A stretch of DNA of 64,000 nt from Methanomassiliicoccus sp. (GTDB lineage: Archaea; Thermoplasmatota; Thermoplasmata; Methanomassiliicoccales; Methanomassiliicoccaceae). The notes beneath the pieces are model-generated. The model was not told the origin of the DNA. It ran no database searches and was given only the letters and a program-made list of their open reading frames with translations. Within the stretch, counting starts at the first letter, position 1; the number at the start of each line of letters is the position of its first letter. The stretch lies in contig JAAYAX010000013.1 in NCBI GenBank assembly GCA_012719175.1, positions 62,001 through 126,000 of the forward strand. The letters run 5' to 3'. The translations under genes and the position numbers were made by a program. Positions 1 through 64,000 of the stretch are shown in pieces.

Positions 1-1
1 G

Positions 2-805
2 GCCCACTGGGTCTGGGGTGGGGGCTGGATCTTCCAGATGGGGGCCCTGGACTTCGCGGGGGGCACGGTCGTCCACATCACGGCCGGTGTGACCGTCCTT
101 GCGGCAACCCTGGTCATCGGGAAAAGGCTGTCCAGGACCAACGGTTGCACGGAGGAGCCGGCGCACAACATACCGTTCGTGGTCCTCGGCGGCGCCCTCC
201 TGTGGCTCGGCTGGTTCGGCTTCAACGGCGGCAGCGCCTTGGGCGCCAACGAGATCGCTGTCAACGCCGTCGTAGTCACCACGATAGCGGCAGCAGTGGC
301 CGGTGTGGTCTGGGGGCTAGTATCATACATCCACCTTGGCCGCACCAGCGTCCTTGGCATGATTACCGGCGTGGTCGTGGGCCTCGTGGCCATCACCCCG
401 GCCAGTGGCTTCGTCGATACAACAGGTGCCATGGTCATAGGGACGATAGCTCCCGTCATCTCCTATGGTGCCATCCAGCTCCGCAAGAGGCTGGGCTTCG
501 ATGATGCCCTGGACGTCTGGGCCTGCCACGGCATGGGCGGTACCTTCGGCGCCATCGCCACTGGCTTCCTGGCCACTTCCGCGGTCAACCCCGCGGTGGT
601 CAGCCAAGGCCTCCTGTACGGTGGTGGCATCGACCTCCTGGTCAAGCAGCTCACCGCCGTGGGGGCTGTGTGGGCCTTCGTGTTCGTGGTGGTCTTCGTC
701 CTGATGAAGATCATGGTAACAGTGTGGCCTAAGTGGCGCATCAGCAAGGAAGAGGAGAGGATCGGCGTGGACATAGTCCAGCACGGTGAGAACGCGTACA
801 GCTGA
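2..805 (+). CDS. amt: Ammonium transporter, Amt/Mep/Rh family (5' end outside window)
   Basis: This is the C-terminal two thirds of an ammonium channel; the reading frame is open from base 2, so the start lies upstream of the window. It begins in the family segment AHWVWGGGW. The twin pore histidines are visible: VVHITAG near the start and the second in ACHGMGG around residue 176. Several hydrophobic segments follow, ending in a cytosolic tail with the conserved VDIVQHGENAY motif that contacts PII. The glnK gene lies 12 bases downstream, the usual amt-glnK arrangement, which supports NH3/NH4+ uptake gated by the PII protein. Family assignment is firm; transport specificity follows from the family. 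Confidence 0.97.
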   Translation, partial: AHWVWGGGWIFQMGALDFAGGTVVHITAGVTVLAATLVIGKRLSRTNGCTEEPAHNIPFVVLGGALLWLGWFGFNGGSALGANEIAVNAVVVTTIAAAVAGVVWGLVSYIHLGRTSVLGMITGVVVGLVAITPASGFVDTTGAMVIGTIAPVISYGAIQLRKRLGFDDALDVWACHGMGGTFGAIATGFLATSAVNPAVVSQGLLYGGGIDLLVKQLTAVGAVWAFVFVVVFVLMKIMVTVWPKWRISKEEERIGVDIVQHGENAYS

Positions 806-817
806 GGAGGGTGAGAT

Positions 818-1156
818 ATGAAAAAGATAGAGGCCATCATCAGGCATGAGAAGCTCAACCAGGTCAAGGCGGCCTTAGAGTCAATAGACATATCGGGTAT
901 GACCGTCCAGGAGGTGCGCGGCCGGGGGGAGCAGAAGGGTCTGGAGTTCATCAACCGCGCGGGAAAGTACCGCGTGGACCTCCTGCCCAAGATGCTCGTC
1001 ACCATCGTGGTCCCCGACAAGAAGGTGGACGCCATCGTGGACACCTTGATCAACGGCGCCCGCACCGGTGAGATCGGCGACGGCAAAATATTCATCAGCG
1101 ATGTGGAGCGGTGCATCCGCATCCGCACCGGGGAGGAGGGCAACGAGGCCCTCTGA
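818..1156 (+). CDS. glnK: PII nitrogen regulatory protein GlnK
   Basis: A 112-residue PII protein of normal length. The start ATG follows a GGAGG ribosome site located just after the amt stop codon. The flexible T-loop is visible around residues 37-55 (GRGEQKG to YRVDLLPK), and the B-loop/C-terminal pattern TGEIGDGKIF is intact. PII proteins bind ATP/ADP and 2-oxoglutarate and plug the Amt channel when nitrogen is plentiful. Direct linkage to amt makes that its likely partner. The T-loop sequence around the position of the bacterial uridylylated tyrosine reads GKYRVD, so a tyrosine is present, but archaea usually do not uridylylate it. Confidence 0.97.
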   Translation: MKKIEAIIRHEKLNQVKAALESIDISGMTVQEVRGRGEQKGLEFINRAGKYRVDLLPKMLVTIVVPDKKVDAIVDTLINGARTGEIGDGKIFISDVERCIRIRTGEEGNEAL

Positions 1157-1160
1157 CCCC

Positions 1161-1172
1161 GCTCTTTTTTTC
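1161..1172 (+). terminator. T-run terminator after glnK
   Basis: Seven consecutive T (1165-1171) follow the glnK stop codon by eight bases, the typical archaeal oligo-T termination signal. A second run of six T lies at 1218-1223. The next gene is convergent, so termination here is expected. Confidence 0.6.
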
Positions 1173-1247
1173 AAGTACATGCGTGGAACGGTCGCCGGAG
1201 GGAGACCACCCCCACGCTTTTTTCCTGCTTGGTATCTCTTTGAGAGG

Positions 1248-3125
1248 CTACCTCTTCTTCCTCCGCCAGAGGATCAGTCCCAACAGCGCCAATACCAGGA
1301 GCGCGATGGCTATTATGATCCATAGTTCCCAGGAAAGACCTAGGGGGGCTGCTCCGTTCGTCGAGGAGCCACTTACGACGATGGGGCTGCTGATCTGGGT
1401 AGAGTTGCCACCGCTGTCCACAGCATTGATCACCAGATCATGGTCACCTTCGCTCGGTGATGCTAGGTCGAAGTTGTGTGTATCGCCGCCGATCGCTCCC
1501 ACCAGCACACCATCGAGGAGAATATCGTAGTGGTCCACCAACCCTGATGGGTCGTCCACGCTCCAGGAGATCGATATTGTCTCTCCGGGAACGTAGGATC
1601 CTCGCATCTCTCCGAGAGTGAGAGCGATGTTGCTTATCGGGATATCCTCGAGGTTCAACGTCCGAGTGGTCTCTGAATTATTGGCTTTGTCCACAGAGTA
1701 GAACTCGAGCAACTGATGCCCACCATCCCTGATCTGCAAGGGAGAGGCATACACAGACCATACGCCCCCATCAACGCGATAGTATGTTCTGTTGATCCCC
1801 GAGGTGCTATCGCGCGCTGTCAAGGTGATGTTAGCCGAGCTATCGATGGAGTATGTGGTCACGGGCGAGGTATGGTCCACTAAGATGGTGGTTGTACGCG
1901 TCTCCTCCACATTCCCTGCATTGTCTGTCGCCCGGTAGCTGAGGTTGTGCAAACCCTCGCTGCTAATAGTAATATCCTGGTTCCATACGTTCCATGTCAT
2001 ACCGTCCAGGCTGAACTCGATTTTTTCCACACCGCTGCGCTGGTCAGTGGAAGCAAGGTGGATAGTCACCGGCCCGTTACCGGAGTGGGTCATGGTCGTC
2101 GTCGGAGGATTCATATCAACAGTCGTGGAGGTATCCGGGCTCGATGGCTGGATCTCCGTGGTCCCCCCTCCGACGGCAACGCTGAGGAACTGGTACTGAG
2201 CCTCGCCCCCGGTCAAGGAGGCGTTGAAGTAGATGGGTGACCCATAGGGGAAGTTGCCATCCGTTACCATTTGATCATGGTACAGGGTGTACGTCGAGTT
2301 GGCCGTTGTCTTGTAGTACAGCCGGACGCTCTCCGGCGTCCCCTGGCTGGTGTCCGCATTGACCTCGATGGGGAAAACTGCGGGCGAGTACGCAGGTAGG
2401 GCTTCCACGGATGACCATGAAGGGACCAAATCCTGCGTCACCAGGATGTCATCCACGTACGCTCCTTCCTTCATCTCCGTGCCCGACGAATAGGCCCCGC
2501 TTACGAAGTCGAAGCTGAGGGTCTTGGTGTTGGCTGGGATGGTCACCGTCGCCATGGTCCATGTGGTGACGCTGGCGCTAGGCTGCGTCCATTTGATGTC
2601 ATAGGTGGAATTGTTTGAAGACGTGCTCACCTGAAGATGATCGTAACCTCCCGGAGCATTGCTGGCCATAGTGTCTGCCCAGTAGTAGAAGGTCAGGGTC
2701 CCGTCTCCCTGAGATGGGTCGAGGGTAAGGGAATGGCGCATGTACGCGGACATGTTGGCATCGTATCTGTCTATGGCGTAGTTACCAACGTTACCCTCGC
2801 CCCGGGCCAGGGATATGCTGTTGGTGCCGATGACGGCGACCCATGCACTGTGAGTTCCCCCATGCATCCTGTGGGTGGAGTGACACCATGTATCCACGCC
2901 GGAGCTGGGATTGGTATCGCTCCTCATCCATTTCTCCCGGTTATCTTGGTCCCAGGCATCATCGCAGGTCCAGGCCGGGTTTTCGATGTTATCACGGAGT
3001 ACTGTCACGGTCTCTGTGCTCGCGCTCGCAGTAAAAGAGCCGATAGCGATGCTGCTCGAGAGCAAAGAGGTAACGATTGTGATACAAACTGCCATGCGGC
3101 ATGCTGCCATAGTTCGAGCCATCAT
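1248..3125 (-). CDS. Large secreted surface protein with Ig-like repeats and C-terminal membrane anchor
   Basis: About 625 residues when started at the first of two adjacent ATG codons (3125); a TTG twelve bases upstream is possible. Residues 1-35 form a signal peptide ending in SFTASA. Residues about 36-245 look like a beta-rich jelly-roll or MAM-like module (many W, paired acidic segments). The middle carries repeated Ig/OmpL47-like units with motifs such as YRATDNAGNVEETRT and YSVDKANNSETTR. A hydrophobic helix near the C-terminus (LWIIIAIALLVLALLGLIL) is followed by RRKKR, a stop-transfer anchor. It is most likely an envelope or adhesion protein; no enzyme motif was recognised. A box A (3178-3185) lies about 53 bases before the ATG. 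Confidence 0.85.
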   Translation of the reverse strand: MMARTMAACRMAVCITIVTSLLSSSIAIGSFTASASTETVTVLRDNIENPAWTCDDAWDQDNREKWMRSDTNPSSGVDTWCHSTHRMHGGTHSAWVAVIGTNSISLARGEGNVGNYAIDRYDANMSAYMRHSLTLDPSQGDGTLTFYYWADTMASNAPGGYDHLQVSTSSNNSTYDIKWTQPSASVTTWTMATVTIPANTKTLSFDFVSGAYSSGTEMKEGAYVDDILVTQDLVPSWSSVEALPAYSPAVFPIEVNADTSQGTPESVRLYYKTTANSTYTLYHDQMVTDGNFPYGSPIYFNASLTGGEAQYQFLSVAVGGGTTEIQPSSPDTSTTVDMNPPTTTMTHSGNGPVTIHLASTDQRSGVEKIEFSLDGMTWNVWNQDITISSEGLHNLSYRATDNAGNVEETRTTTILVDHTSPVTTYSIDSSANITLTARDSTSGINRTYYRVDGGVWSVYASPLQIRDGGHQLLEFYSVDKANNSETTRTLNLEDIPISNIALTLGEMRGSYVPGETISISWSVDDPSGLVDHYDILLDGVLVGAIGGDTHNFDLASPSEGDHDLVINAVDSGGNSTQISSPIVVSGSSTNGAAPLGLSWELWIIIAIALLVLALLGLILWRRKKR

Positions 3126-3350
3126 AATATACTCCAATCCCCAGAGATTACCTTGAGCGAGCTAATCGGGTTCGTTGTATTTTAATTCAATATGTTGAGC
3201 TGTACGTTTCCGTAACATGAGGATACTCTTCGATAACAATGACGAAAGGCCGATCTGGACCTGAGAAAGATATAAAAAATTTATTCTACAACACCATGAT
3301 AAAAGATTTGTTATCGGACCCCGTTATTCTATCGTAGGGGAGCTGAATAG

Positions 3351-3586
3351 ATGTACCTTCAGCCGAGTTCTTCCTAGTAGCCTGTGTCTTCATCTCGCTA
3401 TTCCTGATCAACAAGGTGTATCGCAACAAATGCATGAGGTGCAAGAAGAGAGGCCTTTTTGGATACAGGAACGTCTTTAGGGATAGCCGAAATGAAGAGA
3501 AGATTATGCACCAGGGGCGTATCTGCAGAGGATGCAGAGTGGACCTAGAATCCGAGGACGGAGCTCAGTCGTGGAAGGTGAAATGA
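3351..3586 (+). pseudogene. Small membrane-anchored zinc-ribbon protein, frameshifted near its start
   Basis: A Shine-Dalgarno-like GGGGAG lies eight bases before an ATG at 3351, but that frame stops after eight codons. The neighbouring frame, open from 3347 to 3586, encodes a convincing small protein: a hydrophobic segment (FFLVACVFISLFLI), then CMRC and, about 30 residues later, CRGC, a two-knuckle zinc ribbon. That frame has no usable start before a GTG at 3416, so one missing base in the first codons would restore the whole protein. It is either a decayed gene or an assembly error. A box A-like TATAAAAAA at 3271 is a possible promoter. Function unknown. Confidence 0.5.
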
Positions 3587-3639
3587 CGACTACCATTGTT
3601 ACCCTTTCTATGATTTTTAAATACGGTGGATCATTCACC

Positions 3640-3793
3640 TCCCTGGGATTTGGACAATAGAAAGGTTCTAGCCCGTACTAGGGCAAGGAACTAAGCATAA
3701 CGCCCCTTCACCATAACAGGGGATTATGCTCCCATAGGGGGCGACGTTCATAAAGTTAAAAAATGGAGCTGGAAAAGCGATTAATCCTTTTTT
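3640..3793 (+). ncRNA. Candidate structured RNA with alternative stems
   Basis: This is the gene-free gap between two small zinc-ribbon genes. A strong box A (TTTTTAAATA, 3614-3623) predicts a start near 3645 and a T6 run (3788-3793) could end the transcript. Between them AGCATAA (3694-3700) pairs with TTATGCT (3724-3730) around CCCCT (3703-3707) and AGGGG (3718-3722). CGCCCC (3701-3706) can instead pair with GGGGCG (3738-3743), so two folds exclude each other. It matches no RNA family known to me. The strand is inferred from the promoter and T-run. Confidence 0.35.
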
Positions 3794-3933
3794 CCAGTGG
3801 CATTTATCCTGGATGTTGTGTTGCTACCATATTTGACCCTGTTCTTCCTCGCGAAAAGGTTCCTCCCGCAGTAGGGGCAAAAATGGTCCCTCAACTCAAC
3901 ATCCTTCTTGCAGACCTGACAATAATCGATCAT
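3781..3933 (-). CDS. Very small zinc-ribbon protein (50 residues)
   Basis: A 50-residue reading frame on the minus strand beginning MIDYCQVCKKD. It contains CQVC and, 18 residues on, CPYCGRN, a canonical two-knuckle zinc ribbon, followed by a basic tail. The spacing of four cysteines and the CPYCG knuckle make chance unlikely. Such miniature zinc ribbons are common in archaea and usually have no assigned function; nucleic-acid or protein binding is possible. It lies in an AT-richer islet beside other small genes. No clear ribosome site was seen, so translation from a leaderless mRNA is assumed. Confidence 0.55.
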   Translation of the reverse strand: MIDYCQVCKKDVELRDHFCPYCGRNLFARKNRVKYGSNTTSRINATGKKD

Positions 3934-4331
3934 TTATTCACGATTCAACAAACGCCCGAACGTATAATATCTTACCTAATTTCCTCGCAGATTGTCAGGG
4001 TTCAATGGGATGAGCCCATGTTCTGCCCCGAGGGGGCTTTATTTCGCCTTACTATTTTTTTCACTGTTGAAGAACGGTATAGGCCAGATGAAGAACGCCT
4101 AAAATGAATATGATTGAAAGATTATGCTAAAAAAAACTGTTCAAAATAAATATTATGAATTGCATGGAATACTGGAACAAAGTTCCTCGACCTCGGCGTT
4201 CTAAATAGAGGGGGCTAGGCGAGTAATTAGGAATGCGCACACTGTGACGCGCTCCAAATACGCAGCTAGATCTGTCGAATTTACGTTCCATTGAAGGATT
4301 TCTGCTCTCAGGCCTGGTTAAGTAAGGGGTT

Positions 4332-4892
4332 TTACCGCAACGCTTTGATGATACGCACTATATCCTCACTATCTTTTGATATCTTTTTTGACATATCCTC
4401 CAACTTTTTGCCTGACATCTTGGAGGTCTTTATGCACCTTCGTTTAGGCTCCATGATTCCGTTCATTTCATCTTTCGTTAGTCCACTTACTGCCATGATG
4501 GTTTGAGCAGCTACTACAATATCACGCTCTGGAATTTTTTTCAATTTAGCTTCTTTTATAAAAGGTATCACGTACCTAAGTGATAGGGTCTTCATCTGAG
4601 GAACTATCAGATTCACACATAGTTCCTGATTGCACCCCACGACCACCATCACCTTCTCGGTGAAGAGGCAGTCATCTGACGATTCCGTGAATCGCACGCA
4701 TGCCTGGAGCATATAGCATCCAGGCGGAACCTCCAACTCCACATTAGCTGCTTCATCAGGAATTGGCTTGCTTAATTCAAGGTCGGTCCATTGGTCTCGG
4801 CAATGGTAGATGTTCACATAACCGCATTCTTTCTTACCAACAGGTTTGCACCCCTCGTCTCTCAGCCAAATGTTCAACTTCGAAAGACTCAT
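4332..4892 (-). CDS. Hypothetical protein, 186 residues
   Basis: Not recognised. The start ATG has a good ribosome site (GGAGG seven bases upstream). Residues about 1-95 look like a beta-rich domain with several cysteines (for example LEVPPGCYMLQACVRF and CNQELCVNL), reminiscent of a small carboxypeptidase-regulatory or transthyretin-like fold, though this is only an impression. The C-terminal half is helical and lysine-rich (KTSKMSGKKLEDMSKK). There is no signal peptide or membrane segment. Base composition is more AT-rich than the surrounding biosynthetic genes, suggesting it belongs to a transferred islet. A perfect inverted repeat sits 20 bases upstream, so the gene is probably under specific control. 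Confidence 0.6.
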   Translation of the reverse strand: MSLSKLNIWLRDEGCKPVGKKECGYVNIYHCRDQWTDLELSKPIPDEAANVELEVPPGCYMLQACVRFTESSDDCLFTEKVMVVVGCNQELCVNLIVPQMKTLSLRYVIPFIKEAKLKKIPERDIVVAAQTIMAVSGLTKDEMNGIMEPKRRCIKTSKMSGKKLEDMSKKISKDSEDIVRIIKALR

Positions 4893-4911
4893 TCAACATT
4901 CCTCCCCCATT

Positions 4912-4932
4912 GTTACTAATGATGTTAGTAAC
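4912..4932. promoter_or_regulatory. Perfect 21-base inverted repeat, candidate operator
   Basis: GTTACTAA (4912-4919) and TTAGTAAC (4925-4932) are exact reverse complements around a five-base centre. The repeat lies 20-40 bases before the start of the unknown gene at 4892, near its predicted transcription start (AT-rich box A-like bases around 4955-4970). This is the position expected for a repressor site. Confidence 0.5.
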
Positions 4933-5413
4933 GGTATGTTATTCTCTAGCATGCGTTATTTAATTCTTTTTAATATCGGGTCAGAGCCACATTTTGTTGT
5001 TCTGAGCAAGATGGTAATGCTTCTTGATGCTTGGATATTGAGGATGGTGTCATGAAGAGGTGACGGGCAGGCACAAATTTTGTTGAATGGGATCTAGGGA
5101 TTTGTAGAATGGTCTGGAACTCCTCAATGAAAGGAGGTGCCAGAAAGAGAGGGTCCGAGGGAACGATCATCATTTCATGGTCAGGCATAGACCACTCGCT
5201 CACCATCGCGTTGATCATAGTCTGCATCTATTTTCATATCTGGTCAACGCCTGAACGGATATTTTGTTTAATCATACATGAGGAGCCCAATTTTAAGGTA
5301 GACATGATAGATGAAAAGTGAGCATGATTTCAAAGAAATAGCAATTGGTCTCCGCTAGCGGCCATAACGTAATTTATTGAGCCTTTAAAAAGGTAGAATG
5401 GATAGAAGGGAAG
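4933..5413. other. Gene-poor AT-rich stretch
   Basis: No convincing gene was found. Short open frames exist on both strands (for example 4970-5227 minus and 5109-5321 plus), but they lack ribosome sites, recognisable motifs and typical codon use. The stretch ends at the 3' end of tRNA-Arg, the side where integrated elements usually sit. Confidence 0.5.
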
Positions 5414-5488
5414 CGCACACGGGGGGATTCGAACCCCCGACTTGCAGCTTAGGAGGCTGCTGCCATATCCAAGCTAGGCCACGTGTGC
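5414..5488 (-). tRNA. tRNA-Arg (anticodon CCU)
   Basis: All arms fold: acceptor GCACACG/CGTGTGC, D arm, anticodon stem GCAGC/GCTGC with loop CTCCTAA (anticodon CCT), and T arm GGGGG-TTCGAAT-CCCCC. The discriminator is G and CCA is not encoded. No intron. It decodes the AGG arginine codon. Its 3' end faces the AT-rich islet. Confidence 0.95.
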
Positions 5489-5542
5489 TTGTGTTTTTAC
5501 CAGAAGAAGATTCAGTAGAAAAGGTTTGGGTCGGAGGTAACC

Positions 5543-6313
5543 TCACTGTTCCTGAGGTATCTCTTCCGGAGCGATCTCCTCGGGGGCCGGCTCCTCCTTG
5601 GAGGTCTCGGCCGGCTTGACGTACTCCTCAACGAAGCGGACCTTCTCAGCCTTCATGGCCTCGCGGAGGTCGGCGACGATGCGGTACTTGGCGAGGAGCC
5701 ACTTCTGGTCGTACTTGCAGACGTCCGGCAGGACCATGCAGATGCTCTTGTCCTTCACGCGGATGTTGAAGTTCTCAGCGGTGCCGTAGTCCATCTCCAG
5801 GACCGCCTTGACCTTCTCCTCATCGCCCTCTGCCTTGGACAGCACCTTGAAGTGGTACTTCAGGCTCTTCCCGGCCAGGCGGCGGTTGAAGTCCACTCGG
5901 ACCCGTCCAGCGGTGACCGCGGTGACAATACCCGTACGGTTCTTGATGTTGATCTCCATACCCACGCGGGGCTCCACTTCCTGTCTAAGGAACTCACGGA
6001 GGGCGATCATCTCTACAAGCTTGGGATCGCGAGGTCCGGCCGCCTTCTCAGGGGGGATCACGACATCGTATTCCTTTCCGACCTCGACGTTCTCCAAGGC
6101 CTCGTCCAGACCGGGAAAGACCCTTCCGCCGCCGATGAGGATCGGTACCGGCACATACTGGACCTTTTCGTTGTACAGCCCTGCGTCCTTGGCGGTCTCA
6201 GCGTTGGTGGTGTCGAACAGCTCGTTGGTGTCCTCTACCCAGCCATCGAAGTCTATGCGTACGATATCTCCCTTCACTGCCTTATCGACCTGGTTCTCGT
6301 CTCCACTTGACAT
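5543..6313 (-). CDS. FKBP-type peptidyl-prolyl cis-trans isomerase, cytosolic long archaeal form
   Basis: 256 residues. The N-terminal FKBP domain (about 10-150) carries the familiar beta strands GDIVRIDFDGWVED and VQYVPVPILIGGGRVFPGLD, with an IF-domain insert (VEPRVGMEIN, TGIVTAVTAGRVRVDFN) and a C-terminal archaeal extension rich in K and E. These SlyD-like proteins catalyse prolyl isomerisation and act as chaperones during folding in the cytosol. No signal peptide. Ribosome site GGTGAT precedes the ATG and a box A (AGTATAAAAAT, about 6366-6375) lies upstream. A second, membrane-anchored FKBP occurs at 23606-24478. Confidence 0.92.
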   Translation of the reverse strand: MSSGDENQVDKAVKGDIVRIDFDGWVEDTNELFDTTNAETAKDAGLYNEKVQYVPVPILIGGGRVFPGLDEALENVEVGKEYDVVIPPEKAAGPRDPKLVEMIALREFLRQEVEPRVGMEINIKNRTGIVTAVTAGRVRVDFNRRLAGKSLKYHFKVLSKAEGDEEKVKAVLEMDYGTAENFNIRVKDKSICMVLPDVCKYDQKWLLAKYRIVADLREAMKAEKVRFVEEYVKPAETSKEEPAPEEIAPEEIPQEQ

Positions 6314-6489
6314 TAAATCACCTGAATGAATGGCGGAATATGGATTGGTGTCATTAGTTCGTCATTTTTATACTTTTTGGTGATTCCAAGGACGTTGTCT
6401 GGCCCAAAAAAGAGTAGAAAAAATCCTATATGGCTACCAGGGTGCTGCATGCCATTATTTTTCATCCTAAGGCGCACCTGACCTCCAAA

Positions 6490-6499
6490 TTTATTATAT
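6490..6499 (+). promoter_or_regulatory. Box A promoter of tRNA-Thr
   Basis: TTTATTATAT lies 25-34 bases before the first base of tRNA-Thr, the standard archaeal TATA distance. Confidence 0.6.
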
Positions 6500-6523
6500 G
6501 GGTGAGCTTTATCCTGGACTCAG

Positions 6524-6600
6524 GCCACCATAGCCTAGCCCGGTAGAGCGGCTGACTTGTAATCAGCAGGTCGCGTGTTCGAATCACGCTGGTGGCTCCA
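6524..6600 (+). tRNA. tRNA-Thr (anticodon UGU), CCA encoded
   Basis: Acceptor GCCACCA pairs with TGGTGGC; anticodon stem GCTGA/TCAGC encloses CTTGTAA (anticodon TGT); T arm GCGTG-TTCGAAT-CACGC. The discriminator T at 6597 is followed by an encoded CCA (6598-6600). No intron. It reads ACA-type threonine codons. Confidence 0.95.
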
Positions 6601-6698
6601 CTCCTTATCTCCGTCTTGTTTTTCCGATGAACTAATCTAGTGACATATTGACGCTCTATCGAGTGGCAATCGGGAGACGGTCTTTCTTCTCTGCTGCC

Positions 6699-7049
6699 TC
6701 ACAACCATACGGTGTCGTCCTCCCGATAGTTCACCTTGATCACCATGAAACCGAAGTCCTCCTCTACCAGGGGCATTCCGTGCACCTCTCCTGGCTCGCA
6801 AACGATGACGTCACCTGCCTCTGCATCGATCCGCCGGTCATCGATGGTTATAGAGCCTCTGGCAAGAACGAAGAATATCTCCGTCTGCTCCTTGTGGTAA
6901 TGGGGAGGTATGGTTGAGCCCTTCTTGAACCGAACCTCCTGCAGGAGGTCCACCTCCTCAGGGAAGAGATCGCCTGTCAATATCTTCCTCTTCGAATAGC
7001 CTGGTCCGTCCGTCCATTTCATGGATGCTGCTTTGAAGTGCTTTATCAT
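6699..7049 (-). CDS. Small cupin-domain protein
   Basis: About 116 residues from an ATG at 7049, chosen because GGGGTGAG immediately precedes it and overlaps the end of the upstream aminotransferase gene, implying coupled translation. The single cupin barrel shows the first metal motif (IPPHYHKEQTEIFFVLARG, His/His/Glu) and the second around GDVIVCEPGEVHGM (final His). Such proteins bind a divalent metal and may act as isomerases, sugar-epimerase-like enzymes or ligand sensors; substrate cannot be told. Coupling to the ornithine/GABA-type aminotransferase suggests a role around the same amino-acid metabolite. Confidence 0.8.
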   Translation of the reverse strand: MIKHFKAASMKWTDGPGYSKRKILTGDLFPEEVDLLQEVRFKKGSTIPPHYHKEQTEIFFVLARGSITIDDRRIDAEAGDVIVCEPGEVHGMPLVEEDFGFMVIKVNYREDDTVWL

Positions 7050-7056
7050 CTCACCC

Positions 7057-8376
7057 CTACAGGCCCCGGAACGCGTGATCGAGTATGTCCATGGCCTCAT
7101 CTATGAAATCGTTTTCCACGATCAGCGGAGGTATGAAGCGGATCGCCGACCGGCCTGCTGGGAGGAGTATCAGACCTCTCTTGAAGCATTTCTCGATGAT
7201 CACGTCCCTTTCCCGGACCGCATGTTCCTTGGTACGCCGGTCCCTTACCAGCTCTATGGCCTGCATAAGCCCAAGGCCCCGCACGTCTCCGATGGTCTCA
7301 TGATGCTGCTGCAGCTCGAACAACCTCTGGTGCAGGTACGAGCCTACCCTGGCCGCGTTCTCCAATAACCTCTCAGTTTCCAGCACGTCCAGGGTGGCCA
7401 GGGCGGAGGCGCATGCCAGCAGGTTACCTCCAAAGGTGTTGGAGTGTGCCCCGGGCACCAGGTCCATGTGGGAAGGGAAGATGGCCGCCCCGATGGGCAG
7501 CCCCGAGCCCAGAGCCTTGGAGGTGCACACCACGTCCGGGACGACCCCGAAGTGCTCGATGGCCCACATCCTTCCGGTCCTTCCCATGCCTGCCTGCACC
7601 TCATCGTCCACGAGCAATATGCCGTTCTCCCTGCATATCCGGGACAGCTCCTTGACGAACGCCGCCGGGGGCACGATGTAGCCTCCCTCGCCCAGGACTG
7701 GCTCCAAGAACATGGCGGCCACCTCGTCCGGTGGGAGCAGGGTGGGGAAGTAGGTCTCCTCAATGATCTTGGCGCAGAGGGTACCGCACGAGCCTGGCTC
7801 TTGCTTGTAGGGACAACGGTAGCAGTCGGCGTAGGGGACGTGAGTGACCCCCGGAACCAGCGGAAAGAAGCGTGCCCTCTGCAACGTCTTACTGGACGTG
7901 AGGGACAGGGCGCCCATGGTCCTCCCATGGAAGCATCCCAGGAAGGCCAGGAACCTCTTCCTACCAGTATACCAGCGCGTGATCTTCATGGCCGCCTCCA
8001 CAGACTCCGCCCCGCTGTTGGTGAAGAAAACCTTCTTTTCTCCGCACCCCGGGGTGATCTCCGTCAGCTTCTTGGCCAGGGCGACCTGGGCATCATAGTA
8101 GAAATCAGTGCCCGCGAAGTGGAAGAGCCTGGAAGCCTGCTCCTGAACGGCCCTCACCACCTTGGGGTGGGAGTGGCCCACGTTCATTACCGATATGCCG
8201 CTGGCAAAATCAAGATAAGTGTTGCCGTCGACGTCCGTGACCTTTCCGCCCTCAGCGTGAGAGACGGCCACCGGGGACGCTTTGGTCGCGGTCGCTAGGT
8301 ACCTGTGGTCCGCGGCCACTATCTCTCTCGCCCTGGGCCCGGGCGGCTCCGTGAGTATGTTGGCGATCCTTCCCAT
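7057..8376 (-). CDS. Class III PLP aminotransferase (ornithine/4-aminobutyrate type)
   Basis: 439 residues, longer than the biosynthetic ArgD in the same window and closer to archaeal ornithine/GABA aminotransferases and broad-specificity amino-acid racemases (N-terminal PGPRAREIVAADHRY, insert CYRCPYKQEPGSCG). PLP features are present: TNSGAES phosphate loop, DDEVQAGMGRTG with the cofactor aspartate, and the Schiff-base lysine in TSKALGSGLPIG. It would transfer an omega-amino group to 2-oxoglutarate in the cytosol. A cupin gene follows seven bases downstream. The exact substrate (ornithine, GABA, lysine or racemisation of large amino acids) cannot be fixed from sequence. Confidence 0.85.
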   Translation of the reverse strand: MGRIANILTEPPGPRAREIVAADHRYLATATKASPVAVSHAEGGKVTDVDGNTYLDFASGISVMNVGHSHPKVVRAVQEQASRLFHFAGTDFYYDAQVALAKKLTEITPGCGEKKVFFTNSGAESVEAAMKITRWYTGRKRFLAFLGCFHGRTMGALSLTSSKTLQRARFFPLVPGVTHVPYADCYRCPYKQEPGSCGTLCAKIIEETYFPTLLPPDEVAAMFLEPVLGEGGYIVPPAAFVKELSRICRENGILLVDDEVQAGMGRTGRMWAIEHFGVVPDVVCTSKALGSGLPIGAAIFPSHMDLVPGAHSNTFGGNLLACASALATLDVLETERLLENAARVGSYLHQRLFELQQHHETIGDVRGLGLMQAIELVRDRRTKEHAVRERDVIIEKCFKRGLILLPAGRSAIRFIPPLIVENDFIDEAMDILDHAFRGL

Positions 8377-8491
8377 TTATCCACCGGAATTAGGATGGGC
8401 GACCTTGGTATTTTAACAGTGCAGCGGGAGGGGCGACGGGGCCGGACCTAATTACTAATAGTTATCTCGCCTCTTCGAACTCCGATCCCAG

Positions 8492-9655
8492 ATGAAAGGT
8501 CAGAGCTTCGGTCGCTTGTGGATAGTGGCGTTGGGCCTAATCGGCCTGTTCGTTCTAGCCACGGTGGTGGTCCCTGGCCTGACGAACCCGGGCCAGACCG
8601 GTAACAACAGGGATGCCGACGATCAGACGTCAGGGGAAGGGCTGAAGTTCAACGCCCCCACCACGACGCTGACCTCGCTCGTGAAGACCGTGGGCGAGTC
8701 GGTGGACTTCACAGTGAGCGCGTCACCGGTCTCTGCCACCACCGGCAAGGGCGGGGATTTTGCTTGGGTGATAGTTATGGACGGCACCGACATCAGGAAC
8801 GGAGCGGCGATCCTCACGTTCGAGCAGCAACTGGTCCTGTGGTACCCCGGTGAGGGTACATCGGCCATCGGGATGGGGCCTCGTTTCACGCAAGGCGCTG
8901 GTGCTGCCTCCATGAACGTTACCGCGTCCTTCAACCTCACTATGATCTCCACGGGAAGTTACACGTTCCGCATCTGGCTAGCTGATGCCAGTGATCTTCC
9001 GATGACGGACCTGGGGAACCTGACGGCGGTCAGCCCGGCTCGTTGGGTCAGCTTCGAGGTCGACCCGGCCTCCAACCCCACGATCGAGCTGACCCAGACC
9101 CTCAGCTTCCCTTCCGGCAGCGTGGGCCTGAGCACTTGGTCCCCGGCTAGCATGACCGACCAGGTAGCGACAGGCGGTGGTTGGACCGGCACCGTGGTGG
9201 ACTACCTGGCGATATCCAAGGCAGGGATCGGCAGCGTCGATGTCCAAGTTAGGGTGCCTACCTCCACAGGGTACTACTTCCTCAGCTGGAGGGATACCGG
9301 CGACCGCCTCGTGGGAGAGCTCGCCAGGACCCCGTTGTCCGCGGTCGCCTCGGCGGAGGGGGCACGGAACTGGTCCATCGGCTTTGACCTGTACTTCGTC
9401 ACCAGCGGCAGCTACACCGTCGAGACCTGGGCAGCGGAGCTGTCCACCGGCAGCATTCTGAGCCAGATCAATACTGCCAACATCTTGGCCGATAGCGGCA
9501 CCGTTCCAGGGAACGGCCTACAGGTGATCGAAGGTACAGGCGGGAATGATGATTTAGACCCATACGATGGCCTCGTGGGGAGCATTGATGGAACAACTGA
9601 CATGATCATGCCCATCGATGATTATTCCAACCTTACCAAGATCGAGGACGGATAG
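8492..9655 (+). CDS. Exported protein with N-terminal anchor, unknown function
   Basis: 387 residues. A basic N-terminus and one hydrophobic helix (about residues 9-30, LWIVALGLIGLFVLATVVV) form a signal anchor, then a linker rich in N, D, Q and G, then a beta-rich region of Thr/Ser-rich strands (about 50-380) that appears to hold two related halves, each with a Phe-Trp-rich core (GSYTFRIWLADAS and GSYTVETWAAELS). The repeated GSYT-x-W pattern suggests an internal duplication. No C-terminal anchor. No family recognised; a pseudoperiplasmic or S-layer associated role is a guess. Confidence 0.7.
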   Translation: MKGQSFGRLWIVALGLIGLFVLATVVVPGLTNPGQTGNNRDADDQTSGEGLKFNAPTTTLTSLVKTVGESVDFTVSASPVSATTGKGGDFAWVIVMDGTDIRNGAAILTFEQQLVLWYPGEGTSAIGMGPRFTQGAGAASMNVTASFNLTMISTGSYTFRIWLADASDLPMTDLGNLTAVSPARWVSFEVDPASNPTIELTQTLSFPSGSVGLSTWSPASMTDQVATGGGWTGTVVDYLAISKAGIGSVDVQVRVPTSTGYYFLSWRDTGDRLVGELARTPLSAVASAEGARNWSIGFDLYFVTSGSYTVETWAAELSTGSILSQINTANILADSGTVPGNGLQVIEGTGGNDDLDPYDGLVGSIDGTTDMIMPIDDYSNLTKIEDG

Positions 9656-9691
9656 ACGATATTCCCTGGAGAAGGTGCCCAGGAGACTCCA

Positions 9692-10375
9692 TCAATCCTC
9701 GGGGTTCAGCTTCTCCGCGGACTCGATGCACTTTGACAGAATGGAGTATGCCTGCATCATGTCAGCCTCGTTTACTATGAAGATGGTGTCGGTAAAGACG
9801 CTCACCGATTCCAGCACGTTGATGCCACCATCCGCGAGGTTGTTCGCGAGGAAGGCGAACACCCCACTGGTCTCAGTGATCCTCTCCGGGGAGCGGACCG
9901 ATATCTCCACTAGATCGGTGCGTATCTTCAACACGTTCTCCGGCCCCACCGCGTTCACCACCTCGTTCTGCAGCTTCTCGTCGGCGATGATGGTGATGGC
10001 GTGGGTACCCTGGATGATCTGCATGATGGTCTTCTCGTTGAAGAGCCTCTTGAGGACCGCCTCCAGGCGGTGGAGCACCGTCCAATCGTTCTTGGCGGTG
10101 ATGATGGCGATCTTCGTCTTCAGCTCCAGGCGGGAGTTGCGCAGTACCTTCAGTATCTCCTTCTCATGGTCACGCCGGCCTAACTTTACGGCGTAGCGGC
10201 GACAGGCGATCATCACCGCCTCCTCGTTGGCGATGGAGAGCTCCTTCATGATCATCCTGGCCAACGACGAGTAGTTGATGAGGTCCTTGGAAATGCAGTC
10301 CTTGACACTGGGATGAGCATCGATATAGATGCGGGTCCGCTCGGCGATGCTCTCCTTTTGCACTTCCTTCTTCAT
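9692..10375 (-). CDS. ACT-domain regulatory protein
   Basis: About 227 residues from the ATG at 10375, which has an AGGA just upstream and a box A (about 10402-10413) at leaderless distance; a TTG 18 bases further is less likely. The N-terminal helical part (about 1-90) includes LINYSSLARMIMKEL and a possible helix-turn-helix. The rest resembles paired ACT folds as in aspartate kinase C-termini (ETSGVFAFLANNLADGGINVLES, with the binding-loop glycine). Such stand-alone ACT proteins sense amino acids. It lies leftward of the arginine operon, so an amino-acid-sensing regulator is plausible but not shown. Confidence 0.7.
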   Translation of the reverse strand: MKKEVQKESIAERTRIYIDAHPSVKDCISKDLINYSSLARMIMKELSIANEEAVMIACRRYAVKLGRRDHEKEILKVLRNSRLELKTKIAIITAKNDWTVLHRLEAVLKRLFNEKTIMQIIQGTHAITIIADEKLQNEVVNAVGPENVLKIRTDLVEISVRSPERITETSGVFAFLANNLADGGINVLESVSVFTDTIFIVNEADMMQAYSILSKCIESAEKLNPED

Positions 10376-10467
10376 GTTCCTGTCAAATAACAAGGGACAG
10401 TATAAAATTTATCACTCAGACATAGCCTGGAATGCCTCCTCATCGAGGGACAAGAAGGCCCTGAGCC

Positions 10468-10758
10468 TTACCAGGGGCGGGTCAGGAGGTAGGCGGCCAG
10501 GAGAATGTGCAGAAGCGCGAAGAGGTAGACCAGGAGGAACTTGTTCTTCCTGGTCTTGTGGCGGAAGCTGCGCATGGCCACCAGGGCCCCGAAGGGTCCG
10601 ATGAGGGCAACCAACAACAACGTCCTCTCAGGCACCCTCCGCAGCATCCTGGATGCGGCCTTCTTGTCCGCGTAGTAGATGACCAGGGCGGCAACGTTGG
10701 CCATCAGGTAAACTCCCAGGATCCACAGTATGTCCCAGCCCGCGCTCACCGACACCAC
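10468..10758 (-). CDS. DUF1294-family small membrane protein
   Basis: 96 residues with a GTG start. Three hydrophobic segments surround the family motif DKKAASRMLRRVPERTLLLVALIG and the conserved RHKTRKNKF stretch, both hallmarks of DUF1294 proteins. Family function is unknown. It starts 16 bases after argD on the same strand, so it may be co-transcribed with the arginine genes, although no metabolic link is known. Confidence 0.85.
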   Translation of the reverse strand: MVSVSAGWDILWILGVYLMANVAALVIYYADKKAASRMLRRVPERTLLLVALIGPFGALVAMRSFRHKTRKNKFLLVYLFALLHILLAAYLLTRPW

Positions 10759-10774
10759 CCTGGATTCATCCTCA

Positions 10775-11953
10775 TCACCGGTCCTGGAAGGCCTTCAGGA
10801 CATCGTTGGTCTTGGAGACGGAGTCGTCGCTGACGATAAGGGGCGGCACCATCCTCACGATCTTCCCTCCTGTCACGTTCACCAGTATCCCTTCGCCAAG
10901 CGCGTACTCCTGGAAGTGCTTGGCCTCCTCACCCATCTCCAGACCGATCATGAGGCCCTTTCCCCGAACCTCCTTGATGAGTCCGCCACCCACAGCAAGG
11001 CTGCGAAGCTCCTGCGACCACCTCTCGCCAAGGGACGCGGACCTGTCCACCAGGCCCTCTTCCTTGATGGTCTCGATGACCGTCCTGGCTACCGCGCAGG
11101 CCAGGGGATTGCCGCCGAAGGTGGTGCCATGCGCACCCGGCTTGAACGTGGCAGCGAGCTCACAGGTGGTGAGGCAGGCTCCTATGGGGAAGCCTCCCCC
11201 CAATGCCTTGGCCAGGGTCACAATGTCCGGGACCACGCCCATATGCTGGAACCCGAACCAATTACCAGTGCGGCCTATCCCTGTCTGAACCTCGTCCACT
11301 ATGAACAGGCTGCCGCGCTCATCGCAGAGGTCCCGGGCCGTCCTGAAGAACTCCTCCTTGGCCGCCACTATCCCGCCCTCTCCCTGGATGGGCTCACAGA
11401 TGAAGGCCGCGGTGTCACGCGTTATCGCCGACTTCAGCTGCTCCACGCTGTTGAAGTCGATGAAGTCGAAGGCCTTGGAGACCAGGGGCTCGAAGCCGGA
11501 TTGGTATTTCACCTGACCGGTGGCCGAGAGAGGTATCATGGTTCGGCCGTGGAAGGAGTTCTTGGTGGACACGATGCGGGCGCGTCCCGTAGCCTTCACG
11601 GCCAGCTTGAGCGCGGCCTCGTTGGCCTCCGTCCCGCTGTTGCAGAAGAAGGAGACCTTCAGGGGAGAGGGGGACACGGAGGCCAGCGCTTCCGCGGCCT
11701 CGGCCTGTTCCCTGACAAGATAGAGGTTGGACACGTGCATCATGCGCCCTGCCTGCTCGCTCACCGTCCTTACCAGAGATGGATGGGCATAGCCGAGCAC
11801 GTTTACGGCGATGCCTGCCACCAGATCGATGTACCTCTTACCGTCCAGATCATAGAGGAACTCCTTCTCCCCATGATCGAAACATAGGTCCTGGCGCCCA
11901 TAGTTCTGGAACAGGAACTGATGGTCCAGTTCCCTCACCTTTTCTTTGTCCAT
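10775..11953 (-). CDS. argD: Acetylornithine aminotransferase
   Basis: 392 residues, the usual ArgD length. PLP motifs are complete: CNSGTEANEAA, FIVDEVQTGIGRTG, and the lysine in TLAKALGGGFPIGA. It converts N-acetylglutamate semialdehyde to N-acetylornithine using glutamate. It is the fourth gene of argC-J-B-D, starting three bases after argB, and context settles the name against the other class III aminotransferase at 7057-8376. In many archaea ArgD also serves the lysine pathway; no LysW-type genes are seen here. Confidence 0.95.
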   Translation of the reverse strand: MDKEKVRELDHQFLFQNYGRQDLCFDHGEKEFLYDLDGKRYIDLVAGIAVNVLGYAHPSLVRTVSEQAGRMMHVSNLYLVREQAEAAEALASVSPSPLKVSFFCNSGTEANEAALKLAVKATGRARIVSTKNSFHGRTMIPLSATGQVKYQSGFEPLVSKAFDFIDFNSVEQLKSAITRDTAAFICEPIQGEGGIVAAKEEFFRTARDLCDERGSLFIVDEVQTGIGRTGNWFGFQHMGVVPDIVTLAKALGGGFPIGACLTTCELAATFKPGAHGTTFGGNPLACAVARTVIETIKEEGLVDRSASLGERWSQELRSLAVGGGLIKEVRGKGLMIGLEMGEEAKHFQEYALGEGILVNVTGGKIVRMVPPLIVSDDSVSKTNDVLKAFQDR

Positions 11954-11956
11954 CTT

Positions 11957-12811
11957 TCATCCCACAGTTATCATGGTGCCGCTGTCCTGACCATCCACCA
12001 GCCTCCTGATCAGGGAGTGCGGCTCCTTCCCGTTCAACATGTAAACTGTACCCACGCCGTTGAGGAGCGCGGTGCGGCAGGCCTCCACCTTCGGCACCAT
12101 GCCTCCGGTGATCACCCCGGCATCGATAAGGCGGTCGATCTCCGAGAGTGTTGTGGAAGGTATATGCTCCTTGCTTCCCTCACCTCCGCGCAGTATTCCG
12201 GGTACATCGGTCACCAGGACCATCTCCGTTGCCCCCACTGCCCTGGCCACGTGGGCGGCCACCGTATCGGCGTTCACGTTCAGGGCGCTGCCGTGCTCAT
12301 CGGCACAGATGGGGTATATGACCGGGACGGTATTGCGGCCCATCAGCTCCTCCATGAAGGTAGGGTCGATGTGTGAGACCTCCCCTACACTGCCTAGATC
12401 GACATGCACCTCATGTCCGCTCTCGTCTTCCGTCCTCACCGGAGGCATCTTCTGAGCGATCACCGTGCCCTTCTCGGCCCCGGCCATACCGTGCGCTCCC
12501 ACCCCGGCCCGGGTCAAGGCTTGAACCACCTGAGCGTTGATCCTGGAGAGCACCTCCGCGGCCACCTGCAAGGCGTCGTCGTCGGTCACCCTGAGCCCGG
12601 ACACCTTCTTCACACTGAGTCCGCGCCTCTCCATCTCCTGGGATATCTCCGGGCCGCCGCCGTGGACCAGCACCGGTTGGAACCCCGCGGAAAGTAGAGA
12701 GGATATGTCCTGGCCGAAGCGCTCTAGGTCCCCTTCGCCGCTGAGGGCGTTGCCGCCGAACTTGACCAAGACACGGCGTCCGCTATCAACCTGAACTTGA
12801 TCCATGCGCAT
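11957..12811 (-). CDS. argB: Acetylglutamate kinase
   Basis: About 284 residues from ATG at 12811 (a GTG lies one codon earlier and another ATG nine bases later). The amino-acid kinase fold is clear: VLVKFGGNAL, VLVHGGGPEIS, and ISRINAQVVQ. It phosphorylates N-acetylglutamate as the second step of arginine synthesis. It begins next to the argJ stop codon and ends three bases before argD, so the four genes form one operon. The N-terminal extension found in arginine-inhibited bacterial enzymes is absent. Confidence 0.95.
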   Translation of the reverse strand: MRMDQVQVDSGRRVLVKFGGNALSGEGDLERFGQDISSLLSAGFQPVLVHGGGPEISQEMERRGLSVKKVSGLRVTDDDALQVAAEVLSRINAQVVQALTRAGVGAHGMAGAEKGTVIAQKMPPVRTEDESGHEVHVDLGSVGEVSHIDPTFMEELMGRNTVPVIYPICADEHGSALNVNADTVAAHVARAVGATEMVLVTDVPGILRGGEGSKEHIPSTTLSEIDRLIDAGVITGGMVPKVEACRTALLNGVGTVYMLNGKEPHSLIRRLVDGQDSGTMITVG

Positions 12812-12814
12812 CAC

Positions 12815-14041
12815 TCAGGTGGTATACTCGGCGTTTATCTTGACGTACTCGTAGGTCAGATCGCAACCCCAAGCCTCAGCCGCTCCGTTGCCCACACCCA
12901 GGTCCAAGTGCATGGATATGTTGTGTTCCGACAGGAGCTTGCGGGCTATGACCTCCTCCTCGGAGCAAGGCTTCACCTGCGGAACCCCGCCTTCGAAGAG
13001 GATGACCTCCTCACCGTTGCTGCCGATGGTCAGGCGAACCTTGTCGATGTTGAACTCGCTGCCGGAGTTGCCCATAGCGGCCAGTACCCTCCCGAAGTTG
13101 GGATCGGCCCCGAATATGGCCGTCTTCACCAGGCTGGAGGATATTATCCAGCGCCCGGTGGTCCTGGCCTCCTTGTCCGACTTTGCGCCGGTCACTTTAA
13201 GCTCGATGAGCTTGGTGGCCCCCTCGCCATCCAGCACCACCTGCTTGGCCAGGGACTGCGATACATAGAGGACGGCGTCCCAGAAATCATGGTTGTCGTC
13301 GACGGGCTTACCGCCCGCGGCGCCGTTAGCCATCAGCACCGAGATGTCGTTGGTGCTCTGGTCGCCGTCGACGTTAATCATGTTGAAGCTCTTGTTGATG
13401 CATTCCTGCCACTTCCACTCCGGAGGCTTGCTGAGCACCGCATCGGTGGTGATGAAGCTCAAAGTGGTGGCATGCTTGGTCCTCATGGACGGTGATATCA
13501 TCCCCGATCCCTTGGCCATCCCCGCGATGGTGACCACGGTCCCATCCTTGAGGGTGACCTGGCAGGCGGCCTCCTTGATCGTCTTGTCGGTGGTCAGGAT
13601 GGCCATGTTGGCGCGATGGTCGTACTCCCTGCCGGAGCCGAGCTTCCCCGAGATGTTCCTTATCCCCTGGTCCAGCTTGTCCATGGGGAGGTAGCGGCCG
13701 ATCACGCCGGTGGAGGCCACCCCTACCAGCTGAGGATGTATGCCCAGGGCCGTGGCTGCCGTGTCCGACATGGCCATGGCGTCCTTCATGCCCTGAGGGC
13801 CGGTGATGGCGTTGGCATTACCGCTGTTGACGACAAAGGCCTGGATCTTGTCGGTGTGACGCTGGATCATGAGCTCTATGGGCGCCGCCCTCATCTTGTT
13901 CTGAGTGTACGCACAAGCGGCGATGGCCGGCCTTTCCGAGTACAGCATCGCCAGGTCCAGCCTCTCCCTCTTGATCCCGCAGTGGATCCCTTCCGCCTTG
14001 AAGCCCTTGGGGGTGGTTACCCCGCCATCGATAATTTTCAT
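12815..14041 (-). CDS. argJ: Bifunctional ornithine acetyltransferase / N-acetylglutamate synthase
   Basis: 408 residues. ArgJ recycles the acetyl group from N-acetylornithine to glutamate; members cleave themselves before a catalytic threonine. The upstream motif KGSGMISPSM is present and the threonine appears in HATTLSF, but four residues (RTKH) sit between these two parts compared with the usual PNMATML pattern. The C-terminal half keeps NDISVLMANG and IKLNAEYTT-like ending (VKINAEYTT). With ArgJ present, the cyclic acetyl pathway is used, so no separate ArgA/ArgE is required. Operon position second after argC. Confidence 0.93.
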   Translation of the reverse strand: MKIIDGGVTTPKGFKAEGIHCGIKRERLDLAMLYSERPAIAACAYTQNKMRAAPIELMIQRHTDKIQAFVVNSGNANAITGPQGMKDAMAMSDTAATALGIHPQLVGVASTGVIGRYLPMDKLDQGIRNISGKLGSGREYDHRANMAILTTDKTIKEAACQVTLKDGTVVTIAGMAKGSGMISPSMRTKHATTLSFITTDAVLSKPPEWKWQECINKSFNMINVDGDQSTNDISVLMANGAAGGKPVDDNHDFWDAVLYVSQSLAKQVVLDGEGATKLIELKVTGAKSDKEARTTGRWIISSSLVKTAIFGADPNFGRVLAAMGNSGSEFNIDKVRLTIGSNGEEVILFEGGVPQVKPCSEEEVIARKLLSEHNISMHLDLGVGNGAAEAWGCDLTYEYVKINAEYTT

Positions 14042-14044
14042 CTC

Positions 14045-15064
14045 CTACACTCCTAGTCCTGGGAAATCGAGACCTACGGTCTCATCCATGCCGAACATTA
14101 TGTTCGCGTTCTGCACCGCCTGGCCGGACGCGCCCTTGACCAGGTTGTCCAGCGCGCCCATCACCACCACGGTGCCCATGTCGGCCTTCTCCGCACCGAC
14201 CTCCACAAAGTTGGATGCCAACGTGGAGGGGATGGAGGGAACGGCCACCCTCCGGACGAACCTGCGCCCGGAGTAGTATTTTTCGTAGAGCGCCTGCAAT
14301 TCGTCCTTGCTTTTATCCTTTTTCAAAGTAACATAGCTCGTCGTGAGCATTCCGCGTATGATCGGCAGCAGGTGAGGCGTGAACACGACGCCTACACCAG
14401 AACCGGCAACATCGCTGAGGGTCTCGCTTATCTCCACGGTGTGGCGGTGGCCCACTATCTTGTACGGGGTGATGGTGGCCCCGCAGTTGGGGTGGTGGGT
14501 CGCCTTGGTGGTCTCCGCCCCGGCGCCGGAGGTCCCGCTCTTGGCGTCTATTATCACCTTCTCATCCACCTGGCCACTCGCGAGCAGGGGAGCGAGGGAG
14601 AGCACGGAGCAGGTCGGATAGCAGCCCGGGTTGGCGACCAGGTCGGCACGGGCGATGCGCTCGCGGTATAGCTCGGTCATTCCGTAAACGGCCTTTGACA
14701 GCCCTTCCGGATCGCTGTGGGGGTGGCCGTACCACTTCTCATAGACCTCAGGGCTAGAGAGGCGATAGTCGCCGCTAAGATCGATGACCTTTACACCCCT
14801 GGACAGTAGGTCGGGGGCTATGGCCATGGAAGCCCCGTGGGGAGTGGCCAGGAAGGCCAGGTCCAGGTCGGCGTCCTCGTTCAGCTGGGCCTCGAAGGAG
14901 AGGTCGGTGAAACCCTGGAGGGACGGAAGGACCTTGGCCACGGGCATGCCGGCGTTCTGCCTAGAGGTTATCGCTTCCAGACTGATCTGGGGATGGCGGC
15001 ATAGTATGCGTCCAAGCTCGGCCCCAGTGTATCCGGAGCCTCCCACGATTGCGGCCTTTATCAT
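14045..15064 (-). CDS. argC: N-acetyl-gamma-glutamyl-phosphate reductase
   Basis: About 339 residues from the ATG at 15064, which gives the usual MIKAAIVGGSGYTGAEL Rossmann start and has AGGT nine bases upstream; an ATG 15 bases earlier is possible. The catalytic cysteine lies in NPGCYPT and the later histidine region in HRHTVEI. It reduces acetylglutamyl phosphate with NADPH. It is first in argC-J-B-D, and its promoter (box A TTTTTATC on the minus strand, about 15099-15106) faces that of argG. Confidence 0.95.
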   Translation of the reverse strand: MIKAAIVGGSGYTGAELGRILCRHPQISLEAITSRQNAGMPVAKVLPSLQGFTDLSFEAQLNEDADLDLAFLATPHGASMAIAPDLLSRGVKVIDLSGDYRLSSPEVYEKWYGHPHSDPEGLSKAVYGMTELYRERIARADLVANPGCYPTCSVLSLAPLLASGQVDEKVIIDAKSGTSGAGAETTKATHHPNCGATITPYKIVGHRHTVEISETLSDVAGSGVGVVFTPHLLPIIRGMLTTSYVTLKKDKSKDELQALYEKYYSGRRFVRRVAVPSIPSTLASNFVEVGAEKADMGTVVVMGALDNLVKGASGQAVQNANIMFGMDETVGLDFPGLGV

Positions 15065-15246
15065 TCCATTTGACCTCATGCGCTTTTAAGGTCCGATGAT
15101 AAAAAGGTACAAGTATTAAGCATGATGACCCAAATGAGACAATCGTGTCCCTCACTGTTGCAAAAGGGACTATCTGGCTCTGGGGATTTCTGCCATGTCC
15201 GGTAAGAGACTCCTATGAGTAGGTTTGTCGGAGTTCGGCCAACAAG

Positions 15247-15257
15247 CCTTTATAATG
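15247..15257 (+). promoter_or_regulatory. Box A promoter of argG
   Basis: CTTTATAAT lies 28-35 bases before the ATG at 15284, so transcription should begin at or just before that codon. This leaderless arrangement decides the argG start against a longer frame beginning at 15215, which overlaps the box. The 200-base argC-argG gap also holds small inverted repeats (for example CCTA-TGAG-TAGG near 15212) that could bind an arginine regulator. Confidence 0.6.
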
Positions 15258-15283
15258 TGTCCAATCTCAGCAGCACGATCCCA

Positions 15284-16582
15284 ATGGCATCCAGCAAGAA
15301 GAAGGTAAATGCTGCTCCCAAGTCTGAAAGGAAGAAGGTAGTGCTCGCGTACTCTGGAGGTCTCGACACCTCCGTCGCCATCCGCTGGTTACAGGATAAC
15401 CACGACCTCGACGTGGTGGCCGTATCCATCGACGTAGGTCAGCCTGGTGATATGGAGAAGAATATAGAACGCGCTAAGTCCATCGGATCGGTGGCCGCAT
15501 ACGCCATCGACGCCCGCGAGGCGTTCGCCGAGGACTACGTATGGCCATCCTTGAAGGCCAATGCGCTGTACCAGGGCATCTACCCTCTGTCCACGGCTAT
15601 CGCCCGGCCTCTGATAGCCAAGCTGCTGGTGGATGTGGCGAAGAAGGAGGGGGCGGACTTTATCGCCCACGGCTGCACCGCCAAGGGGAACGACCAGGTC
15701 CGGTTCGATGTCAGCATAGCCGCCCTCGCCCCCAACATCAAGATCTTGGCCCCCATGAGGGAGTGGGTCATGACCCGCGAGGAGGAGATAGACTACGCCA
15801 AGAAGAACAGCATACCTATCCCGGTGAAGAAGGCGTGCCCCTACTCCACCGACGAGAACCTGTGGGGTCGGAGCTGCGAGTGCGGTGTCATCGAGGATGC
15901 CTCCAAGGAGCCGCCCGAGGACTCCCATGAATGGACGGTGTCCCCCCTCAAGGCCCCTGATAAGCCCACGTACGTGGAGATCGGCTTCGTGAGCGGTGTG
16001 CCAGTATCCATCGACGGACGCAAGCTTCCCCCCGTGGAGCTGATCGAAAGGATGAACAAGCTCGCAGGGGAGAACGGCGTGGGCCGCATCGATCATGTAG
16101 AGGACCGCCTGGTGGGCATCAAGTCCCGCGAGACCTACGAGTGCCCGGGCGCGGTGACCCTCATCAAAGCGCACCAGTCCCTTGAGGGCCTGGTCCTGAC
16201 ACGGGATGTCCTGTCGTTCAAGAAGAGCGTCGAGCAGCGCTTCTCCGATCTGGCATACGACGGCCTGTGGTTTTCCCCCCTCATGGACGCCCTCAAAGCG
16301 TTCGTGGAGAGCACCCAGACCTATGTAACTGGCGTCGTCCGTGTAAAGCTGTACAAGGGGAGCGCGGAGGTCGTGGGACGGGAATCCCCGTACTCGCTGT
16401 ACAGCGAGGGGTTGGCCACCTATGCCAAGGGCGATGAGTTCGACCACACCTCGGCTGAGGGCTTCATATACGTCTGGGGCCTGCCGCTGAGGACCGTGGC
16501 CTCTGCCCATAAGGACAAGATGAAGGTGGTGGACGCCAAGGTCGATAAGGCCAAGCCATCTCCCGCCAAGAAGAAAAAGTGA
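15284..16582 (+). CDS. argG: Argininosuccinate synthase
   Basis: About 432 residues. The N-terminal PP-loop VVLAYSGGLDTSVAIRWL binds ATP, and downstream motifs STDENLWGRSCECGVIED and GKGNDQVRF-like (AKGNDQVRFD) are typical. It condenses citrulline and aspartate. A lysine-rich N-terminus (ASSKKKV) and a C-terminal tail ending KAKPSPAKKKK are unusual additions but small. The start was chosen from the box A distance. argH follows 85 bases later, with a pyrimidine-rich run between, so the two may be separately or jointly transcribed. Confidence 0.96.
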   Translation: MASSKKKVNAAPKSERKKVVLAYSGGLDTSVAIRWLQDNHDLDVVAVSIDVGQPGDMEKNIERAKSIGSVAAYAIDAREAFAEDYVWPSLKANALYQGIYPLSTAIARPLIAKLLVDVAKKEGADFIAHGCTAKGNDQVRFDVSIAALAPNIKILAPMREWVMTREEEIDYAKKNSIPIPVKKACPYSTDENLWGRSCECGVIEDASKEPPEDSHEWTVSPLKAPDKPTYVEIGFVSGVPVSIDGRKLPPVELIERMNKLAGENGVGRIDHVEDRLVGIKSRETYECPGAVTLIKAHQSLEGLVLTRDVLSFKKSVEQRFSDLAYDGLWFSPLMDALKAFVESTQTYVTGVVRVKLYKGSAEVVGRESPYSLYSEGLATYAKGDEFDHTSAEGFIYVWGLPLRTVASAHKDKMKVVDAKVDKAKPSPAKKKK

Positions 16583-16667
16583 TGCTTGGAGATCAAACCC
16601 CTTAACCCATCCCTTTTTTATTACTATGTGTTTCTGGAGCTGATGAGGTCCGTGGAGGTCTTGCAGC

Positions 16668-18119
16668 ATGAGCGGTGAGAAGAAGACACTTTGGTCCGGA
16701 AGGTTCAGCGAGGGCGCCTCCCACAGCACCCTGGCGTTCACATCCTCCCTTCGGGACGACAGCCGCCTCGCCAGGTACGATGTCATCGGCTCCCTGGCCC
16801 ACGTGCGCATGCTGGCCCGTCAGAACGTCATCGGCGCCAAGGATGCCAAGGATATCGAGCAGGGCCTCAAGGGCATACTGAAGCAGGTCGAGGAGCGGAC
16901 ACTTCCCATCCAGCAGGACCTGGAGGACATTCACTCCAACATCGAGTTCATTCTCACCGACCGCATCCAGGACGCCGGCGCAAGGCTGCACACGGGCCGC
17001 AGCAGGAACGACCAGGTGGTGACGGACGTACGCATGTTCCTCCGCGATGCCACCCTGGACACCATCGAGACCATCATGATGCTGGAGAAGGGGCTGATGG
17101 AGCGGGCGGAGGCCTACCACGACGTGATACTCCCCGGCTTCACCCACGTCCAGCATGCGCAGCCGGTGACGGTAGGGCACTGGATGATGGCCCATCTTCA
17201 GCGCCTGCAGCGTGATGCTGGGCGCTTCATCGATTCCTACGAGCGGCTCAACATCTGCCCCCTGGGATCGGCCGCACTGGCCGGAACGACCTACAACATC
17301 GACAGGACATACACGGCACAGCTGCTGGGCTTCGAGGCTCCCTGCTCCAACTCCATGGACGGCGTTTCCGACCGTGATTTCGTGGCCGAGTATCTGTTCG
17401 CCGCGGCCCTGACCGCTGTGCACCTCTCCTCCCTGTGCGAGGAGCTTGTGTACTGGTCCTCGCCGGAGTTCGGCTTCGTGGAGATGGCTGATGCCTATTC
17501 CACCGGAAGCAGCATCATGCCCCAGAAGAAGAACCCCGATGTCGCGGAACTGACCCGGGGCCGTGCCGGGGCGGCTCTAGGGGACCTCGTCAGCATTATG
17601 GTGACGATGAAAGGCCTTCCTACCGCCTACAACCGGGACCTGCAGGAGGACAAACCCGCCCTCTTCGCTTCCTACGACCGCCTGATCCCCTGCCTGCGCA
17701 TGACCACATCCATGATCTCCACCATGAAGATCAACGCGGAGAGGATGTTCCAGGCATGCCAGGAAGGTTTCCTCAACGCCACTGACCTCGCGGACTACCT
17801 CGTCGTCAAGGGCCTTCCCTTCCGCAATGCCCACGAGGTGGTGGGGGCGGTGGTCCGCCACGCCATCGAGAGGAAGGGCAGGCTGGAGGACCTGTCGCTA
17901 AAGGAGCTGAAAGGGTTCTGCGACCTGATCGAGGAGGATGTGTTCGAGTTGCTGCCCATCGAGAGGTGCGTGGCCCGCAGAACGTCCCTGGGAGGGACCT
18001 CGCCCCTGGTCTTCGCTCCGCAGGTGGAGCGCGCAAGGTCCGAGATCAAGGCTCAGGCCTCATATGTGGAACGGGAGAGGAAAAGAATAGCGGGCGCGTT
18101 CAGCGCCCTTCTGGAATGA
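16668..18119 (+). CDS. argH: Argininosuccinate lyase
   Basis: 483 residues, with GGAGGT ten bases before the ATG. The lyase superfamily signature GSSIMPQKKNP is intact around residue 285, with HTGRSRNDQV and HVQHAQP earlier giving the catalytic histidine region. It releases arginine and fumarate, the last pathway step. With argC, J, B, D and G nearby, the only missing arginine genes are argF and carbamoyl-phosphate synthase, presumably elsewhere. Confidence 0.97.
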   Translation: MSGEKKTLWSGRFSEGASHSTLAFTSSLRDDSRLARYDVIGSLAHVRMLARQNVIGAKDAKDIEQGLKGILKQVEERTLPIQQDLEDIHSNIEFILTDRIQDAGARLHTGRSRNDQVVTDVRMFLRDATLDTIETIMMLEKGLMERAEAYHDVILPGFTHVQHAQPVTVGHWMMAHLQRLQRDAGRFIDSYERLNICPLGSAALAGTTYNIDRTYTAQLLGFEAPCSNSMDGVSDRDFVAEYLFAAALTAVHLSSLCEELVYWSSPEFGFVEMADAYSTGSSIMPQKKNPDVAELTRGRAGAALGDLVSIMVTMKGLPTAYNRDLQEDKPALFASYDRLIPCLRMTTSMISTMKINAERMFQACQEGFLNATDLADYLVVKGLPFRNAHEVVGAVVRHAIERKGRLEDLSLKELKGFCDLIEEDVFELLPIERCVARRTSLGGTSPLVFAPQVERARSEIKAQASYVERERKRIAGAFSALLE

Positions 18120-18209
18120 GAAGGAGCACTCTCTAAAACATGTTCGATCAACTCTGATGATGTCTGGAGACCGTCGGCAGAAGCGAAACGACCTCGCCCG
18201 AGGCCGCTA

Positions 18210-18581
18210 CTAATCGACTTCCTTGGGGCCCAGGGCGTTCCACTGCAGGGTGTGCTTGACACCGCTCTTCGTTAGGAGCTTGCTGACCTTTTCACTGAGA
18301 CGGACGACCTCGCTGCCCGCAATGTTGGACTTCAGATAGAACTGGTTGCTTCCCAGCGGGAAGATCATGCGCATCCGGCCCTTGCGGTTGTATCCTTCAG
18401 GCTTCTCGTTCTTCCTCAGCGCCTGCTGGTTGATGAAAATGAACATCTGCATGACGTCATCATCGTCCGGCAACTGGTCTGTTTCCTCCAAGAAGACCTT
18501 GAGGATCTCCGGGAACGACTCTGCAAGGTCCTTGTATTGGAAATCGGGCCCGAACATGAAATGCCCGCTGGTCGCCTTCAT
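18210..18581 (-). CDS. Hypothetical protein, 123 residues
   Basis: Not recognised. The protein is soluble, without signal or membrane segments. It mixes alpha and beta predicted elements: FGPDFQYKDLAESFPEILKVFLEET at the start, an acidic loop (LPDDDDVMQMF), a basic strand region (YNRKGRMRMIFPLGSNQFYL) and a final helix (VSKLLTKSGVKHTL). Residue composition matches real archaeal proteins and codon use resembles its neighbours. It is convergent with argH and divergent from thiDN. An AT-rich promoter-like segment (TATTTATAATTTAC) lies just upstream of its start. Confidence 0.7.
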   Translation of the reverse strand: MKATSGHFMFGPDFQYKDLAESFPEILKVFLEETDQLPDDDDVMQMFIFINQQALRKNEKPEGYNRKGRMRMIFPLGSNQFYLKSNIAGSEVVRLSEKVSKLLTKSGVKHTLQWNALGPKEVD

Positions 18582-18689
18582 CGTTTTTTGAAAGGGGGGT
18601 GCGTATTTATAATTTACCGCACCCCGGGGGCCCGGTCCCTCCGGTTAGCGTCCAAGGAGATTAATATCCCCTAATCTGGTCCAGTATGT

Positions 18690-19991
18690 GTGCTGGTAGC
18701 GCTCACGGTAGCTGGCTCCGACTCCCTAGGAGGGGCGGGCATAGAGGCAGACGTCAAGGCCATGGCATCCCAGGGTGTGCATGGGGCGGTGGCCATCACC
18801 GCAGTGACGGCCCAGAACTCATGCCGGGTCGCCAGGATACTGCCCCTGCCCGTGGATGAGATCATCGGGCAGATGGATGCCGTCCTGGAGGATGTCCATA
18901 TATCGGCGGCCAAGACCGGCATGCTGTACTCGGCAGAGATAGCCACGGCCGTGGCCCAGAGACTGGCCTCCACGGATTTCCCCCTAGTGGTGGACCCGGT
19001 CCTGGTAGCGGGCGTGGGAGATGCCTTGGGGCGGGAGGGTCTGGTGGAGGCGATGCGAGAGAGGATCGCGCCGTTGGCCACCATTATCACGCCCAACGTC
19101 CCCGAGGCGGAGGCCCTGACCGGCCTGAGCATATCCACGGACGACGACGTGCGCAGGGCCTGTCGATCCCTGGTAAAGCAGGGGTCGGAGGCGGTCCTTC
19201 TAAAGGGGGGTCATATGGACGGGGACAGGAGCGTGGACACGCTCTATCACCAGGGTAAGTTCCTGCGCCTGGGGTCCCCCCGGGTGGAGGCCCGCGGCCA
19301 TGGTGGGGGCTGCATCCTCTCCTCGTACCTCACGGCCAACCTGGCCAAGGGGATGGGGGTATGGGAGTCCTTCATAGCGTCGCGCGCAGCGATCATGGAA
19401 TCGATAGCCGGCCGCTTCCAGGTGGGGAGGGGCGTGCCTGTGGTGGAACCCATGGGCGGTATCCTGAAGGATGCGCATCGATATCGTGTATCAGCCCGAC
19501 TAAAGGCCTCTGCCGAGAGAGCGGGGGGATCGCTTCCCAGGAGCTGGGTCCCTGAGACCGGAGCGGAGATGGTGTTCTGCCTCCCCGGGGCCACGAACAT
19601 CATGGACGTTTGCGGGACGGCCGTCCCCACCCGTGCCCGGGAGGGCGAGCGTTGCCCGACCTTCGGGGGAGCCCCCCGCCTGTCCGCTGCGGTCTTGGCG
19701 TCGATGATGTACGACGGAGGGATGAGGGCCGGCATGAGCCTGAGATGCACTAGCAGTGTCGTCAACTGGGCGAGGCGCGCGGGCCTGAGCATCGGTACAT
19801 ACCGGCGTAGGATGGGTACCGGAGACATCACCCGCTGTGAAAGAGAGGCGATGGAAGACCTAATAAACGTCCTTGGATGTGTCCCCGATGTTGCCTGTGA
19901 CCGGGGTGGCCCGGGAACGGAGCCCCTGGTCCGGGTGCTAGCCTCCAGCCCCGAAGAGCTGGTCAGCAGGATCGAGAAAGCCCTACGATGA
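18690..19991 (+). CDS. thiDN: Bifunctional HMP(-P) kinase / thiamine-phosphate synthase (ThiD-ThiN fusion)
   Basis: 433 residues starting with GTG 27 bases after TTAATAT, implying a leaderless mRNA. Residues about 1-255 are ThiD: VAGSDSLGGAGIEADVKA at the start and the anion-hole motif HGGGC near residue 207, where HGTGC is usual. Residues about 265-433 are the archaeal ThiN domain (PETGAEMVFCLPGATN, TRAREGERCPTFGGAPR), which joins HMP pyrophosphate to the thiazole phosphate in organisms lacking ThiE. Thus one protein phosphorylates the pyrimidine twice and makes thiamine phosphate. The glycosyltransferase gene starts nine bases downstream. Confidence 0.93.
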   Translation: MLVALTVAGSDSLGGAGIEADVKAMASQGVHGAVAITAVTAQNSCRVARILPLPVDEIIGQMDAVLEDVHISAAKTGMLYSAEIATAVAQRLASTDFPLVVDPVLVAGVGDALGREGLVEAMRERIAPLATIITPNVPEAEALTGLSISTDDDVRRACRSLVKQGSEAVLLKGGHMDGDRSVDTLYHQGKFLRLGSPRVEARGHGGGCILSSYLTANLAKGMGVWESFIASRAAIMESIAGRFQVGRGVPVVEPMGGILKDAHRYRVSARLKASAERAGGSLPRSWVPETGAEMVFCLPGATNIMDVCGTAVPTRAREGERCPTFGGAPRLSAAVLASMMYDGGMRAGMSLRCTSSVVNWARRAGLSIGTYRRRMGTGDITRCEREAMEDLINVLGCVPDVACDRGGPGTEPLVRVLASSPEELVSRIEKALR

Positions 19992-20000
19992 GGATTATCA

Positions 20001-21161
20001 ATGCGAATCGCCATGTTCACGGACACATATCTGCCAGCGCGCGATGGGGTGGTCAGCTCCATATTGCTGACCAAGGCGCAGCTGGAACGCATGGGCCATG
20101 AGGTCTTCATCTTCGCTCCCGATCCCGGCAACAGCCACAAGGAGGAGGACGTCTATTACTTCCGTTCCCTGAACTACAAGAAGTACCCTGGCTACAACGC
20201 CGCCATCTTCCCTTCCAACAAGTGCGAGATCCTCAAGGAACTGAATGTGGACATAATCCACAATCACGGCCTGCTGTTCATGGCCGTGCGCTCGATGTTC
20301 GCATCACGGACCCTCCACATACCCAACCTGGTGACGTTCCACACCATGCTCACAGATGCGGCCAAGTTCTATTCCCCCATCGACGTCCCCGATTGGATGT
20401 TGACCAGGCCGTTCTGGTTCTATCTGCGGGAGCTCTTGGAGCGGGCGGATGCGGTGGTCGCTCCCACCAACGCCATCAAGAACGAGCTTTTGTCCTACGC
20501 GCCCAGCATGAACCGCGTCGAGGTCATCCCTACCGGGGTGGACACCACCCGCTTCAATCCTGACGTGGACGGGGCCGCCTTCAGGGAGAGGTTCGGTCTC
20601 AGGGACAGGAAGGTCCTGATGCACGTGGGGAGGATCGCCAAGGAAAAGAACCTGGACCTCGTCCTTGACGGCTTCTCCCTTCTGTCCAAGGAGGACCCTC
20701 AGGTGAGACTGGTCCTCGTCGGAGAGGGGCCGGCGAAGAAGCACTACCAGGAAATGGTGCATGAGATGGGGATGGAGGACAGGGTTGTGTTCACCGGATT
20801 CGTACCGGATGATGAGCTGCCATCGACGTACGCGGCCTGCGATGCCTTCACCATAGCCTCCAAGTTCGAGACCCAAGGCCTGGCAGCGCTGGAGGCGATG
20901 GCCACAGGAAAGCCCGTGGCGGGCATCAACTTCCGGGCGGTGGCGGAGATGGTCAGGCCAGGTGAGAACGGCTATCTTTTCGAGGAGGACGTGCGATCCT
21001 GCGCGACCGCCATGAGGGAAACCCTGGAACACTCTCAAGAGATCAGCGAGAGCACCCGGCGGTTCGCCCTGGGATACTCCCATGAGAAGAGCGCACAGAA
21101 GCTGGTCGAGCTTTATGAGGCCACCATCGAGCGGAAGAAAATATCGCTGAACGGAAAGTAG
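20001..21161 (+). CDS. GT4-family glycosyltransferase
   Basis: 386 residues with the GT-B fold: an N-terminal domain beginning MRIAMFTDTYLPARDGV and a C-terminal nucleotide-sugar domain with HVGRIAKEKNLDLVL and the family EX7E motif (KFETQGLAALEAMATGKPV). The start and overall sequence resemble diacylglycerol/archaeol glucosyl- or mannosyltransferases. It probably acts at the cytosolic membrane face, transferring a sugar to a lipid or polyprenol. It is second in a run with a membrane protein, another GT4 enzyme and a PAP2 phosphatase. Acceptor unknown. Confidence 0.9.
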   Translation: MRIAMFTDTYLPARDGVVSSILLTKAQLERMGHEVFIFAPDPGNSHKEEDVYYFRSLNYKKYPGYNAAIFPSNKCEILKELNVDIIHNHGLLFMAVRSMFASRTLHIPNLVTFHTMLTDAAKFYSPIDVPDWMLTRPFWFYLRELLERADAVVAPTNAIKNELLSYAPSMNRVEVIPTGVDTTRFNPDVDGAAFRERFGLRDRKVLMHVGRIAKEKNLDLVLDGFSLLSKEDPQVRLVLVGEGPAKKHYQEMVHEMGMEDRVVFTGFVPDDELPSTYAACDAFTIASKFETQGLAALEAMATGKPVAGINFRAVAEMVRPGENGYLFEEDVRSCATAMRETLEHSQEISESTRRFALGYSHEKSAQKLVELYEATIERKKISLNGK

Positions 21162-21190
21162 TTCTAAGACATACGGATTATCTGAAGAAA

Positions 21191-21799
21191 ATGACCGACA
21201 TAGGTACGATGGTCTATGATCTGTTCCAGCCATTAGGACTCTATGGCGGTCTAGTTTGCATTTTCATTCTGTTCTATGTCGATGCCATACTCTTTCCCAC
21301 AGTGCCGGAGCTGTTCACGGTCATCATCTTCACCACCGTGCCATTGAACCCCGGTCCGTCCCTGCTGATGTATGCCGGAGGTGTTCTGGTCACCATCGTA
21401 CTGGCGGAGATCACCGGCGTCATGACCCTATACTTGATAGTGAAACGGGCCAAGGTTCCCGAGCGCATCTGCGAGGTCATCCGTCGTTACCAGGCTTTCC
21501 TGTTCTGCCGGGACGAGCGGATGATCCTGGTTAACCGCATCGCACCGGTGGTTCCCTTCCTGGGGGCGTTCATTGCGGTGACCCAATGGAGCTTGAAGAA
21601 ATCCCTCGCCTTTGTCGTCATCGGGGGAGTGATCAAGTACGGGATCATCCTTGCCCTCAGCGGCATATTCGTCGTCTATTTCTCCCAGGGTACGGCCAGA
21701 GTAGCGACGGTGGTGATGGTTCTCGCCATCATCCTACTGAGCGTGATCGTCTCCTATTACAGAAAGAGGAAGTCGCAAGATGCGTGTGGTACTGCTTAA
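21191..21799 (+). CDS. Polytopic membrane protein, unknown function
   Basis: 202 residues with about five hydrophobic helices. The central segment RIAPVVPFLGAFIAVTQWSLKKSL followed by VIGGVIKYGIILALSG recalls DedA/VTT-type or small-transporter membrane proteins (an amphipathic re-entrant Pro-containing loop), but identity is too weak to name. The C-terminus is short and basic (YYRKRKSQDACGTA). It overlaps the next glycosyltransferase gene by 20 bases, so the two are translated from one mRNA; a role in moving or anchoring a glycolipid precursor is a reasonable guess. Confidence 0.75.
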   Translation: MTDIGTMVYDLFQPLGLYGGLVCIFILFYVDAILFPTVPELFTVIIFTTVPLNPGPSLLMYAGGVLVTIVLAEITGVMTLYLIVKRAKVPERICEVIRRYQAFLFCRDERMILVNRIAPVVPFLGAFIAVTQWSLKKSLAFVVIGGVIKYGIILALSGIFVVYFSQGTARVATVVMVLAIILLSVIVSYYRKRKSQDACGTA

Positions 21800-22844
21800 C
21801 CCATTTCACTACCCTTACATGGGCGGCATAGAGCACCGACTGCATGAGGTGTCCTGCCGGCTCGCCGGTAAGCACGAGATGATCGTCCTGACCTCGCAAC
21901 TGCCGGGCACCTCCGAAGAGGAGGAACGGGATGGTTACCGCATCGTGCGCCTCCCATCGAAGTTCACAGACATCTATAACCCTCCCTTCGTCACCACCCC
22001 CGGGGTCCTGGAGGCACTGGAGGGGCTGGACCCGGACGTGGTGGACTTCCACTACCGGTGGGCCCCATCCTACACCAAGGCCATGAAGCGCTACCGGGGA
22101 AAATGGGTGTTCACCTTCCATAACACCTACGGGGAGGGGCACGGCCTCAACCGCATCCCCAGCCTGATCAATGACGCCCTGTTCTGTCGCATCATAAGGA
22201 AGCGCCGGGTGATCTGCATCACCGAGTTCATAAAGGGCGATCTTCTTAAGCGAGGGTTCGACCCCGCCCTGCTGGATGTCATCCCTCCGGGGATCGAGGT
22301 CCCCCCGGAGGTGGGCACGGAGGGGGATTACATACTCTTCATCGGACGCTTGGTCGGGACCAAGGGCATCCCTTATCTTATCAAGGCCATGGACCAGGTC
22401 GACGGCCGCCTCATCGTTGTGGGGGATGGGCCGGAGAGGGAGCGTCTGGAGTCGGTGGTCCGAAAGGCAGGTGTGGGGGAGAAGGTCACCTTCACGGGAC
22501 GGGTCAGCGAGGAGAGGAAGATAGAGCTGCTCTCCAATTGCAAGGTCTTCGCCATGCCGTCGCTGTTCGAGTCCTATGGCCTGGCAGTGGCGGAGGCCAT
22601 GTCCTACGGCAAACCGGTGGTGGCATCCCGGGTGGGGGGCCTGCCGGAGGCGGTGGGTGACGGCGGTGTTCTCACTCCACCCAAGGACAGCAAGGCCATC
22701 GCCGCGGCCCTCAACCAGCTGCTAAAGGACGATGAGGTCCGAGAGGCCACCGCCCGGCGGGCGCGGGAGCACATCCTGAGATTCTCCTGGGACAACATCG
22801 TGCAGGACGTGGAGGCCGCTTACCGCAGGGTGGCGGAGGAATAG
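21780..22844 (+). CDS. GT4-family glycosyltransferase
   Basis: 354 residues, GT-B fold. The start MRVVLLNPFHYPYMGGIEHRLHEV contains the acceptor-domain glycine loop, and the donor domain shows FIGRLVGTKGIPYLIKAMD and the EX7E motif in FESYGLAVAEAMSYGKPVVAS. It is a second, distinct enzyme from the one at 20001 (different acceptor domain), so the operon could add two sugars in sequence. It overlaps the preceding membrane-protein gene and ends seven bases before the PAP2 gene. Donor and acceptor cannot be identified. Confidence 0.9.
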   Translation: MRVVLLNPFHYPYMGGIEHRLHEVSCRLAGKHEMIVLTSQLPGTSEEEERDGYRIVRLPSKFTDIYNPPFVTTPGVLEALEGLDPDVVDFHYRWAPSYTKAMKRYRGKWVFTFHNTYGEGHGLNRIPSLINDALFCRIIRKRRVICITEFIKGDLLKRGFDPALLDVIPPGIEVPPEVGTEGDYILFIGRLVGTKGIPYLIKAMDQVDGRLIVVGDGPERERLESVVRKAGVGEKVTFTGRVSEERKIELLSNCKVFAMPSLFESYGLAVAEAMSYGKPVVASRVGGLPEAVGDGGVLTPPKDSKAIAAALNQLLKDDEVREATARRAREHILRFSWDNIVQDVEAAYRRVAEE

Positions 22845-22851
22845 TTGCTCG

Positions 22852-23622
22852 ATGTCCTCCACTCTGCCCGCGCTCGCCTTCCTGGCCGCAGGCACCCTCG
22901 CTTTCATGGCCCTGAGCTTGGGTAGGAAGGGTACGGCCGAAGCCCTCAGGAATGCTAAGGAGGAGTGGCCATTCATCCTTCTGCTGCTCTTAGCGTTGGG
23001 AGGAAAGGCCTGGACAGAGCGTTCGATGGTGTCTGCCGCGCCTCCCCTTCTATTGCCTGATGCCTTCCAGCTCCTCGGAGAAGAGGTCTCTGCGATGCAG
23101 TCCTGGCTTCCAGGAGAGCTCGTGTTCCTGTTCTCCTTCCTTTATGTGCTCCTCTTCCCCCTGACATTGGGAACGGCCGCCCTGTGGCTGCTATCTACGG
23201 ACCGCAATAGGTTCCGGACATATTGCACCTCGATGGCCATCGCCAGCATTGTCCTGCTTCTTGCTCATGTTCTGATGCTCTCGACCCGTCCCGCCCTGGA
23301 CCCTTCGTCCGGAGTGAGCCCATTGCTGTACAAGGATAATTTTTGGGGACCCCTATCCGACGACCTGATATCGCGTGGCCAAAGCTTTCCCAGCGGCCAC
23401 ACCACCCTCCTGACCGTGGTCGCCCTGGCGTTGCGGGGCAAAGGGAAGGGAGCAATGGTCGCGCTCATCATTCTAGGTCTGAACATGATCGGCGTGCTCT
23501 ACCTCGGCCTGCACAGGCCCGCGGACGTGGTCGTGGGCCTCCTCCTGGGATGGTTCAGCGTCCTCTCCGGCCGATACCTCCTCAGGAAGTACGAAGGAAA
23601 GTGTTCTAACTTATGGAGATGA
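22852..23622 (+). CDS. PAP2-family membrane phosphatase
   Basis: 256 residues with about six membrane helices. The acid phosphatase signature is complete: STRPALD (first basic motif), SGHTTLL (catalytic His) and GLHRPADVVVG (second His and Asp). Such enzymes hydrolyse lipid phosphates or polyprenyl diphosphates on the outer membrane face. Being last in the glycosyltransferase cluster it may recycle the polyprenyl carrier or finish a glycolipid. Its 3' end overlaps the convergent FKBP gene by 17 bases. Confidence 0.88.
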   Translation: MSSTLPALAFLAAGTLAFMALSLGRKGTAEALRNAKEEWPFILLLLLALGGKAWTERSMVSAAPPLLLPDAFQLLGEEVSAMQSWLPGELVFLFSFLYVLLFPLTLGTAALWLLSTDRNRFRTYCTSMAIASIVLLLAHVLMLSTRPALDPSSGVSPLLYKDNFWGPLSDDLISRGQSFPSGHTTLLTVVALALRGKGKGAMVALIILGLNMIGVLYLGLHRPADVVVGLLLGWFSVLSGRYLLRKYEGKCSNLWR

Positions 23623-24478
23623 GAGTAACTATGAAGGTCAGCTCCTTACCGGCCACCTCTCGATCATGATTGATTACGGCCGTCCCGTTGGTCACGTCCA
23701 CGCTCTCCACATAGATCTCGGAGCCAGTGTAGTCGATGCCTTTCTTGGCGAACGCACTGGAGGCGTCCAACTGGTGATGTACAATGATGTTATCACCCGT
23801 GCTGTCGTATGTGGCGTTGATCTGCCATCCCTGGCTTGGATCCGATGAGCTGCCATATGCTTTGTAGTCAGCACCGCCCGAGGGAATGTCGTTGAGGATG
23901 CGGACGTTCGCACCGTCGACGAACAGCACCTGCACGTTCCAACCGTACACCGGATCGGTGTACAGCATGAAGCCGGTAGGGGTGGCGCTGAAGTAGTCCT
24001 CGAAATCACTGATGGACATGGTTCTCTGGACCGGGACCGACTCCGTGAGCTGGAGAGTTATCAGCTTGCTTTCATTAAGCGTATATCCCTCGCCAGCGGG
24101 AATGACTATCGTCCTTGTCTCCCCCTTCTTCATGCCCACGATCCCCTCGCTGAAACCAGTCAGTGTGCCCTGCGAGCCAAGGATGAACTCATATGGCTTG
24201 TAGACGGTCTCGTTGCCCCTGAAGCTGAAAGAGAGCGATTTGGGATTGGTGGTATTGTCTGCAGCCACGGAGTATATCGATGTGTCGAAGACCCTTCCGT
24301 CCGCCAGCTTACCTATGTAGTCGACCTTGACGACATCTCCTTTCTGCGCTGCCCGGTTCTCGCCGGTTAAGAACATGAATGCCCCTATCGATGACGCCAC
24401 CAGCACGATGACGATAACAACGGCGATGAGAGCGTTCTTGCCACTACGATCTTGGGATAAAGCTGACCTCGACCTCAT
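23606..24478 (-). CDS. Membrane-anchored FKBP-type peptidyl-prolyl isomerase
   Basis: About 290 residues from the ATG at 24478, supported by a box A (CATTATAAAT, about 24507-24516) roughly 30 bases upstream. One N-terminal helix (ALIAVVIVIVLVASSIGAFMFL) anchors it, leaving the FKBP domain outside: GDVVKVDYIGKLADGRVFDTS, then VGMKKGETRTIVIPAGEGY. The C-terminal half (about 150-290) is an archaeal extension of beta strands. It likely helps exported proteins fold. It shares no operon with neighbours; the gene is convergent with the PAP2 phosphatase and divergent from thrS. Confidence 0.9.
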   Translation of the reverse strand: MRSRSALSQDRSGKNALIAVVIVIVLVASSIGAFMFLTGENRAAQKGDVVKVDYIGKLADGRVFDTSIYSVAADNTTNPKSLSFSFRGNETVYKPYEFILGSQGTLTGFSEGIVGMKKGETRTIVIPAGEGYTLNESKLITLQLTESVPVQRTMSISDFEDYFSATPTGFMLYTDPVYGWNVQVLFVDGANVRILNDIPSGGADYKAYGSSSDPSQGWQINATYDSTGDNIIVHHQLDASSAFAKKGIDYTGSEIYVESVDVTNGTAVINHDREVAGKELTFIVTLISIS

Positions 24479-24571
24479 AGGAACGTGCCAGTGATTCTGT
24501 TCGCTCGATTTATAATGTGTGGTCTCAGGGGACATTTCCTACACCGTAGTAAGTGCTGGCCAGGACGGGCT

Positions 24572-24592
24572 CGGACCCTTGCTTGCAAGGTC
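24572..24592. other. Strong hairpin in the FKBP-thrS intergenic region
   Basis: GGACC (572-576) pairs with GGTCC (588-592) and TTG with CAA inside, with one bulged C, giving a compact hairpin of about eight pairs. It lies between two divergent genes and outside their predicted leaderless transcripts. No known RNA family was recognised. Confidence 0.3.
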
Positions 24593-24703
24593 CTCACGGC
24601 TTGATCGGAACTTTCACAGATGCCCTCGTGGGGCCAGTGAGGATGCGTAAGCCATTTTTTCCGGAGAAACCGTAAATATACGACAGGTATTAGGAGCGGC
24701 CTG

Positions 24704-26431
24704 ATGAAGACCCTTTACATTCACTCTGACTACCTGGAGTACGCTGTGAAGAAGCCTACTCCCGTCGCCGACCAGATCACCGAGGATGAGAAGCAAGGTC
24801 GGTTCGAGGAGGTCCTGGTAGCCTTCATCAGCGTGGAGAAGGAGGACGAGAGCGATCCTGAGGCCATAGCAAAGAAGGTCACCGATGACCTGGTGCAGGT
24901 CTCCAAGAAGGTCGGTGCGGACACCATCGTCCTATACCCCTACGCTCACCTGTCCTCCTCGTTGTCCTCCCCGGACGTTGGGAAGAAGATGCTCCGGACC
25001 ATGGAAGCGATCCTTCAAGAGAAGGGCCTAAAGGCCCATCGCGCGCCGTTCGGCTGGTACAAGTCATTCAAGATAAGCTGCAAGGGGCACCCCCTATCTG
25101 AACTGTCCAGGGAGATGCGCCTCGAGGCCAAGAAGGTCGAGGTGGAGAAGTACGATCCATCGGTGATGCTGAAGCAGATATCCAAGACCAAGCTGAGCAA
25201 GGGTGACCTCAAGGAGAACGATCACCGCATCATCGGCCAGAAACTGGACCTGTTCAGCTTCTACGACGTTGCACCAGGAATGGTTTTCTGGCACCCTAAG
25301 GGGCTGATCATACGCAACGCACTCATCGATTTCTGGAGGGCAGAGCACAGGAAGGCCGGTTACGTGGAGATAAAGACCCCGCAGGTCATGAGCGATGTCC
25401 TGTGGAAGACCTCCGGCCACTGGGAGCATTACAAGGACAACATCTTCCTCACCAACTACGATGACCGCCAATTCGTGGTCAAGCCCATGAACTGTCCCGG
25501 GGGTATACTGGTGTTCAACAGCAAGGACCGCAGCTACCGGGAACTGCCAATGAGAGTAGGGGAGATGGGGGAGGTCCACAGAGTGGAGCTTTCCGGCGTC
25601 CTCTCTGGGCTCTTCAGGGTCATCCAGTTCACCCAGGATGACGCGCATGTTTACTGCACGGAGGAGCAGCTGGAATCCGAGATCAATGGTATCATCGAGC
25701 TGGTCAGCAAGTTCTACCAGCTCTTCGGTTTCCAATACCGCATGGAGCTGTCCACCAGGCCCGAGAACTTCATGGGGCAGATGGAGCAGTGGAACAAGGC
25801 AGAGAGCCTCCTACGGAAGGTCCTGGACGATAGAGGCGCCAAATATGAGGTCAACGAGGGAGATGGAGCGTTCTACGGACCCAAGATAGATTTCAAGATC
25901 AAGGACTCGCTGGGAAGGGAGTGGCAGACCGCCACCATCCAGGTGGACTTCCAGATGCCTGAGAGGTTCCAGATAAAGTACGTAGGGGACGATGGCAAGG
26001 ACCACCGCCCCATCATGCTCCACCGTACCATCTATGGCTCCCTGGAGAGGTTCATAGGCATACTCATCGAGCACTACAACGGCAACTTCCCCCTCTGGTT
26101 GGCCCCGGTGCAGCTGCGCGTTATCTCCTTCAAGGATGACAATGCCAAGTCCGCCAAGGAGATCCACGATAGGCTGTTCGACCTCGGTTACCGTGTGGAT
26201 CTGGACCTCAGCTACGGTACCGTGGAGGGTAAGGTCAGGGATGCGGAGCTGCAGAAGATACCGTACATCATCGTGATCGGGGACAAGGAGGAGCAGAACG
26301 GCACCCTGGCGGTTAGGAAGCATGGTGTCAAGGGAGCCAAGTTCGGCGTGAAGTTCGAGGACTTTGTCGCCCAGTTGGCAGCAGAGAACAGCCCCTCAGG
26401 GGCGTCTGACGACACGAAGGTGCTGCACTAG
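24704..26431 (+). CDS. thrS: Threonyl-tRNA synthetase, archaeal type
   Basis: 575 residues. Residues about 1-140 are the archaea-specific editing domain (starts MKTLYIHSDYLEYAV), unrelated to the bacterial one and homologous to D-Tyr-tRNA deacylase. The class II core follows: zinc ligands in KPMNCPGG and SGHWEHY, motif 2 near RVIQFTQDDAHVYC, motif 3 in HRTIYGSLERFIG, then the anticodon-binding domain from LWLAPVQLRVI. It charges tRNA-Thr; a tRNA-Thr gene is also in this window. Box A (GTAAATATAC) about 25 bases upstream points to a leaderless message. Confidence 0.96.
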   Translation: MKTLYIHSDYLEYAVKKPTPVADQITEDEKQGRFEEVLVAFISVEKEDESDPEAIAKKVTDDLVQVSKKVGADTIVLYPYAHLSSSLSSPDVGKKMLRTMEAILQEKGLKAHRAPFGWYKSFKISCKGHPLSELSREMRLEAKKVEVEKYDPSVMLKQISKTKLSKGDLKENDHRIIGQKLDLFSFYDVAPGMVFWHPKGLIIRNALIDFWRAEHRKAGYVEIKTPQVMSDVLWKTSGHWEHYKDNIFLTNYDDRQFVVKPMNCPGGILVFNSKDRSYRELPMRVGEMGEVHRVELSGVLSGLFRVIQFTQDDAHVYCTEEQLESEINGIIELVSKFYQLFGFQYRMELSTRPENFMGQMEQWNKAESLLRKVLDDRGAKYEVNEGDGAFYGPKIDFKIKDSLGREWQTATIQVDFQMPERFQIKYVGDDGKDHRPIMLHRTIYGSLERFIGILIEHYNGNFPLWLAPVQLRVISFKDDNAKSAKEIHDRLFDLGYRVDLDLSYGTVEGKVRDAELQKIPYIIVIGDKEEQNGTLAVRKHGVKGAKFGVKFEDFVAQLAAENSPSGASDDTKVLH

Positions 26432-26456
26432 GCTCTTAAGGAGTTCTCGTTCTCTC

Positions 26457-26510
26457 CGAGGGAGCTTTCCCTTTGTGGAAAGAAGCTTCCCTGGCATCAT
26501 CTTTTTACTA
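26457..26510 (+). terminator. Hairpin plus T-run after thrS
   Basis: GGGAGCTTTCC and GGAAAGAAGCTTCCC form an imperfect stem shortly after the thrS stop, followed by a CTTTTTA tract near 26501. This fits transcription termination before nikR. Confidence 0.5.
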
Positions 26511-26578
26511 TTGGCCAAGGTGAGGGAAGAGACCGCGGTTCGATGGATCGGTCTGATCGTACTATTTTAAAATTTTTA

Positions 26579-26589
26579 TTAATGATTAA
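26579..26589. promoter_or_regulatory. Short palindrome upstream of nikR
   Basis: TTAATGATTAA is a perfect 11-base palindrome in a very AT-rich stretch about 50 bases before the nikR ATG, just upstream of a box A (TTTTTATTAG, about 26605-26614). Position suits autoregulation by NikR, but it is shorter than known bacterial NikR operators. Confidence 0.3.
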
Positions 26590-26635
26590 CAACTTTCGGC
26601 CATATTTTTATTAGGCCTGCGGTCGATACCATGCC

Positions 26636-27028
26636 ATGCGCAAGATGGCGGTCATCAGCGTCTCCCTGAACGAGAAGAACCTCGAAGTGCTTGACAAGAT
26701 GGAGAAGGAGCTGGGGCTGGCAGGAAGGAGCGAGGCCATCAGGGCTTGCCTCAGAGCAGCGGAGGCGGAACTGAAGGAGAGGGCGTCCCTCACTGGAGAG
26801 GTGGAAGGCGTTCTGATAACCGTCCATCGTAAAAGGGATGAGCAGAACTTCGAGGAGTCGGTGCACCATCACACCGACATAATATCCACGCAGCTGCATT
26901 CCCATCTTAAGAACGGAAAATGCCTTGATGTCATACTTATTAAAGGGGATGCGGAGAGCGTCAAGAGCCTCATGGACGATTTCCATAAGGATAAGGACCT
27001 CGAGTACCTCAAGTTCATACAGTCGTGA
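26636..27028 (+). CDS. nikR: Nickel-responsive transcriptional regulator NikR
   Basis: 130 residues. A ribbon-helix-helix DNA-binding domain (residues 1-50, ISVSLNEKNLEVLDKME, GRSEAIRACLR) is joined to an ACT-like metal domain. The four high-affinity nickel ligands fall at the spacing of the E. coli protein: His, then +11 His, +13 His and +19 Cys (within HHHTDIISTQLHSH and NGKC). NikR represses nickel uptake or nickel-enzyme genes when nickel is abundant. Its place just before the [NiFe] ech operon, separated by one other regulator, suits nickel-linked control of hydrogenase or transport genes. Confidence 0.93.
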   Translation: MRKMAVISVSLNEKNLEVLDKMEKELGLAGRSEAIRACLRAAEAELKERASLTGEVEGVLITVHRKRDEQNFEESVHHHTDIISTQLHSHLKNGKCLDVILIKGDAESVKSLMDDFHKDKDLEYLKFIQS

Positions 27029-27148
27029 TCCTGTCCACCTCCCCACCCCCACGTGATGGTGTAGCGGCATTGCGATGACCTTGAAAAAATAATTAAGACC
27101 ACTCATGGCGCAGAAAAGATTTTGACCTGACAATAATATTGGGAGCGG

Positions 27149-28081
27149 ATGGACGAAAAGGACCTGAGGCTTTTTCAGCTTCTGCTCATCAACAACAGGA
27201 TCACGCATCGGGAGATGGCCCATGAGCTGGGGATCTCCGTGCCCTCGGTCCACAGACGCCTTCAGAACCTCATAGACCAGGGGATCGTCACCAAGTTCAC
27301 CGCCAATATTTCTTCTGGCTACCTCAGAGCTGTTCCCGTTAAGATCATGGGGGTCAGCGAGTCCCTGTCCATAAATGGCCATATGAAGGAACCGACCGAA
27401 AGGAGCTTCACGGAGAAGGTATATCAATTCGGATCGAACGCCCTGGTCATAACTCTGTTACTGAAAGGTCTGGATGACCTTGGGCCCTCCGTGGAACGTA
27501 TCCGGGAGAACCTGGAGATAAGGGAGCTCAGCGTGGTCATACCCTCCAGGGCGACCTCGGCCAACATACCGGTCCATCACAAATATACCGGCACCAAGCC
27601 TCTCACATTACTGGATTATCGCATCATAGCGGCACTGCACGATGATGCAAGGAAACCCCTGAACGAGGTAGCTGATGATCTCGATGTCTCCGTGAAGACG
27701 GTCAGGCGTCACTTTGACACCATGGTGGAGCAAGGGTCCATTGAGCTTAGCACCAATTGGATGCCAGAAAGGACCTCCGGTATCTACTCCCTTGTTCATA
27801 TCGAGCTGCGGCCGGGTGAGAACAAGGGCCGATACATCGCCCGCTTGAACGACAGGTTCGGCCCTCGTATACTCGTAGGATTGGAGTCCAGCAACCTTCC
27901 TGATCTGGTCGTCCTCAGCTGCTGGTCCCCCACCATGGATAAGCATATGGAGATGGTGGAGGACATATCCAATGATGAGGAGACCGTTCTCACCTTTTCC
28001 AGGATCATTCGCAGCACCTGGTTGTTCAAAACGTGGAGGAACAAGCTATTGCAGGAAAGGATCGCCGGGCCTTGGCACTAG
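27149..28081 (+). CDS. Double-HTH AsnC/Lrp-like transcription regulator
   Basis: 310 residues with two winged-helix modules of the AsnC type: residues about 1-55 (RITHREMAHELGISVPSVHRRL) and about 155-210 (KPLNEVADDLDVSVKTVRRHF), each followed by an alpha/beta region. The architecture (HTH-x-HTH-x) is known in archaeal regulators of this kind, whose ligands are unknown. Ribosome site GGGAGC precedes the ATG. It lies between nikR and ech on the same strand with its own promoter region and terminator, so it is a candidate regulator of the ech operon. Confidence 0.82.
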   Translation: MDEKDLRLFQLLLINNRITHREMAHELGISVPSVHRRLQNLIDQGIVTKFTANISSGYLRAVPVKIMGVSESLSINGHMKEPTERSFTEKVYQFGSNALVITLLLKGLDDLGPSVERIRENLEIRELSVVIPSRATSANIPVHHKYTGTKPLTLLDYRIIAALHDDARKPLNEVADDLDVSVKTVRRHFDTMVEQGSIELSTNWMPERTSGIYSLVHIELRPGENKGRYIARLNDRFGPRILVGLESSNLPDLVVLSCWSPTMDKHMEMVEDISNDEETVLTFSRIIRSTWLFKTWRNKLLQERIAGPWH

Positions 28082-28086
28082 CTCGC

Positions 28087-28127
28087 CCGGCAGCTTGCTG
28101 GCTTGCGTTAATCCATTCCCTTTTTTT
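28087..28127 (+). terminator. Hairpin and T7 run after the double-HTH regulator
   Basis: CCGGC (28087-28091) pairs with GCTGG (28097-28101) including one G-T pair, followed by seven T at 28121-28127. It separates the regulator gene from ech. Confidence 0.5.
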
Positions 28128-28158
28128 ATTGACCGATGAAAAAAAGGAGCATTCCTCC

Positions 28159-28254
28159 TCACTTTTTGTTCCTCTTCTTCTTTTCAGCGGCTAACACGAG
28201 TTTATGCTCGGTCAGACCGATGAAAGCCGTGAGGAATAGGAATGACCCGAACAC
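28159..28254 (-). CDS. Possible 31-residue membrane miniprotein
   Basis: A minus-strand frame from GTG at 28254 encodes a hydrophobic stretch (VFGSFLFLTAFIGL) followed by a basic tail ending KKKRNKK, the layout of a single-pass membrane peptide. The frame is open further upstream but without an ATG. No clear ribosome site was found, so this may be chance. It lies in the gap between the regulator and echA. Confidence 0.25.
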   Translation of the reverse strand: MFGSFLFLTAFIGLTEHKLVLAAEKKKRNKK

Positions 28255-28368
28255 GGGAACACCAATCCTCCCATCGCCTTGAAGGAGCTTCGTCGATGGG
28301 AGAGCCAGCGGTTGAAGGTCAGATGGCCTTGAAGGGGGGCGAGTATAGTTCAGGGACGGTGAGCTGCA

Positions 28369-30240
28369 TTGGATGAACTTATCCTCGACCTGCTGGTGGC
28401 CTTTCTTATCGTTGCTCCTGTCGTGGGAGCTCTGGTCTGCCTTTACCTGCGAAAGCTGCCAGCGATAGGAAAGGCGGTCGGAGCGGTCTCCGTGCTTATG
28501 GCAATATCTGCTCTAGCCCTTCTATCGATAGTGGTGACAGCAGGGCCGATCGTCCGGGATGCGTATGGTCTTGAAACGATCAGCGTAGGAATAACGATCC
28601 TGGACCTCATACTCATGCTCGCATTCTTATACATCTCCTGGAAGGCAAAGAGCGCCCTGGCGGGAGTGTTCGCCGGCCTCCAGCTCGTTGTCCTCACTGC
28701 CATGGAGGTGGGCGGTGTCAGTGAGCATGGGGCAGCTATGAATGTTGATCAGCTAAGTGTGATGATGGCGTTCATCACCTCGGTCATAGGGTCCATAATA
28801 TGCGTTTTCGCGGTCAGGTACATGACCCACTATGAGGACCATGGGCGGTTCTTCGCTGTGATGCTGCTGTTCCTGGGGGCGATGAACGGGGCGGTCTTCT
28901 CCAACAACCTGCTGTGGCTGTTCTTCTTCTGGGAGGTCACCACGCTGTGTTCGTACCTTCTAATAGGCCATACCGGTACGAAAGATGCCCGAAGGTCCGC
29001 GGTCACTGCGGCCGAATACACTCTAGGGGGCGGGCTGGCCCTGGCCGTGGGGATCCTGCTGTGCCACTCCCTATTCGGTACGGTGTTCATCGACCAGATA
29101 CCTGAGGGAGCGGCATTAGGCAGGCTGGCCTTTCTACCTCTGGCGCTCATGGCCGTGGCCGCTTTCACCAAGTCGGCCCAGATCCCATTCCAGAAGTGGC
29201 TGCTGGGTGCCATGGTGGCGCCGACCCCGGTCTCGGCCCTACTGCACTCGGCAACCATGGTCAACCTGGGAGTCTACCTCCTGCTGAGGCTGGCTCCCAA
29301 GCTTCAGGGCAGCGGAGCGCTTTCGACGATAGTGGCACTGGTGGGGGTCATCTCCTTCGTTATCACGGCCGTTCTAGCCATGACCCAGAGCAACGCCAAG
29401 CGCGTGCTGGCCTACTCCACAATCAGCAACCTGGGTTTGATCGTGGCGTGCGCAGGCCTGGGTACGTCCCTGGCCCTGACGGCGGCGATGCTCCTCCTGG
29501 TCTTCCATGCCATATCCAAGGCCCTCCTCTTCATGTCCGTCGGCGTCATTAAGGAACGGACAGGGTCGGAGGAGATCGATGCCATGGAGGGCCTCCGGGA
29601 CTCCATGCCGCTGGTGTCCGCGATGGTCCTGGTGGGCGTGTCCATGATGGTCATGCCCCCCTTCGGGATGTTCGCGTCCAAGTGGCTGCTCAGCGAGGCC
29701 GTTGCCTCCCATCCCTTGATCGCGCTGCTACTGGTCCTGGGCTTCGGGGCCACCCTGGTCTATTACGCGAAATGGCTAGGGAGGATCTTCACAGGCGGCA
29801 TCAGGAGGGACCGTCTCCAGCGGGACGGGACCCCCCGGACGTATGCTGCGACCCTGATGGCGACGGCCACGGTCGGTATACTGGCGACCGTCCTGATGGG
29901 TCCGCTCCTAGATGGTCTCATCAATCCCTATGTCTCCAGGGTCTTCGAGCCCGCCCTTCAAATGGGCGAGTGGGGACTGTTCACGACCATGGGCCTGTTC
30001 CCCATGGTGGCCCTTGTCGTCCTTGCAGCCCTGCTGGTGATTGTGGTCATACTGCCACGGAGGGCGCCACAGGTCCGGGAGGTCTACACATGCGGGGAAG
30101 GCAGCGACGTCCAAGTCGGTACGTTCTACTACTGGACGGAAGCGAAGGTGGCAAAGATCACTTGGACGGCCAACATGCTGATGGCGCTCCTGATCATCGT
30201 CATGGTGTTCTCTCCGCTCATCCAGGAGGTGGCAGCGTGA
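28369..30240 (+). CDS. echA: Ech hydrogenase subunit A (NuoL/Mrp antiporter-like)
   Basis: 623 residues with about 14-16 membrane helices. The start is TTG, supported by GGTGAG six bases before it; no in-frame ATG is nearby. The proton-channel core is typical of NuoL/MrpA/HyfB proteins: LWLFFFWEVTTLCSYLLIGH with its glutamate, then a lysine helix (FTKSAQIPFQKWLLGAMVAPTPVSALLHSATMV region). It would pump ions when ferredoxin reduces protons, or drive the reverse. It is first of six tightly overlapping genes whose order matches echABCDEF of Methanosarcina. Confidence 0.92.
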   Translation: MDELILDLLVAFLIVAPVVGALVCLYLRKLPAIGKAVGAVSVLMAISALALLSIVVTAGPIVRDAYGLETISVGITILDLILMLAFLYISWKAKSALAGVFAGLQLVVLTAMEVGGVSEHGAAMNVDQLSVMMAFITSVIGSIICVFAVRYMTHYEDHGRFFAVMLLFLGAMNGAVFSNNLLWLFFFWEVTTLCSYLLIGHTGTKDARRSAVTAAEYTLGGGLALAVGILLCHSLFGTVFIDQIPEGAALGRLAFLPLALMAVAAFTKSAQIPFQKWLLGAMVAPTPVSALLHSATMVNLGVYLLLRLAPKLQGSGALSTIVALVGVISFVITAVLAMTQSNAKRVLAYSTISNLGLIVACAGLGTSLALTAAMLLLVFHAISKALLFMSVGVIKERTGSEEIDAMEGLRDSMPLVSAMVLVGVSMMVMPPFGMFASKWLLSEAVASHPLIALLLVLGFGATLVYYAKWLGRIFTGGIRRDRLQRDGTPRTYAATLMATATVGILATVLMGPLLDGLINPYVSRVFEPALQMGEWGLFTTMGLFPMVALVVLAALLVIVVILPRRAPQVREVYTCGEGSDVQVGTFYYWTEAKVAKITWTANMLMALLIIVMVFSPLIQEVAA

Positions 30241-31109
30241 GCTCCTCCTTCGAGCAGATAGCCCTCCTGGCCCTATGGGCGGCGGTCCCGCTGCTGGTCG
30301 GTGTGCTGCTAGGCCTAGATCGGGTCCTGACGGCCCGCCTGCAGGGGCGCCAGGGTCCCTCGGTCCTGCAGTCACTACGCGACCTGACGAAGCTGCTGCA
30401 TAAGAAAGGGAGCTACGTGAACGGCTCTCAGGCCATGTTCGCCTACGGGGCCCTGGTCCTACAAGCATCGGCAGCCCTGGTGCTGATCATGGGAAGCGAC
30501 GTCCTCACCGCCTTCCTCCTATCGGGGGTGGGCTGCTTCCTCATGGTCATGGCCGCCCTCTCGGTGCGATCACCATACTCCCATCTGGGAGCCCAGCGCG
30601 AGCTGGTGCAGATGATGGCCACGGAACCGGTGGTCATGATGATCGTGCTATCCTTAGGATATGCCAGCGGTTCGTTCCTGGGCTCAGATATGGATGAGAT
30701 GCTGGTCCTGACCCTGCCGCTAGCAGCGGCGTCTATGGTGCCAGTGCTCCTCATCAGGCTGGAGAAATCGCCTTACGACATCGCCACCGCGCACTCGGAG
30801 ATCGTCTCCGGACCCTACGTGGAGTTCTCCGGCAGGGGGCTGGGCATCACCAAACTGGCCCACTGGTTCGAACTGGCAGTGATGTTCGGGATCCTGCTGC
30901 TCCTCTTCCGCCTGCCCGACCCCGCGCTGGACCTGGCGGTCAAGGCAATGGTGGTACTCGCGGTGGTCGTTATGACGGCCGTTATCGACAACACAACTGC
31001 AAGGCTTACCCGTTGGAGGATGCTCCGCTTCAGCCTCACCTTCTGTCTGGGAGCGGTGATGCTCAATATGATCGTCCTCTACCTGGTCAATACTGGGGTG
31101 ATACAGTGA
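30237..31109 (+). CDS. echB: Ech hydrogenase subunit B (NuoH-like)
   Basis: About 290 residues from a GTG that overlaps the echA stop by four bases. It belongs to the NuoH/HyfC membrane-arm family: GRQGPSVLQSLRDLTKLLHKK near residue 40 and the acidic loop EKSPYDIATAHSEIVSGPYVEFSG near residue 180, which faces the soluble arm. It links the catalytic module to the antiporter subunit. Eight or so hydrophobic helices are visible. Overlap with echC (four bases) shows one transcript. Confidence 0.92.
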   Translation: MSSSFEQIALLALWAAVPLLVGVLLGLDRVLTARLQGRQGPSVLQSLRDLTKLLHKKGSYVNGSQAMFAYGALVLQASAALVLIMGSDVLTAFLLSGVGCFLMVMAALSVRSPYSHLGAQRELVQMMATEPVVMMIVLSLGYASGSFLGSDMDEMLVLTLPLAAASMVPVLLIRLEKSPYDIATAHSEIVSGPYVEFSGRGLGITKLAHWFELAVMFGILLLLFRLPDPALDLAVKAMVVLAVVVMTAVIDNTTARLTRWRMLRFSLTFCLGAVMLNMIVLYLVNTGVIQ

Positions 31110-31552
31110 AGGGAAGAAGAGAGGCGAGATCGCCATGGATACTGCACTTCGACACAGGATCGTGCAACGGGTGCGATATCGAGATATGGGCGCTGCTGAC
31201 GCCGAAGTACGATGTGGAGAGGTTTGGGATGATGAACAAGGGTAACCCCAAGCACGCCGACATACTGCTGGTCACAGGTCCAGTGACGACGAAATGCGCT
31301 CCGCGGCTGAGGAACCTGTACGAGCAGATGCCAAATCCCAAGCTGGTGGTGGCCTGCGGTGACTGCGCTTCTACGGGCGCCCCCTTCGTGGGTTGCTATA
31401 ACACCTGCGGGGGCGTGGACTCGGTCATTCCCGTGGACGTGTACGTCCCTGGCTGTGCCTGCCGTCCCGAGGTCCTCATCGACGGAGTGGTCATGGCCGT
31501 GAACAAGTGGAGGGAGATCACCAGCGTTTCGTCCGAGGGGGCGAGAGCATGA
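31106..31552 (+). CDS. echC: Ech hydrogenase small subunit C (NuoB-like)
   Basis: About 148 residues from a GTG overlapping the echB stop. Cysteines for the proximal [4Fe-4S] cluster are in SCNGCDIE, CGDCASTG and VPGCACRPE, matching the NuoB/HyfI family. It relays electrons between the ferredoxin-like subunit and the nickel site of EchE. The length is normal for this group 4 small subunit, which lacks the signal peptide of uptake hydrogenases. Confidence 0.94.
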   Translation: MKGRREARSPWILHFDTGSCNGCDIEIWALLTPKYDVERFGMMNKGNPKHADILLVTGPVTTKCAPRLRNLYEQMPNPKLVVACGDCASTGAPFVGCYNTCGGVDSVIPVDVYVPGCACRPEVLIDGVVMAVNKWREITSVSSEGARA

Positions 31553-31878
31553 GCGGATGCTCCAACACCGAGACGGTCGCGAGGGTCGCTGCCATGATGA
31601 GGGAGAAGGATACACGCCTGGTGACCATCGTGGCCGCGGATGATGGTGAAGGCACCGCGGAGCTCATCTACATCATGGACAGGAGAGGTGAGCTCATCAA
31701 ACTCCGCGTCCGCTGCCGCTGGGACGAGGAGCTGGAGAGCCTATCGCCAGAGTACAAGGGAGCGGAGAACATGGAGAGGGAGATGATGGATCTGCTGGGA
31801 CTGAGCTTCCAGGGGGTGCAGGGAGGACTGTTCCTGGGACCGGGAGGCCAGCCCCCGCTAAGGACACAGGGAGAGTGA
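31549..31878 (+). CDS. echD: Ech hydrogenase subunit D (NuoC-like)
   Basis: About 109 residues, starting at an ATG that overlaps the echC stop by four bases. It is a short relative of the 30-kDa NuoC subunit: a beta strand pair (RLVTIVAADDGEGTAELIYIMD, KLRVRCRWDEELESLSPEYKGAENMEREMMDLLGL) with the conserved acidic ERE helix that binds the large subunit. It is less conserved than its neighbours, so its name relies partly on position between echC and echE. Confidence 0.85.
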   Translation: MSGCSNTETVARVAAMMREKDTRLVTIVAADDGEGTAELIYIMDRRGELIKLRVRCRWDEELESLSPEYKGAENMEREMMDLLGLSFQGVQGGLFLGPGGQPPLRTQGE

Positions 31879-31882
31879 TGAT

Positions 31883-32950
31883 ATGAGCAGGACGACACTG
31901 ATACCTTTCGGGCCGCAGCACCCTGCGTTCCTGGAGCCGCTGAACCTCAGCCTGAAGCTGAGCGAGGAGACCGTCATAGGGGTGGAGATCAACTATGGAT
32001 ACAACCACCGTGGCCTAGAGAAGGCGCTGACCAGCGACTTCCGCAGGAGCATCTACATGTGCGAGAGGGTGTGTGGCATATGCTCCTTCTTCCACTCCAC
32101 CGCCTACTGCCAGTCCCTGGAGTCCCTGTTCCAGGCCGAGGTGCCGGAGAGGGCACGGTACATCCGCACGATCATGATGGAAAGCCAGCGACTGACGTCG
32201 CACCTCCTGGCCCTGGGCCACACCGCCGAGGCCATCGGTTACGAGAGCCTGTTCATGCAGCTCTTCCGGGAGAGGGAGTCCATCATGCGCATGGTCAATG
32301 ACATATCCGGGAACCGGGTGCATTACAGCATGAACACCATCGGAGGGGTCAGGAGGGACATCTCCGCGGAGCAGCAGGCGGACGTGATCACCAAACTGGA
32401 TGGTCTGGAAGTTCGTTTCCAGGAGCTTGCCGAGATCTTTGAGAAGGACCCCACCATAAGGGCACGCACGGTTGGCAAGGGTGTGCTCACCGAGGAGATG
32501 GCGCGCAACTACGGCGTAGTTGGTCCTGTGGCCCGGGCCAGCGGTCTCGCCCAGGACCTCAGGGATACATATAGCCAGGGTCTGAACTTCCATCTGGTGG
32601 TGAGAGAGGAAGGGGATGCCTATGCCCGCAGCATGGTCAGGGTGGAGGAGGTCCTCCGATCGATAGACCTGATACGTCAGACGGTGTCGGAGCTACCGGG
32701 CGGACCTCTGCAAGCCCCGGTAAAGGGTAATCCCAAGGGCGAGGCCTTCACTCGGCTGGAGGCGCCTCGCGGGGAGCTGCTCTACTATGTCAAGGCCAAA
32801 GGAACGGCGGACCTGGAGCGCATCAAGATCAAGACCCCGGCGTTCGTGAACGTGGCCGCACTGTCGGCCATGGTCCCCGGCTGCGAGATGGCGGACATAC
32901 CTGTGATCACCGTTTCTGTGGACCCCTGCATATGCTGCACGGAGAGGTGA
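31883..32950 (+). CDS. echE: Ech hydrogenase large subunit E ([NiFe] catalytic)
   Basis: 355 residues. Both nickel-ligating cysteine pairs are present: RVCGICSFFHS near residue 60 and DPCICCTER at the very C-terminus. This distinguishes a working hydrogenase from the related NuoD/FpoD subunits, which lack them. The protein ends right after the second motif, as in other Ech large subunits that have no cleavable C-terminal peptide. It reduces protons or oxidises H2 with ferredoxin as partner. Starts four bases after echD. Confidence 0.95.
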   Translation: MSRTTLIPFGPQHPAFLEPLNLSLKLSEETVIGVEINYGYNHRGLEKALTSDFRRSIYMCERVCGICSFFHSTAYCQSLESLFQAEVPERARYIRTIMMESQRLTSHLLALGHTAEAIGYESLFMQLFRERESIMRMVNDISGNRVHYSMNTIGGVRRDISAEQQADVITKLDGLEVRFQELAEIFEKDPTIRARTVGKGVLTEEMARNYGVVGPVARASGLAQDLRDTYSQGLNFHLVVREEGDAYARSMVRVEEVLRSIDLIRQTVSELPGGPLQAPVKGNPKGEAFTRLEAPRGELLYYVKAKGTADLERIKIKTPAFVNVAALSAMVPGCEMADIPVITVSVDPCICCTER

Positions 32951-32954
32951 GCAT

Positions 32955-33320
32955 ATGGCCATGCTGTCCATAGTGCTGAGGAACCTGATCACTGGACCGG
33001 TAACGACAAGATATCCTGAAGGGCCTGCGGACATACCCGAAGGCAACAGAGGCAGGGTCGATTGGAACATGGAAGCTTGTACCCTCTGCGGGCTCTGCCA
33101 GAAACGCTGCCCAACCCTAGCCGTCAAGGTCGACAGGAGGGCAGGGACCACCACCATGGAGGTGTTCCGCTGCATCGCCTGCGGGGTGTGTGTCGATGTC
33201 TGCCCTCAGGATTCCATATCTATGGTCATAGGGACCTCGCGACCGGGATACATCAAGGAAGTTCGGACATACATAAAGGAGGTGACGGAAGAGCGGGCCG
33301 AAGACCGCCCGCAGCCCTAG
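32955..33320 (+). CDS. echF: Ech hydrogenase ferredoxin-like subunit F
   Basis: 121 residues with two [4Fe-4S] motifs: CTLCGLCQKRCPT and CIACGVCVDVCPQ. It is the NuoI-like electron entry of the complex, taking electrons from soluble ferredoxin. The N-terminus lacks membrane helices and the C-terminus is acidic and short. It is the last gene of the operon; a stop codon is followed by about 290 gene-free bases. Confidence 0.93.
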   Translation: MAMLSIVLRNLITGPVTTRYPEGPADIPEGNRGRVDWNMEACTLCGLCQKRCPTLAVKVDRRAGTTTMEVFRCIACGVCVDVCPQDSISMVIGTSRPGYIKEVRTYIKEVTEERAEDRPQP

Positions 33321-33610
33321 GGCGTGATACATTGTAGATGGGAGCGCTGTTCACCGTTAAGCGACGTGGAATCCTTTCCCTGCGCTCCCCAAAATATTTC
33401 TGATACCCGGTCGGACCTGGGCCATTCGACCCGTCCATGAAGTAGGGAGAATCACCCTCCTTAAAGAGCCTGGGTCCCATTGTCACAGGAAGCCGGGAGT
33501 CGGACCATTGATGAAGGTCGATCGTCACAGTTCAGAGCTCGCGAACGTCCCCCCTCACACCTAGGGCGTTCCCTGTGAACATTGCTCCTCATATCGAGAA
33601 GCTACATATC
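33321..33610. other. Gene-free gap with inverted repeats after ech
   Basis: No gene was found. GGGAGCGC (33340-33347) and GCGCTCCC (33382-33389) are perfect eight-base arms around a 34-base loop; GTCGGACC occurs twice (near 33411 and 33496); and a smaller GGGAG/CTCCC-like repeat lies near 33450. The first repeat could be an operon-end structure but lacks a T-run. Confidence 0.4.
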
Positions 33611-34459
33611 CTATCCCATCTCGAAGCTGCTAACCCCGAAGACATGGTCCAGCTGAACGGCGGGAGGGTCCTTGGTATATATGCGCACGGTCCTGAAGAC
33701 CTCGGCCAAGTGGAGGATGTTCGCGAGGGTCATGCCCTCATGGTTGAAATCGGTGACATCAAGGAGGTATTTCTCGCCTGGAATCGTGGAGATGAGGCCG
33801 CGCAGCACCTTCTCCGCTGTGCGTCGGTTGTCGGCGAAGAGCGGACCTATCTTATGGCCAGTCCTGCATGGCCTGATGGCCCCGTAGCCAGCTATTGTCT
33901 CCTCCTGGAGCGACACCAGCACCGTGGTCCCTTCCTGGGAGAGAAAGGATTTGAGAAAGTCCTTTCGGGGGGCGGAAAAGATCCGGGCATCATATGCGGA
34001 GAGCTCGTCCCAGGGGATCTCGGTCCCGAGCACGAGGTCAGGATCATGGTCCCCGCCCCCCCATCCCCGGAACCGATGATTCCAATAGACTGGTCGAAAA
34101 CCCATCCTTTGATAGTGGGGGAGCAGGTGGGGAACGCCGTCAGCCCCGATGTTGCGTCCCTTTCCCTTATCCAGAACGTGCTCCACCATCCTTCTGCCGA
34201 TCCCCAGGCCACGCATGTCCTTGCGGACTATGTTGAATCCAAAGAAGCTAAGGTCACCGGGATAATCGATCAGCGATACAGAGGATATCATCTCGCCGGC
34301 GATCTCACCGGCGTAAAAGGCGGTGGGCGCAGCATCATAGAACGCCTCGGCATCGTGGAGACCGGGGTTCCATCCCTCCTTGTCAGCCCATTCAACGGCC
34401 GTGCCGACCTCGTCCCTGGTCATGTTCCTGATCGTCAGCGGTCCGGTCGGGCGGTACAT
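33611..34459 (-). CDS. GNAT-family acetyltransferase
   Basis: 282 residues with an N-terminal GNAT domain (about 1-140): MTRDEVGTAVEWADKEGWNPG start, core strand ISSVSLIDY, and the acetyl-CoA pyrophosphate loop VRKDMRGLGIGRRMVEH. The C-terminal half (about 150-280) resembles the second domain of YitI-like GNAT proteins (ETIAGYGAIRPCRTGHKIGPLFADN). Substrate unknown, possibly a small amine or a protein. It is on the opposite strand to ech and has a promoter-like AATTAATATTC about 25 bases upstream. Confidence 0.85.
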   Translation of the reverse strand: MYRPTGPLTIRNMTRDEVGTAVEWADKEGWNPGLHDAEAFYDAAPTAFYAGEIAGEMISSVSLIDYPGDLSFFGFNIVRKDMRGLGIGRRMVEHVLDKGKGRNIGADGVPHLLPHYQRMGFRPVYWNHRFRGWGGGDHDPDLVLGTEIPWDELSAYDARIFSAPRKDFLKSFLSQEGTTVLVSLQEETIAGYGAIRPCRTGHKIGPLFADNRRTAEKVLRGLISTIPGEKYLLDVTDFNHEGMTLANILHLAEVFRTVRIYTKDPPAVQLDHVFGVSSFEMG

Positions 34460-34573
34460 TTTTTATCGATGATCACCGTCCTGATATGAATATTAATTTT
34501 CTTCTATAAAACCCAGCGATGATAACGACCGGGGGGTTAGGAAAAGGAAGTAGAGCTGAAAGGGTTTGTCAGA

Positions 34574-35689
34574 TCAGCCAGAAGCACGGATCATCTCCAC
34601 GATGGCGTCCCCAGCCTGCCTTGTATTGAGCTTGCCTCCCATATCCGCAGTGACCAACCTTTGGTCCATGGCCCTCTTCACCGCCCATTCGATGAGCTTA
34701 CCGAGGTCCGGACGGCCCAGCTGATCAATCATCATCTTGGCCGCGAGGATGGCGGCGATAGGGTTGGCTTTTCCCTGTCCCGCGATATCAGGTGCGGAAC
34801 CGTGAACGGGCTCGAACATGGAGACCCCATGGGGATTGATGTTGCCCGATGCGGCCACTCCCAGTCCCCCCATGATCTCCGCCCCCAGGTCGGTGAGTAT
34901 ATCGCCGAACATGTTGGGGCAGGCCACGATACCAAAGCGCTCCGGAGACCTCACCAGGGCCATGGCCATGGCATCAACGTACATGAACTCCACGGGGATG
35001 CCATACTCCTCCGACTTCTGCTTGAAGATCCTCCTCCATAAATGGTACAGGTGGGTGCATATGTTGGCCTTGTCCGCGGCGGTGATCTTCTCCACCCCCC
35101 GGTTCCTGGCCATCTCGAACGCGTAATCGGCGAAGCGCTCGATGCCCTTGCTGGACATTATCCCTACCTCATAGGCGAACTCATAGTCGGAGGAGGATGT
35201 GGCCTCGACCTTGAGGTCCAGATCATAAAGGTGCCGCCTTATCGTGATCGTGGAGGTCGGTTCCTTCTTTTGGAAGGAGCCGCCCGCGCCCATGTAGAAG
35301 TCCTCGGTGTTCTCCCTCAAAAAGGTGATGTCAAAATCCCGCTCCCTCTTAAATGGAGTATATGGGTGCCATGACCTTGACGGACGCATGTTCACATACT
35401 GATCGAAACGTGTTCGCATGGTGATGAGGATCCCCTTTTCGAGGATGCCCGGAGCGACCCGGGGGTCACCTATGGCCCCGAAATAGATGGCATCTTTCTT
35501 TCCCAGGCGATCGATGTCCTCTTCGGTGAGCAGGTCCCCGGTCCGAAGGTACCTCTCCGAACCGATGGGGAACCACTCCCACTCAATGGAGAGCGATTCG
35601 ACCTCTGCTGCTGCATTCAGGACCTTGACCCCTTCAGCAATCACCTCTGGCCCGATGCCATCTCCAGGTACCACCGCGATCTTGTACAT
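34574..35689 (-). CDS. leuB: Isopropylmalate/isocitrate-family decarboxylating dehydrogenase (paralogue 1)
   Basis: 371 residues, NAD(P)-dependent beta-decarboxylating dehydrogenase. Motifs: [14 protein letters not shown], the substrate arginines in TRFDQYVNMRPSRSW, catalytic YEFAYE and KANICTHLYHLWRR, and the cofactor loop HGSAPDIAGQGKANP. It probably acts on 3-isopropylmalate, but homoisocitrate (coenzyme B, AksF) or 3-methylmalate are alternatives. A paralogue lies at 36008-37120. Its own promoter (AAATTATA on the minus strand near 35730) sits about 40 bases upstream, so it can be transcribed apart from leuC-D. Confidence 0.8.
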   Translation of the reverse strand: MYKIAVVPGDGIGPEVIAEGVKVLNAAAEVESLSIEWEWFPIGSERYLRTGDLLTEEDIDRLGKKDAIYFGAIGDPRVAPGILEKGILITMRTRFDQYVNMRPSRSWHPYTPFKRERDFDITFLRENTEDFYMGAGGSFQKKEPTSTITIRRHLYDLDLKVEATSSSDYEFAYEVGIMSSKGIERFADYAFEMARNRGVEKITAADKANICTHLYHLWRRIFKQKSEEYGIPVEFMYVDAMAMALVRSPERFGIVACPNMFGDILTDLGAEIMGGLGVAASGNINPHGVSMFEPVHGSAPDIAGQGKANPIAAILAAKMMIDQLGRPDLGKLIEWAVKRAMDQRLVTADMGGKLNTRQAGDAIVEMIRASG

Positions 35690-35755
35690 GCAAATTCCTC
35701 TGAAATGTGACCCTCAATGTCCAGCTCCTATAATTTGATAGTGGACGGAGTACGA

Positions 35756-35985
35756 TGTGTGATCATGATCTCACCAGCTTAGCACACCAACACACGGTCT
35801 ACGCATGTGCTGGCGACCCCTCCGCCTATAGCGGCAGGTGCTGATCCTGAGTCGGGGTCCCCGTGCGGGGATCGCAGGTGGACTGCATCATCATGCTGCG
35901 GCTACTGCCAGGGGCGATGAACCAAGGGATGTGGCGACCGCTATTCATAGCCGTCTGCTCAGGGTCGCCCCCACTCTTAGCCTTC
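35756..35985. ncRNA. Candidate structured RNA between the two dehydrogenase genes
   Basis: No plausible protein is encoded in this GC-rich gap. Several stems are visible: GACCCC (35815-35820) with GGGGTC (35854-35859) enclosing CCGC/GCGG (35822-35834); CCCC-GTGC-GGGG (35859-35870); CGCAG/CTGCG (35873-35900). At the end, GGGGCGA (35911-35917) pairs with TCGCCCC (35965-35971), but GGCGACC (35933-35939) competes for the same partner with GGTCGCC (35963-35969). Thus the 3' part can switch. I found none of the conserved segments of RNase P RNA, SRP RNA or 5S rRNA. Strand undecided. Confidence 0.45.
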
Positions 35986-36007
35986 CCGCCCTAAATGGGC
36001 TTGGACC

Positions 36008-37120
36008 TCAGAGCCTACGGATCTCCGCGGCCACCGCGTCACCGACCTCATGGGTCTTGGCGCTTCCTCCAAGGTCACGGGTATATATGCCCCTGTCAAG
36101 GGTGGCTCTCACAGCCTTCGTGACCAGGTTCCCCAGGTCCCTGCGGCCAAGGTTGTCCAGCATCATCTTCCCCGCCAGGATGGTGGCGAGCGGATTGATC
36201 TGGTCCAATCCCTTGTATTTCGGGGCGCTGCCATGGACCGGCTCGAACATCGAGATCCCTTGAGGGTTGATGTTGCCGCCGGGTGCCAGACCCAGACCCC
36301 CGGTTACCTCCGCTAGAAGGTCCGTAAGAATGTCCCCGAACATGTTGGGGGTGGCCACGATCCGGAACTTGTCCGGGTTCTTGACCAGGGCCATGGACAT
36401 GGCGTCAACGAACATGAAGCCGAAATCCATGCCGGCCTGCCGGCACTTCTCCGACCACACGTCCCGCCACATCCCATAGATGTCACTGCAGACATTGGCC
36501 TTGTCGATGATGGTTATGTAGTTCTCACCGACCATCTTCGTATAGTCGATCACGAAATCTGCGAAGCGTTCGGTGTTCTTCCGGGAGAGCAGGCCCACCT
36601 GGTACGCGTACTCGTCCACTACAGTGGATGAGGCCTTGACGTCGATGCTCATATGGTAGAGGTGCCTATCGATATCGAGCGTCCTCGAGTCCACCTGGTC
36701 CATGAACCTTCCACCAATTCCCACATAGAAATCTTCAGTGTTCTCCCGGAACACATCGATGTTAAAGTCCACATCCCTCTTCAGTCTCCCGAACGGCTTC
36801 CACATGGGCGCCGGACGGTGGTTTATGTACTGGTCAAAAGAGAAGCGCAGAGCCAGGAGGATGCCTTTCTCCAGAATTCCTGGTCTGACCCTATCATCCC
36901 CGGTCGCGCCCAGATAAATGGACTCGAACCTCCTCAGTTCCTCCACGTCCTCTGAGGTGAGGAGCTTGCCCGTGCTCAGATAACGTTCCGCATCTATCTG
37001 GAACTCTTGAAAGTCGAACTGGATGGAGTGGTTCTCGGCCAGTGCGTTCAAGACCTTCAATCCCTCATCGATCACCTCGGGTCCGATGCCGTCGCCCGGT
37101 ATCACAGCTACTTGATGCAT
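36008..37120 (-). CDS. Isopropylmalate/isocitrate-family decarboxylating dehydrogenase (paralogue 2)
   Basis: 370 residues from the ATG at 37120, chosen because GGAGG lies eight bases upstream. Motifs match the family: [61 protein letters not shown]. It overlaps leuD by 13 bases, so it is co-translated with the isomerase subunits. Since a second copy follows, one may serve leucine and the other isoleucine (citramalate route) or coenzyme B chain extension (AksF, expected in methanogens). Operon position makes this one the likelier partner of LeuCD; sequence alone does not decide. Confidence 0.8.
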
Positions 37121-37602
37121 TTTTTTTCCTCCCTGATCTTGGCCATCAGCCCCCCTCTGTCCATCAGGTCCTTGATGAACGGAGGGAACGGGGCGAAGCG
37201 CCATTCCATCCCTTTGGTCTCGTTCACGATCTTACCGTTCTGAACATCGATAGTAAGGACGTTACCCTCATCAGCATCTATCTTGCACTCGATGGGCAGC
37301 ATGCCGACGTTGATGGAGTTGCGATAGAATATTCGAGCATAGGACTCTGCGATCACGCAGGTGATCCCCGCCTGCTTGATGGCACGGGGCGCATGCTCCC
37401 TCGAGGACCCGCAGCCGAAGTTCTTCCCGGCCACGATGATGTCGCCCTTGTTCACGCTCTTGGCCATCTCCGGACGGACCCTCTCGAAGAGGAAATCGCC
37501 CAGGCAGTTGTTGTTCTGGCTGATGAGCCTTTCCGCGGGTATGATCTGATCGGTGTCCACATGGTCATCGAAGCGCCATGCTCTCCCCCTTAGTTCGTTC
37601 AC
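37108..37602 (-). CDS. leuD: Isopropylmalate isomerase-type small subunit (swivel domain)
   Basis: About 164 residues from a GTG overlapping the leuC stop codon by four bases. It is the aconitase swivel domain: WRFDDHVDTDQIIPAERL at the start and CGSSREHAPRAIKQAG near residue 60. With LeuC it isomerises 2-alkylmalates (isopropylmalate, citramalate or homocitrate). The family of archaeal small subunits includes both LeuD and AksE (HacB); the loop before the CGSSREHAP motif, which sets specificity, reads YLGDFLFER-like (CLGDFLFERVRPE), so the substrate needs testing. Confidence 0.88.
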   Translation of the reverse strand: MNELRGRAWRFDDHVDTDQIIPAERLISQNNNCLGDFLFERVRPEMAKSVNKGDIIVAGKNFGCGSSREHAPRAIKQAGITCVIAESYARIFYRNSINVGMLPIECKIDADEGNVLTIDVQNGKIVNETKGMEWRFAPFPPFIKDLMDRGGLMAKIREEKKCIK

Positions 37603-38855
37603 TGTATCGCCTCCGGTGCCACGATCCTTCCGGCCACAGCGCTCGCCGCCACCACTGCTGGCCCGGCGAGGTACACCTCCGAATCCTTGTGCCCCATACG
37701 GCCGATGAAGTTGCGGTTGGTGGATGACACGCACTTCTCCCCTTTGGCTAGAACGCCCATGTGTCCCCCCAGGCAGGCCGCGCAAGTCGGTCCGGAGACG
37801 AAGGCCCCCGACCGTACGAACTCGGCCAGCAGCCCCTCCTCAATAGCTTGCTGGTACACCTGCGTAGAAGCAGGTACCACCACCATTCGCACGTCCCGAT
37901 GCACCTTCTTGCCCTTCATGACCTGGGCAGCGATGCGTAGGTCCTCGATCCGTCCGTTGGTGCACGAGCCCAGGAACGCCTGGTCGATGGCCACGTCCAC
38001 CTCTGCCGCAGGCTTACCGTTGCTGGGAAGATGGGGAAGGGCGACCATATAGTCGAGAGCGCCGAGGTCGTACTCCAGCGTACGTCCGTACACCGCCCCG
38101 GGATCGGGCGCCACCGGCGTGTAGCTACCTCTGACCTTTCCTTGAAGGTATGAAACGGTTCGCTCATCGCATGGGAATATCCCCGCCTTTCCCCCGGCCT
38201 CGATGGCCATGTTGCTGACCGTGAGACGGTCGGAGACCGGGACGCTGGCCACCCCGACGCCGGAGAACTCGAAGGCCTTGTAATTCGCTCCATCGACGCC
38301 GATGTCGGTGATTATCCTGATTATCAGGTCCTTGCCGGATACCAGCCCGCGGAACCTACCGCTGAGGCGGACATCGATGGCCTCGGGCACCTTGAACCAC
38401 AGGCGTCCCTCAGCAAAGCAAGCGGCCGCCTCGGTGCTGCCGATGCCCGTGGAAAAGGCGTTTATCCCTCCATAGGTGCAGGTGTGGGAGTCGGCCCCCA
38501 CTATGAGGCGCCCGGGTGCGGCGAATCCCTCGTCCACCATCACCTGATGGCAAACACCCCCCCTGCCTACCTCGAAGTAGTGGGGAAGGGAATACTTCTG
38601 GACGAAGCGTCTCATCTCCGCGGCCTGCTCGGCGGAGGCGACGTCCTTGTTGGGGACGAAATGATCGGGGATGAGCACGATCTTGTCCTTCTTAGGCTCG
38701 CATTCCAGTGACTCGAACTCCTGGAACGCCAGAGGGGCCGTCACATCATTCGCCATTACGTAGTCTATCTCCGCCTCCACGATCTGGCCGGCGTGGGCCT
38801 CCACCCCGGAATGGGCGGACATGATCTTTTCGGATATGGTCTTTGATCCTGACAT
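37599..38855 (-). CDS. leuC: Isopropylmalate isomerase-type large subunit (aconitase domain)
   Basis: 418 residues, the usual archaeal LeuC/AksD length. [4Fe-4S] cysteines are visible in GSCTNGRIEDL and GPTCAACLGGHMG, with the histidine region DSHTCTYGGINAFSTG. It catalyses dehydration/hydration of 2-alkylmalates together with LeuD. It follows leuA by 13 bases and is translationally coupled to leuD. Isoleucine (citramalate), leucine and coenzyme B pathways share this type of enzyme; the neighbouring synthase points to branched-chain amino acids. Confidence 0.9.
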   Translation of the reverse strand: MSGSKTISEKIMSAHSGVEAHAGQIVEAEIDYVMANDVTAPLAFQEFESLECEPKKDKIVLIPDHFVPNKDVASAEQAAEMRRFVQKYSLPHYFEVGRGGVCHQVMVDEGFAAPGRLIVGADSHTCTYGGINAFSTGIGSTEAAACFAEGRLWFKVPEAIDVRLSGRFRGLVSGKDLIIRIITDIGVDGANYKAFEFSGVGVASVPVSDRLTVSNMAIEAGGKAGIFPCDERTVSYLQGKVRGSYTPVAPDPGAVYGRTLEYDLGALDYMVALPHLPSNGKPAAEVDVAIDQAFLGSCTNGRIEDLRIAAQVMKGKKVHRDVRMVVVPASTQVYQQAIEEGLLAEFVRSGAFVSGPTCAACLGGHMGVLAKGEKCVSSTNRNFIGRMGHKDSEVYLAGPAVVAASAVAGRIVAPEAIQ

Positions 38856-38868
38856 CTGAAATCTCCCT

Positions 38869-40455
38869 TCAACGGCTGAACAGGCGGTCCAGAGCTTCCA
38901 TGGTAGAGTCCACGCTGGTCTGAACGATGTCCGTACCCACGGCCTTGCCTATGGACATGGTCTTCTTACCGCCGTTCCTTGATACCCTGACGGTCACCTC
39001 GCAGAGGGAATCGCTCCCCCCAGTGATGGCGCTGAGGCGATATTCCTCAAGGGATATGTCATTACCCATGACCGCCTTGATGGCGTTTATGGCCGCGTCC
39101 ACCGGCCCGATGCCGATGGCGGTGCCGGTCTTCTTCTCCCCATGGACATCTATGGACACCACCGCAGTGGGCGTGGTGTTCATGCCGGTGAACACCGCGA
39201 ACTCCTTGAGCTTCACCTGGTTGACCTCTCTCTTTCCCACGATGTGGGATGCCAGCGCCACAAGCTCGGCGTCGTCGACATCTTTTCCGCCATCGGCGAG
39301 CTTCTTCACCTTGTCCACTATCTGGGCGATCTGCTCATCAGTGATCTCCATGCCATACTCCCTGAGCTTCTCCTTCACGGAGTGGGCGCCCGTGTGCTTC
39401 CCGATGACGATGCTCCTCTGCACCCCCACCATCTCTGGCCCGAAGGCCTCGTAGGTGGAGGGATCGCCCAGCACCCCGTGGACATGTATCCCTGACTCAT
39501 GGGCGAAGGCGTTGTTGCCTATGATGGCCTTGTTGCCCGGAATAGCATAACCGGTCAGTCGGCTGACCAGTTTGGAGGTGGGACCGATCTTGCGGGTATC
39601 AATGGACATCTCCGTGCCGTAGAACGCCATGAGCGATAGGACCGCTTCCTCCAGCGCTGCGTTCCCTGCCCTTTCCCCCAGGCCGTTGACCGTGACGTGC
39701 ATCTGCTGCGCTCCCTGACGGACGGCAGAGATGGAGTTGGCGACGGCCAGACCGAAATCGTCGTGGCAGTGCACCGAGATAGGTACCTTGGTCACGGTCA
39801 TGAGTTCCTTTATCAGGTACTCCATGGCCGAGGGCGAGATCGTCCCTACGGTGTCCGGCACGTTGATCTTGTCCACTCCTGCATTCTGAACAGCGATGTG
39901 CATGTCCTTGAGGAAGTCCAGGTCGGTCCGGGTAGCGTCCTCGCAGGAGAACTCCACGGTAAGGCCTCGCGATTTGGCGTACTCGATCGACTCCACCGCC
40001 TTGGCCATCACCTCGGGACGGGTCATCTTCAGCTTGTGCTTGAGGTGAATGTCCGATGTAGCGATGAACGTGTGCACGTAATCGAGACCACAGTCCGCGG
40101 CCACATCAATATCCCGCTTCACGCACCTCGCCAGGCCGCATATCCGCGATCTCAGGCCGAGCTTGGCTATCTTCCCTACAGCCTCCTGCTCACCTACAGA
40201 GGCTGCAGGGAAGCCCGCCTCGATCACGTCCACTCCCAGCTCGTCCAGGGCCTGCGCTATGATGATCTTGTCTTCCGCTGAGAGCGCTATGCCTGGGGTC
40301 TGTTCACCATCGCGGAGGGTGGTATCGAACACCATTACCCTCGACGGCAGGGTATCGGCCTTGACCACATTGTTGAACTGGCTGGTGTACACTCTCTTTC
40401 GGTCCAGCGGGGGACGGAGGGCTCTAGTTTGGACTGTAGCACTTTGGTCGACCAT
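38869..40455 (-). CDS. leuA: 2-isopropylmalate synthase / citramalate synthase family enzyme
   Basis: About 528 residues from the ATG at 40455 (TGAGGCG about ten bases upstream); a TTG 33 bases earlier is weaker. The HMGL-like barrel shows DTTLRDGEQTPG, the metal motif VHCHDDFGLAVAN and HESGIHVHGVLGD. Residues about 400-528 form the LeuA regulatory domain, which gives product feedback; AksA homocitrate synthases lack it. So this is LeuA or CimA. It is the first gene of leuA-C-D and is preceded by a candidate leader ORF. Confidence 0.88.
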   Translation of the reverse strand: MVDQSATVQTRALRPPLDRKRVYTSQFNNVVKADTLPSRVMVFDTTLRDGEQTPGIALSAEDKIIIAQALDELGVDVIEAGFPAASVGEQEAVGKIAKLGLRSRICGLARCVKRDIDVAADCGLDYVHTFIATSDIHLKHKLKMTRPEVMAKAVESIEYAKSRGLTVEFSCEDATRTDLDFLKDMHIAVQNAGVDKINVPDTVGTISPSAMEYLIKELMTVTKVPISVHCHDDFGLAVANSISAVRQGAQQMHVTVNGLGERAGNAALEEAVLSLMAFYGTEMSIDTRKIGPTSKLVSRLTGYAIPGNKAIIGNNAFAHESGIHVHGVLGDPSTYEAFGPEMVGVQRSIVIGKHTGAHSVKEKLREYGMEITDEQIAQIVDKVKKLADGGKDVDDAELVALASHIVGKREVNQVKLKEFAVFTGMNTTPTAVVSIDVHGEKKTGTAIGIGPVDAAINAIKAVMGNDISLEEYRLSAITGGSDSLCEVTVRVSRNGGKKTMSIGKAVGTDIVQTSVDSTMEALDRLFSR

Positions 40456-40457
40456 AG

Positions 40458-40568
40458 TAATCGCCTCAGGTTGCCCAGGATTCAGCAATGTGTCTAATAC
40501 TCACGCAAAATCAATGCCAGTTTGGTGGCGATGATGCACATTGCTTCGGGCCTCGTTATCGGCGATTA
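40458..40568 (-). promoter_or_regulatory. leuA 5' leader with complementary segment to the ribosome site
   Basis: The box A TTATATA (minus strand, 40586-40592) predicts a start near 40562, giving a leader of about 105 bases. GGCGATTA over the leuA ribosome site (40458-40465) is the exact complement of an eight-base segment at 40561-40568, at or just before the predicted start. If transcription begins a few bases earlier than estimated, the two could pair and hide the site. The candidate leader ORF lies between them. Confidence 0.35.
40494..40541 (-). CDS. Candidate branched-chain leader peptide upstream of leuA
   Basis: A 15-codon frame reading MCIIATKLALILREY, ending in TAG 38 bases before the leuA ATG. 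It starts with ATG and has GAGG nine bases upstream. Six of 15 residues are Ile or Leu, a pattern resembling the leu/ilv attenuation leaders of bacteria. Too short for routine gene finding and not proven; see the finding. Confidence 0.35.
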   Translation of the reverse strand: MCIIATKLALILREY

Positions 40569-40784
40569 TCGGAATCCTATATCGGTATATAATCTTTAGT
40601 TTCAAGAGCGGAAGGAGACAAGGGAACCTATCTCGCCCTAATGATAGGTGAGAGCGGTCCGGCAAACGTTAACTTGATATTTTTTCATGTGAGCGTACAA
40701 GTTCACAGCTCTCTTCAATATTAGGCCAATGTCCGGATGGATGACCTGAATAATTAATAACAGAGAGATGCCTAAAACTATTGA

Positions 40785-41729
40785 ATGGATGCACTGGTCT
40801 TCGGTCCTGTTCCCTCCCGCAGGTTCGGGAGTTCCCTGGGAGTGAATCCTGTCCCCTTCAAGACATGCAACTACTCATGTGTCTACTGCCAGTTGGGAAG
40901 TTCAACGTCCTTGAGGACGGAAAGGCGAGAGTATTATCCTACATCACAGGTGGTCGAAGAGATACGCGCTGCCCTTGAGGCCATCAATGGTCAGGTTGAC
41001 TTCGTGACGTTCATGGGTGAGGGAGAGCCGACCCTGGCCTCCAACCTGGGCGATATGATGAGGGGGGTCAGTGAGTTCTGGGAAGGGGGTATCTCCCTAA
41101 TCACAAACGGCTCCCTGTTCTCCCGACCGGAGGTCAGGGTGGATGCCATGGCGTTCGATGTCATCTCACCCACGGTCTCAGCGGGGGATGAGGTCACCTT
41201 CAGGAGATTGCACCGCCCCCATCGTAAGTTCACTTTCAGCAGGACGCTGGAAGGCCTTGTCGATCTCAGAAGGACATTTCAGGGAGAGATCTGGGCGGAG
41301 GTCATGCTCGTGCGCGGTATCAACGATTCTCAACAGTCCCTTGACAATATCAGAGACGCCATACGTTTAATCGGTGCGGACCGAACATATATCACCGTCC
41401 CCACACGCCCTCCGGCAGATGGCCGTATCTCTGCTCCGGAGCCAGAGGTCTTAAGACGGGCGCTTGATTCATTACCTGGTGCCGTGGACATGACCGGCCC
41501 GGAGGCCGGCACCTTCGAAGCCCGCTCCGGAGATCCGATCGACCATTTACTGGCCATTGTTGCGAACCATCCCTTGCGTGAAGATCAGGTTGTGGGCATC
41601 CTATCGAGCCGGTATTCCGAGCGGGATGTGGCCGATGTCGTGAAGATGTTGGTCGATGAGAAGAAGCTGGAGAGAAAGCAGTATGGAAGGACCTTCTTTT
41701 ACATCTCACCACCAGCGGTAGGCTGCTGA
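40785..41729 (+). CDS. Radical SAM protein of the COG0731 type
   Basis: 314 residues. The radical SAM cluster motif is C-x3-C-x2-C in CNYSCVYC, preceded by the family start VFGPVPSRRFG and followed by FMGEGEPTL (SAM-binding GxGEP). The C-terminal part (about 245-314) looks like a winged helix. COG0731 proteins are related to the wyosine enzyme TYW1 but lack its flavodoxin part; their archaeal function is unknown. A box A-like TTAATAA lies about 25 bases before the ATG, so the mRNA is probably leaderless. Confidence 0.85.
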   Translation: MDALVFGPVPSRRFGSSLGVNPVPFKTCNYSCVYCQLGSSTSLRTERREYYPTSQVVEEIRAALEAINGQVDFVTFMGEGEPTLASNLGDMMRGVSEFWEGGISLITNGSLFSRPEVRVDAMAFDVISPTVSAGDEVTFRRLHRPHRKFTFSRTLEGLVDLRRTFQGEIWAEVMLVRGINDSQQSLDNIRDAIRLIGADRTYITVPTRPPADGRISAPEPEVLRRALDSLPGAVDMTGPEAGTFEARSGDPIDHLLAIVANHPLREDQVVGILSSRYSERDVADVVKMLVDEKKLERKQYGRTFFYISPPAVGC

Positions 41730-41853
41730 TACGTGCGTAGGAGGGTCAGGGTTCTAATGGAGGTCACCATACGTCCTGATCGCTTAGAACGTTGAAATTT
41801 CTCCAGATGGGGTTGTGCTCTTCCAGAACGGTGGTACACTGGTACGGCTCTTA

Positions 41854-42483
41854 TCACACCCCGCGTCTTTCGCCCCAGATTATCTTGTGGAGCTGTGGTA
41901 GAACGCGCACCCACAGTTTGTCCTCGAGGACCCACCCTGCTAGAGGAAGAAGGTCGGTCCCTCCGGCGGGGGTCATGATGACCGGGGCATTGATATCTTG
42001 CTCGCTCAGGACCTTCTTGGCGAACAGATAATCGATGCGGTCAGCGATGACGAACTTGAGCTGGTCCCGGAGCGAGAGGAAACCGAGGTTATCGTAAAGG
42101 TTATGAGTGCTCATGCCCGAGCTGGGGCACTTGAGGTCCATGGATATCATTATCTCCTCGGAGCTGGGAAGCCGGTCCAATGGAAGAGAGCCGTTGGTCT
42201 CGATGGTGATGTGGTATCCATCGTCCAGCAGCATATCGATCAGCTGATAGATGTCCTTCTGGATGAGAGGCTCCCCTCCCGTCAGGCTCACAAAGGGGGC
42301 ACCATAGCCGTCCACGGCGGCGCTGATCTCCTCCGCCGCCATGTCCTTTCCGCCCTCGCGAGCGTAGCGGGTATCGCACCAGGAGCAGTCCAGGTTGCAA
42401 CCCACGGTCCTCACGAATGTCGTTGGCATCCCTATCAGAACACCCTCTCCCTGCAAGGAGAAAAAGATCTCCGATATCCTCAT
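41854..42483 (-). CDS. queE: 7-carboxy-7-deazaguanine synthase
   Basis: 209 residues. QueE turns 6-carboxytetrahydropterin into 7-carboxy-7-deazaguanine using a radical SAM cluster, here CNLDCSWCDT, with the family start FFSLQGEGVLIGMPTTFVR and the SAM loop LTGGEPLIQ. It overlaps queC by four bases. In archaea this pathway supplies preQ0 for archaeosine in tRNA, so the cluster queD-C-E serves tRNA modification. Confidence 0.94.
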   Translation of the reverse strand: MRISEIFFSLQGEGVLIGMPTTFVRTVGCNLDCSWCDTRYAREGGKDMAAEEISAAVDGYGAPFVSLTGGEPLIQKDIYQLIDMLLDDGYHITIETNGSLPLDRLPSSEEIMISMDLKCPSSGMSTHNLYDNLGFLSLRDQLKFVIADRIDYLFAKKVLSEQDINAPVIMTPAGGTDLLPLAGWVLEDKLWVRVLPQLHKIIWGERRGV

Positions 42484-43166
42484 GTTAGGTCCTCATAAGT
42501 GATGGGGTCCCGGAGGGAGTTGTCCCGGAAGCCCTTCAGCCGCAGGAGGCAGGAGTCGCAATGCCCGCAGGCCTTCTCTCCACCGCTGTAGCAGGACCAG
42601 GTCAGGTGCAGCGGAGCCTTCAGCTCGGTGCCTAATCTGACGATCTCGGCCTTGCTCATCCTCAGTATGGGGGCCTCCACGCGAATGGGTCGTCCCTCGA
42701 CGCCGGTCTTGGTTCCCACCCTGAGCACCTCCTGATAGGCCTCGAAGAACTCCGGGCGACAGTCGGGATAGCCGGAGTAGTCGATGGCATTGGCACCGAT
42801 GAATATGGCCTCGCCACCCTCGGTCTCGCAAAGACCTGCGGCCAGGCTTAGGAGTATTATGTTCCTGGCCGGGACGTAGGTAACGGGTATCTCCTCGCCG
42901 ATACCCTCAGGAGCGTCATGGAGCGGCACCTCCACTCCTCTGGAGGTGAGCGCGCTCTTCCTCAGGAAGCTGAGATCGAGGTCCATCACGATGTGCTGCC
43001 TCAATCCATAATGTCTGACCACCGATCTCGCTGAATCCAGTTCACGGGAGTGCCGCTGTCCATAGCCCACGGTCAGGGGTATGGCATCATATCCTTGGGA
43101 CAGCGCGTAGGCCAGGACCGTGGTGGAATCCAATCCTCCAGACAGCAGGACGACCGCCTTGTTCAA
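42480..43166 (-). CDS. queC: 7-cyano-7-deazaguanine (preQ0) synthase
   Basis: 228 residues. The TTG at 43166 is preferred because AGGTGA lies just upstream and it overlaps the queD stop in the typical four-base way; an ATG 24 bases earlier is possible. It has the PP-loop VVLLSGGLDSTT and the C-terminal zinc site with CGHCDSC (plus the earlier CYSGGEKAC). It converts carboxydeazaguanine to preQ0 with ATP and ammonia. Confidence 0.93.
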   Translation of the reverse strand: MNKAVVLLSGGLDSTTVLAYALSQGYDAIPLTVGYGQRHSRELDSARSVVRHYGLRQHIVMDLDLSFLRKSALTSRGVEVPLHDAPEGIGEEIPVTYVPARNIILLSLAAGLCETEGGEAIFIGANAIDYSGYPDCRPEFFEAYQEVLRVGTKTGVEGRPIRVEAPILRMSKAEIVRLGTELKAPLHLTWSCYSGGEKACGHCDSCLLRLKGFRDNSLRDPITYEDLT

Positions 43167-43639
43167 TCGTTCACCTCGCGCTTCACCCATGCCGTCTGAC
43201 CCCTCTCCTCGTCCAAGCCGACCTCGATTATCTTCACGTTGGCCGGTGGGTCTAGTTCTCGGATAAGGCGGCCCAGAATCAGCTCGGCCAGCTCCTCGGC
43301 ACTGGTCTGGGATATATCAAGAATTATAACGTCCTCCTGAGGGAGCACATACCTCTTTCCGCCGACAAGGACCTCCACCTCTCGGCCCTTCTTGATAGTC
43401 ATCCCCCGTGAGCGGCCGGGGAGCAGGATACGGTGGTCCAGTTCCTCCACGATGCTCTTAAGGGAGCGCTTGAGATCGACAAAGTCCATCACCATGCCGT
43501 CCTCAGCCTTATCACCATACAGCACCAAGCGCAGCGTGTAGCTGTGGCCGTGAAGCCTACCGCACTTGGCATGACCAGGTATGAAATGAGAAGCAGAGAA
43601 CTTTATACCCGAGTACTCGCCATCTATCTCGATCCTCAT
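43163..43639 (-). CDS. queD: 6-carboxytetrahydropterin synthase
   Basis: 158 residues. QueD/PTPS fold: zinc histidines in FSASHF and LHGHSY, with the catalytic cysteine in CGRLHGHS, and the later ELDHRILL. It converts dihydroneopterin triphosphate to carboxytetrahydropterin. Slightly longer than many QueD proteins because of a loop (about residues 75-95). First gene of queD-C-E; box A TATAATAA (minus strand, about 43690) is 50 bases upstream. Confidence 0.92.
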   Translation of the reverse strand: MRIEIDGEYSGIKFSASHFIPGHAKCGRLHGHSYTLRLVLYGDKAEDGMVMDFVDLKRSLKSIVEELDHRILLPGRSRGMTIKKGREVEVLVGGKRYVLPQEDVIILDISQTSAEELAELILGRLIRELDPPANVKIIEVGLDEERGQTAWVKREVND

Positions 43640-43834
43640 GATTATCGGACATGTATCAGGTCCTTAAGGATTTACATTTGACGCTGGTCCCTTATTATAT
43701 GCCTGAACGGACATTCGACATCATCAGAAAACTTAGTGAGGACGGGGGAGTAAAACCAATACTTGGGGAAGTTGGAGAAGCCCCCCGCCCCCATTGTAAT
43801 TAAAAGCTCGAGGTTATTAATGGTATGCCCGGTT

Positions 43835-44599
43835 TCATCGCATGCCATCCTTTGACAGGGCGGCAGCGAGAACGATGGAGTCAACATAGCTCTCCTTGGC
43901 CCTCGATGTGTCGATGTACGTCCTCGGAATGTTGAGCACCGGGGCCCCCAAGGCCTTCCCCCCGCCCAGGAAGTGCAGCGTCCTGAAGATGAGGTTTCCG
44001 GAAATACCGTCGGGAGCTATGATGACATCGCATTCTCGGACCGCACTTTCGATGAGTATCTGCACGTCCCGGGCGTCGATGCCCACCTCACGCAGACGCT
44101 TCACGACGACAGCGGCATCTTCCAGGGTGCGGTCCACGGCGGCCATTCGTCCCATGTCCGAGGAGCGGCCCCCGGACATTATGCCGACCACGGGGGTTAC
44201 GCCGAGGCGGCGGAGGATCTCCGCCCCCCTCCAAGCCATCTCGAACTTCTCCTCGGCCGTCCAGCCCTCGTCGATCCCCACGGGCGCCAGCAGGAACATC
44301 GTCCCCTGAGGCGGTTCCAAAAAGGCTGCGCGCAGTACTCTCTTGACCCCGAACACCTGCCTCAATGCAGCCATGGCCTCGTTAGAGTCCATGTCCCCCC
44401 TGACGGCCGCGTCCAATTTACCATCCCGAAGGTCCTCCGCCAGCTGCTGCGCGTCATGATATATCACCACCTCACCCAGGCCTAGAGGCTCAGCCTGATC
44501 GCAGCTGAGCCTGACCTTGCGATCGTCCTCGGCGGTGCCGATGCCTATGCGCAGCCTCCCACCCCGGATCTGGGACAGAAGGAGGTCTGAGGTCATCAT
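43835..44599 (-). CDS. mtxX: Methanogenesis marker protein 4 (MtxX-like)
   Basis: About 254 residues starting at MMTSDLLLS; a box A (TATTAATC, minus strand, 44623-44630) lies 25-30 bases upstream, favouring this ATG over a TTG 18 bases earlier. The protein belongs to the MtxX family, annotated as methyltransferase-related and related in fold to phosphotransacetylases (GIGTAEDDRKVRLSCDQAE, GVMSGGRSSDMGR-like core, IIAPDGISGNLIFRTLHFLGG). It is one of the markers found almost only in methanogens. Function unproven. It is the strongest sign that this organism is a methanogen. Confidence 0.85.
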   Translation of the reverse strand: MMTSDLLLSQIRGGRLRIGIGTAEDDRKVRLSCDQAEPLGLGEVVIYHDAQQLAEDLRDGKLDAAVRGDMDSNEAMAALRQVFGVKRVLRAAFLEPPQGTMFLLAPVGIDEGWTAEEKFEMAWRGAEILRRLGVTPVVGIMSGGRSSDMGRMAAVDRTLEDAAVVVKRLREVGIDARDVQILIESAVRECDVIIAPDGISGNLIFRTLHFLGGGKALGAPVLNIPRTYIDTSRAKESYVDSIVLAAALSKDGMR

Positions 44600-44681
44600 C
44601 AGGGGGTCATGGCCCAAGGTTAGATTAATAGTTCATGCCCCCGCTACCAGGGGTCGGCTCATCATATGGAGGCATGAGGGA

Positions 44682-45879
44682 GTGAACATCACCAAGGGTG
44701 AGCGGGAAAGGATCCTCTGGCGTCGTCTTTCTGCCCAACATCTTGATCGCCGGTACCCCCGCTCTTCGTTAAAAGAGGTTGTGGGGGCCTGTGGGGTTCA
44801 GAACACGCCCCCCGGTTCTGCTAGCATTTCACTCATTGCCAGGATCGATGGGATATCCCCAGATGAAGTGCGGCATCAACTTGAGGACGATCGCATGCTT
44901 GTCCAGGCATGGAGCCTAAGGGCGGCGCCACACATCTTTCCCGTGGATGATTATCATACATTCACACAGGGCCTCTTGCCCTGGGAGGAGACTTTCCTAC
45001 GGCATTTCATAAAGGGTGCGGTCGATAGCCTGGATAAGGTGGAACTCAGCGTTACAGAGCTGACGGAGATCATGTTCCCGGCCGTCACGGAGGTTCTCGA
45101 CGGCATAGGTCTGAACAAGGCTCGGCTGGCGGGGGAGGTGGCGGACCTGATGTGCTCGAGAATTTCGTCCAACCTTCACAATCTGTGGAACGCACCTGGT
45201 CCCTTCGGTAGGTTCGGAGAGACTCTGGTAGGGTATGGTTTGTACATTGGGTCCCTGGCGGGGGCCGTGTGCCACGGACCTCGGAAAGGTACCTCCGCTC
45301 TGCTGGTCCGCCCTGACCAGTGGCTTGATCCGCTGGCACCATCGGACCCGCTGAAGGCGCGGATGGACCTGGTGCGAAAGTACCTACACTGTTACGGACC
45401 GTCCACTCCGGGAAGCATGGCGGCCTGGTCCGGGCTCCATCCCCAGCAGGTCTCGGAGATGTGGAAATGCATCTCTGAGGAAGTGATGCAGGTCAGCCTC
45501 GGGGGTAGAGGTATGTGGCTTTTGGCATCGGACAGGGAGGAGCTGGAGAGACCCCCCCGTTCCTGAGGATGCGCGACTCCTCCCTCCTCATGATCCCTAT
45601 ATGCAGTCCCGTGACCGGGAGCTCCTGCTGCCGGACACATCACTTCACCACCACGTGTGGAGAATGGCTGGTGGCCCGGGAACGGTCCTTTTCGAGGGAG
45701 AGGTGGTGGGGACCTGGAGATCGCAGAAGAGGGGTGGACGCATCTCGCTGTCGGTGATGCCTTTCCGTCACCTCAGCCCGTCAGCGATCGAGGGCATCAA
45801 TGAAGAGGCCGTTCGGATGGCAGGGCAGATGGAGCTGGACCTGGCCGCGGTGAAGGTGTCCCCACCTCTCCGTCCGTGA
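44682..45879 (+). pseudogene. Winged-helix DNA-binding protein (HTH_42/AlkZ-like), interrupted by a +1 shift
   Basis: The frame from GTG at 44682 (GGAGG nine bases upstream) runs about 288 codons and stops at 45566, but the family C-terminus continues in another frame: LLPPHDPYMQSRDRELLLPD to 45879. One extra base in the C7 run at 45552-45558 explains the break; with six C the protein would read through smoothly to about 399 residues. HTH_42 proteins include AlkZ/YcaQ glycosylases. Either a sequencing error in the homopolymer or a real frameshift. N-terminal region is a tandem winged helix. Confidence 0.75.
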
Positions 45880-46872
45880 TCACCCTTGGATGCTGTCCAG
45901 GGAGTAGTCGGACCACTTTTTAAGCCCCAGGACGATCTCCATCTCCACCGGCGTGAGGATCGGTTTGGGGTACCGCAGGTAGTCGTCCACGGCGATCCGG
46001 GGACAGGCGGTGGAAACGTACGCGTCGGCCTGGTATGGAAGCAGTCGGTCGGGGTGTATCTCCTCCAGGAGCACGATCTCCGCCGAGCGGTCGTTCTCCT
46101 CTGCAAGGTCCTTTAGCCTCCTTGCCAGTTCCAACCTCTCCTGCCCTACCTTGGTGGACACGAGGATGAGAAAGTGTCTCGCGCTCTCCGCTCTGACAAT
46201 GGCCGCGTGCCTCTGCCTGAGGATCCTCTCCTTGAGATCCTCCATGTCCCTCACCTCGTTCATAAGGGGGTCCAAGACCAGTACAGGTTTGTCTGATTCG
46301 ATGGCCACCATGAGGGGGTGGAAGTCACCGCTCCCGACGTACAGGAACTGGTCCACATCCTTCACTATGGGGTCGACGGAGCTTATGTTGCACCCCAGGA
46401 CCTGGCCCTCGAACTTGATGCGGGCATCTCCCCTCCCTATGCGCACCTCCTTCCCGTGCGATGCCAGCCAATCCATTATCTTTGGGAGCTGAGGCACGTG
46501 CTGTACGGTCGTAAGAAGGCCAACGCGATCACGGAGCACCGGCAACGCCCTTTCCAGGAGCGCGCTGACATCGACATCTATGAAGACCTCTACGAACAGG
46601 ATGTTCGCGGGGGAGGCCATGGATGGAATTTCCGCGTGCCCGAACTGCACCAGGGCGTCCGCGTATCGAGAGAAGGAGGGGGCATAGTCACATGCTCCAT
46701 AACAGGGATCGCCGAGGATGAGGATGTCCGCGCCTGTCCTCTCCCGGAGATCGCAGGCGATGTTCTGGGCATGGACCTTCAGGCCTTCAGGGAGCTGGAC
46801 AGCCACCGTTCGTGCGTCCCTGCTCACAATCCATTCGGCGACCTCGGCCAATCTGAAGTCGTACAATGACAA
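45880..46872 (-). CDS. dph2: Diphthamide biosynthesis radical SAM-type enzyme Dph2
   Basis: 330 residues; the start appears to be TTG (GAGAGG nearby). Three cysteines of the noncanonical [4Fe-4S] cluster are visible: GDPCYGACD near residue 58, VLGCN near 160 and STACPR near 290. Dph2 cleaves SAM to give a 3-amino-3-carboxypropyl radical and attaches that group to a histidine of elongation factor 2, the first diphthamide step in archaea. It is convergent, one base apart, with the interrupted winged-helix gene. Confidence 0.92.
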   Translation of the reverse strand: MSLYDFRLAEVAEWIVSRDARTVAVQLPEGLKVHAQNIACDLRERTGADILILGDPCYGACDYAPSFSRYADALVQFGHAEIPSMASPANILFVEVFIDVDVSALLERALPVLRDRVGLLTTVQHVPQLPKIMDWLASHGKEVRIGRGDARIKFEGQVLGCNISSVDPIVKDVDQFLYVGSGDFHPLMVAIESDKPVLVLDPLMNEVRDMEDLKERILRQRHAAIVRAESARHFLILVSTKVGQERLELARRLKDLAEENDRSAEIVLLEEIHPDRLLPYQADAYVSTACPRIAVDDYLRYPKPILTPVEMEIVLGLKKWSDYSLDSIQG

Positions 46873-46918
46873 ACCTCTCGCAGAGAATAAGAAATAAAGT
46901 GGTTTTTAAAGAAATTGT

Positions 46919-47437
46919 TTAGGTCAGAAGCTCGGCGCCCTTCTCTATCTCCATGTAGCATGGGGACGGGAGCTTCATAGAGGCCTTCCACATCGCCTCC
47001 TTGGCGGCGTTGAACGCCTGGGGGGTGACCCGGATGGTCATGATGGTGTCCCCGCTCTGGACCCTGGCAGCGGTTCCCACGGCCTTACCGAAAGCCCCGC
47101 GCATACCGCCGGACACACGGTCCGCACCGGCGCCGGTAGCCATCTTGTGCTCCCTCAGAACGATATGGGGGAAGATACGGATCTTCAGGTGGAAGGAAGC
47201 ACTGGTCGTCCCCTTGGACAGGGCCCTGTTGGCCGCGATACGAGCGGCCTCAAGGGCAGTGTGCCGTACCTGGCAGGGCTCCTTTATCCTGAGGTTCAGG
47301 ACCACCGGGAACTCTCCGTTGATGGTACCTAGGTCGAAAGTGTTGATACGAGGAGCGGGCACACCACCCATATATTCCCTGCGGGTGTAGGCCTGGCCCC
47401 TTATCTGGCGGTACATTCTTCCGGGCTTGCGCGACAT
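46919..47437 (-). CDS. rpl10e: Ribosomal protein L10e (uL16)
   Basis: 172 residues with the family start RKPGRMYRQIRGQAYTRREYMGG and core RIFPHIVLREHKMATGAGADRV. It is the archaeal/eukaryotic L10e type, a large-subunit protein near the peptidyl-transferase centre. Length is normal. A box A (TTAAATAC, minus strand, about 47490) is upstream. It is adjacent to dph2, which modifies elongation factor 2, so both concern translation. Confidence 0.96.
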   Translation of the reverse strand: MSRKPGRMYRQIRGQAYTRREYMGGVPAPRINTFDLGTINGEFPVVLNLRIKEPCQVRHTALEAARIAANRALSKGTTSASFHLKIRIFPHIVLREHKMATGAGADRVSGGMRGAFGKAVGTAARVQSGDTIMTIRVTPQAFNAAKEAMWKASMKLPSPCYMEIEKGAELLT

Positions 47438-47568
47438 AAAGATTCACCTGTGAAATTCAACTTGGAGGGTGGGTTACATTATTGTTTTTGTATTTAAGGG
47501 TGATGGCCCAGAAGGGTAGCGGGACGGGCCGTATAAAAATCGTCTGGACACGGGCGTTAAAGTAAGGT

Positions 47569-47895
47569 CTAGCTCCTGACCAGGCTAAGGTCCTCGACCT
47601 TGCCGTCGATAAGCTCCAACTTTACCCTTACCTCGCCTCTCTCCATAAATATGGATGCCTTGCGAAGCATCGATTGATAGACGGCTATCCTCTTTCCGGA
47701 GGTTGACATCTTCATCTCCACGCATTTCAGCAATCCCAGGCCTTCAAGCATGCGGATCCTGTTGTAGCAGGCGGAGATGGGGATCCCCAGGTTCTCGCTC
47801 ATCTCGGACGCGGTCCTCGCCTTATCGATAGACCAAACAAGTATGCGAGCCGCGTATTCATCGTTCATAACGCCAGAGGCGGTTAATGCATCCAT
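47569..47895 (-). CDS. Winged-helix transcriptional regulator
   Basis: 108 residues of ArsR/MarR-like winged helix: ARILVWSIDKARTASEMSENLGIPISACYNRIRMLEGLGLLKC, then a beta wing (KRIAVYQSML) and a tail. A cysteine and several basic residues sit in the recognition helix region (SACYNRIRM). It is divergently transcribed from a carboxymuconolactone decarboxylase-like gene, with a perfect palindrome between them, so it probably controls that gene and itself. Ligand unknown; redox or a metabolite are possibilities. Confidence 0.8.
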   Translation of the reverse strand: MDALTASGVMNDEYAARILVWSIDKARTASEMSENLGIPISACYNRIRMLEGLGLLKCVEMKMSTSGKRIAVYQSMLRKASIFMERGEVRVKLELIDGKVEDLSLVRS

Positions 47896-47967
47896 GCCAT
47901 CCCCGGGAGTGGGAATTACTTACAACCGATATATAAGATTGCATTGGACTCCATCGAGATAATGAGA

Positions 47968-47986
47968 ATCAAGAATGATTCTTGAT
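47968..47986. promoter_or_regulatory. Perfect 19-base palindrome between regulator and CMD gene
   Basis: ATCAAGAAT-G-ATTCTTGAT has nine-base arms and one central base. It lies six bases before the box A TATAAAAA (47993-48000) of the rightward CMD gene and beyond the box A (about 47929-47938) of the leftward regulator, the right place for a repressor or activator of both. Confidence 0.6.
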
Positions 47987-48058
47987 GAAACATATAAAAA
48001 AGGAGATGGAACGTACAATTTTTTTAGACCTTGCCGCATAAGAACGGCCGGAGGGAGC

Positions 48059-48424
48059 ATGAAAGAGGAAGAGCTGCAGAAAGAGATAGAGGAACGGTTG
48101 AAGAGGATCGCCGATCACTACGAGCAGATGCCCTTGATCTGTGGTGCCCTGGCCCAGGAGCCTGACCTGTTCATGCCCTACACAGACCTTTCCCGACGCC
48201 TCCTGCTGGAGCCAGGAAGCCTCAGCAAGAGGGAGGCGGAGCTGGCCGCTGTGGCCGCAGGTGCCGCTCTGTCCAGCGAACATTGTCTGGACCTCCATAT
48301 CTCTCAGGCGATGAGGTCCGGAGCGTCCAAGGCGGACGTCATGGAGGCCATCATGATAGGCTCCTTCATGGCCATGACCTGCGGTCTGTCCGTAGGTCTG
48401 AGAAAGCTTCAAGAGAAGGTTTGA
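48059..48424 (+). CDS. Carboxymuconolactone decarboxylase-family protein
   Basis: About 121 residues from an ATG with GGAGGG just upstream. The all-helical CMD/AhpD fold is present, with the active-site helix ALSSEHCLDLHISQAMRSG. In AhpD-type proteins a Cys-x2-Cys pair gives peroxidase activity; here the first position is serine and only one cysteine remains, with the histidine three residues after it. So classic thiol peroxidase chemistry is unlikely. Divergent from a winged-helix regulator with an operator between; substrate unknown. Confidence 0.75.
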   Translation: MKEEELQKEIEERLKRIADHYEQMPLICGALAQEPDLFMPYTDLSRRLLLEPGSLSKREAELAAVAAGAALSSEHCLDLHISQAMRSGASKADVMEAIMIGSFMAMTCGLSVGLRKLQEKV

Positions 48425-48620
48425 TCGGTCGTCGCTCGAACCATCGTATTTTGGGCCCGTTGCCGTTAATTATGTTGCGTTAGAGACAGGTGTCCAACTA
48501 TGATCTCTGGTCAAGTGCTGAGCCGGCAACATCATGCCACTTATCGAGGAGACCTCCCAGAGAGTTAAGCAAACATATTTCATCCCCCTCCTTCTCTCGA
48601 TGCAGGGATAAGGGCGGCAA

Positions 48621-49199
48621 ATGGCCAAGAAACGTCTGAGCAACAGGGAGATTAAGGGGATCGCTCGTCGAAGGATGAGACGGCTTATGGACATGGCATC
48701 GGTGGAGGCGAGGAGCGGCGATCAAGCTCGCAGCCGCCGGTACGTTTCCCTGGCCCAGGCGATCGCCATGAGGACCAACACTCCCATGCTCAAAGAGCGG
48801 CCTTATTGTCCCGAGTGCATGTTGGCTTTGCTCCCAGGGCTAAATTGCCAGGTCCGGCTACGGTCGAACCGCGTCAGCGTGCACTGCCTAGCATGCGGAC
48901 ATGTGAGGCGTGTGCCCTATCTCAAGGAAAAGAGAGGTGTCGAAAATGCCAGTCAAGCTAAGCAAGAAGGAACTGATCAAGAAGGGGTCGGAGCTCGATC
49001 CCACCATCCATGTGGGAAAGGAGGGTGTGAGCGAGGGCATCATAGAGGAGGTGAAGGCCCAGATAAAGAGGAGCAAGCTGGTCAAGGTCAGGGTGCTTCC
49101 CGCGGCCGACCAGGACAAGAACGAGGTGGCACAGGAACTGGCCCGAAGGACAGGCGCCAAGGTCGTGGAGACCCGTGGTTTCACGGTCCTGCTCTGTGA
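48621..49199 (+). CDS. rnp4: RNase P protein subunit Rpp21 (Rpr2 family)
   Basis: The N-terminal 105 residues match archaeal RNase P subunit 4: basic helices (SNREIKGIARRRMRRLMDMA), then the zinc ribbon with YCPECM and HCLACGH. The normal protein ends about there, but this frame continues without a stop for another 87 codons, covering most of the next gene in a different frame; those residues (G, R, H and E rich) look like an out-of-frame translation. Either the protein has an unusual tail or a stop has been lost. It helps process pre-tRNA 5' ends. Confidence 0.75.
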   Translation: MAKKRLSNREIKGIARRRMRRLMDMASVEARSGDQARSRRYVSLAQAIAMRTNTPMLKERPYCPECMLALLPGLNCQVRLRSNRVSVHCLACGHVRRVPYLKEKRGVENASQAKQEGTDQEGVGARSHHPCGKGGCERGHHRGGEGPDKEEQAGQGQGASRGRPGQERGGTGTGPKDRRQGRGDPWFHGPAL

Positions 49200-49230
49200 A
49201 GCAAGCCTTTTTGATGAGAAATCACGTTAG
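48946..49230 (+). CDS. YhbY-type (CRM domain) RNA-binding protein
   Basis: 94 residues from ATG at 48946, with GAGGTG eight bases upstream, giving the usual start PVKLSKKELIKKGSEL. CRM fold: DPTIHVGKEGVSEGIIEEV and ARRTGAKVVETRGFTVLL. Such proteins bind 23S rRNA precursors during ribosome assembly. It overlaps the open frame of Rpp21 by 254 bases. serS starts 21 bases downstream. Confidence 0.9.
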   Translation: MPVKLSKKELIKKGSELDPTIHVGKEGVSEGIIEEVKAQIKRSKLVKVRVLPAADQDKNEVAQELARRTGAKVVETRGFTVLLCEASLFDEKSR

Positions 49231-49251
49231 GGCGAAGAGGAGACACTGGCC

Positions 49252-50517
49252 ATGCTCGATATCGATCTCATTCGGAAGGACCCAGAGTTCGTACGCACAT
49301 CCCTGAGGAACAGAAACTACTCCGAGGAGGTGCTTGATGAGTTCCTCAGGATCGACGGGGAGTGGCGCAAGCTCGTCGATGAGGGCAACCGCCTAAAGTA
49401 CGAGAGGAACAGGGCCTCTGAGGCGATCCCTGGTCTAAAAGGGGATGAGAAGCAGGGCATGATCGCAGAGATGCGCAGGGTCTCAGAGAGGATCAAGCAG
49501 ATAGACGCCACGGTGATGGAGCTGGATGCCTCGAGGGCGGATGTGGTTCTCAACCTTCCCAACATTCCGGATGCCAGTGTGCCTGTAGGCTCGTCCTCGG
49601 ATGACAATCAGACCATCAGGACATGGGGCGTGAAGGGACGACGTTTCGATTTCGTACCTAAGAAGCACTTCGAGCTGGCCGAGGACCTGGACATCATTGA
49701 CTTCGTCCGCGGGACCAAGATCACGGGGAGCGGTTTCTTTGTGCTCAAAGGCGATGGCGCGCGACTGGACAGGGCTCTCACCCAGTACATGCTGGACCTA
49801 CACCACGGGCAGGGCTACACGGAGATCTTTCCGCCCGCCATAGTGAACAAGGCCGCGGTCATTGGAACTGGCCAATACCCCAAGATGAAGGACGACATGT
49901 ACTGGTGCGAGAGGGACGACCTATGGCTGAACCCCACTGCTGAGGTTCCCGTGACCAACCTGCACCAGGACGAGATCTTCGAGAAGGAGCAGTTGCCAAT
50001 ATCCTACACCGCATATCTGCCCTCGTTCCGCCGGGAGGCGGGAAGGAACGCTGATACCCGTGGCATCATACGTGTGCACCAGTTCAACAAGGTGGAGCTG
50101 GTCAAGTTCCTCCTTCCTGAGAACTCGTTCGCTCAGCTGGAGGTTCTTAGGGACGATGCCGAGGCCGTGCTGCAGGGATTGGAGCTACCATACAGAGTGC
50201 AGCTGCTGTGCACCGGGGATATGGGATTCGCCAGCGCTAAGACCTATGACCTGGAGGCCTACGCTCCCGGTCAGGAACAGTGGCTGGAAGTGTCATCGTG
50301 CTCCTGCTTCACCGACTTCCAGGCACGACGGGCGCGCATCAAGTATCGGCCGGAACCGCACCTCAAGAGCGAGTTCGTGCACACCCTTAACGGATCTGGC
50401 CTGGCCCTTCCGCGCACTATGGTCGCGGTCATGGAGAACTATCAGAACGCTGACGGCAGCATAACCATCCCCCAAGTCCTGCGTCCCTACATGCAGGGCC
50501 AGGAGATCATTGGGTAG
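49252..50517 (+). CDS. serS: Seryl-tRNA synthetase, common (bacterial/eukaryotic) type
   Basis: 421 residues: an N-terminal coiled-coil arm (about 1-110, rich in K, E and R) that grips tRNA-Ser, then the class II core with LNPTAEVPVTN, motif 2 around FRREAGRNADTRG and motif 3 around GSGLALPRTMVAVMENYQ. This is the common SerRS, not the rare methanogen type (SerS2) used by Methanosarcinales/Methanococcales, which is compatible with a Thermoplasmata methanogen. Ribosome site GAGGAG precedes the ATG. Confidence 0.95.
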   Translation: MLDIDLIRKDPEFVRTSLRNRNYSEEVLDEFLRIDGEWRKLVDEGNRLKYERNRASEAIPGLKGDEKQGMIAEMRRVSERIKQIDATVMELDASRADVVLNLPNIPDASVPVGSSSDDNQTIRTWGVKGRRFDFVPKKHFELAEDLDIIDFVRGTKITGSGFFVLKGDGARLDRALTQYMLDLHHGQGYTEIFPPAIVNKAAVIGTGQYPKMKDDMYWCERDDLWLNPTAEVPVTNLHQDEIFEKEQLPISYTAYLPSFRREAGRNADTRGIIRVHQFNKVELVKFLLPENSFAQLEVLRDDAEAVLQGLELPYRVQLLCTGDMGFASAKTYDLEAYAPGQEQWLEVSSCSCFTDFQARRARIKYRPEPHLKSEFVHTLNGSGLALPRTMVAVMENYQNADGSITIPQVLRPYMQGQEIIG

Positions 50518-50663
50518 AAGGGCGAGGTGGCTGGCCCTACCGATCCAACGATCGGCCCGTACTTAACGACAACAGGTTGGCTGAGCAACATGGATTACGG
50601 GTCCAGCAACCAGTATCCCAGACATTATAACGAAGTTTTTCCATCCGGGAACAGGTTGTGACC

Positions 50664-51950
50664 ATGGATCTGTCGATAGAGGCCGTCCTTCTTCAACTGT
50701 TCGTCCTATTCCTCCTCGCCAAGCTTTTCGGCATGGTATGCGAGCGCCTGGGGGTCTCGGCAGTCATCGGGGAGATCTTGGCAGGTATCCTGGTGGCCAC
50801 CACCATCCCCTTGAGCATGCTGGGCCTGGGTCCGGACGTATCCTTGTTCAACATCCTGGGCCTTGACAAGGACATCTCCTTCTTCGAGATACTGAGTGAG
50901 CTGGGCGTCATCTTCCTGCTGTTCGCGGTGGGATTGGAGACCCCGTTCTCGGAGCTGCGCAAGGTAGGAAAGACCGCCACGTTGGTCGCGGTCCTCGGAG
51001 TCATCCTACCTTTCCTCGCAGGCTTCGCCTTGATACTAGGTTTCGGCCATGGTCAGACCGAGGCGCTGTTCATCGGTGCGGCCATGGTGGCCACCAGCGT
51101 GGGAATAACCGCCCGGGTCATCAGCGACCTGAGCCTCACCCAGTCCGTGGAGGCCAGGGTCATAATTGGCGCTGCCGTCATCGATGATGTCCTCGGCATG
51201 ATCGTCCTGGCCATAGTAGTGGGGGTCGCCTCTGGAGGCAACACCGGGATACTGGAGATAATACTGGTCTCAGCCTCGGGGATCGTATTTGTCCTGGCAG
51301 TGATCTTCGTAGGTTCCATCATGATGCCCCATGCGCGCAGACGGGTGGAGGACCGCAGGAACCGCAACAAGGCCAGCGATCCAGATGAGGATATTCTATG
51401 CGTGGAGAAGAAGAAACCTGTGCTCTCCCCTCTTCCTCTGGCGTTGCTTATTTGTTTTGCCCTTTCCTTCGTCGCATCCTACGTGGGCCTGGCGGCCATC
51501 ATCGGAGCATTCCTCGCAGGCATGGCCTTCGCCGAGTTCAAGGACAAGTGGCCGTGCGAGCGTGACTTTGATTCCATCAACGAGTTCCTGGTCCCCTTCT
51601 TCTTCATCTACACTGGCATGCTCGTCGACATCTCGTCCTTTGGCGACGTCCTCTTCCTGGCAATAATTGTTACCATACTGGCCGTGTTGACAAAGGTCGT
51701 CGGATGCGGCCTGGGATCGCTGAAGATGGGGAAGAAGACCAGCACCATCATCGGTGTGGGCATGGTCCCCCGGGGAGAGGTGGGCATCATCGTCGCGTCC
51801 ATCGGGTTCGGCATGCAGGTCGTATCCCAGGACATGTTCTCCGTGGTGGTCTTCATGTCCATGGCCACGACCATCATAGCGCCGTTCCTGCTCACCTGGG
51901 CCTTCCGCAGGAAGTACGGGGAGTGCAAGCTGCCGGAGCAATCTGAGTGA
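50664..51950 (+). CDS. CPA2-family cation/proton antiporter (Kef/NapA type)
   Basis: About 428 residues with roughly 12 membrane helices. The transport-core motif VIDDVLGMIVLA contains the paired aspartates, with ATSVGITARVISDL earlier, both typical of NapA-type Na+/H+ antiporters. A hydrophilic loop (about 220-250, rich in D, K and R) follows. The C-terminal regulatory RCK domain of KefB/C is absent; it ends soon after the last helix. It would exchange Na+ or K+ for H+ across the membrane. An ATG is preferred over a GTG two codons earlier. Confidence 0.88.
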   Translation: MDLSIEAVLLQLFVLFLLAKLFGMVCERLGVSAVIGEILAGILVATTIPLSMLGLGPDVSLFNILGLDKDISFFEILSELGVIFLLFAVGLETPFSELRKVGKTATLVAVLGVILPFLAGFALILGFGHGQTEALFIGAAMVATSVGITARVISDLSLTQSVEARVIIGAAVIDDVLGMIVLAIVVGVASGGNTGILEIILVSASGIVFVLAVIFVGSIMMPHARRRVEDRRNRNKASDPDEDILCVEKKKPVLSPLPLALLICFALSFVASYVGLAAIIGAFLAGMAFAEFKDKWPCERDFDSINEFLVPFFFIYTGMLVDISSFGDVLFLAIIVTILAVLTKVVGCGLGSLKMGKKTSTIIGVGMVPRGEVGIIVASIGFGMQVVSQDMFSVVVFMSMATTIIAPFLLTWAFRRKYGECKLPEQSE

Positions 51951-52045
51951 GCCAGATCGCCCCTGGTGGTCCTGGGGAGGGGCTGGACGGAACGTCCTCA
52001 TACAACTAGGGAGACCCCTATGACGATAGACCGCTACCTGGTGGA

Positions 52046-53416
52046 TCAGGCCCCGAGGAACTTGTGCCCCTCAGTATGGAAGATGTCCTGGATACGATTG
52101 ATCACCGCAGAGCGCAGGCTTGCCTCGCGCTGCACGTCCTTGGTGAAGAACACTAGTTTGTAGCGGATAACGCGACCTTTGATCTCCTCGGCCTGCAGCG
52201 AGGGCTTGGGATCGTTGAGTATGCCCTCCACCCCCTGCAGCGCCTCCTTGACGTAGCTCTCCACCATCTCATGGGGTATCTCGAAGGATACGTCGAAGTT
52301 CAGCACCACTCCATGGGAGGGGAGCCTGGAGAAGTTGGTTATATCCTGCCTTATGACCTTGCTGTTCGGTATATCCACAATCTCCCCCGTCAGCGTCTTA
52401 ATCTTCGTGAACACCAGGCCCTTCTCGAAGACGTCCCCCACCATGTCGTTCATTATACGGATGCGGTCCCCCACATCGAAGGGGGTGACGTCCATGAGCA
52501 CCAGTCCAGATATGATGTTCTGCACGGTGGAATGGGCCATCACGATGCCGAGGATTATGAAGATGAGGGTGACCAGGACCAGCAGCACGCCCACGTCGCC
52601 CATCTCGATTATGTAGAACAGGTTATAGAGGACGATGAGGACACCGATGATGGTAAGGATGTACCTTATCCCCACCTGGATGAGGTCGATAACCTGGGGA
52701 TTGAACTTGCGAGAGCGGAACTTGACATCCTCGAGGATGGTCTCCTCCATCTTTATAGCGAGGTAGATGCCCACAATCACGGCGATGGTCCCCAGTATGG
52801 CAGGGTTCTTCGTCGAGAGGAAAGCCCCGATGTTGCTGAAGAGCAGGTCCAGGTCCTCGGTGAAGATCGAGACCGCGAGAAGCAGCACCACTATGGACGA
52901 GACGATGTAGATGATGTAGCTCAAGATCACGGCCGAGTACTCCAGGGCTGCAGGCATCCTCGTGCCGGCAGCCGTCTCGGTACCATGCTTGCGAGCCATC
53001 CTGTTGAGCACCATGACCACCAGTCTGGCCGCGAGTATTATGATTAGCATGGCGAACAGCTTGAACACAGCGCTGGTCACTTCGGGCCAGTCAGGATGGG
53101 TGGTCAGGTGGAACACCAGGGACACGACCACGTAGCAGCAGAGGAAGAGGAGAGACACTATGAAAATGAAGGCCATTCTCCTCGAGGCCTCCAGGACCTC
53201 AAAGTCGAAGTACCGGCCCTCATGTGCCTTCCATATCTCATAGTTCTTGCTGAGATATGACCACAGATAGAGGGAAACGGTCAATACTCCTACGAGAGCG
53301 AGGATAGGCCACCCCACATCGTTCATCCATTCGGCATCTCCCATCTCCAACATGGGGAGCGCTGGCACCCATACCATAGGGCGGAATATCGACGACCCCG
53401 TTATTGAACTTTGCAT
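52046..53416 (-). CDS. mscS: MscS-family mechanosensitive channel
   Basis: About 456 residues; the ATG at 53416 overlaps the stop of the upstream giant gene in an ATGA, so the two are translated from one mRNA. About five hydrophobic helices (about 1-260) precede the MscS pore and beta domain with VTPFDVGDRIRI and KVIRQDITNFSR. The pore helix has the usual small-residue pattern (TVQNIISGLVLM). It opens under membrane tension to release solutes. Coupling to a large surface protein is unusual. Confidence 0.9.
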   Translation of the reverse strand: MQSSITGSSIFRPMVWVPALPMLEMGDAEWMNDVGWPILALVGVLTVSLYLWSYLSKNYEIWKAHEGRYFDFEVLEASRRMAFIFIVSLLFLCCYVVVSLVFHLTTHPDWPEVTSAVFKLFAMLIIILAARLVVMVLNRMARKHGTETAAGTRMPAALEYSAVILSYIIYIVSSIVVLLLAVSIFTEDLDLLFSNIGAFLSTKNPAILGTIAVIVGIYLAIKMEETILEDVKFRSRKFNPQVIDLIQVGIRYILTIIGVLIVLYNLFYIIEMGDVGVLLVLVTLIFIILGIVMAHSTVQNIISGLVLMDVTPFDVGDRIRIMNDMVGDVFEKGLVFTKIKTLTGEIVDIPNSKVIRQDITNFSRLPSHGVVLNFDVSFEIPHEMVESYVKEALQGVEGILNDPKPSLQAEEIKGRVIRYKLVFFTKDVQREASLRSAVINRIQDIFHTEGHKFLGA

Positions 53417-56400
53417 CACTCCGTCCTCAGCACCCCCTTCAGCAACCAAACGTCATAGCTGTCCACCGCTGCCAGGCCGATCGGCGTCCTTATGCTCGCG
53501 CCCGGGAATCCTCCCGCCACCAGTCCGAAGTGGACGGCCGAGCCCGGGTCTTGGCCTATGTGTACCACGTTTCCAAGGGCCACTCGGATCACTGCCTTGG
53601 CTGTGATCTTGATGCCCACTAAGTCCTCGACCAGGTCCGGGGCGCTGACCTGAAGGTAGGCGCCAGCCTCGATGAGAACATGCTCTGCCAGGGTGGCGAT
53701 GGGGACGGGGGCGCGCGATCCCGCCACCTGAGGGTTGAGGGGGTCCCTGACCACCTCCCCGATCGTGTCCACGAACCACTCCAGGCAGTCGCGGATGGCC
53801 TTTCCATCATAAACGAGGGCCGCGAACAGCCCCCCTCCCAGGGACCCGGTGACATCGTCAAGTCCCAGTTCCAATGAGAACCGGAGGGAGGAGACGGCCT
53901 GTTCTACAGAATCCAGCAGGCGGTCCTCGAGACAGTACAGGGCATCGGCGATCACGTCCCTGAGGGTGGTAACGTCCATGCTCGAACCGATGACCTTCTG
54001 AGCCGACCGCTGGAAGCAGTCGACCATAAGGGCGGTCACCTCCGCCAGGTCCGCATCGGCCGATAGGACCTTGCCGTTGGACACTCCCTTGCTGCCCTCC
54101 CGCATCTCCCAGCTTGACGAGCCGTCGTAGGTGCGCTGCCATGTCCGTTCATCATCCTTCAGGTCCTGGAGCCACGGTGCGGAGTCCACCCTGTTGCCCT
54201 GCTCGTCCAGTAGAGCGAGCGTTTCCTGCAGGGGGAAGCCTTCGACGTCACCGTTGTCGAGGGCCTGCCCGGTGAACTGGTGGACCCAGATGCCATGGGC
54301 CTCCAGGGTCCCGCTCAGCTTTTCCACATGCGCCTGCCCCCGTGATGAGACCAGGGCCCATCCGTTCAGGTCCACCGCCTCGTCGGTGGGGTTGATCAGC
54401 TCTACCCATTCCCGTGAGCGGTCCGTACCCCGCGGGTTCAGCTCCACCTCGTTAATCATGACCTCCGGACGATGGGGAACGTTGAAGCTCAGCTCCATGC
54501 GGGCATCAATGTGGAACTTGGTACCCGGCAAAGGGGAGGGGATGCACCTCAGTAACTGGGACACACCCGGTATGTCGCTAAGTGCAAGGGAAATCTTCTC
54601 ACTGCGCTCCACCTCCGGGAAGAACACCTCCAGGACGCTGCCGCCGAGATAACCGCGGACCTCCACCTCATGGGAGAACACCTTGCACGATGGATCGACG
54701 GTGATGCCGACCTTCCAGTCGTCCTCGCCCAGAGAGACCGCCGCAGCTAAGGCATGTTCGCCGGTGGCCAGACGGAGCACCCTCAGCGACGAGACCAGGG
54801 TCACGCCCATTAAGGATTGTTCAATATCCACCCTCATCAGGTCCTTGACCCCTGCCAGGACCGAATCCTGGGGAGCGATTTGCACGCTCAGGTCCAGGCC
54901 CAGAACGGTCAGGTCGATCACCGTTCCTCCCCATATGGTCAGGAAGCTCTCCGCCACCAGCCCCACCATGCTCTCCAGGTAGCCTTCGACAGCGGCCGTC
55001 ATCCTGTCAATGATCTCCGTGAACAGGTCGTTCAGCGCCTCCAGGCCCTGGGTGGAGAAGGACAGTAGGCCTTCGACAAACCAGTTGAAGAGCTGGAAGG
55101 CGTTCCCTATCGTTCCCCCGACGGCGAGGACCGCCTCCTCAAGGAAGTCCCATGCTTTCAGCAGGAATCCCTGGATATCCCCTATAAGGGTGGCAGTGGG
55201 TTCATACGATACTCCTTTCAACCCCCATCCGCTGAAGGCCACGATGTTGAAGCTAGAGCACAGTGAAATTATGGCCGAGCAGCTGGTGGAAGGAGCGTCC
55301 GCAGAACCGGACCTGATCATTATGTCCAGCTGCCCCTCGTACGCGATGCTCCATTGGGTAAGGTAGGGGGATGAGGTCATGTTCATGACCTCGGTGACGT
55401 GACGGTTGGGGTAGGTGGAGTTGCGCTCGAAATCCCAGGGAAGGGTGATGTCCACGTCCAAGGATCCAGCCTGCCCCACGCTCGCAGAACGGAGAGCGGA
55501 ACGGTCCACTGCGATGTTCTCGGTGCGTTGCTGACCATCGGCGAGGGTCAGCATCAGGCCGCCGGAGGACAGGGGCAGACGCAGCCCTCCGCCCTGGGCG
55601 GCCAGTCCGTTGGCCATGCCTTCCACGGTCTCCATCACTGAAAGAGAGGTGAGGGCGCCGACCCCGGGCAGGATGGTCAGACCGCTTGCGAGGAAGCCAA
55701 CATCAGGATCAACTTCAGCATACCTCTGGGACAGGGCACGGTTGAGCATATCAAGTATGGGGTCGGCCCGGTCAAGGACACTTTCCATGATAGCCTCCCG
55801 CGCTCCCCATCCGTCCCCCATCAGGAACATCAGTATAGTATCCCGGGCCTCGGCGATGGAAGCAGATGAGAATCCGGGTCGGCCCTCCAGCTGGGCGGCG
55901 AGGGTGACGCTGAGCTCCTGAACGGCAGCGTATACCGAACGGTTTACCTGCATGAGCTCGATCCAATGGTTTCCCGTGAAATCGATGACCGCTTGTGCAA
56001 GCCCGTCGCGGACCTTGCCAATCTCCTCTATCTCTTGCAGGGCGGGGTCAAGCCAGGAGGAGCGGTCCGTGAACGCATCCTGCAGCTGTCTGTCGATCTC
56101 CTGAACGTAGCTAAGGTCGTCCTCCGGATCAAGCTCAAGGTGCATCAAGGGGAGGCTGCAGTGGGAGGCGATGCCCTGGGCAATGGCTTGGATATATCCT
56201 TTCATCCCCTCAGCGAGGATATGGGTCTCGGAACGATAGGTATCAAAGAGCTCACCCCACTCCTCGGAAGCAAAGAGGTCGATGCTGGGCAGATCAACCG
56301 CATAGGAGCCCTGGAAGTAGGGGCAGACCGCCTGTCCGGCGTCATCGTAGAGACAGATACGGTAGCTGGGAAGCGTCACGATGATATCCCCTCCACCATA

Positions 56401-57570
56401 GTTGTGCCACCGGTAGTTCTCCTCGGCGAAGCCCGCGTCCGTCATCGCCTGGGATATGTAGCCTATCATGCTGGCCTGGTCCCTATCCCCTCCAGTTACG
56501 AGATCGACAACGGACCACAGACCCCCTTCGATTCCCTTGCATAAGTCCTCAGCTTTATCGGCCAGCTCCAGGAAGCCAAGGTATTCCATCCACCGGAGGA
56601 CTATGGCATCGGCCCGTGCATATAGGGACTGGGCTACAAGCGCGGTCAGATCTATACCGTCCTCGCCATAGGAACGCAGGAAGAGGTCGGCAGGATCCAA
56701 GTACCCCTCCTGCCCCAGGACCATATCGTCAACGGCCTCCCAAGCAGGACCGGCTGATGAGGGCAGGTCGTGGAAGTACCTCAGTTCCTGGAGCAGAAGC
56801 GCCATCTCCACCGCACGTACCACGTCCTCAGCGGTGAGGATGGCCTCCGTGCTCATGGGTCCGGTCTTGGCGTAGGAGCCATAGCCCCGGAGGACCCGGT
56901 CCTGGGCCAGGGCAGCCAGTTCGTACCTGACGATGTTCTCCAGCTCCCCCCGGGAGTCGAGGGAAGCGGACATCTGGCCGAGGCGGTAGGTCAGAAGAGG
57001 CATGGGTATGTAGACGTCCTTCTCGAGCTCCGTGGTCTTGGTCAGCATCCCCAGGGGACAGTGAACCTCGATGGTGAAGTTACCCACAACGGCTGCGTAA
57101 GCCGGTATGCTGCTTATCTTCGATGAAGAGAGGTCGTGGCTGCGCTGTATGAGCGGATCTATCATGTTCCCGTTAAGGTAGACGAGCGACAGGTTCGGCA
57201 GCACCTTCACGGACATGATTCCATCATCGGAAGAGAATGTGGATTCTAGGGATGAGGCGAGGGCAGACATGAATTTCTCCTGGACAACTGTGCTGTTCAG
57301 GGAGCGGACGCTTAGGACGGTATCCGCCGCTGCCGAATATGCCAGGCGGGCCACGTCCTCGCAACCTTCATCCATGACCCGCATCATGTCCTCCAGGGTC
57401 TCCTGGGGGATCCTCGCCCGTTCCTTCTGCATGTCTGAGCCGTAGATCAAGGCTATGCTTGCTGATGATAGAACCAGCAGCAGTACCGCTACTATGGAGA
57501 ACGGCATCTGAGCCTTGTTGCCGGCCACAGACCAGCGCTTCCCTTTGCCTCTCCGAGGAGATCGTGTCAT
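53416..57570 (-). CDS. Giant lamin-tail-domain surface protein (1384 residues)
   Basis: A basic N-terminus and one hydrophobic helix (FSIVAVLLLVLSSASIALI, about 23-41) resemble archaeal type IV pilin-like or DUF7286-type membrane starts. The large extracytoplasmic part has no clear enzyme motif; helical segments and beta regions alternate. Residues about 1035-1160 form a lamin-tail domain (VMINEVELNPRGTDRSREWV, then LNGWALVSSRGQAHVEKLSG). No C-terminal anchor was seen. It likely builds or senses the envelope and is co-translated with MscS. Family known to me only as large Thermoplasmata surface proteins; function unknown. Confidence 0.85.
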   Translation of the reverse strand: MTRSPRRGKGKRWSVAGNKAQMPFSIVAVLLLVLSSASIALIYGSDMQKERARIPQETLEDMMRVMDEGCEDVARLAYSAAADTVLSVRSLNSTVVQEKFMSALASSLESTFSSDDGIMSVKVLPNLSLVYLNGNMIDPLIQRSHDLSSSKISSIPAYAAVVGNFTIEVHCPLGMLTKTTELEKDVYIPMPLLTYRLGQMSASLDSRGELENIVRYELAALAQDRVLRGYGSYAKTGPMSTEAILTAEDVVRAVEMALLLQELRYFHDLPSSAGPAWEAVDDMVLGQEGYLDPADLFLRSYGEDGIDLTALVAQSLYARADAIVLRWMEYLGFLELADKAEDLCKGIEGGLWSVVDLVTGGDRDQASMIGYISQAMTDAGFAEENYRWHNYGGGDIIVTLPSYRICLYDDAGQAVCPYFQGSYAVDLPSIDLFASEEWGELFDTYRSETHILAEGMKGYIQAIAQGIASHCSLPLMHLELDPEDDLSYVQEIDRQLQDAFTDRSSWLDPALQEIEEIGKVRDGLAQAVIDFTGNHWIELMQVNRSVYAAVQELSVTLAAQLEGRPGFSSASIAEARDTILMFLMGDGWGAREAIMESVLDRADPILDMLNRALSQRYAEVDPDVGFLASGLTILPGVGALTSLSVMETVEGMANGLAAQGGGLRLPLSSGGLMLTLADGQQRTENIAVDRSALRSASVGQAGSLDVDITLPWDFERNSTYPNRHVTEVMNMTSSPYLTQWSIAYEGQLDIMIRSGSADAPSTSCSAIISLCSSFNIVAFSGWGLKGVSYEPTATLIGDIQGFLLKAWDFLEEAVLAVGGTIGNAFQLFNWFVEGLLSFSTQGLEALNDLFTEIIDRMTAAVEGYLESMVGLVAESFLTIWGGTVIDLTVLGLDLSVQIAPQDSVLAGVKDLMRVDIEQSLMGVTLVSSLRVLRLATGEHALAAAVSLGEDDWKVGITVDPSCKVFSHEVEVRGYLGGSVLEVFFPEVERSEKISLALSDIPGVSQLLRCIPSPLPGTKFHIDARMELSFNVPHRPEVMINEVELNPRGTDRSREWVELINPTDEAVDLNGWALVSSRGQAHVEKLSGTLEAHGIWVHQFTGQALDNGDVEGFPLQETLALLDEQGNRVDSAPWLQDLKDDERTWQRTYDGSSSWEMREGSKGVSNGKVLSADADLAEVTALMVDCFQRSAQKVIGSSMDVTTLRDVIADALYCLEDRLLDSVEQAVSSLRFSLELGLDDVTGSLGGGLFAALVYDGKAIRDCLEWFVDTIGEVVRDPLNPQVAGSRAPVPIATLAEHVLIEAGAYLQVSAPDLVEDLVGIKITAKAVIRVALGNVVHIGQDPGSAVHFGLVAGGFPGASIRTPIGLAAVDSYDVWLLKGVLRTE

Positions 57571-57642
57571 CGCTCATGGCACGTCCCCGCGAATAAAAAG
57601 GGAGAGAGCTAACTGCAAACTACGCTCATGCCCAAAATGCCT

Positions 57643-58389
57643 TCACCGTATCGAGTCCATCGGCCTCTCCAGCGACATCTGGAAGAAATTATCCAGATGA
57701 GCGGCTAGGAAGGCGTTGTCGGTGAAACCGCAGATGCTTAGGTCAGGGGTGGCCATGAGCGCCACCTCGCTGTCCATTACCACATCTGTAGCCAGAAGGT
57801 CCTTCCTTCGGATCACCTCAGTGGCGTCCGGGACGCGTGCCGATGGCTCTGCCACCACGGTGACCCTCACACCCCGTTTCATGGCATTGGCGAACTTGGT
57901 AGTGAAGGCATTAGTGATCTCCAGGAGCTCCGGCGACGACAGGAAGAACCTCTCATTGCATTGGTCAAGAAGGTCCCCGATCTTGGACAGTATCTTCTCT
58001 TTTCCCACGAGGGTGTATACGAGCTGGGGGGTTCCCATATCGGTGAGGGTCCCCCTGATCCTATCCAGGCTGGTGAAGGTCCGCTCCAGTTCAGCGGACA
58101 TGCGGTCCCGTATCTCCAAAGGAGGCACGGGGTAGAACACCGCCGGGCGACCTCCCCGAGAGCTAACGAAGTTCTTTCTCTGCAACGACTCCAGGACCTT
58201 ATAGGCGGAGGTTCTGGGGATCTCCGCTACATCAGCTACATCCTCGGCTGAGCCGTGGGAGCGCCTGACCAGGGCCAAGTACGCCTTCGCCTCATAGTCA
58301 GACAATCCCGTCTTTTTTAGGAGAATTATCAGGTCCTCCTTCTCCAGGGCGTCGGGACCCCCGGGTGTCAGAACAGTTTGATCGATCAT
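57643..58389 (-). CDS. TrmB-family transcriptional regulator
   Basis: 248 residues. The N-terminal winged helix (about 15-85) reads LSDYEAKAYLALVRRSHGSAEDVADVAEIPRTSAYKVLESLQRK, the TrmB signature. The remainder (about 120-248) resembles the PLD-like sensor/sugar-binding domain (LFLDQCNERFFLSSPELLEI region). TrmB proteins respond to sugars or metabolites. It is divergent from the tes-ferredoxin-ggr operon, sharing an 80-base promoter region, so it may control lipid synthesis. A box A (CTATAAAG, minus strand, about 58405) lies some 20 bases before its ATG. Confidence 0.85.
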   Translation of the reverse strand: MIDQTVLTPGGPDALEKEDLIILLKKTGLSDYEAKAYLALVRRSHGSAEDVADVAEIPRTSAYKVLESLQRKNFVSSRGGRPAVFYPVPPLEIRDRMSAELERTFTSLDRIRGTLTDMGTPQLVYTLVGKEKILSKIGDLLDQCNERFFLSSPELLEITNAFTTKFANAMKRGVRVTVVAEPSARVPDATEVIRRKDLLATDVVMDSEVALMATPDLSICGFTDNAFLAAHLDNFFQMSLERPMDSIR

Positions 58390-58404
58390 TTCCCATCCTT
58401 GTCG

Positions 58405-58469
58405 CTTTATAGGCTACAATAGTATTAAATTATCTCATGGATGTTCTACGCCCGCGGGATGACACTCAT
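58405..58469. promoter_or_regulatory. Divergent promoter region of trmB and tes
   Basis: A leftward box A (CTATAAAG, about 58404-58411) and a rightward box A (TATTAAAT, about 58421-58428) lie close together. The rightward one predicts transcription from about 58448, before the ATG at 58470 but after an ATG at 58437, which helps decide the tes start. A near-palindrome TACAATAGTA is nearby but does not match the TACT-N3-AGTA TrmB consensus. Confidence 0.45.
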
Positions 58470-60023
58470 ATGATCGCAAAAGACAGCATGTTGAAGAAAG
58501 GATTGCCAAAGGAGACGCAATCCCTGTGTCCAGAGTGTAAGAAGGTAGTTGCGGCCAGGATATTCGAGTCCGAAGGCAAGGTCTTGATGGAGAAGACCTG
58601 TCCCGAGCATGGCAAGGTGACCGATGTCTATTGGTCCAATGTCGGTCTCTACACTAAAGCCGAGAAGTTCGCCTACGACGGCATCGGCGTCAGCAACGCC
58701 CTCATCCAGAACGCCAGGACCTGTCCCGACAACTGTGGCCTGTGCAACCTTCACCTCAGCCATACAGGACTGGCCAATCTTGATCTCACCAACAGATGCA
58801 ACATGAGGTGCCCCATCTGTTTCGCCAACGCCAACCAGGCCGGTTACGTTTACGAGCCCTCATATGAAGAAGTGGTGAAGATGCTGGAGACGCTGAGGGC
58901 GGAGAAACCTGTCCCGTGCACCGCGGTGCAGTTCTCCGGCGGCGAGCCCACTGTCTACCCCCGCCTGTTCGATGTTATTAAGAAGGCCAAGGAGCTGAAG
59001 TTCGCCCAGGTGCAGATGGCCACCAACGGCATCAAGCTCGCCGAGGACCCGGAGTTCGCAAGGAAGTGCGCGGAAGCGGGTCTCAACACTATCTACCTGC
59101 AGTTCGACGGTATCACCGACGACATTTACATGAAGACCAGGGCCAGGCCCATGGTGGAGATCAAGAAGAAGGCGATCGAGAACGTGCGCAATCTCAAGGA
59201 GCACCGCCCCTCCATCGTTCTGGTCCCCACCCTGGTCAAGGGATTCAACGATCACCAGATAGGTGACATCATCAGGTTCGCCATCGAAAACCGCGATGTG
59301 GTCCGGGCCGTGAACTTCCAGCCAGTGGCGTTCACCGGCCGCATAGATCAGCAGGAGAGGGAGGAAGGACGTTACACCATCCCCGACCTCGTCCGGGACG
59401 TGGAGAGCCAGACCGGCTACGCCAAGGAGGAGGACTGGTACCCCGTGCCCGTGGTCGTGCCCATCTCCACCTACGCCTCTGCCTTGCTGGGCCATGACAA
59501 GGTGACCTTCACCTCCCATCCCCACTGCGGCATGGCCACCTATTGGTTTGTCAAGGACGACAAGACCGTCGTCCCCTTGACCCAGTTCGTAGACGTAGAG
59601 GGAATGTTCAAGGAACTGTACGATCTGTCCAAGAAGACCGCCGACGCCACGTTCCCCAAGCTCTCCCTGCTCAAGGCCAGAAAAATCTTGAAGGATCACA
59701 TGGACGAGAGCAAGATGCCTGAAGGCCTTACCACCAGCCAGTTCCTGAACGTTCTCACCAACGTCTTCAGCAACAACACCAAGGAAGGGTTGGCAAAGTT
59801 CTCGTGGAGCATGATGCTGATCTCCTCGATGCACTTCCAGGACGATTATAACTACGACATCGAGCGCGTAAAGCGTTGTGTGATCCACTATGTGATCCCC
59901 GATGGACGCATCATACCCTTCTGCGCTTACAATGGAGGCCCTACCTACCGCACGGAGGTGGAGAAGAAGTTCTCCGTTCCCCTGGCAGAGTGGAGGAAGA
60001 CGAAGGGCGATGAATATACCTGA
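58470..60023 (+). CDS. tes: Tetraether lipid synthase (Tes-type radical SAM enzyme)
   Basis: About 517 residues. Conserved features of the Tes/MJ0619 family: N-terminal zinc/iron site LCPECKKVVAARIF and KTCPEHG, then CPDNCGLCNLH, the radical SAM cluster CNMRCPIC (about residue 120), SGGEPT, and C-terminal cluster motifs around YVIPDGRIIPFCAYN. Tes joins the ends of two diether phytanyl chains to make GDGT tetraether lipids through two C-C bonds. The start at 58470 is favoured by promoter distance. A ferredoxin and geranylgeranyl reductase follow in the same operon. Assignment rests on family resemblance. Confidence 0.85.
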   Translation: MIAKDSMLKKGLPKETQSLCPECKKVVAARIFESEGKVLMEKTCPEHGKVTDVYWSNVGLYTKAEKFAYDGIGVSNALIQNARTCPDNCGLCNLHLSHTGLANLDLTNRCNMRCPICFANANQAGYVYEPSYEEVVKMLETLRAEKPVPCTAVQFSGGEPTVYPRLFDVIKKAKELKFAQVQMATNGIKLAEDPEFARKCAEAGLNTIYLQFDGITDDIYMKTRARPMVEIKKKAIENVRNLKEHRPSIVLVPTLVKGFNDHQIGDIIRFAIENRDVVRAVNFQPVAFTGRIDQQEREEGRYTIPDLVRDVESQTGYAKEEDWYPVPVVVPISTYASALLGHDKVTFTSHPHCGMATYWFVKDDKTVVPLTQFVDVEGMFKELYDLSKKTADATFPKLSLLKARKILKDHMDESKMPEGLTTSQFLNVLTNVFSNNTKEGLAKFSWSMMLISSMHFQDDYNYDIERVKRCVIHYVIPDGRIIPFCAYNGGPTYRTEVEKKFSVPLAEWRKTKGDEYT

Positions 60024-60032
60024 GGTGTGTGG

Positions 60033-60200
60033 ATGTTAGTATCGATTGAGAAGTGTCATCATTGCGGCGCCTGCGTGGGCTCCTGCCCCCAGAACGCCAT
60101 CTTCCTGAACGACCTGGTACTGGTCTTCGGCGAGGAGTGCAACCGTTGCGGTCGCTGTTTGAAGGTCTGCCCCGTCAGCGCCATCACCATGGAGAGATGA
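60033..60200 (+). CDS. Small two-cluster ferredoxin (55 residues)
   Basis: Not usually called because of length. The frame begins MLVSIEKCHHCGACVGSCP and ends with CNRCGRCLKVCPVSA, giving eight cysteines in two CxxCxxCx3CP motifs for two [4Fe-4S] clusters. It starts nine bases after tes and ends five bases before ggr, so all three are co-transcribed. Electrons from such a ferredoxin are needed by archaeal geranylgeranyl reductase and could also start the radical chemistry of Tes. Confidence 0.9.
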   Translation: MLVSIEKCHHCGACVGSCPQNAIFLNDLVLVFGEECNRCGRCLKVCPVSAITMER

Positions 60201-60204
60201 GAGG

Positions 60205-61395
60205 ATGAAGCGCGTAGAGCATGACGTAGTGGTAGTGGGCGCCGGTCCCGCCGGAAGCATGACCGCCAAGTGGGCGGCCCTGGGCGGCGCGGATGTTCTG
60301 ATGATCGAGAAGCGCCAGGAGATAGGTTCCCCCGTGCGCTGCGGCGAGGGCATCTCCAAGCAGTGGCTGGAAGAAGTGGGCATCACCGTGGACCCTAAGT
60401 GGGTCGCTCGTGAGGTCCGAGGCGCCAAGATCGTCTCCCCGTCTGGACACACCTTCCTGGTGGACGAGAAGAACGCCGGCAACGAGGTGGGCTGGGTCGT
60501 GGACCGTGTCTTCTTCGATAAGGCCCTGGCCAGGGATGCGGCGAGGGCCGGCGCGGACATATTGCTGAAGACCTCCGCCACCTCCCTGATCAAGGAGGAC
60601 GGTAAGATCGTGGGTGTGAGAGCTCAATCCTACGGCGAGCCCGTCGAGATACGGGCCAAGTGCGTGGTGGGCGCCGATGGGTACGAATCGCAGATAGGAA
60701 GATGGGCCGGGATCGACACCAGCCTGACCACGGCGGACATCGATACCTGCTACCAGTACCGCCTCACCAACATCGACTACGACCCTGACTACTGCGAGTT
60801 CACCCTGGGCTCCGCCGCTCCTGGCGGCTACGTGTGGGTGTTCCCCAAGGACGAGGACACTGCCAACGTCGGCATCGGGGTGCAGCTGTCCAAGGTCAAG
60901 AGCCCGGGCGATCCCAAGATGTACCTTGACCGGTTCATCGCCAAGAACCCCGGCCTGAAAAAGGGCAAACCCCTCGAAGCCGTGGCCGGAGCGGTGTCCA
61001 TCTGCGCCCCGCTGGACTCGGTGTGCGTGGACAATCTCATGCTGGTCGGTGATTCGGCAAGGATGATCGACCCCATCACCGGAGGAGGCATCTCCATCAG
61101 CTGCGTCGCCGGCAAGTTCGCCGGGAAGGTGCTGGCGAAGGGCGTGATGGCAGGGGACCTGTCCATGAACGTGCTCCAGGAGTATGAGAAGGCCTGGAGG
61201 GACCGCTATGAGAACAAGCTGTGGAGGAACTGGATGGCCAAGGAGAAGCTCACCACCCTGAGCGATGAGGTGCTGGACCAGCTGGTCCACACCATGACCA
61301 TGGTGGGCGTGGAGAAGCTCTCGGTGCAGAGCCTCCTGGCCGTGGTGAAGGCCCACCATCCTGACCTGGTCAAGGAGTTCGAGGACCTTATTTAG
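60205..61395 (+). CDS. ggr: Geranylgeranyl reductase (digeranylgeranylglycerophospholipid reductase)
   Basis: 396 residues. FAD-binding start DVVVVGAGPAGSMTAKWAALGG, then IEKRQEIGSPVRCGEG typical of the archaeal GGR clade, and the second FAD segment around MLVGDSARMIDPITGGGI. It saturates the C=C bonds of archaeal lipid side chains with FADH2 delivered through ferredoxin, turning unsaturated archaeol precursors into phytanyl chains. Tes needs such saturated lipids. AGAGGATGAAG precedes the ATG. A pyrimidine-rich tail follows the stop. Confidence 0.93.
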   Translation: MKRVEHDVVVVGAGPAGSMTAKWAALGGADVLMIEKRQEIGSPVRCGEGISKQWLEEVGITVDPKWVAREVRGAKIVSPSGHTFLVDEKNAGNEVGWVVDRVFFDKALARDAARAGADILLKTSATSLIKEDGKIVGVRAQSYGEPVEIRAKCVVGADGYESQIGRWAGIDTSLTTADIDTCYQYRLTNIDYDPDYCEFTLGSAAPGGYVWVFPKDEDTANVGIGVQLSKVKSPGDPKMYLDRFIAKNPGLKKGKPLEAVAGAVSICAPLDSVCVDNLMLVGDSARMIDPITGGGISISCVAGKFAGKVLAKGVMAGDLSMNVLQEYEKAWRDRYENKLWRNWMAKEKLTTLSDEVLDQLVHTMTMVGVEKLSVQSLLAVVKAHHPDLVKEFEDLI

Positions 61396-61405
61396 GCACC
61401 AAACC

Positions 61406-61441
61406 CCTTAGAACCCTCTTTCCTTACTTTTTGAAAAAAAG
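61406..61441 (+). terminator. Oligo-T terminators after ggr
   Basis: CTCTTT, then CTTTTTG and a run of A lie within 40 bases after the ggr stop codon. The CTTTTTGAAAAAAAG block is an imperfect palindrome with five T, a plausible end of the lipid operon. Confidence 0.4.
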
Positions 61442-61658
61442 GACTGGCCTTGCTCAGATCGATACGGTCCAAGCTAACTATTTACATCATGAACCAAAGA
61501 TTTCTGTATCTCTTTCGTGGGGGGTCCATACCGGTCCATCGGTTTTCCCTGGAGTATTGATGGGATGCCCTCTCCATAATGATCCATTATTGGATGATTT
61601 CTCCTAGCCAGACAATTAAAAAATAGGAAGAAGAACTATAATATGTCAAGGTGAACAA

Positions 61659-61850
61659 ATGGTCTGCCTACCTCAAACAGCGCAACTATCTGTAGCAAAT
61701 CTCAGCAAGATCAAGAAGCTCGAGGACGAGCTAGGCGTAGTCCTGATAGCGTATCAGCCGACGGAGTTCGCTAACCTTTCTGACGCGCAGGTAAAGGAGC
61801 TTCAGAAGGTCGAAAAGAGCTTGAAGGCCACAGTCATCGCATATCAGTGA
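61659..61850 (+). CDS. Small protein of 63 residues with an internal duplication
   Basis: ATG with AAGGTGA nine bases upstream and a box A (AATTAAAAAATA, about 61615-61626) about 35 bases ahead. The sequence holds two related units: KIKKLEDELGVVLIAYQ (about 16-32) and ELQKVEKSLKATVIAYQ (about 47-63), each ending in IAYQ. Spacing is 31 residues, so the protein is essentially two helix-strand units. No cysteines beyond one near the N-terminus. Not recognised as a family with function; a coiled-coil-like dimer is possible. Confidence 0.7.
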   Translation: MVCLPQTAQLSVANLSKIKKLEDELGVVLIAYQPTEFANLSDAQVKELQKVEKSLKATVIAYQ

Positions 61851-61981
61851 ACAGTGGCTTTTCAACAAACCCTTTTCTTCCCTTATAAAAAACACGTTTG
61901 GTAAGGACGATATGTTGGGATGTTGGTCTACAATATCGATCTTTCTAATGGATACGCATGGTCCCAAGATGTGAGTTCGCA

Positions 61982-62923
61982 TCAGGTCTCGACCTTAACA
62001 CCCTCAACTCCTGTATCGACGATGAACGGGATCCCTCCCCGATTTCGAATAGCTTTGGCGACCTTCTCGGGGGCATCGGTGAGAGCGATCATGCTACCGC
62101 CGCCTCCGGCACCGGTGAGCTTAGCACCATAGGAGTAGGGGAGCGCGGCGTTGACCAACTTCTGCAATGGAGGAGTGCATACTCCCAAAATGCTCAGAAG
62201 GCCGTGGTTCCGGTTCATGAGCCTCCCCAGGCCTTCGACGTCCCCTGATCCCATTCTTTGCAGTCCTTCCAGAGTGATTGCGCCTATCTCGTCGATGATC
62301 TCCCTGGCGAAGCGGGTGCGGTCGACGTACCGCTTCACCTTGGCCACCAACGGGCCCGTGGGCGCTTTGTAACCAGTGAACCCCACCACCAGGGTCATGT
62401 CCGGAACCGTGCAGTCGTGGATGTACCAGCTGCGAGTGTCCTTGGATATGTGCCATAGAAGATCGGGCCCGCGCTCAGAGGAGATGAATATGCCCTTTCC
62501 ATGGGCGGACACGGATGTATCGATGGGGCTGGCCCTACCCTGCACCAGGGATTCGACGTCGAAAGCCTGTCGGGCTATGGCCTCTTCCGCGAACTCGTTC
62601 TTCAGGCTGGCGATGGCCCCCAGAGTGGCCACGGTCACTGCTGCCGACGAGCCCAGGCCTGAACCGGAAGGCAGTTCAGATTGGATCTCGACCTCTAACG
62701 GTCCCCCGTTCCAGCTTTGTTCGATGGCGGTATTGATGTATGAGCCTTGATGGGACATCGTCAGTCCTCCAGCGCCGGTCTGGTCATCAACGACCTGGGC
62801 CCTGCATCTTGACCTCAGACCGATGGCCAGGGCAATAGCCGGCCTCCCGAAGACCACAGCGTGCTCCCCCAGGAGGATCACCTTTCCAGGCGCCGATGTC
62901 ACCACCATGTCCGTCCCATTCAC
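61982..62923 (-). CDS. mvk: Mevalonate kinase
   Basis: 313 residues of the GHMP kinase family. SAPGKVILLGEHAVVFGRPAIALAIG at the N-terminus is the mevalonate kinase signature, followed by the phosphate loop SGSGLGSSAAVTVATLGAI and the C-terminal GTKLTGAGGGGSMIAL-type motif. It phosphorylates mevalonate for isoprenoid lipid chains, which suits a location near the tes-ferredoxin-ggr lipid genes. Codon use matches the neighbours. Confidence 0.95.
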   Translation of the reverse strand: MNGTDMVVTSAPGKVILLGEHAVVFGRPAIALAIGLRSRCRAQVVDDQTGAGGLTMSHQGSYINTAIEQSWNGGPLEVEIQSELPSGSGLGSSAAVTVATLGAIASLKNEFAEEAIARQAFDVESLVQGRASPIDTSVSAHGKGIFISSERGPDLLWHISKDTRSWYIHDCTVPDMTLVVGFTGYKAPTGPLVAKVKRYVDRTRFAREIIDEIGAITLEGLQRMGSGDVEGLGRLMNRNHGLLSILGVCTPPLQKLVNAALPYSYGAKLTGAGGGGSMIALTDAPEKVAKAIRNRGGIPFIVDTGVEGVKVET

Positions 62924-63047
62924 TTCCAGGATTAAACCATTTCCTATTGTCCAGTCATCTCAGGACAAGGTTATGGACATTTGTGAATAAGGATATCTTA
63001 ATATATGCCTAGTTCTAATAAAATTCCGTAAGAGAAAGGAGATGATG

Positions 63048-63248
63048 ATGTTGACGGACAGGTGCGCGGTCATGACCACGCTGAATGGTGAGATGGTGGA
63101 GTGGAAGGTTTTCGATACGCCGGACCAGGCCATGCCCTATTACGTTTCGGGTATGTCCAAGCTACAGCGGTCCCTGAGGTCCCCGGAGAGTGACGGCAGG
63201 TGGGAGATAATGCTCTGCCAGATCACCCAATATGCCCTTTCCAGATGA
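63048..63248 (+). CDS. Hypothetical small protein, 66 residues
   Basis: Three ATG codons lie in a row (63042, 63045, 63048); the last fits best with AAAGGAG upstream. The sequence (LTDRCAVMTTLNGEMVEWKVFDTPDQAMPYYVSGMSKLQRSL) looks globular, with a mixed alpha/beta pattern and one possible metal-binding Cys. No family recognised. A promoter-like TTAATATATG is about 50 bases ahead, so it is probably its own transcript, divergent from mevalonate kinase. Confidence 0.6.
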   Translation: MLTDRCAVMTTLNGEMVEWKVFDTPDQAMPYYVSGMSKLQRSLRSPESDGRWEIMLCQITQYALSR

Positions 63249-63379
63249 ACGGACGCTCAAAGCATAATGGTTTTATCCAGAACAACGCACCATGGAAGCC
63301 CAAGGAGGGGTCGACGCCGGCCTCCTTATACCAGGGCCGACAGGGTGCAGGCAATTTTTCATGACCGAGTGGTGTGAGC

Positions 63380-63700
63380 TCAACGCCCGCAACCCAGCAG
63401 GATGCGCATCTGGGCAGCGTCCATGCGCACGTCCTGATACTCCACGACGACCTTCTCCACGTTGCGCCCGGTGGACCTCTCGAAAAGCCAGTCCACTACC
63501 CTGCAGGCCCCGCGCTCTGACCGCAGCTCTACATCAAAATGGAGTATTATGGGGAAGTGCTTGACCCGGCCCGTGAACATCCTGCGGTAGGTCAAGTAGG
63601 CATCGTCACCTAGGGCCAGGTCGCAGCCTTCGGGAACGGACCCCATTCCCATGAGGACGCATATAAGTTCAGGATCGAAAGTGTGGACCTCCAGCTTCAT
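63380..63700 (-). CDS. Hypothetical protein, 106 residues
   Basis: Not recognised. Beta-rich start (KLEVHTFDPELICVLMGMGSV), then a region with YLTYRRMFTGRVKHFPIILHFDVELRSE and a helical end (AAQMRILLGCGR). Soluble, no signal. It begins 28 bases after the MFS transporter on the same strand, with CAGGAC before the ATG, so the two are probably co-transcribed. A role linked to that transporter is a guess. Confidence 0.6.
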   Translation of the reverse strand: MKLEVHTFDPELICVLMGMGSVPEGCDLALGDDAYLTYRRMFTGRVKHFPIILHFDVELRSERGACRVVDWLFERSTGRNVEKVVVEYQDVRMDAAQMRILLGCGR

Positions 63701-63727
63701 GTCCTGATATCACTATCCTTGATGAGG

Positions 63728-64000
63728 TCATAAACGTTGAGCGGAGGCCTTTCGCTTCTCGGCGACAGGGTCCTTTATTCTTAGCAGCGGCAGCCCCACG
63801 AGCACCATCACCACGGCCGCCACCAGGAAGGGGGTTGTTCCTATCGGTGATCCCGCCTCCCCTGCGATGGAGGCCAGCGCTATCGGGGCGATGACGAAGC
63901 CCAGGTCCCCCATGGTTCGGAACAGGCCCATGGCGCCCCCCAGGTCCGCGGGGACGCAGACGTCGGCAATCCACGCTGCGATGGGGCCCGACAACCCTAT
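63728..64000 (-). CDS. Major facilitator superfamily transporter, C-terminal end only
   Basis: The frame is open to the window edge, so only about the last 90 residues are seen. They hold the conserved MFS loop LGGAMGLFRTMGDLGFVIAPIAL (like motif of the second half) and two hydrophobic helices ending in LLRIKDPVAEKRK. The substrate cannot be told from this part. The partner gene at 63380 follows on the same strand. Confidence 0.8.
   Translation of the reverse strand: MGLSGPIAAWIADVCVPADLGGAMGLFRTMGDLGFVIAPIALASIAGEAGSPIGTTPFLVAAVVMVLVGLPLLRIKDPVAEKRKASAQRL

Follow-up and report, generated by a model that had tools for sequence, protein, structure and literature searches.

The stretch of DNA analysed here, which we call the window, comprises 64,000 nucleotides from Methanomassiliicoccus sp. 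and carries a very short ORF ahead of leuA. The question raised by this locus is whether the ORF (hereafter uORF) encodes a leader peptide that links leuA expression to the supply of leucine, or is a reading frame that occurs by chance.

The uORF and the leu gene cluster

The initial annotation described a 15-codon ORF with its own GAGG ribosome site, ending 38 nt before leuA and having Ile or Leu at six of its 15 residues. All of these points hold when the sequence is read directly: the codons, from 40541 to 40494 on the minus strand, are ATG TGC ATC ATC GCC ACC AAA CTG GCA TTG ATT TTG CGT GAG TAT TAG, and the ATG of leuA, at 40455, follows the TAG after a gap of 38 nt. On the 3' side of the uORF, leuA, leuC, leuD, and leuB are tightly packed (Table 1). 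An N-terminal extension of LeuA to a mechanical TTG start at 40488 was rejected because the frame upstream of the ATG is not retained in relatives.

The TATA-like element TTATATA is retained in the two closest relatives (L005 and L006) despite their diverged flanks. According to the initial annotation, a transcription start of leuA lying 3' of 40541 would refute the leader. Judging from the usual archaeal spacing, the TATA-like element places the expected start at about 40563, 5' of the uORF, although this is inferred and the start was not measured.

Two observations concern the wider locus and the source genome. A tandem pair of leuB-type dehydrogenase genes (34574-35689 and 36008-37120) lies downstream of leuACD. 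The genome, rated 99.6% complete, has no match to ilvD (PF00920), which is present in the four congeners searched; an assembly gap is a possible explanation.

Table 1. Features of the uORF, its leader and the leu cluster, in window positions
Feature	Position	Strand	Basis or remark
TATA-like promoter element TTATATA	40586..40592	minus	read directly
Shine-Dalgarno-like GAGG of the uORF	40551..40554	minus	9 nt 5' of the uORF ATG
Enclosing stem, 5' arm GCCC	40548..40551	minus	pairs with 40473-40476; RNAalifold on family alignment A2, pair counts, centroid fold of the window leader
AGCAATGTG, spanning the uORF start codon	40537..40545	minus	complementary to 40484-40492; window fold
uORF, MCIIATKLALILREY-TAG	40494..40541	minus	15 codons, read directly
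Leu codon CTG of the uORF	40520-40518	minus	
Leu codon TTG of the uORF	40514-40512	minus	
Leu codon TTG of the uORF	40508-40506	minus	
CACATTGCT, 3' of the uORF stop	40484..40492	minus	core CATYGCT; alignments A2, A3
Enclosing stem, 3' arm GGGC	40473..40476	minus	shortly 5' of the leuA Shine-Dalgarno; same basis as the 5' arm
leuA Shine-Dalgarno GAGG	40464..40467	minus	invariant in 15 sequences
leuA, 2-isopropylmalate synthase	38869..40455	minus	ATG start; NCBIfam NF002085, E=7e-199
leuC-type large subunit	37599..38855	minus	NF001614, E=1.6e-170
leuD-type small subunit	37108..37605	minus	start approximate; TIGR02087, E=5.1e-52, above cut-off
leuB-type dehydrogenase	36008..37120	minus	best NCBIfam NF002898, E=1.6e-91, under its cut-off

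Conservation and coding character of the uORF

We sought leuA orthologues at four ranks, from the genus through family and order to the class, and then read their leaders. After curation, a short leucine-rich uORF is found in the same slot in 85 of the 91 leuA leaders of Methanomassiliicoccales, and no recognisable uORF is present in the six others (L173, L177, and L197-L200). Leucine content was one of the criteria by which the curated uORFs were chosen, and with related sequences these counts are not independent events. Examples from most families of the order are MSINVLDWNLILRLL, MVSNGLHRTLILRLL, MNKHILANILLLRH, MRHTSIISLLLLLH, and MNVAWLRLQLILRLVPASLL, and those from family f5 are MIFAQHAGLLLIG, MICNAFIGLLLLLE, MIFKLKTELILLK, MICTLISELRLLI, and MVDVHDVPDILLL. 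We infer that f5 is probably Methanomethylophilaceae, given its many genera and small genomes. The same arrangement precedes leuA in other orders of Thermoplasmata (MTRNSAGPLLLLPLGLLILA, MPHKSNGLLILPLGLLILA, MANKSNELIILPLGLLLLA, and MDAKRSSASILPLQLLLLLC).

Among the 85 uORFs, 79 start with ATG and 6 with GTG, and 74 show a Shine-Dalgarno-like site. In the alignment of relatives that the initial annotation had proposed, the start, the stop, and the leucine run persist throughout the order, with codons changing synonymously. Conservation is limited to the leucine run rather than extending over the whole peptide, of which the N-terminal half is variable in sequence and little variable in length. 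In most uORFs the leucine window opens at codon 7-11, and in the longer, GTG-started ones at codon 15. The leader ORFs of L007-L010 (genus g1) and of L225-L226 appear to be leaderless, with a GTG or ATG about 25-35 nt past the TATA and no Shine-Dalgarno.

When an automatic criterion is applied instead of curation, the uORF is found in 77/91 leuA leaders, compared to 9/112 control leaders (ilvC 1/27, ilvD 3/27, hisG 0/30, and trpE 5/28) and 14.7% of shuffled leaders. For trpE (examined for Trp codons), hisG (for His codons), ilvD, ilvC, and the leuA paralogues, neither scanning nor visual inspection of the leaders gave a comparable conserved uORF. Leucine runs seen upstream of leuA in bacterial loci were isolated cases and were treated as chance. 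In 24 non-overlapping within-genus pairs, the uORF frame shows 30 synonymous codon changes, compared to 18.0 expected, and no in-frame stop, whereas the two shifted frames of the same pairs show 15 and 18 synonymous changes for 13.3 and 19.2 expected, and contain stops. Because the sequences are related and the uORFs were picked partly for leucine, these conservation and codon figures are support rather than proof. Taken together, the comparison shows that the uORF of the window is not a chance ORF and that it evolves as a coding sequence within genera; the initial caveat that it could be chance therefore fails, given its presence in 85/91 leaders, the 77/91 score against 9/112 controls, and a synonymous excess confined to the uORF frame.

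The composition of the uORFs points to leucine in particular. Leu makes up 27% of uORF residues and Ile 14%, and all six Leu codons are found, interchanging with one another. In family f1, TTG accounts for 65% of the Leu codons in uORFs and for none of the 566 in leuA, and in f5, CTT accounts for 60% in uORFs compared to 11% in leuA; with one sequence per genus, the enrichment of rare Leu codons gives a Fisher p of 3e-12. The uORF of the window has three Leu, two of them encoded by TTG. Most uORFs of f1, f2, f3, and f6 share an L-(I/L/F)-L-R core; g29, f4, and f5 have another residue in place of the Arg, and the uORF endings vary (LREY, LLLLH, LLLIG, LILLK, and LRLLI). The branched-chain (Ile and Leu) signal initially proposed therefore needs narrowing to leucine, as the residue frequencies and the lack of such a conserved ORF in the ilvC and ilvD leaders indicate.

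RNA structure and the proposed control of leuA

The clearest structural evidence comes from the alignment of f5 (A1, 38 sequences). A stem S1 forms between ACCGTC, close to the uORF ribosome site on its 5' side, and GACGGT, shortly before the ribosome site of leuA. Its pairing reaches 97.8%, compared to 19-50% when the partner is slid, and it shows 23 double-change cells against 5.6 after shuffling, with none of 500 shuffles scoring as high. A stem S2, detected de novo, joins GGTTTG to CAAACC around the leuA Shine-Dalgarno and start, with 100% pairing (228/228 cells) and some covariation. Since columns 128-130 are common to both stems, S1 and S2 cannot both be complete. The comparison thus shows in f5 the layout of a translational attenuator, in which the uORF lies inside a stem that excludes another locking the leuA Shine-Dalgarno; such exclusivity was not shown for the family of the window.

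The stems are not the same from family to family. In the family of the window, the GCCC/GGGC enclosing stem has four pairs and is 93.3% paired, and the stem locking the leuA Shine-Dalgarno is weaker than in f5; an S2 equivalent sought in f1, f3, and f6 was not above control. In f28, the leuA Shine-Dalgarno lies in a hairpin that is 93.8% paired, without covariation. AGCAATGTG and CACATTGCT form nine pairs in L001 and ten in L006. The CATYGCT core after the uORF is retained in most families of the order, and in f6 and its relatives pair counts on alignment A3 show that the uORF start pairs with it, the pairing score across the genera of f6 being 18.71 observed against 15.64. The folding energy of the window leader is no better than that of shuffles (z -0.55), and partition-function folding with ribosome positions masked left the accessibility of the leuA Shine-Dalgarno unchanged, so that the leuA switch rests on covariation alone.

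Two further elements were observed in these leaders. In f28 (L211-L221), nine pairs can form between the ribosome site of the uORF, AGGCTAGGA, and the last codons of the same uORF, TCCTAGCCT, possibly giving an autoregulatory hairpin. Directly upstream of the TATA, some leaders of the order (e.g. L133 and L137-L149) carry TAGCAAYG/TAGCAATGATTWWATA, an inverted repeat of CATYGCT, which might be a promoter element or an operator.

The comparison shows that the uORF is coding in nature, that it carries a leucine run and rare codons, and that alternative stems exist. The reading that we consider likely is that the uORF is a translated leader peptide serving via its leucine codons, and that the leader RNA controls leuA in cis, most likely as a translational attenuator. 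Leucine sensing, the direction of the switch, the size of its effect, and expression itself are inferred, as there are no expression, ribosome-profiling, or leucine-response data. In this model, when charged leucyl-tRNA is ample, ribosomes would traverse the uORF and start on it again and again, covering the 5' arm of the enclosing stem; the locking stem would then form, with little translation of leuA. When leucyl-tRNA is scarce, a ribosome would stall some 8-13 codons into the uORF, at its leucine codons, and prevent new starts, which would leave the 5' arm free, allow the enclosing stem to form, and release the leuA ribosome site. The attenuation initially suggested is here refined to an apparent control of leuA translation, with the Shine-Dalgarno in a stem and no terminator-like hairpin in a bacterial-type scan, as opposed to classical transcription attenuation.

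The strongest competitor keeps leucyl-tRNA sensing by the leader peptide and places the output in transcription, with uncoupling of ribosome and polymerase leading to premature termination before leuA, at a U-rich intrinsic stop or through FttA. Transcription and translation are coupled in archaea, many f5 leaders have T5 directly before leuA, and the uORF itself fits either output. Nevertheless, the T run is not retained in f1 or f6, neither strand of the window leader contains a terminator-like site (in a scan of bacterial type that does not cover archaeal terminators), and the position of the covarying S2, around the Shine-Dalgarno and start of leuA, favours translation. We regard this alternative as unlikely, without excluding it. 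There is less room for a TnaC-like arrest, in which the nascent peptide would stop the ribosome upon binding leucine or another signal, so that the peptide sequence is read rather than tRNA charging. The L-(I/L/F)-L-R core of most f1, f2, f3, and f6 uORFs would suit it, but this core is not retained (g29, f4, and f5 lack the Arg, and the endings are diverse), and a peptide sensor has no need of the enrichment in rare synonymous Leu codons.

We find it equally hard to favour an interpretation in which the conserved blocks serve as DNA operators, bound by a leucine-responsive transcription factor, and the uORF merely happens to lie there. Recurrence of TAGCAATG directly upstream of the TATA and of CATYGCT after the uORF in several families speaks for operators, which might coexist with a leader peptide; however, the frame-specific synonymous excess, the leucine enrichment, and the stem arms that change in sequence yet stay complementary are left unexplained. 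A chance ORF is all but excluded: a similar ORF does occur in 14.7% of shuffled leaders, but the comparison refutes this explanation, with the uORF at one position in 85/91 leaders and evolving like coding sequence. The translational attenuator remains our preferred reading. Persistence of the leucine-rich mini-gene across the order and beyond raises the possibility that archaea, like bacteria, gauge leucine shortage through ribosomes that stall on a leader peptide. The leader-peptide reading of the initial annotation is thus supported, whereas stalling under leucine shortage is still unproven.

Other archaeal leaders and known systems

A second build may exist in the class examined in Nitrososphaerota (44 genomes; 30 leuA leaders, L349-L378). 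In 21 of the 30 leaders we observe GGTG-N5-7-ATTGCY, about 100-175 nt upstream of leuA, and in 20 of these 21 the frame from that ATT runs for 25-47 codons to a stop 15-17 nt before leuA. Nearly all such AUU frames end in a Leu/Ile run (e.g. IAWSRELAPHILRVTDPIEKSAPSLRILLLLW). These frames could be leucine leaders with a non-standard AUU start, a possibility inferred from sequence only. In the subgroup L360-L369, GGTGAGCAAAGTGARCCAACTCGAATAA replaces the ATTGCY element, a Leu run (LALLLL, LVLLLL) still lies directly before leuA, and the start of the frame is undetermined. On a bolder reading, towards which we lean with some reserve, leader-peptide control of the leucine-synthesis genes is widespread in archaea and has arisen or been kept in at least two phyla with different builds, one mostly ATG-started, of 12-21 codons, inside a covarying stem (Thermoplasmatota), the other of 25-47 codons from a conserved AUU, with the leucine run ending 15-17 nt before leuA (Nitrososphaerota).

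An archaeal leucine leader that extends over a class and combines covarying alternative stems with rare control codons opens archaeal attenuation to direct testing. The uORFs are also a practical marker, since annotation easily misses such short genes and mis-assigns true leuA starts. To our knowledge, leader-peptide attenuation has not been demonstrated in archaea; none was found in the open-access literature searched, and subscription journals cannot be excluded. No Pfam or NCBIfam leader family matches the archaeal uORF. Rfam 15 gave no covariance-model match in the window region up to E=5, and only one sub-threshold chance match in 16 relatives. An Rfam motif named leuA-Halobacteria is also reported.

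Ribosome stalling on leader peptides of amino-acid genes is textbook bacterial regulation. Like the bacterial leuL-type leader, the archaeal uORF is a short ORF that precedes leuA in a leu operon, has its own ribosome site, and carries a run of rare Leu codons. It differs in lacking a terminator hairpin with a U run, as far as a scan modelling only bacterial terminators can tell, and in having a second stem that encloses the leuA Shine-Dalgarno. The actinobacterial LEU element also combines a leucine-run uORF upstream of leuA with an RNA structure touching the leuA Shine-Dalgarno (PMC1262725). At the base of a pseudoknot, that element pairs its leucine codons with the Shine-Dalgarno of leuA, and the reported mutation data oppose codon sensing (PMC1262725). 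In the consensus folds of the archaeal leaders, by contrast, the leucine run is left unpaired, also with respect to the leuA Shine-Dalgarno, and the arms of the enclosing stem lie on either side of the uORF. With translational attenuators of the erm/cat type, the archaeal leader shares the principle that a ribosome stalled on the leader ORF would free a locked Shine-Dalgarno; the signal would be a shortage of leucyl-tRNA instead of an antibiotic, and the archaeal case is made by covariation only. Whether archaeal and bacterial leaders reflect shared ancestry or repeated invention is the question that these comparisons raise.
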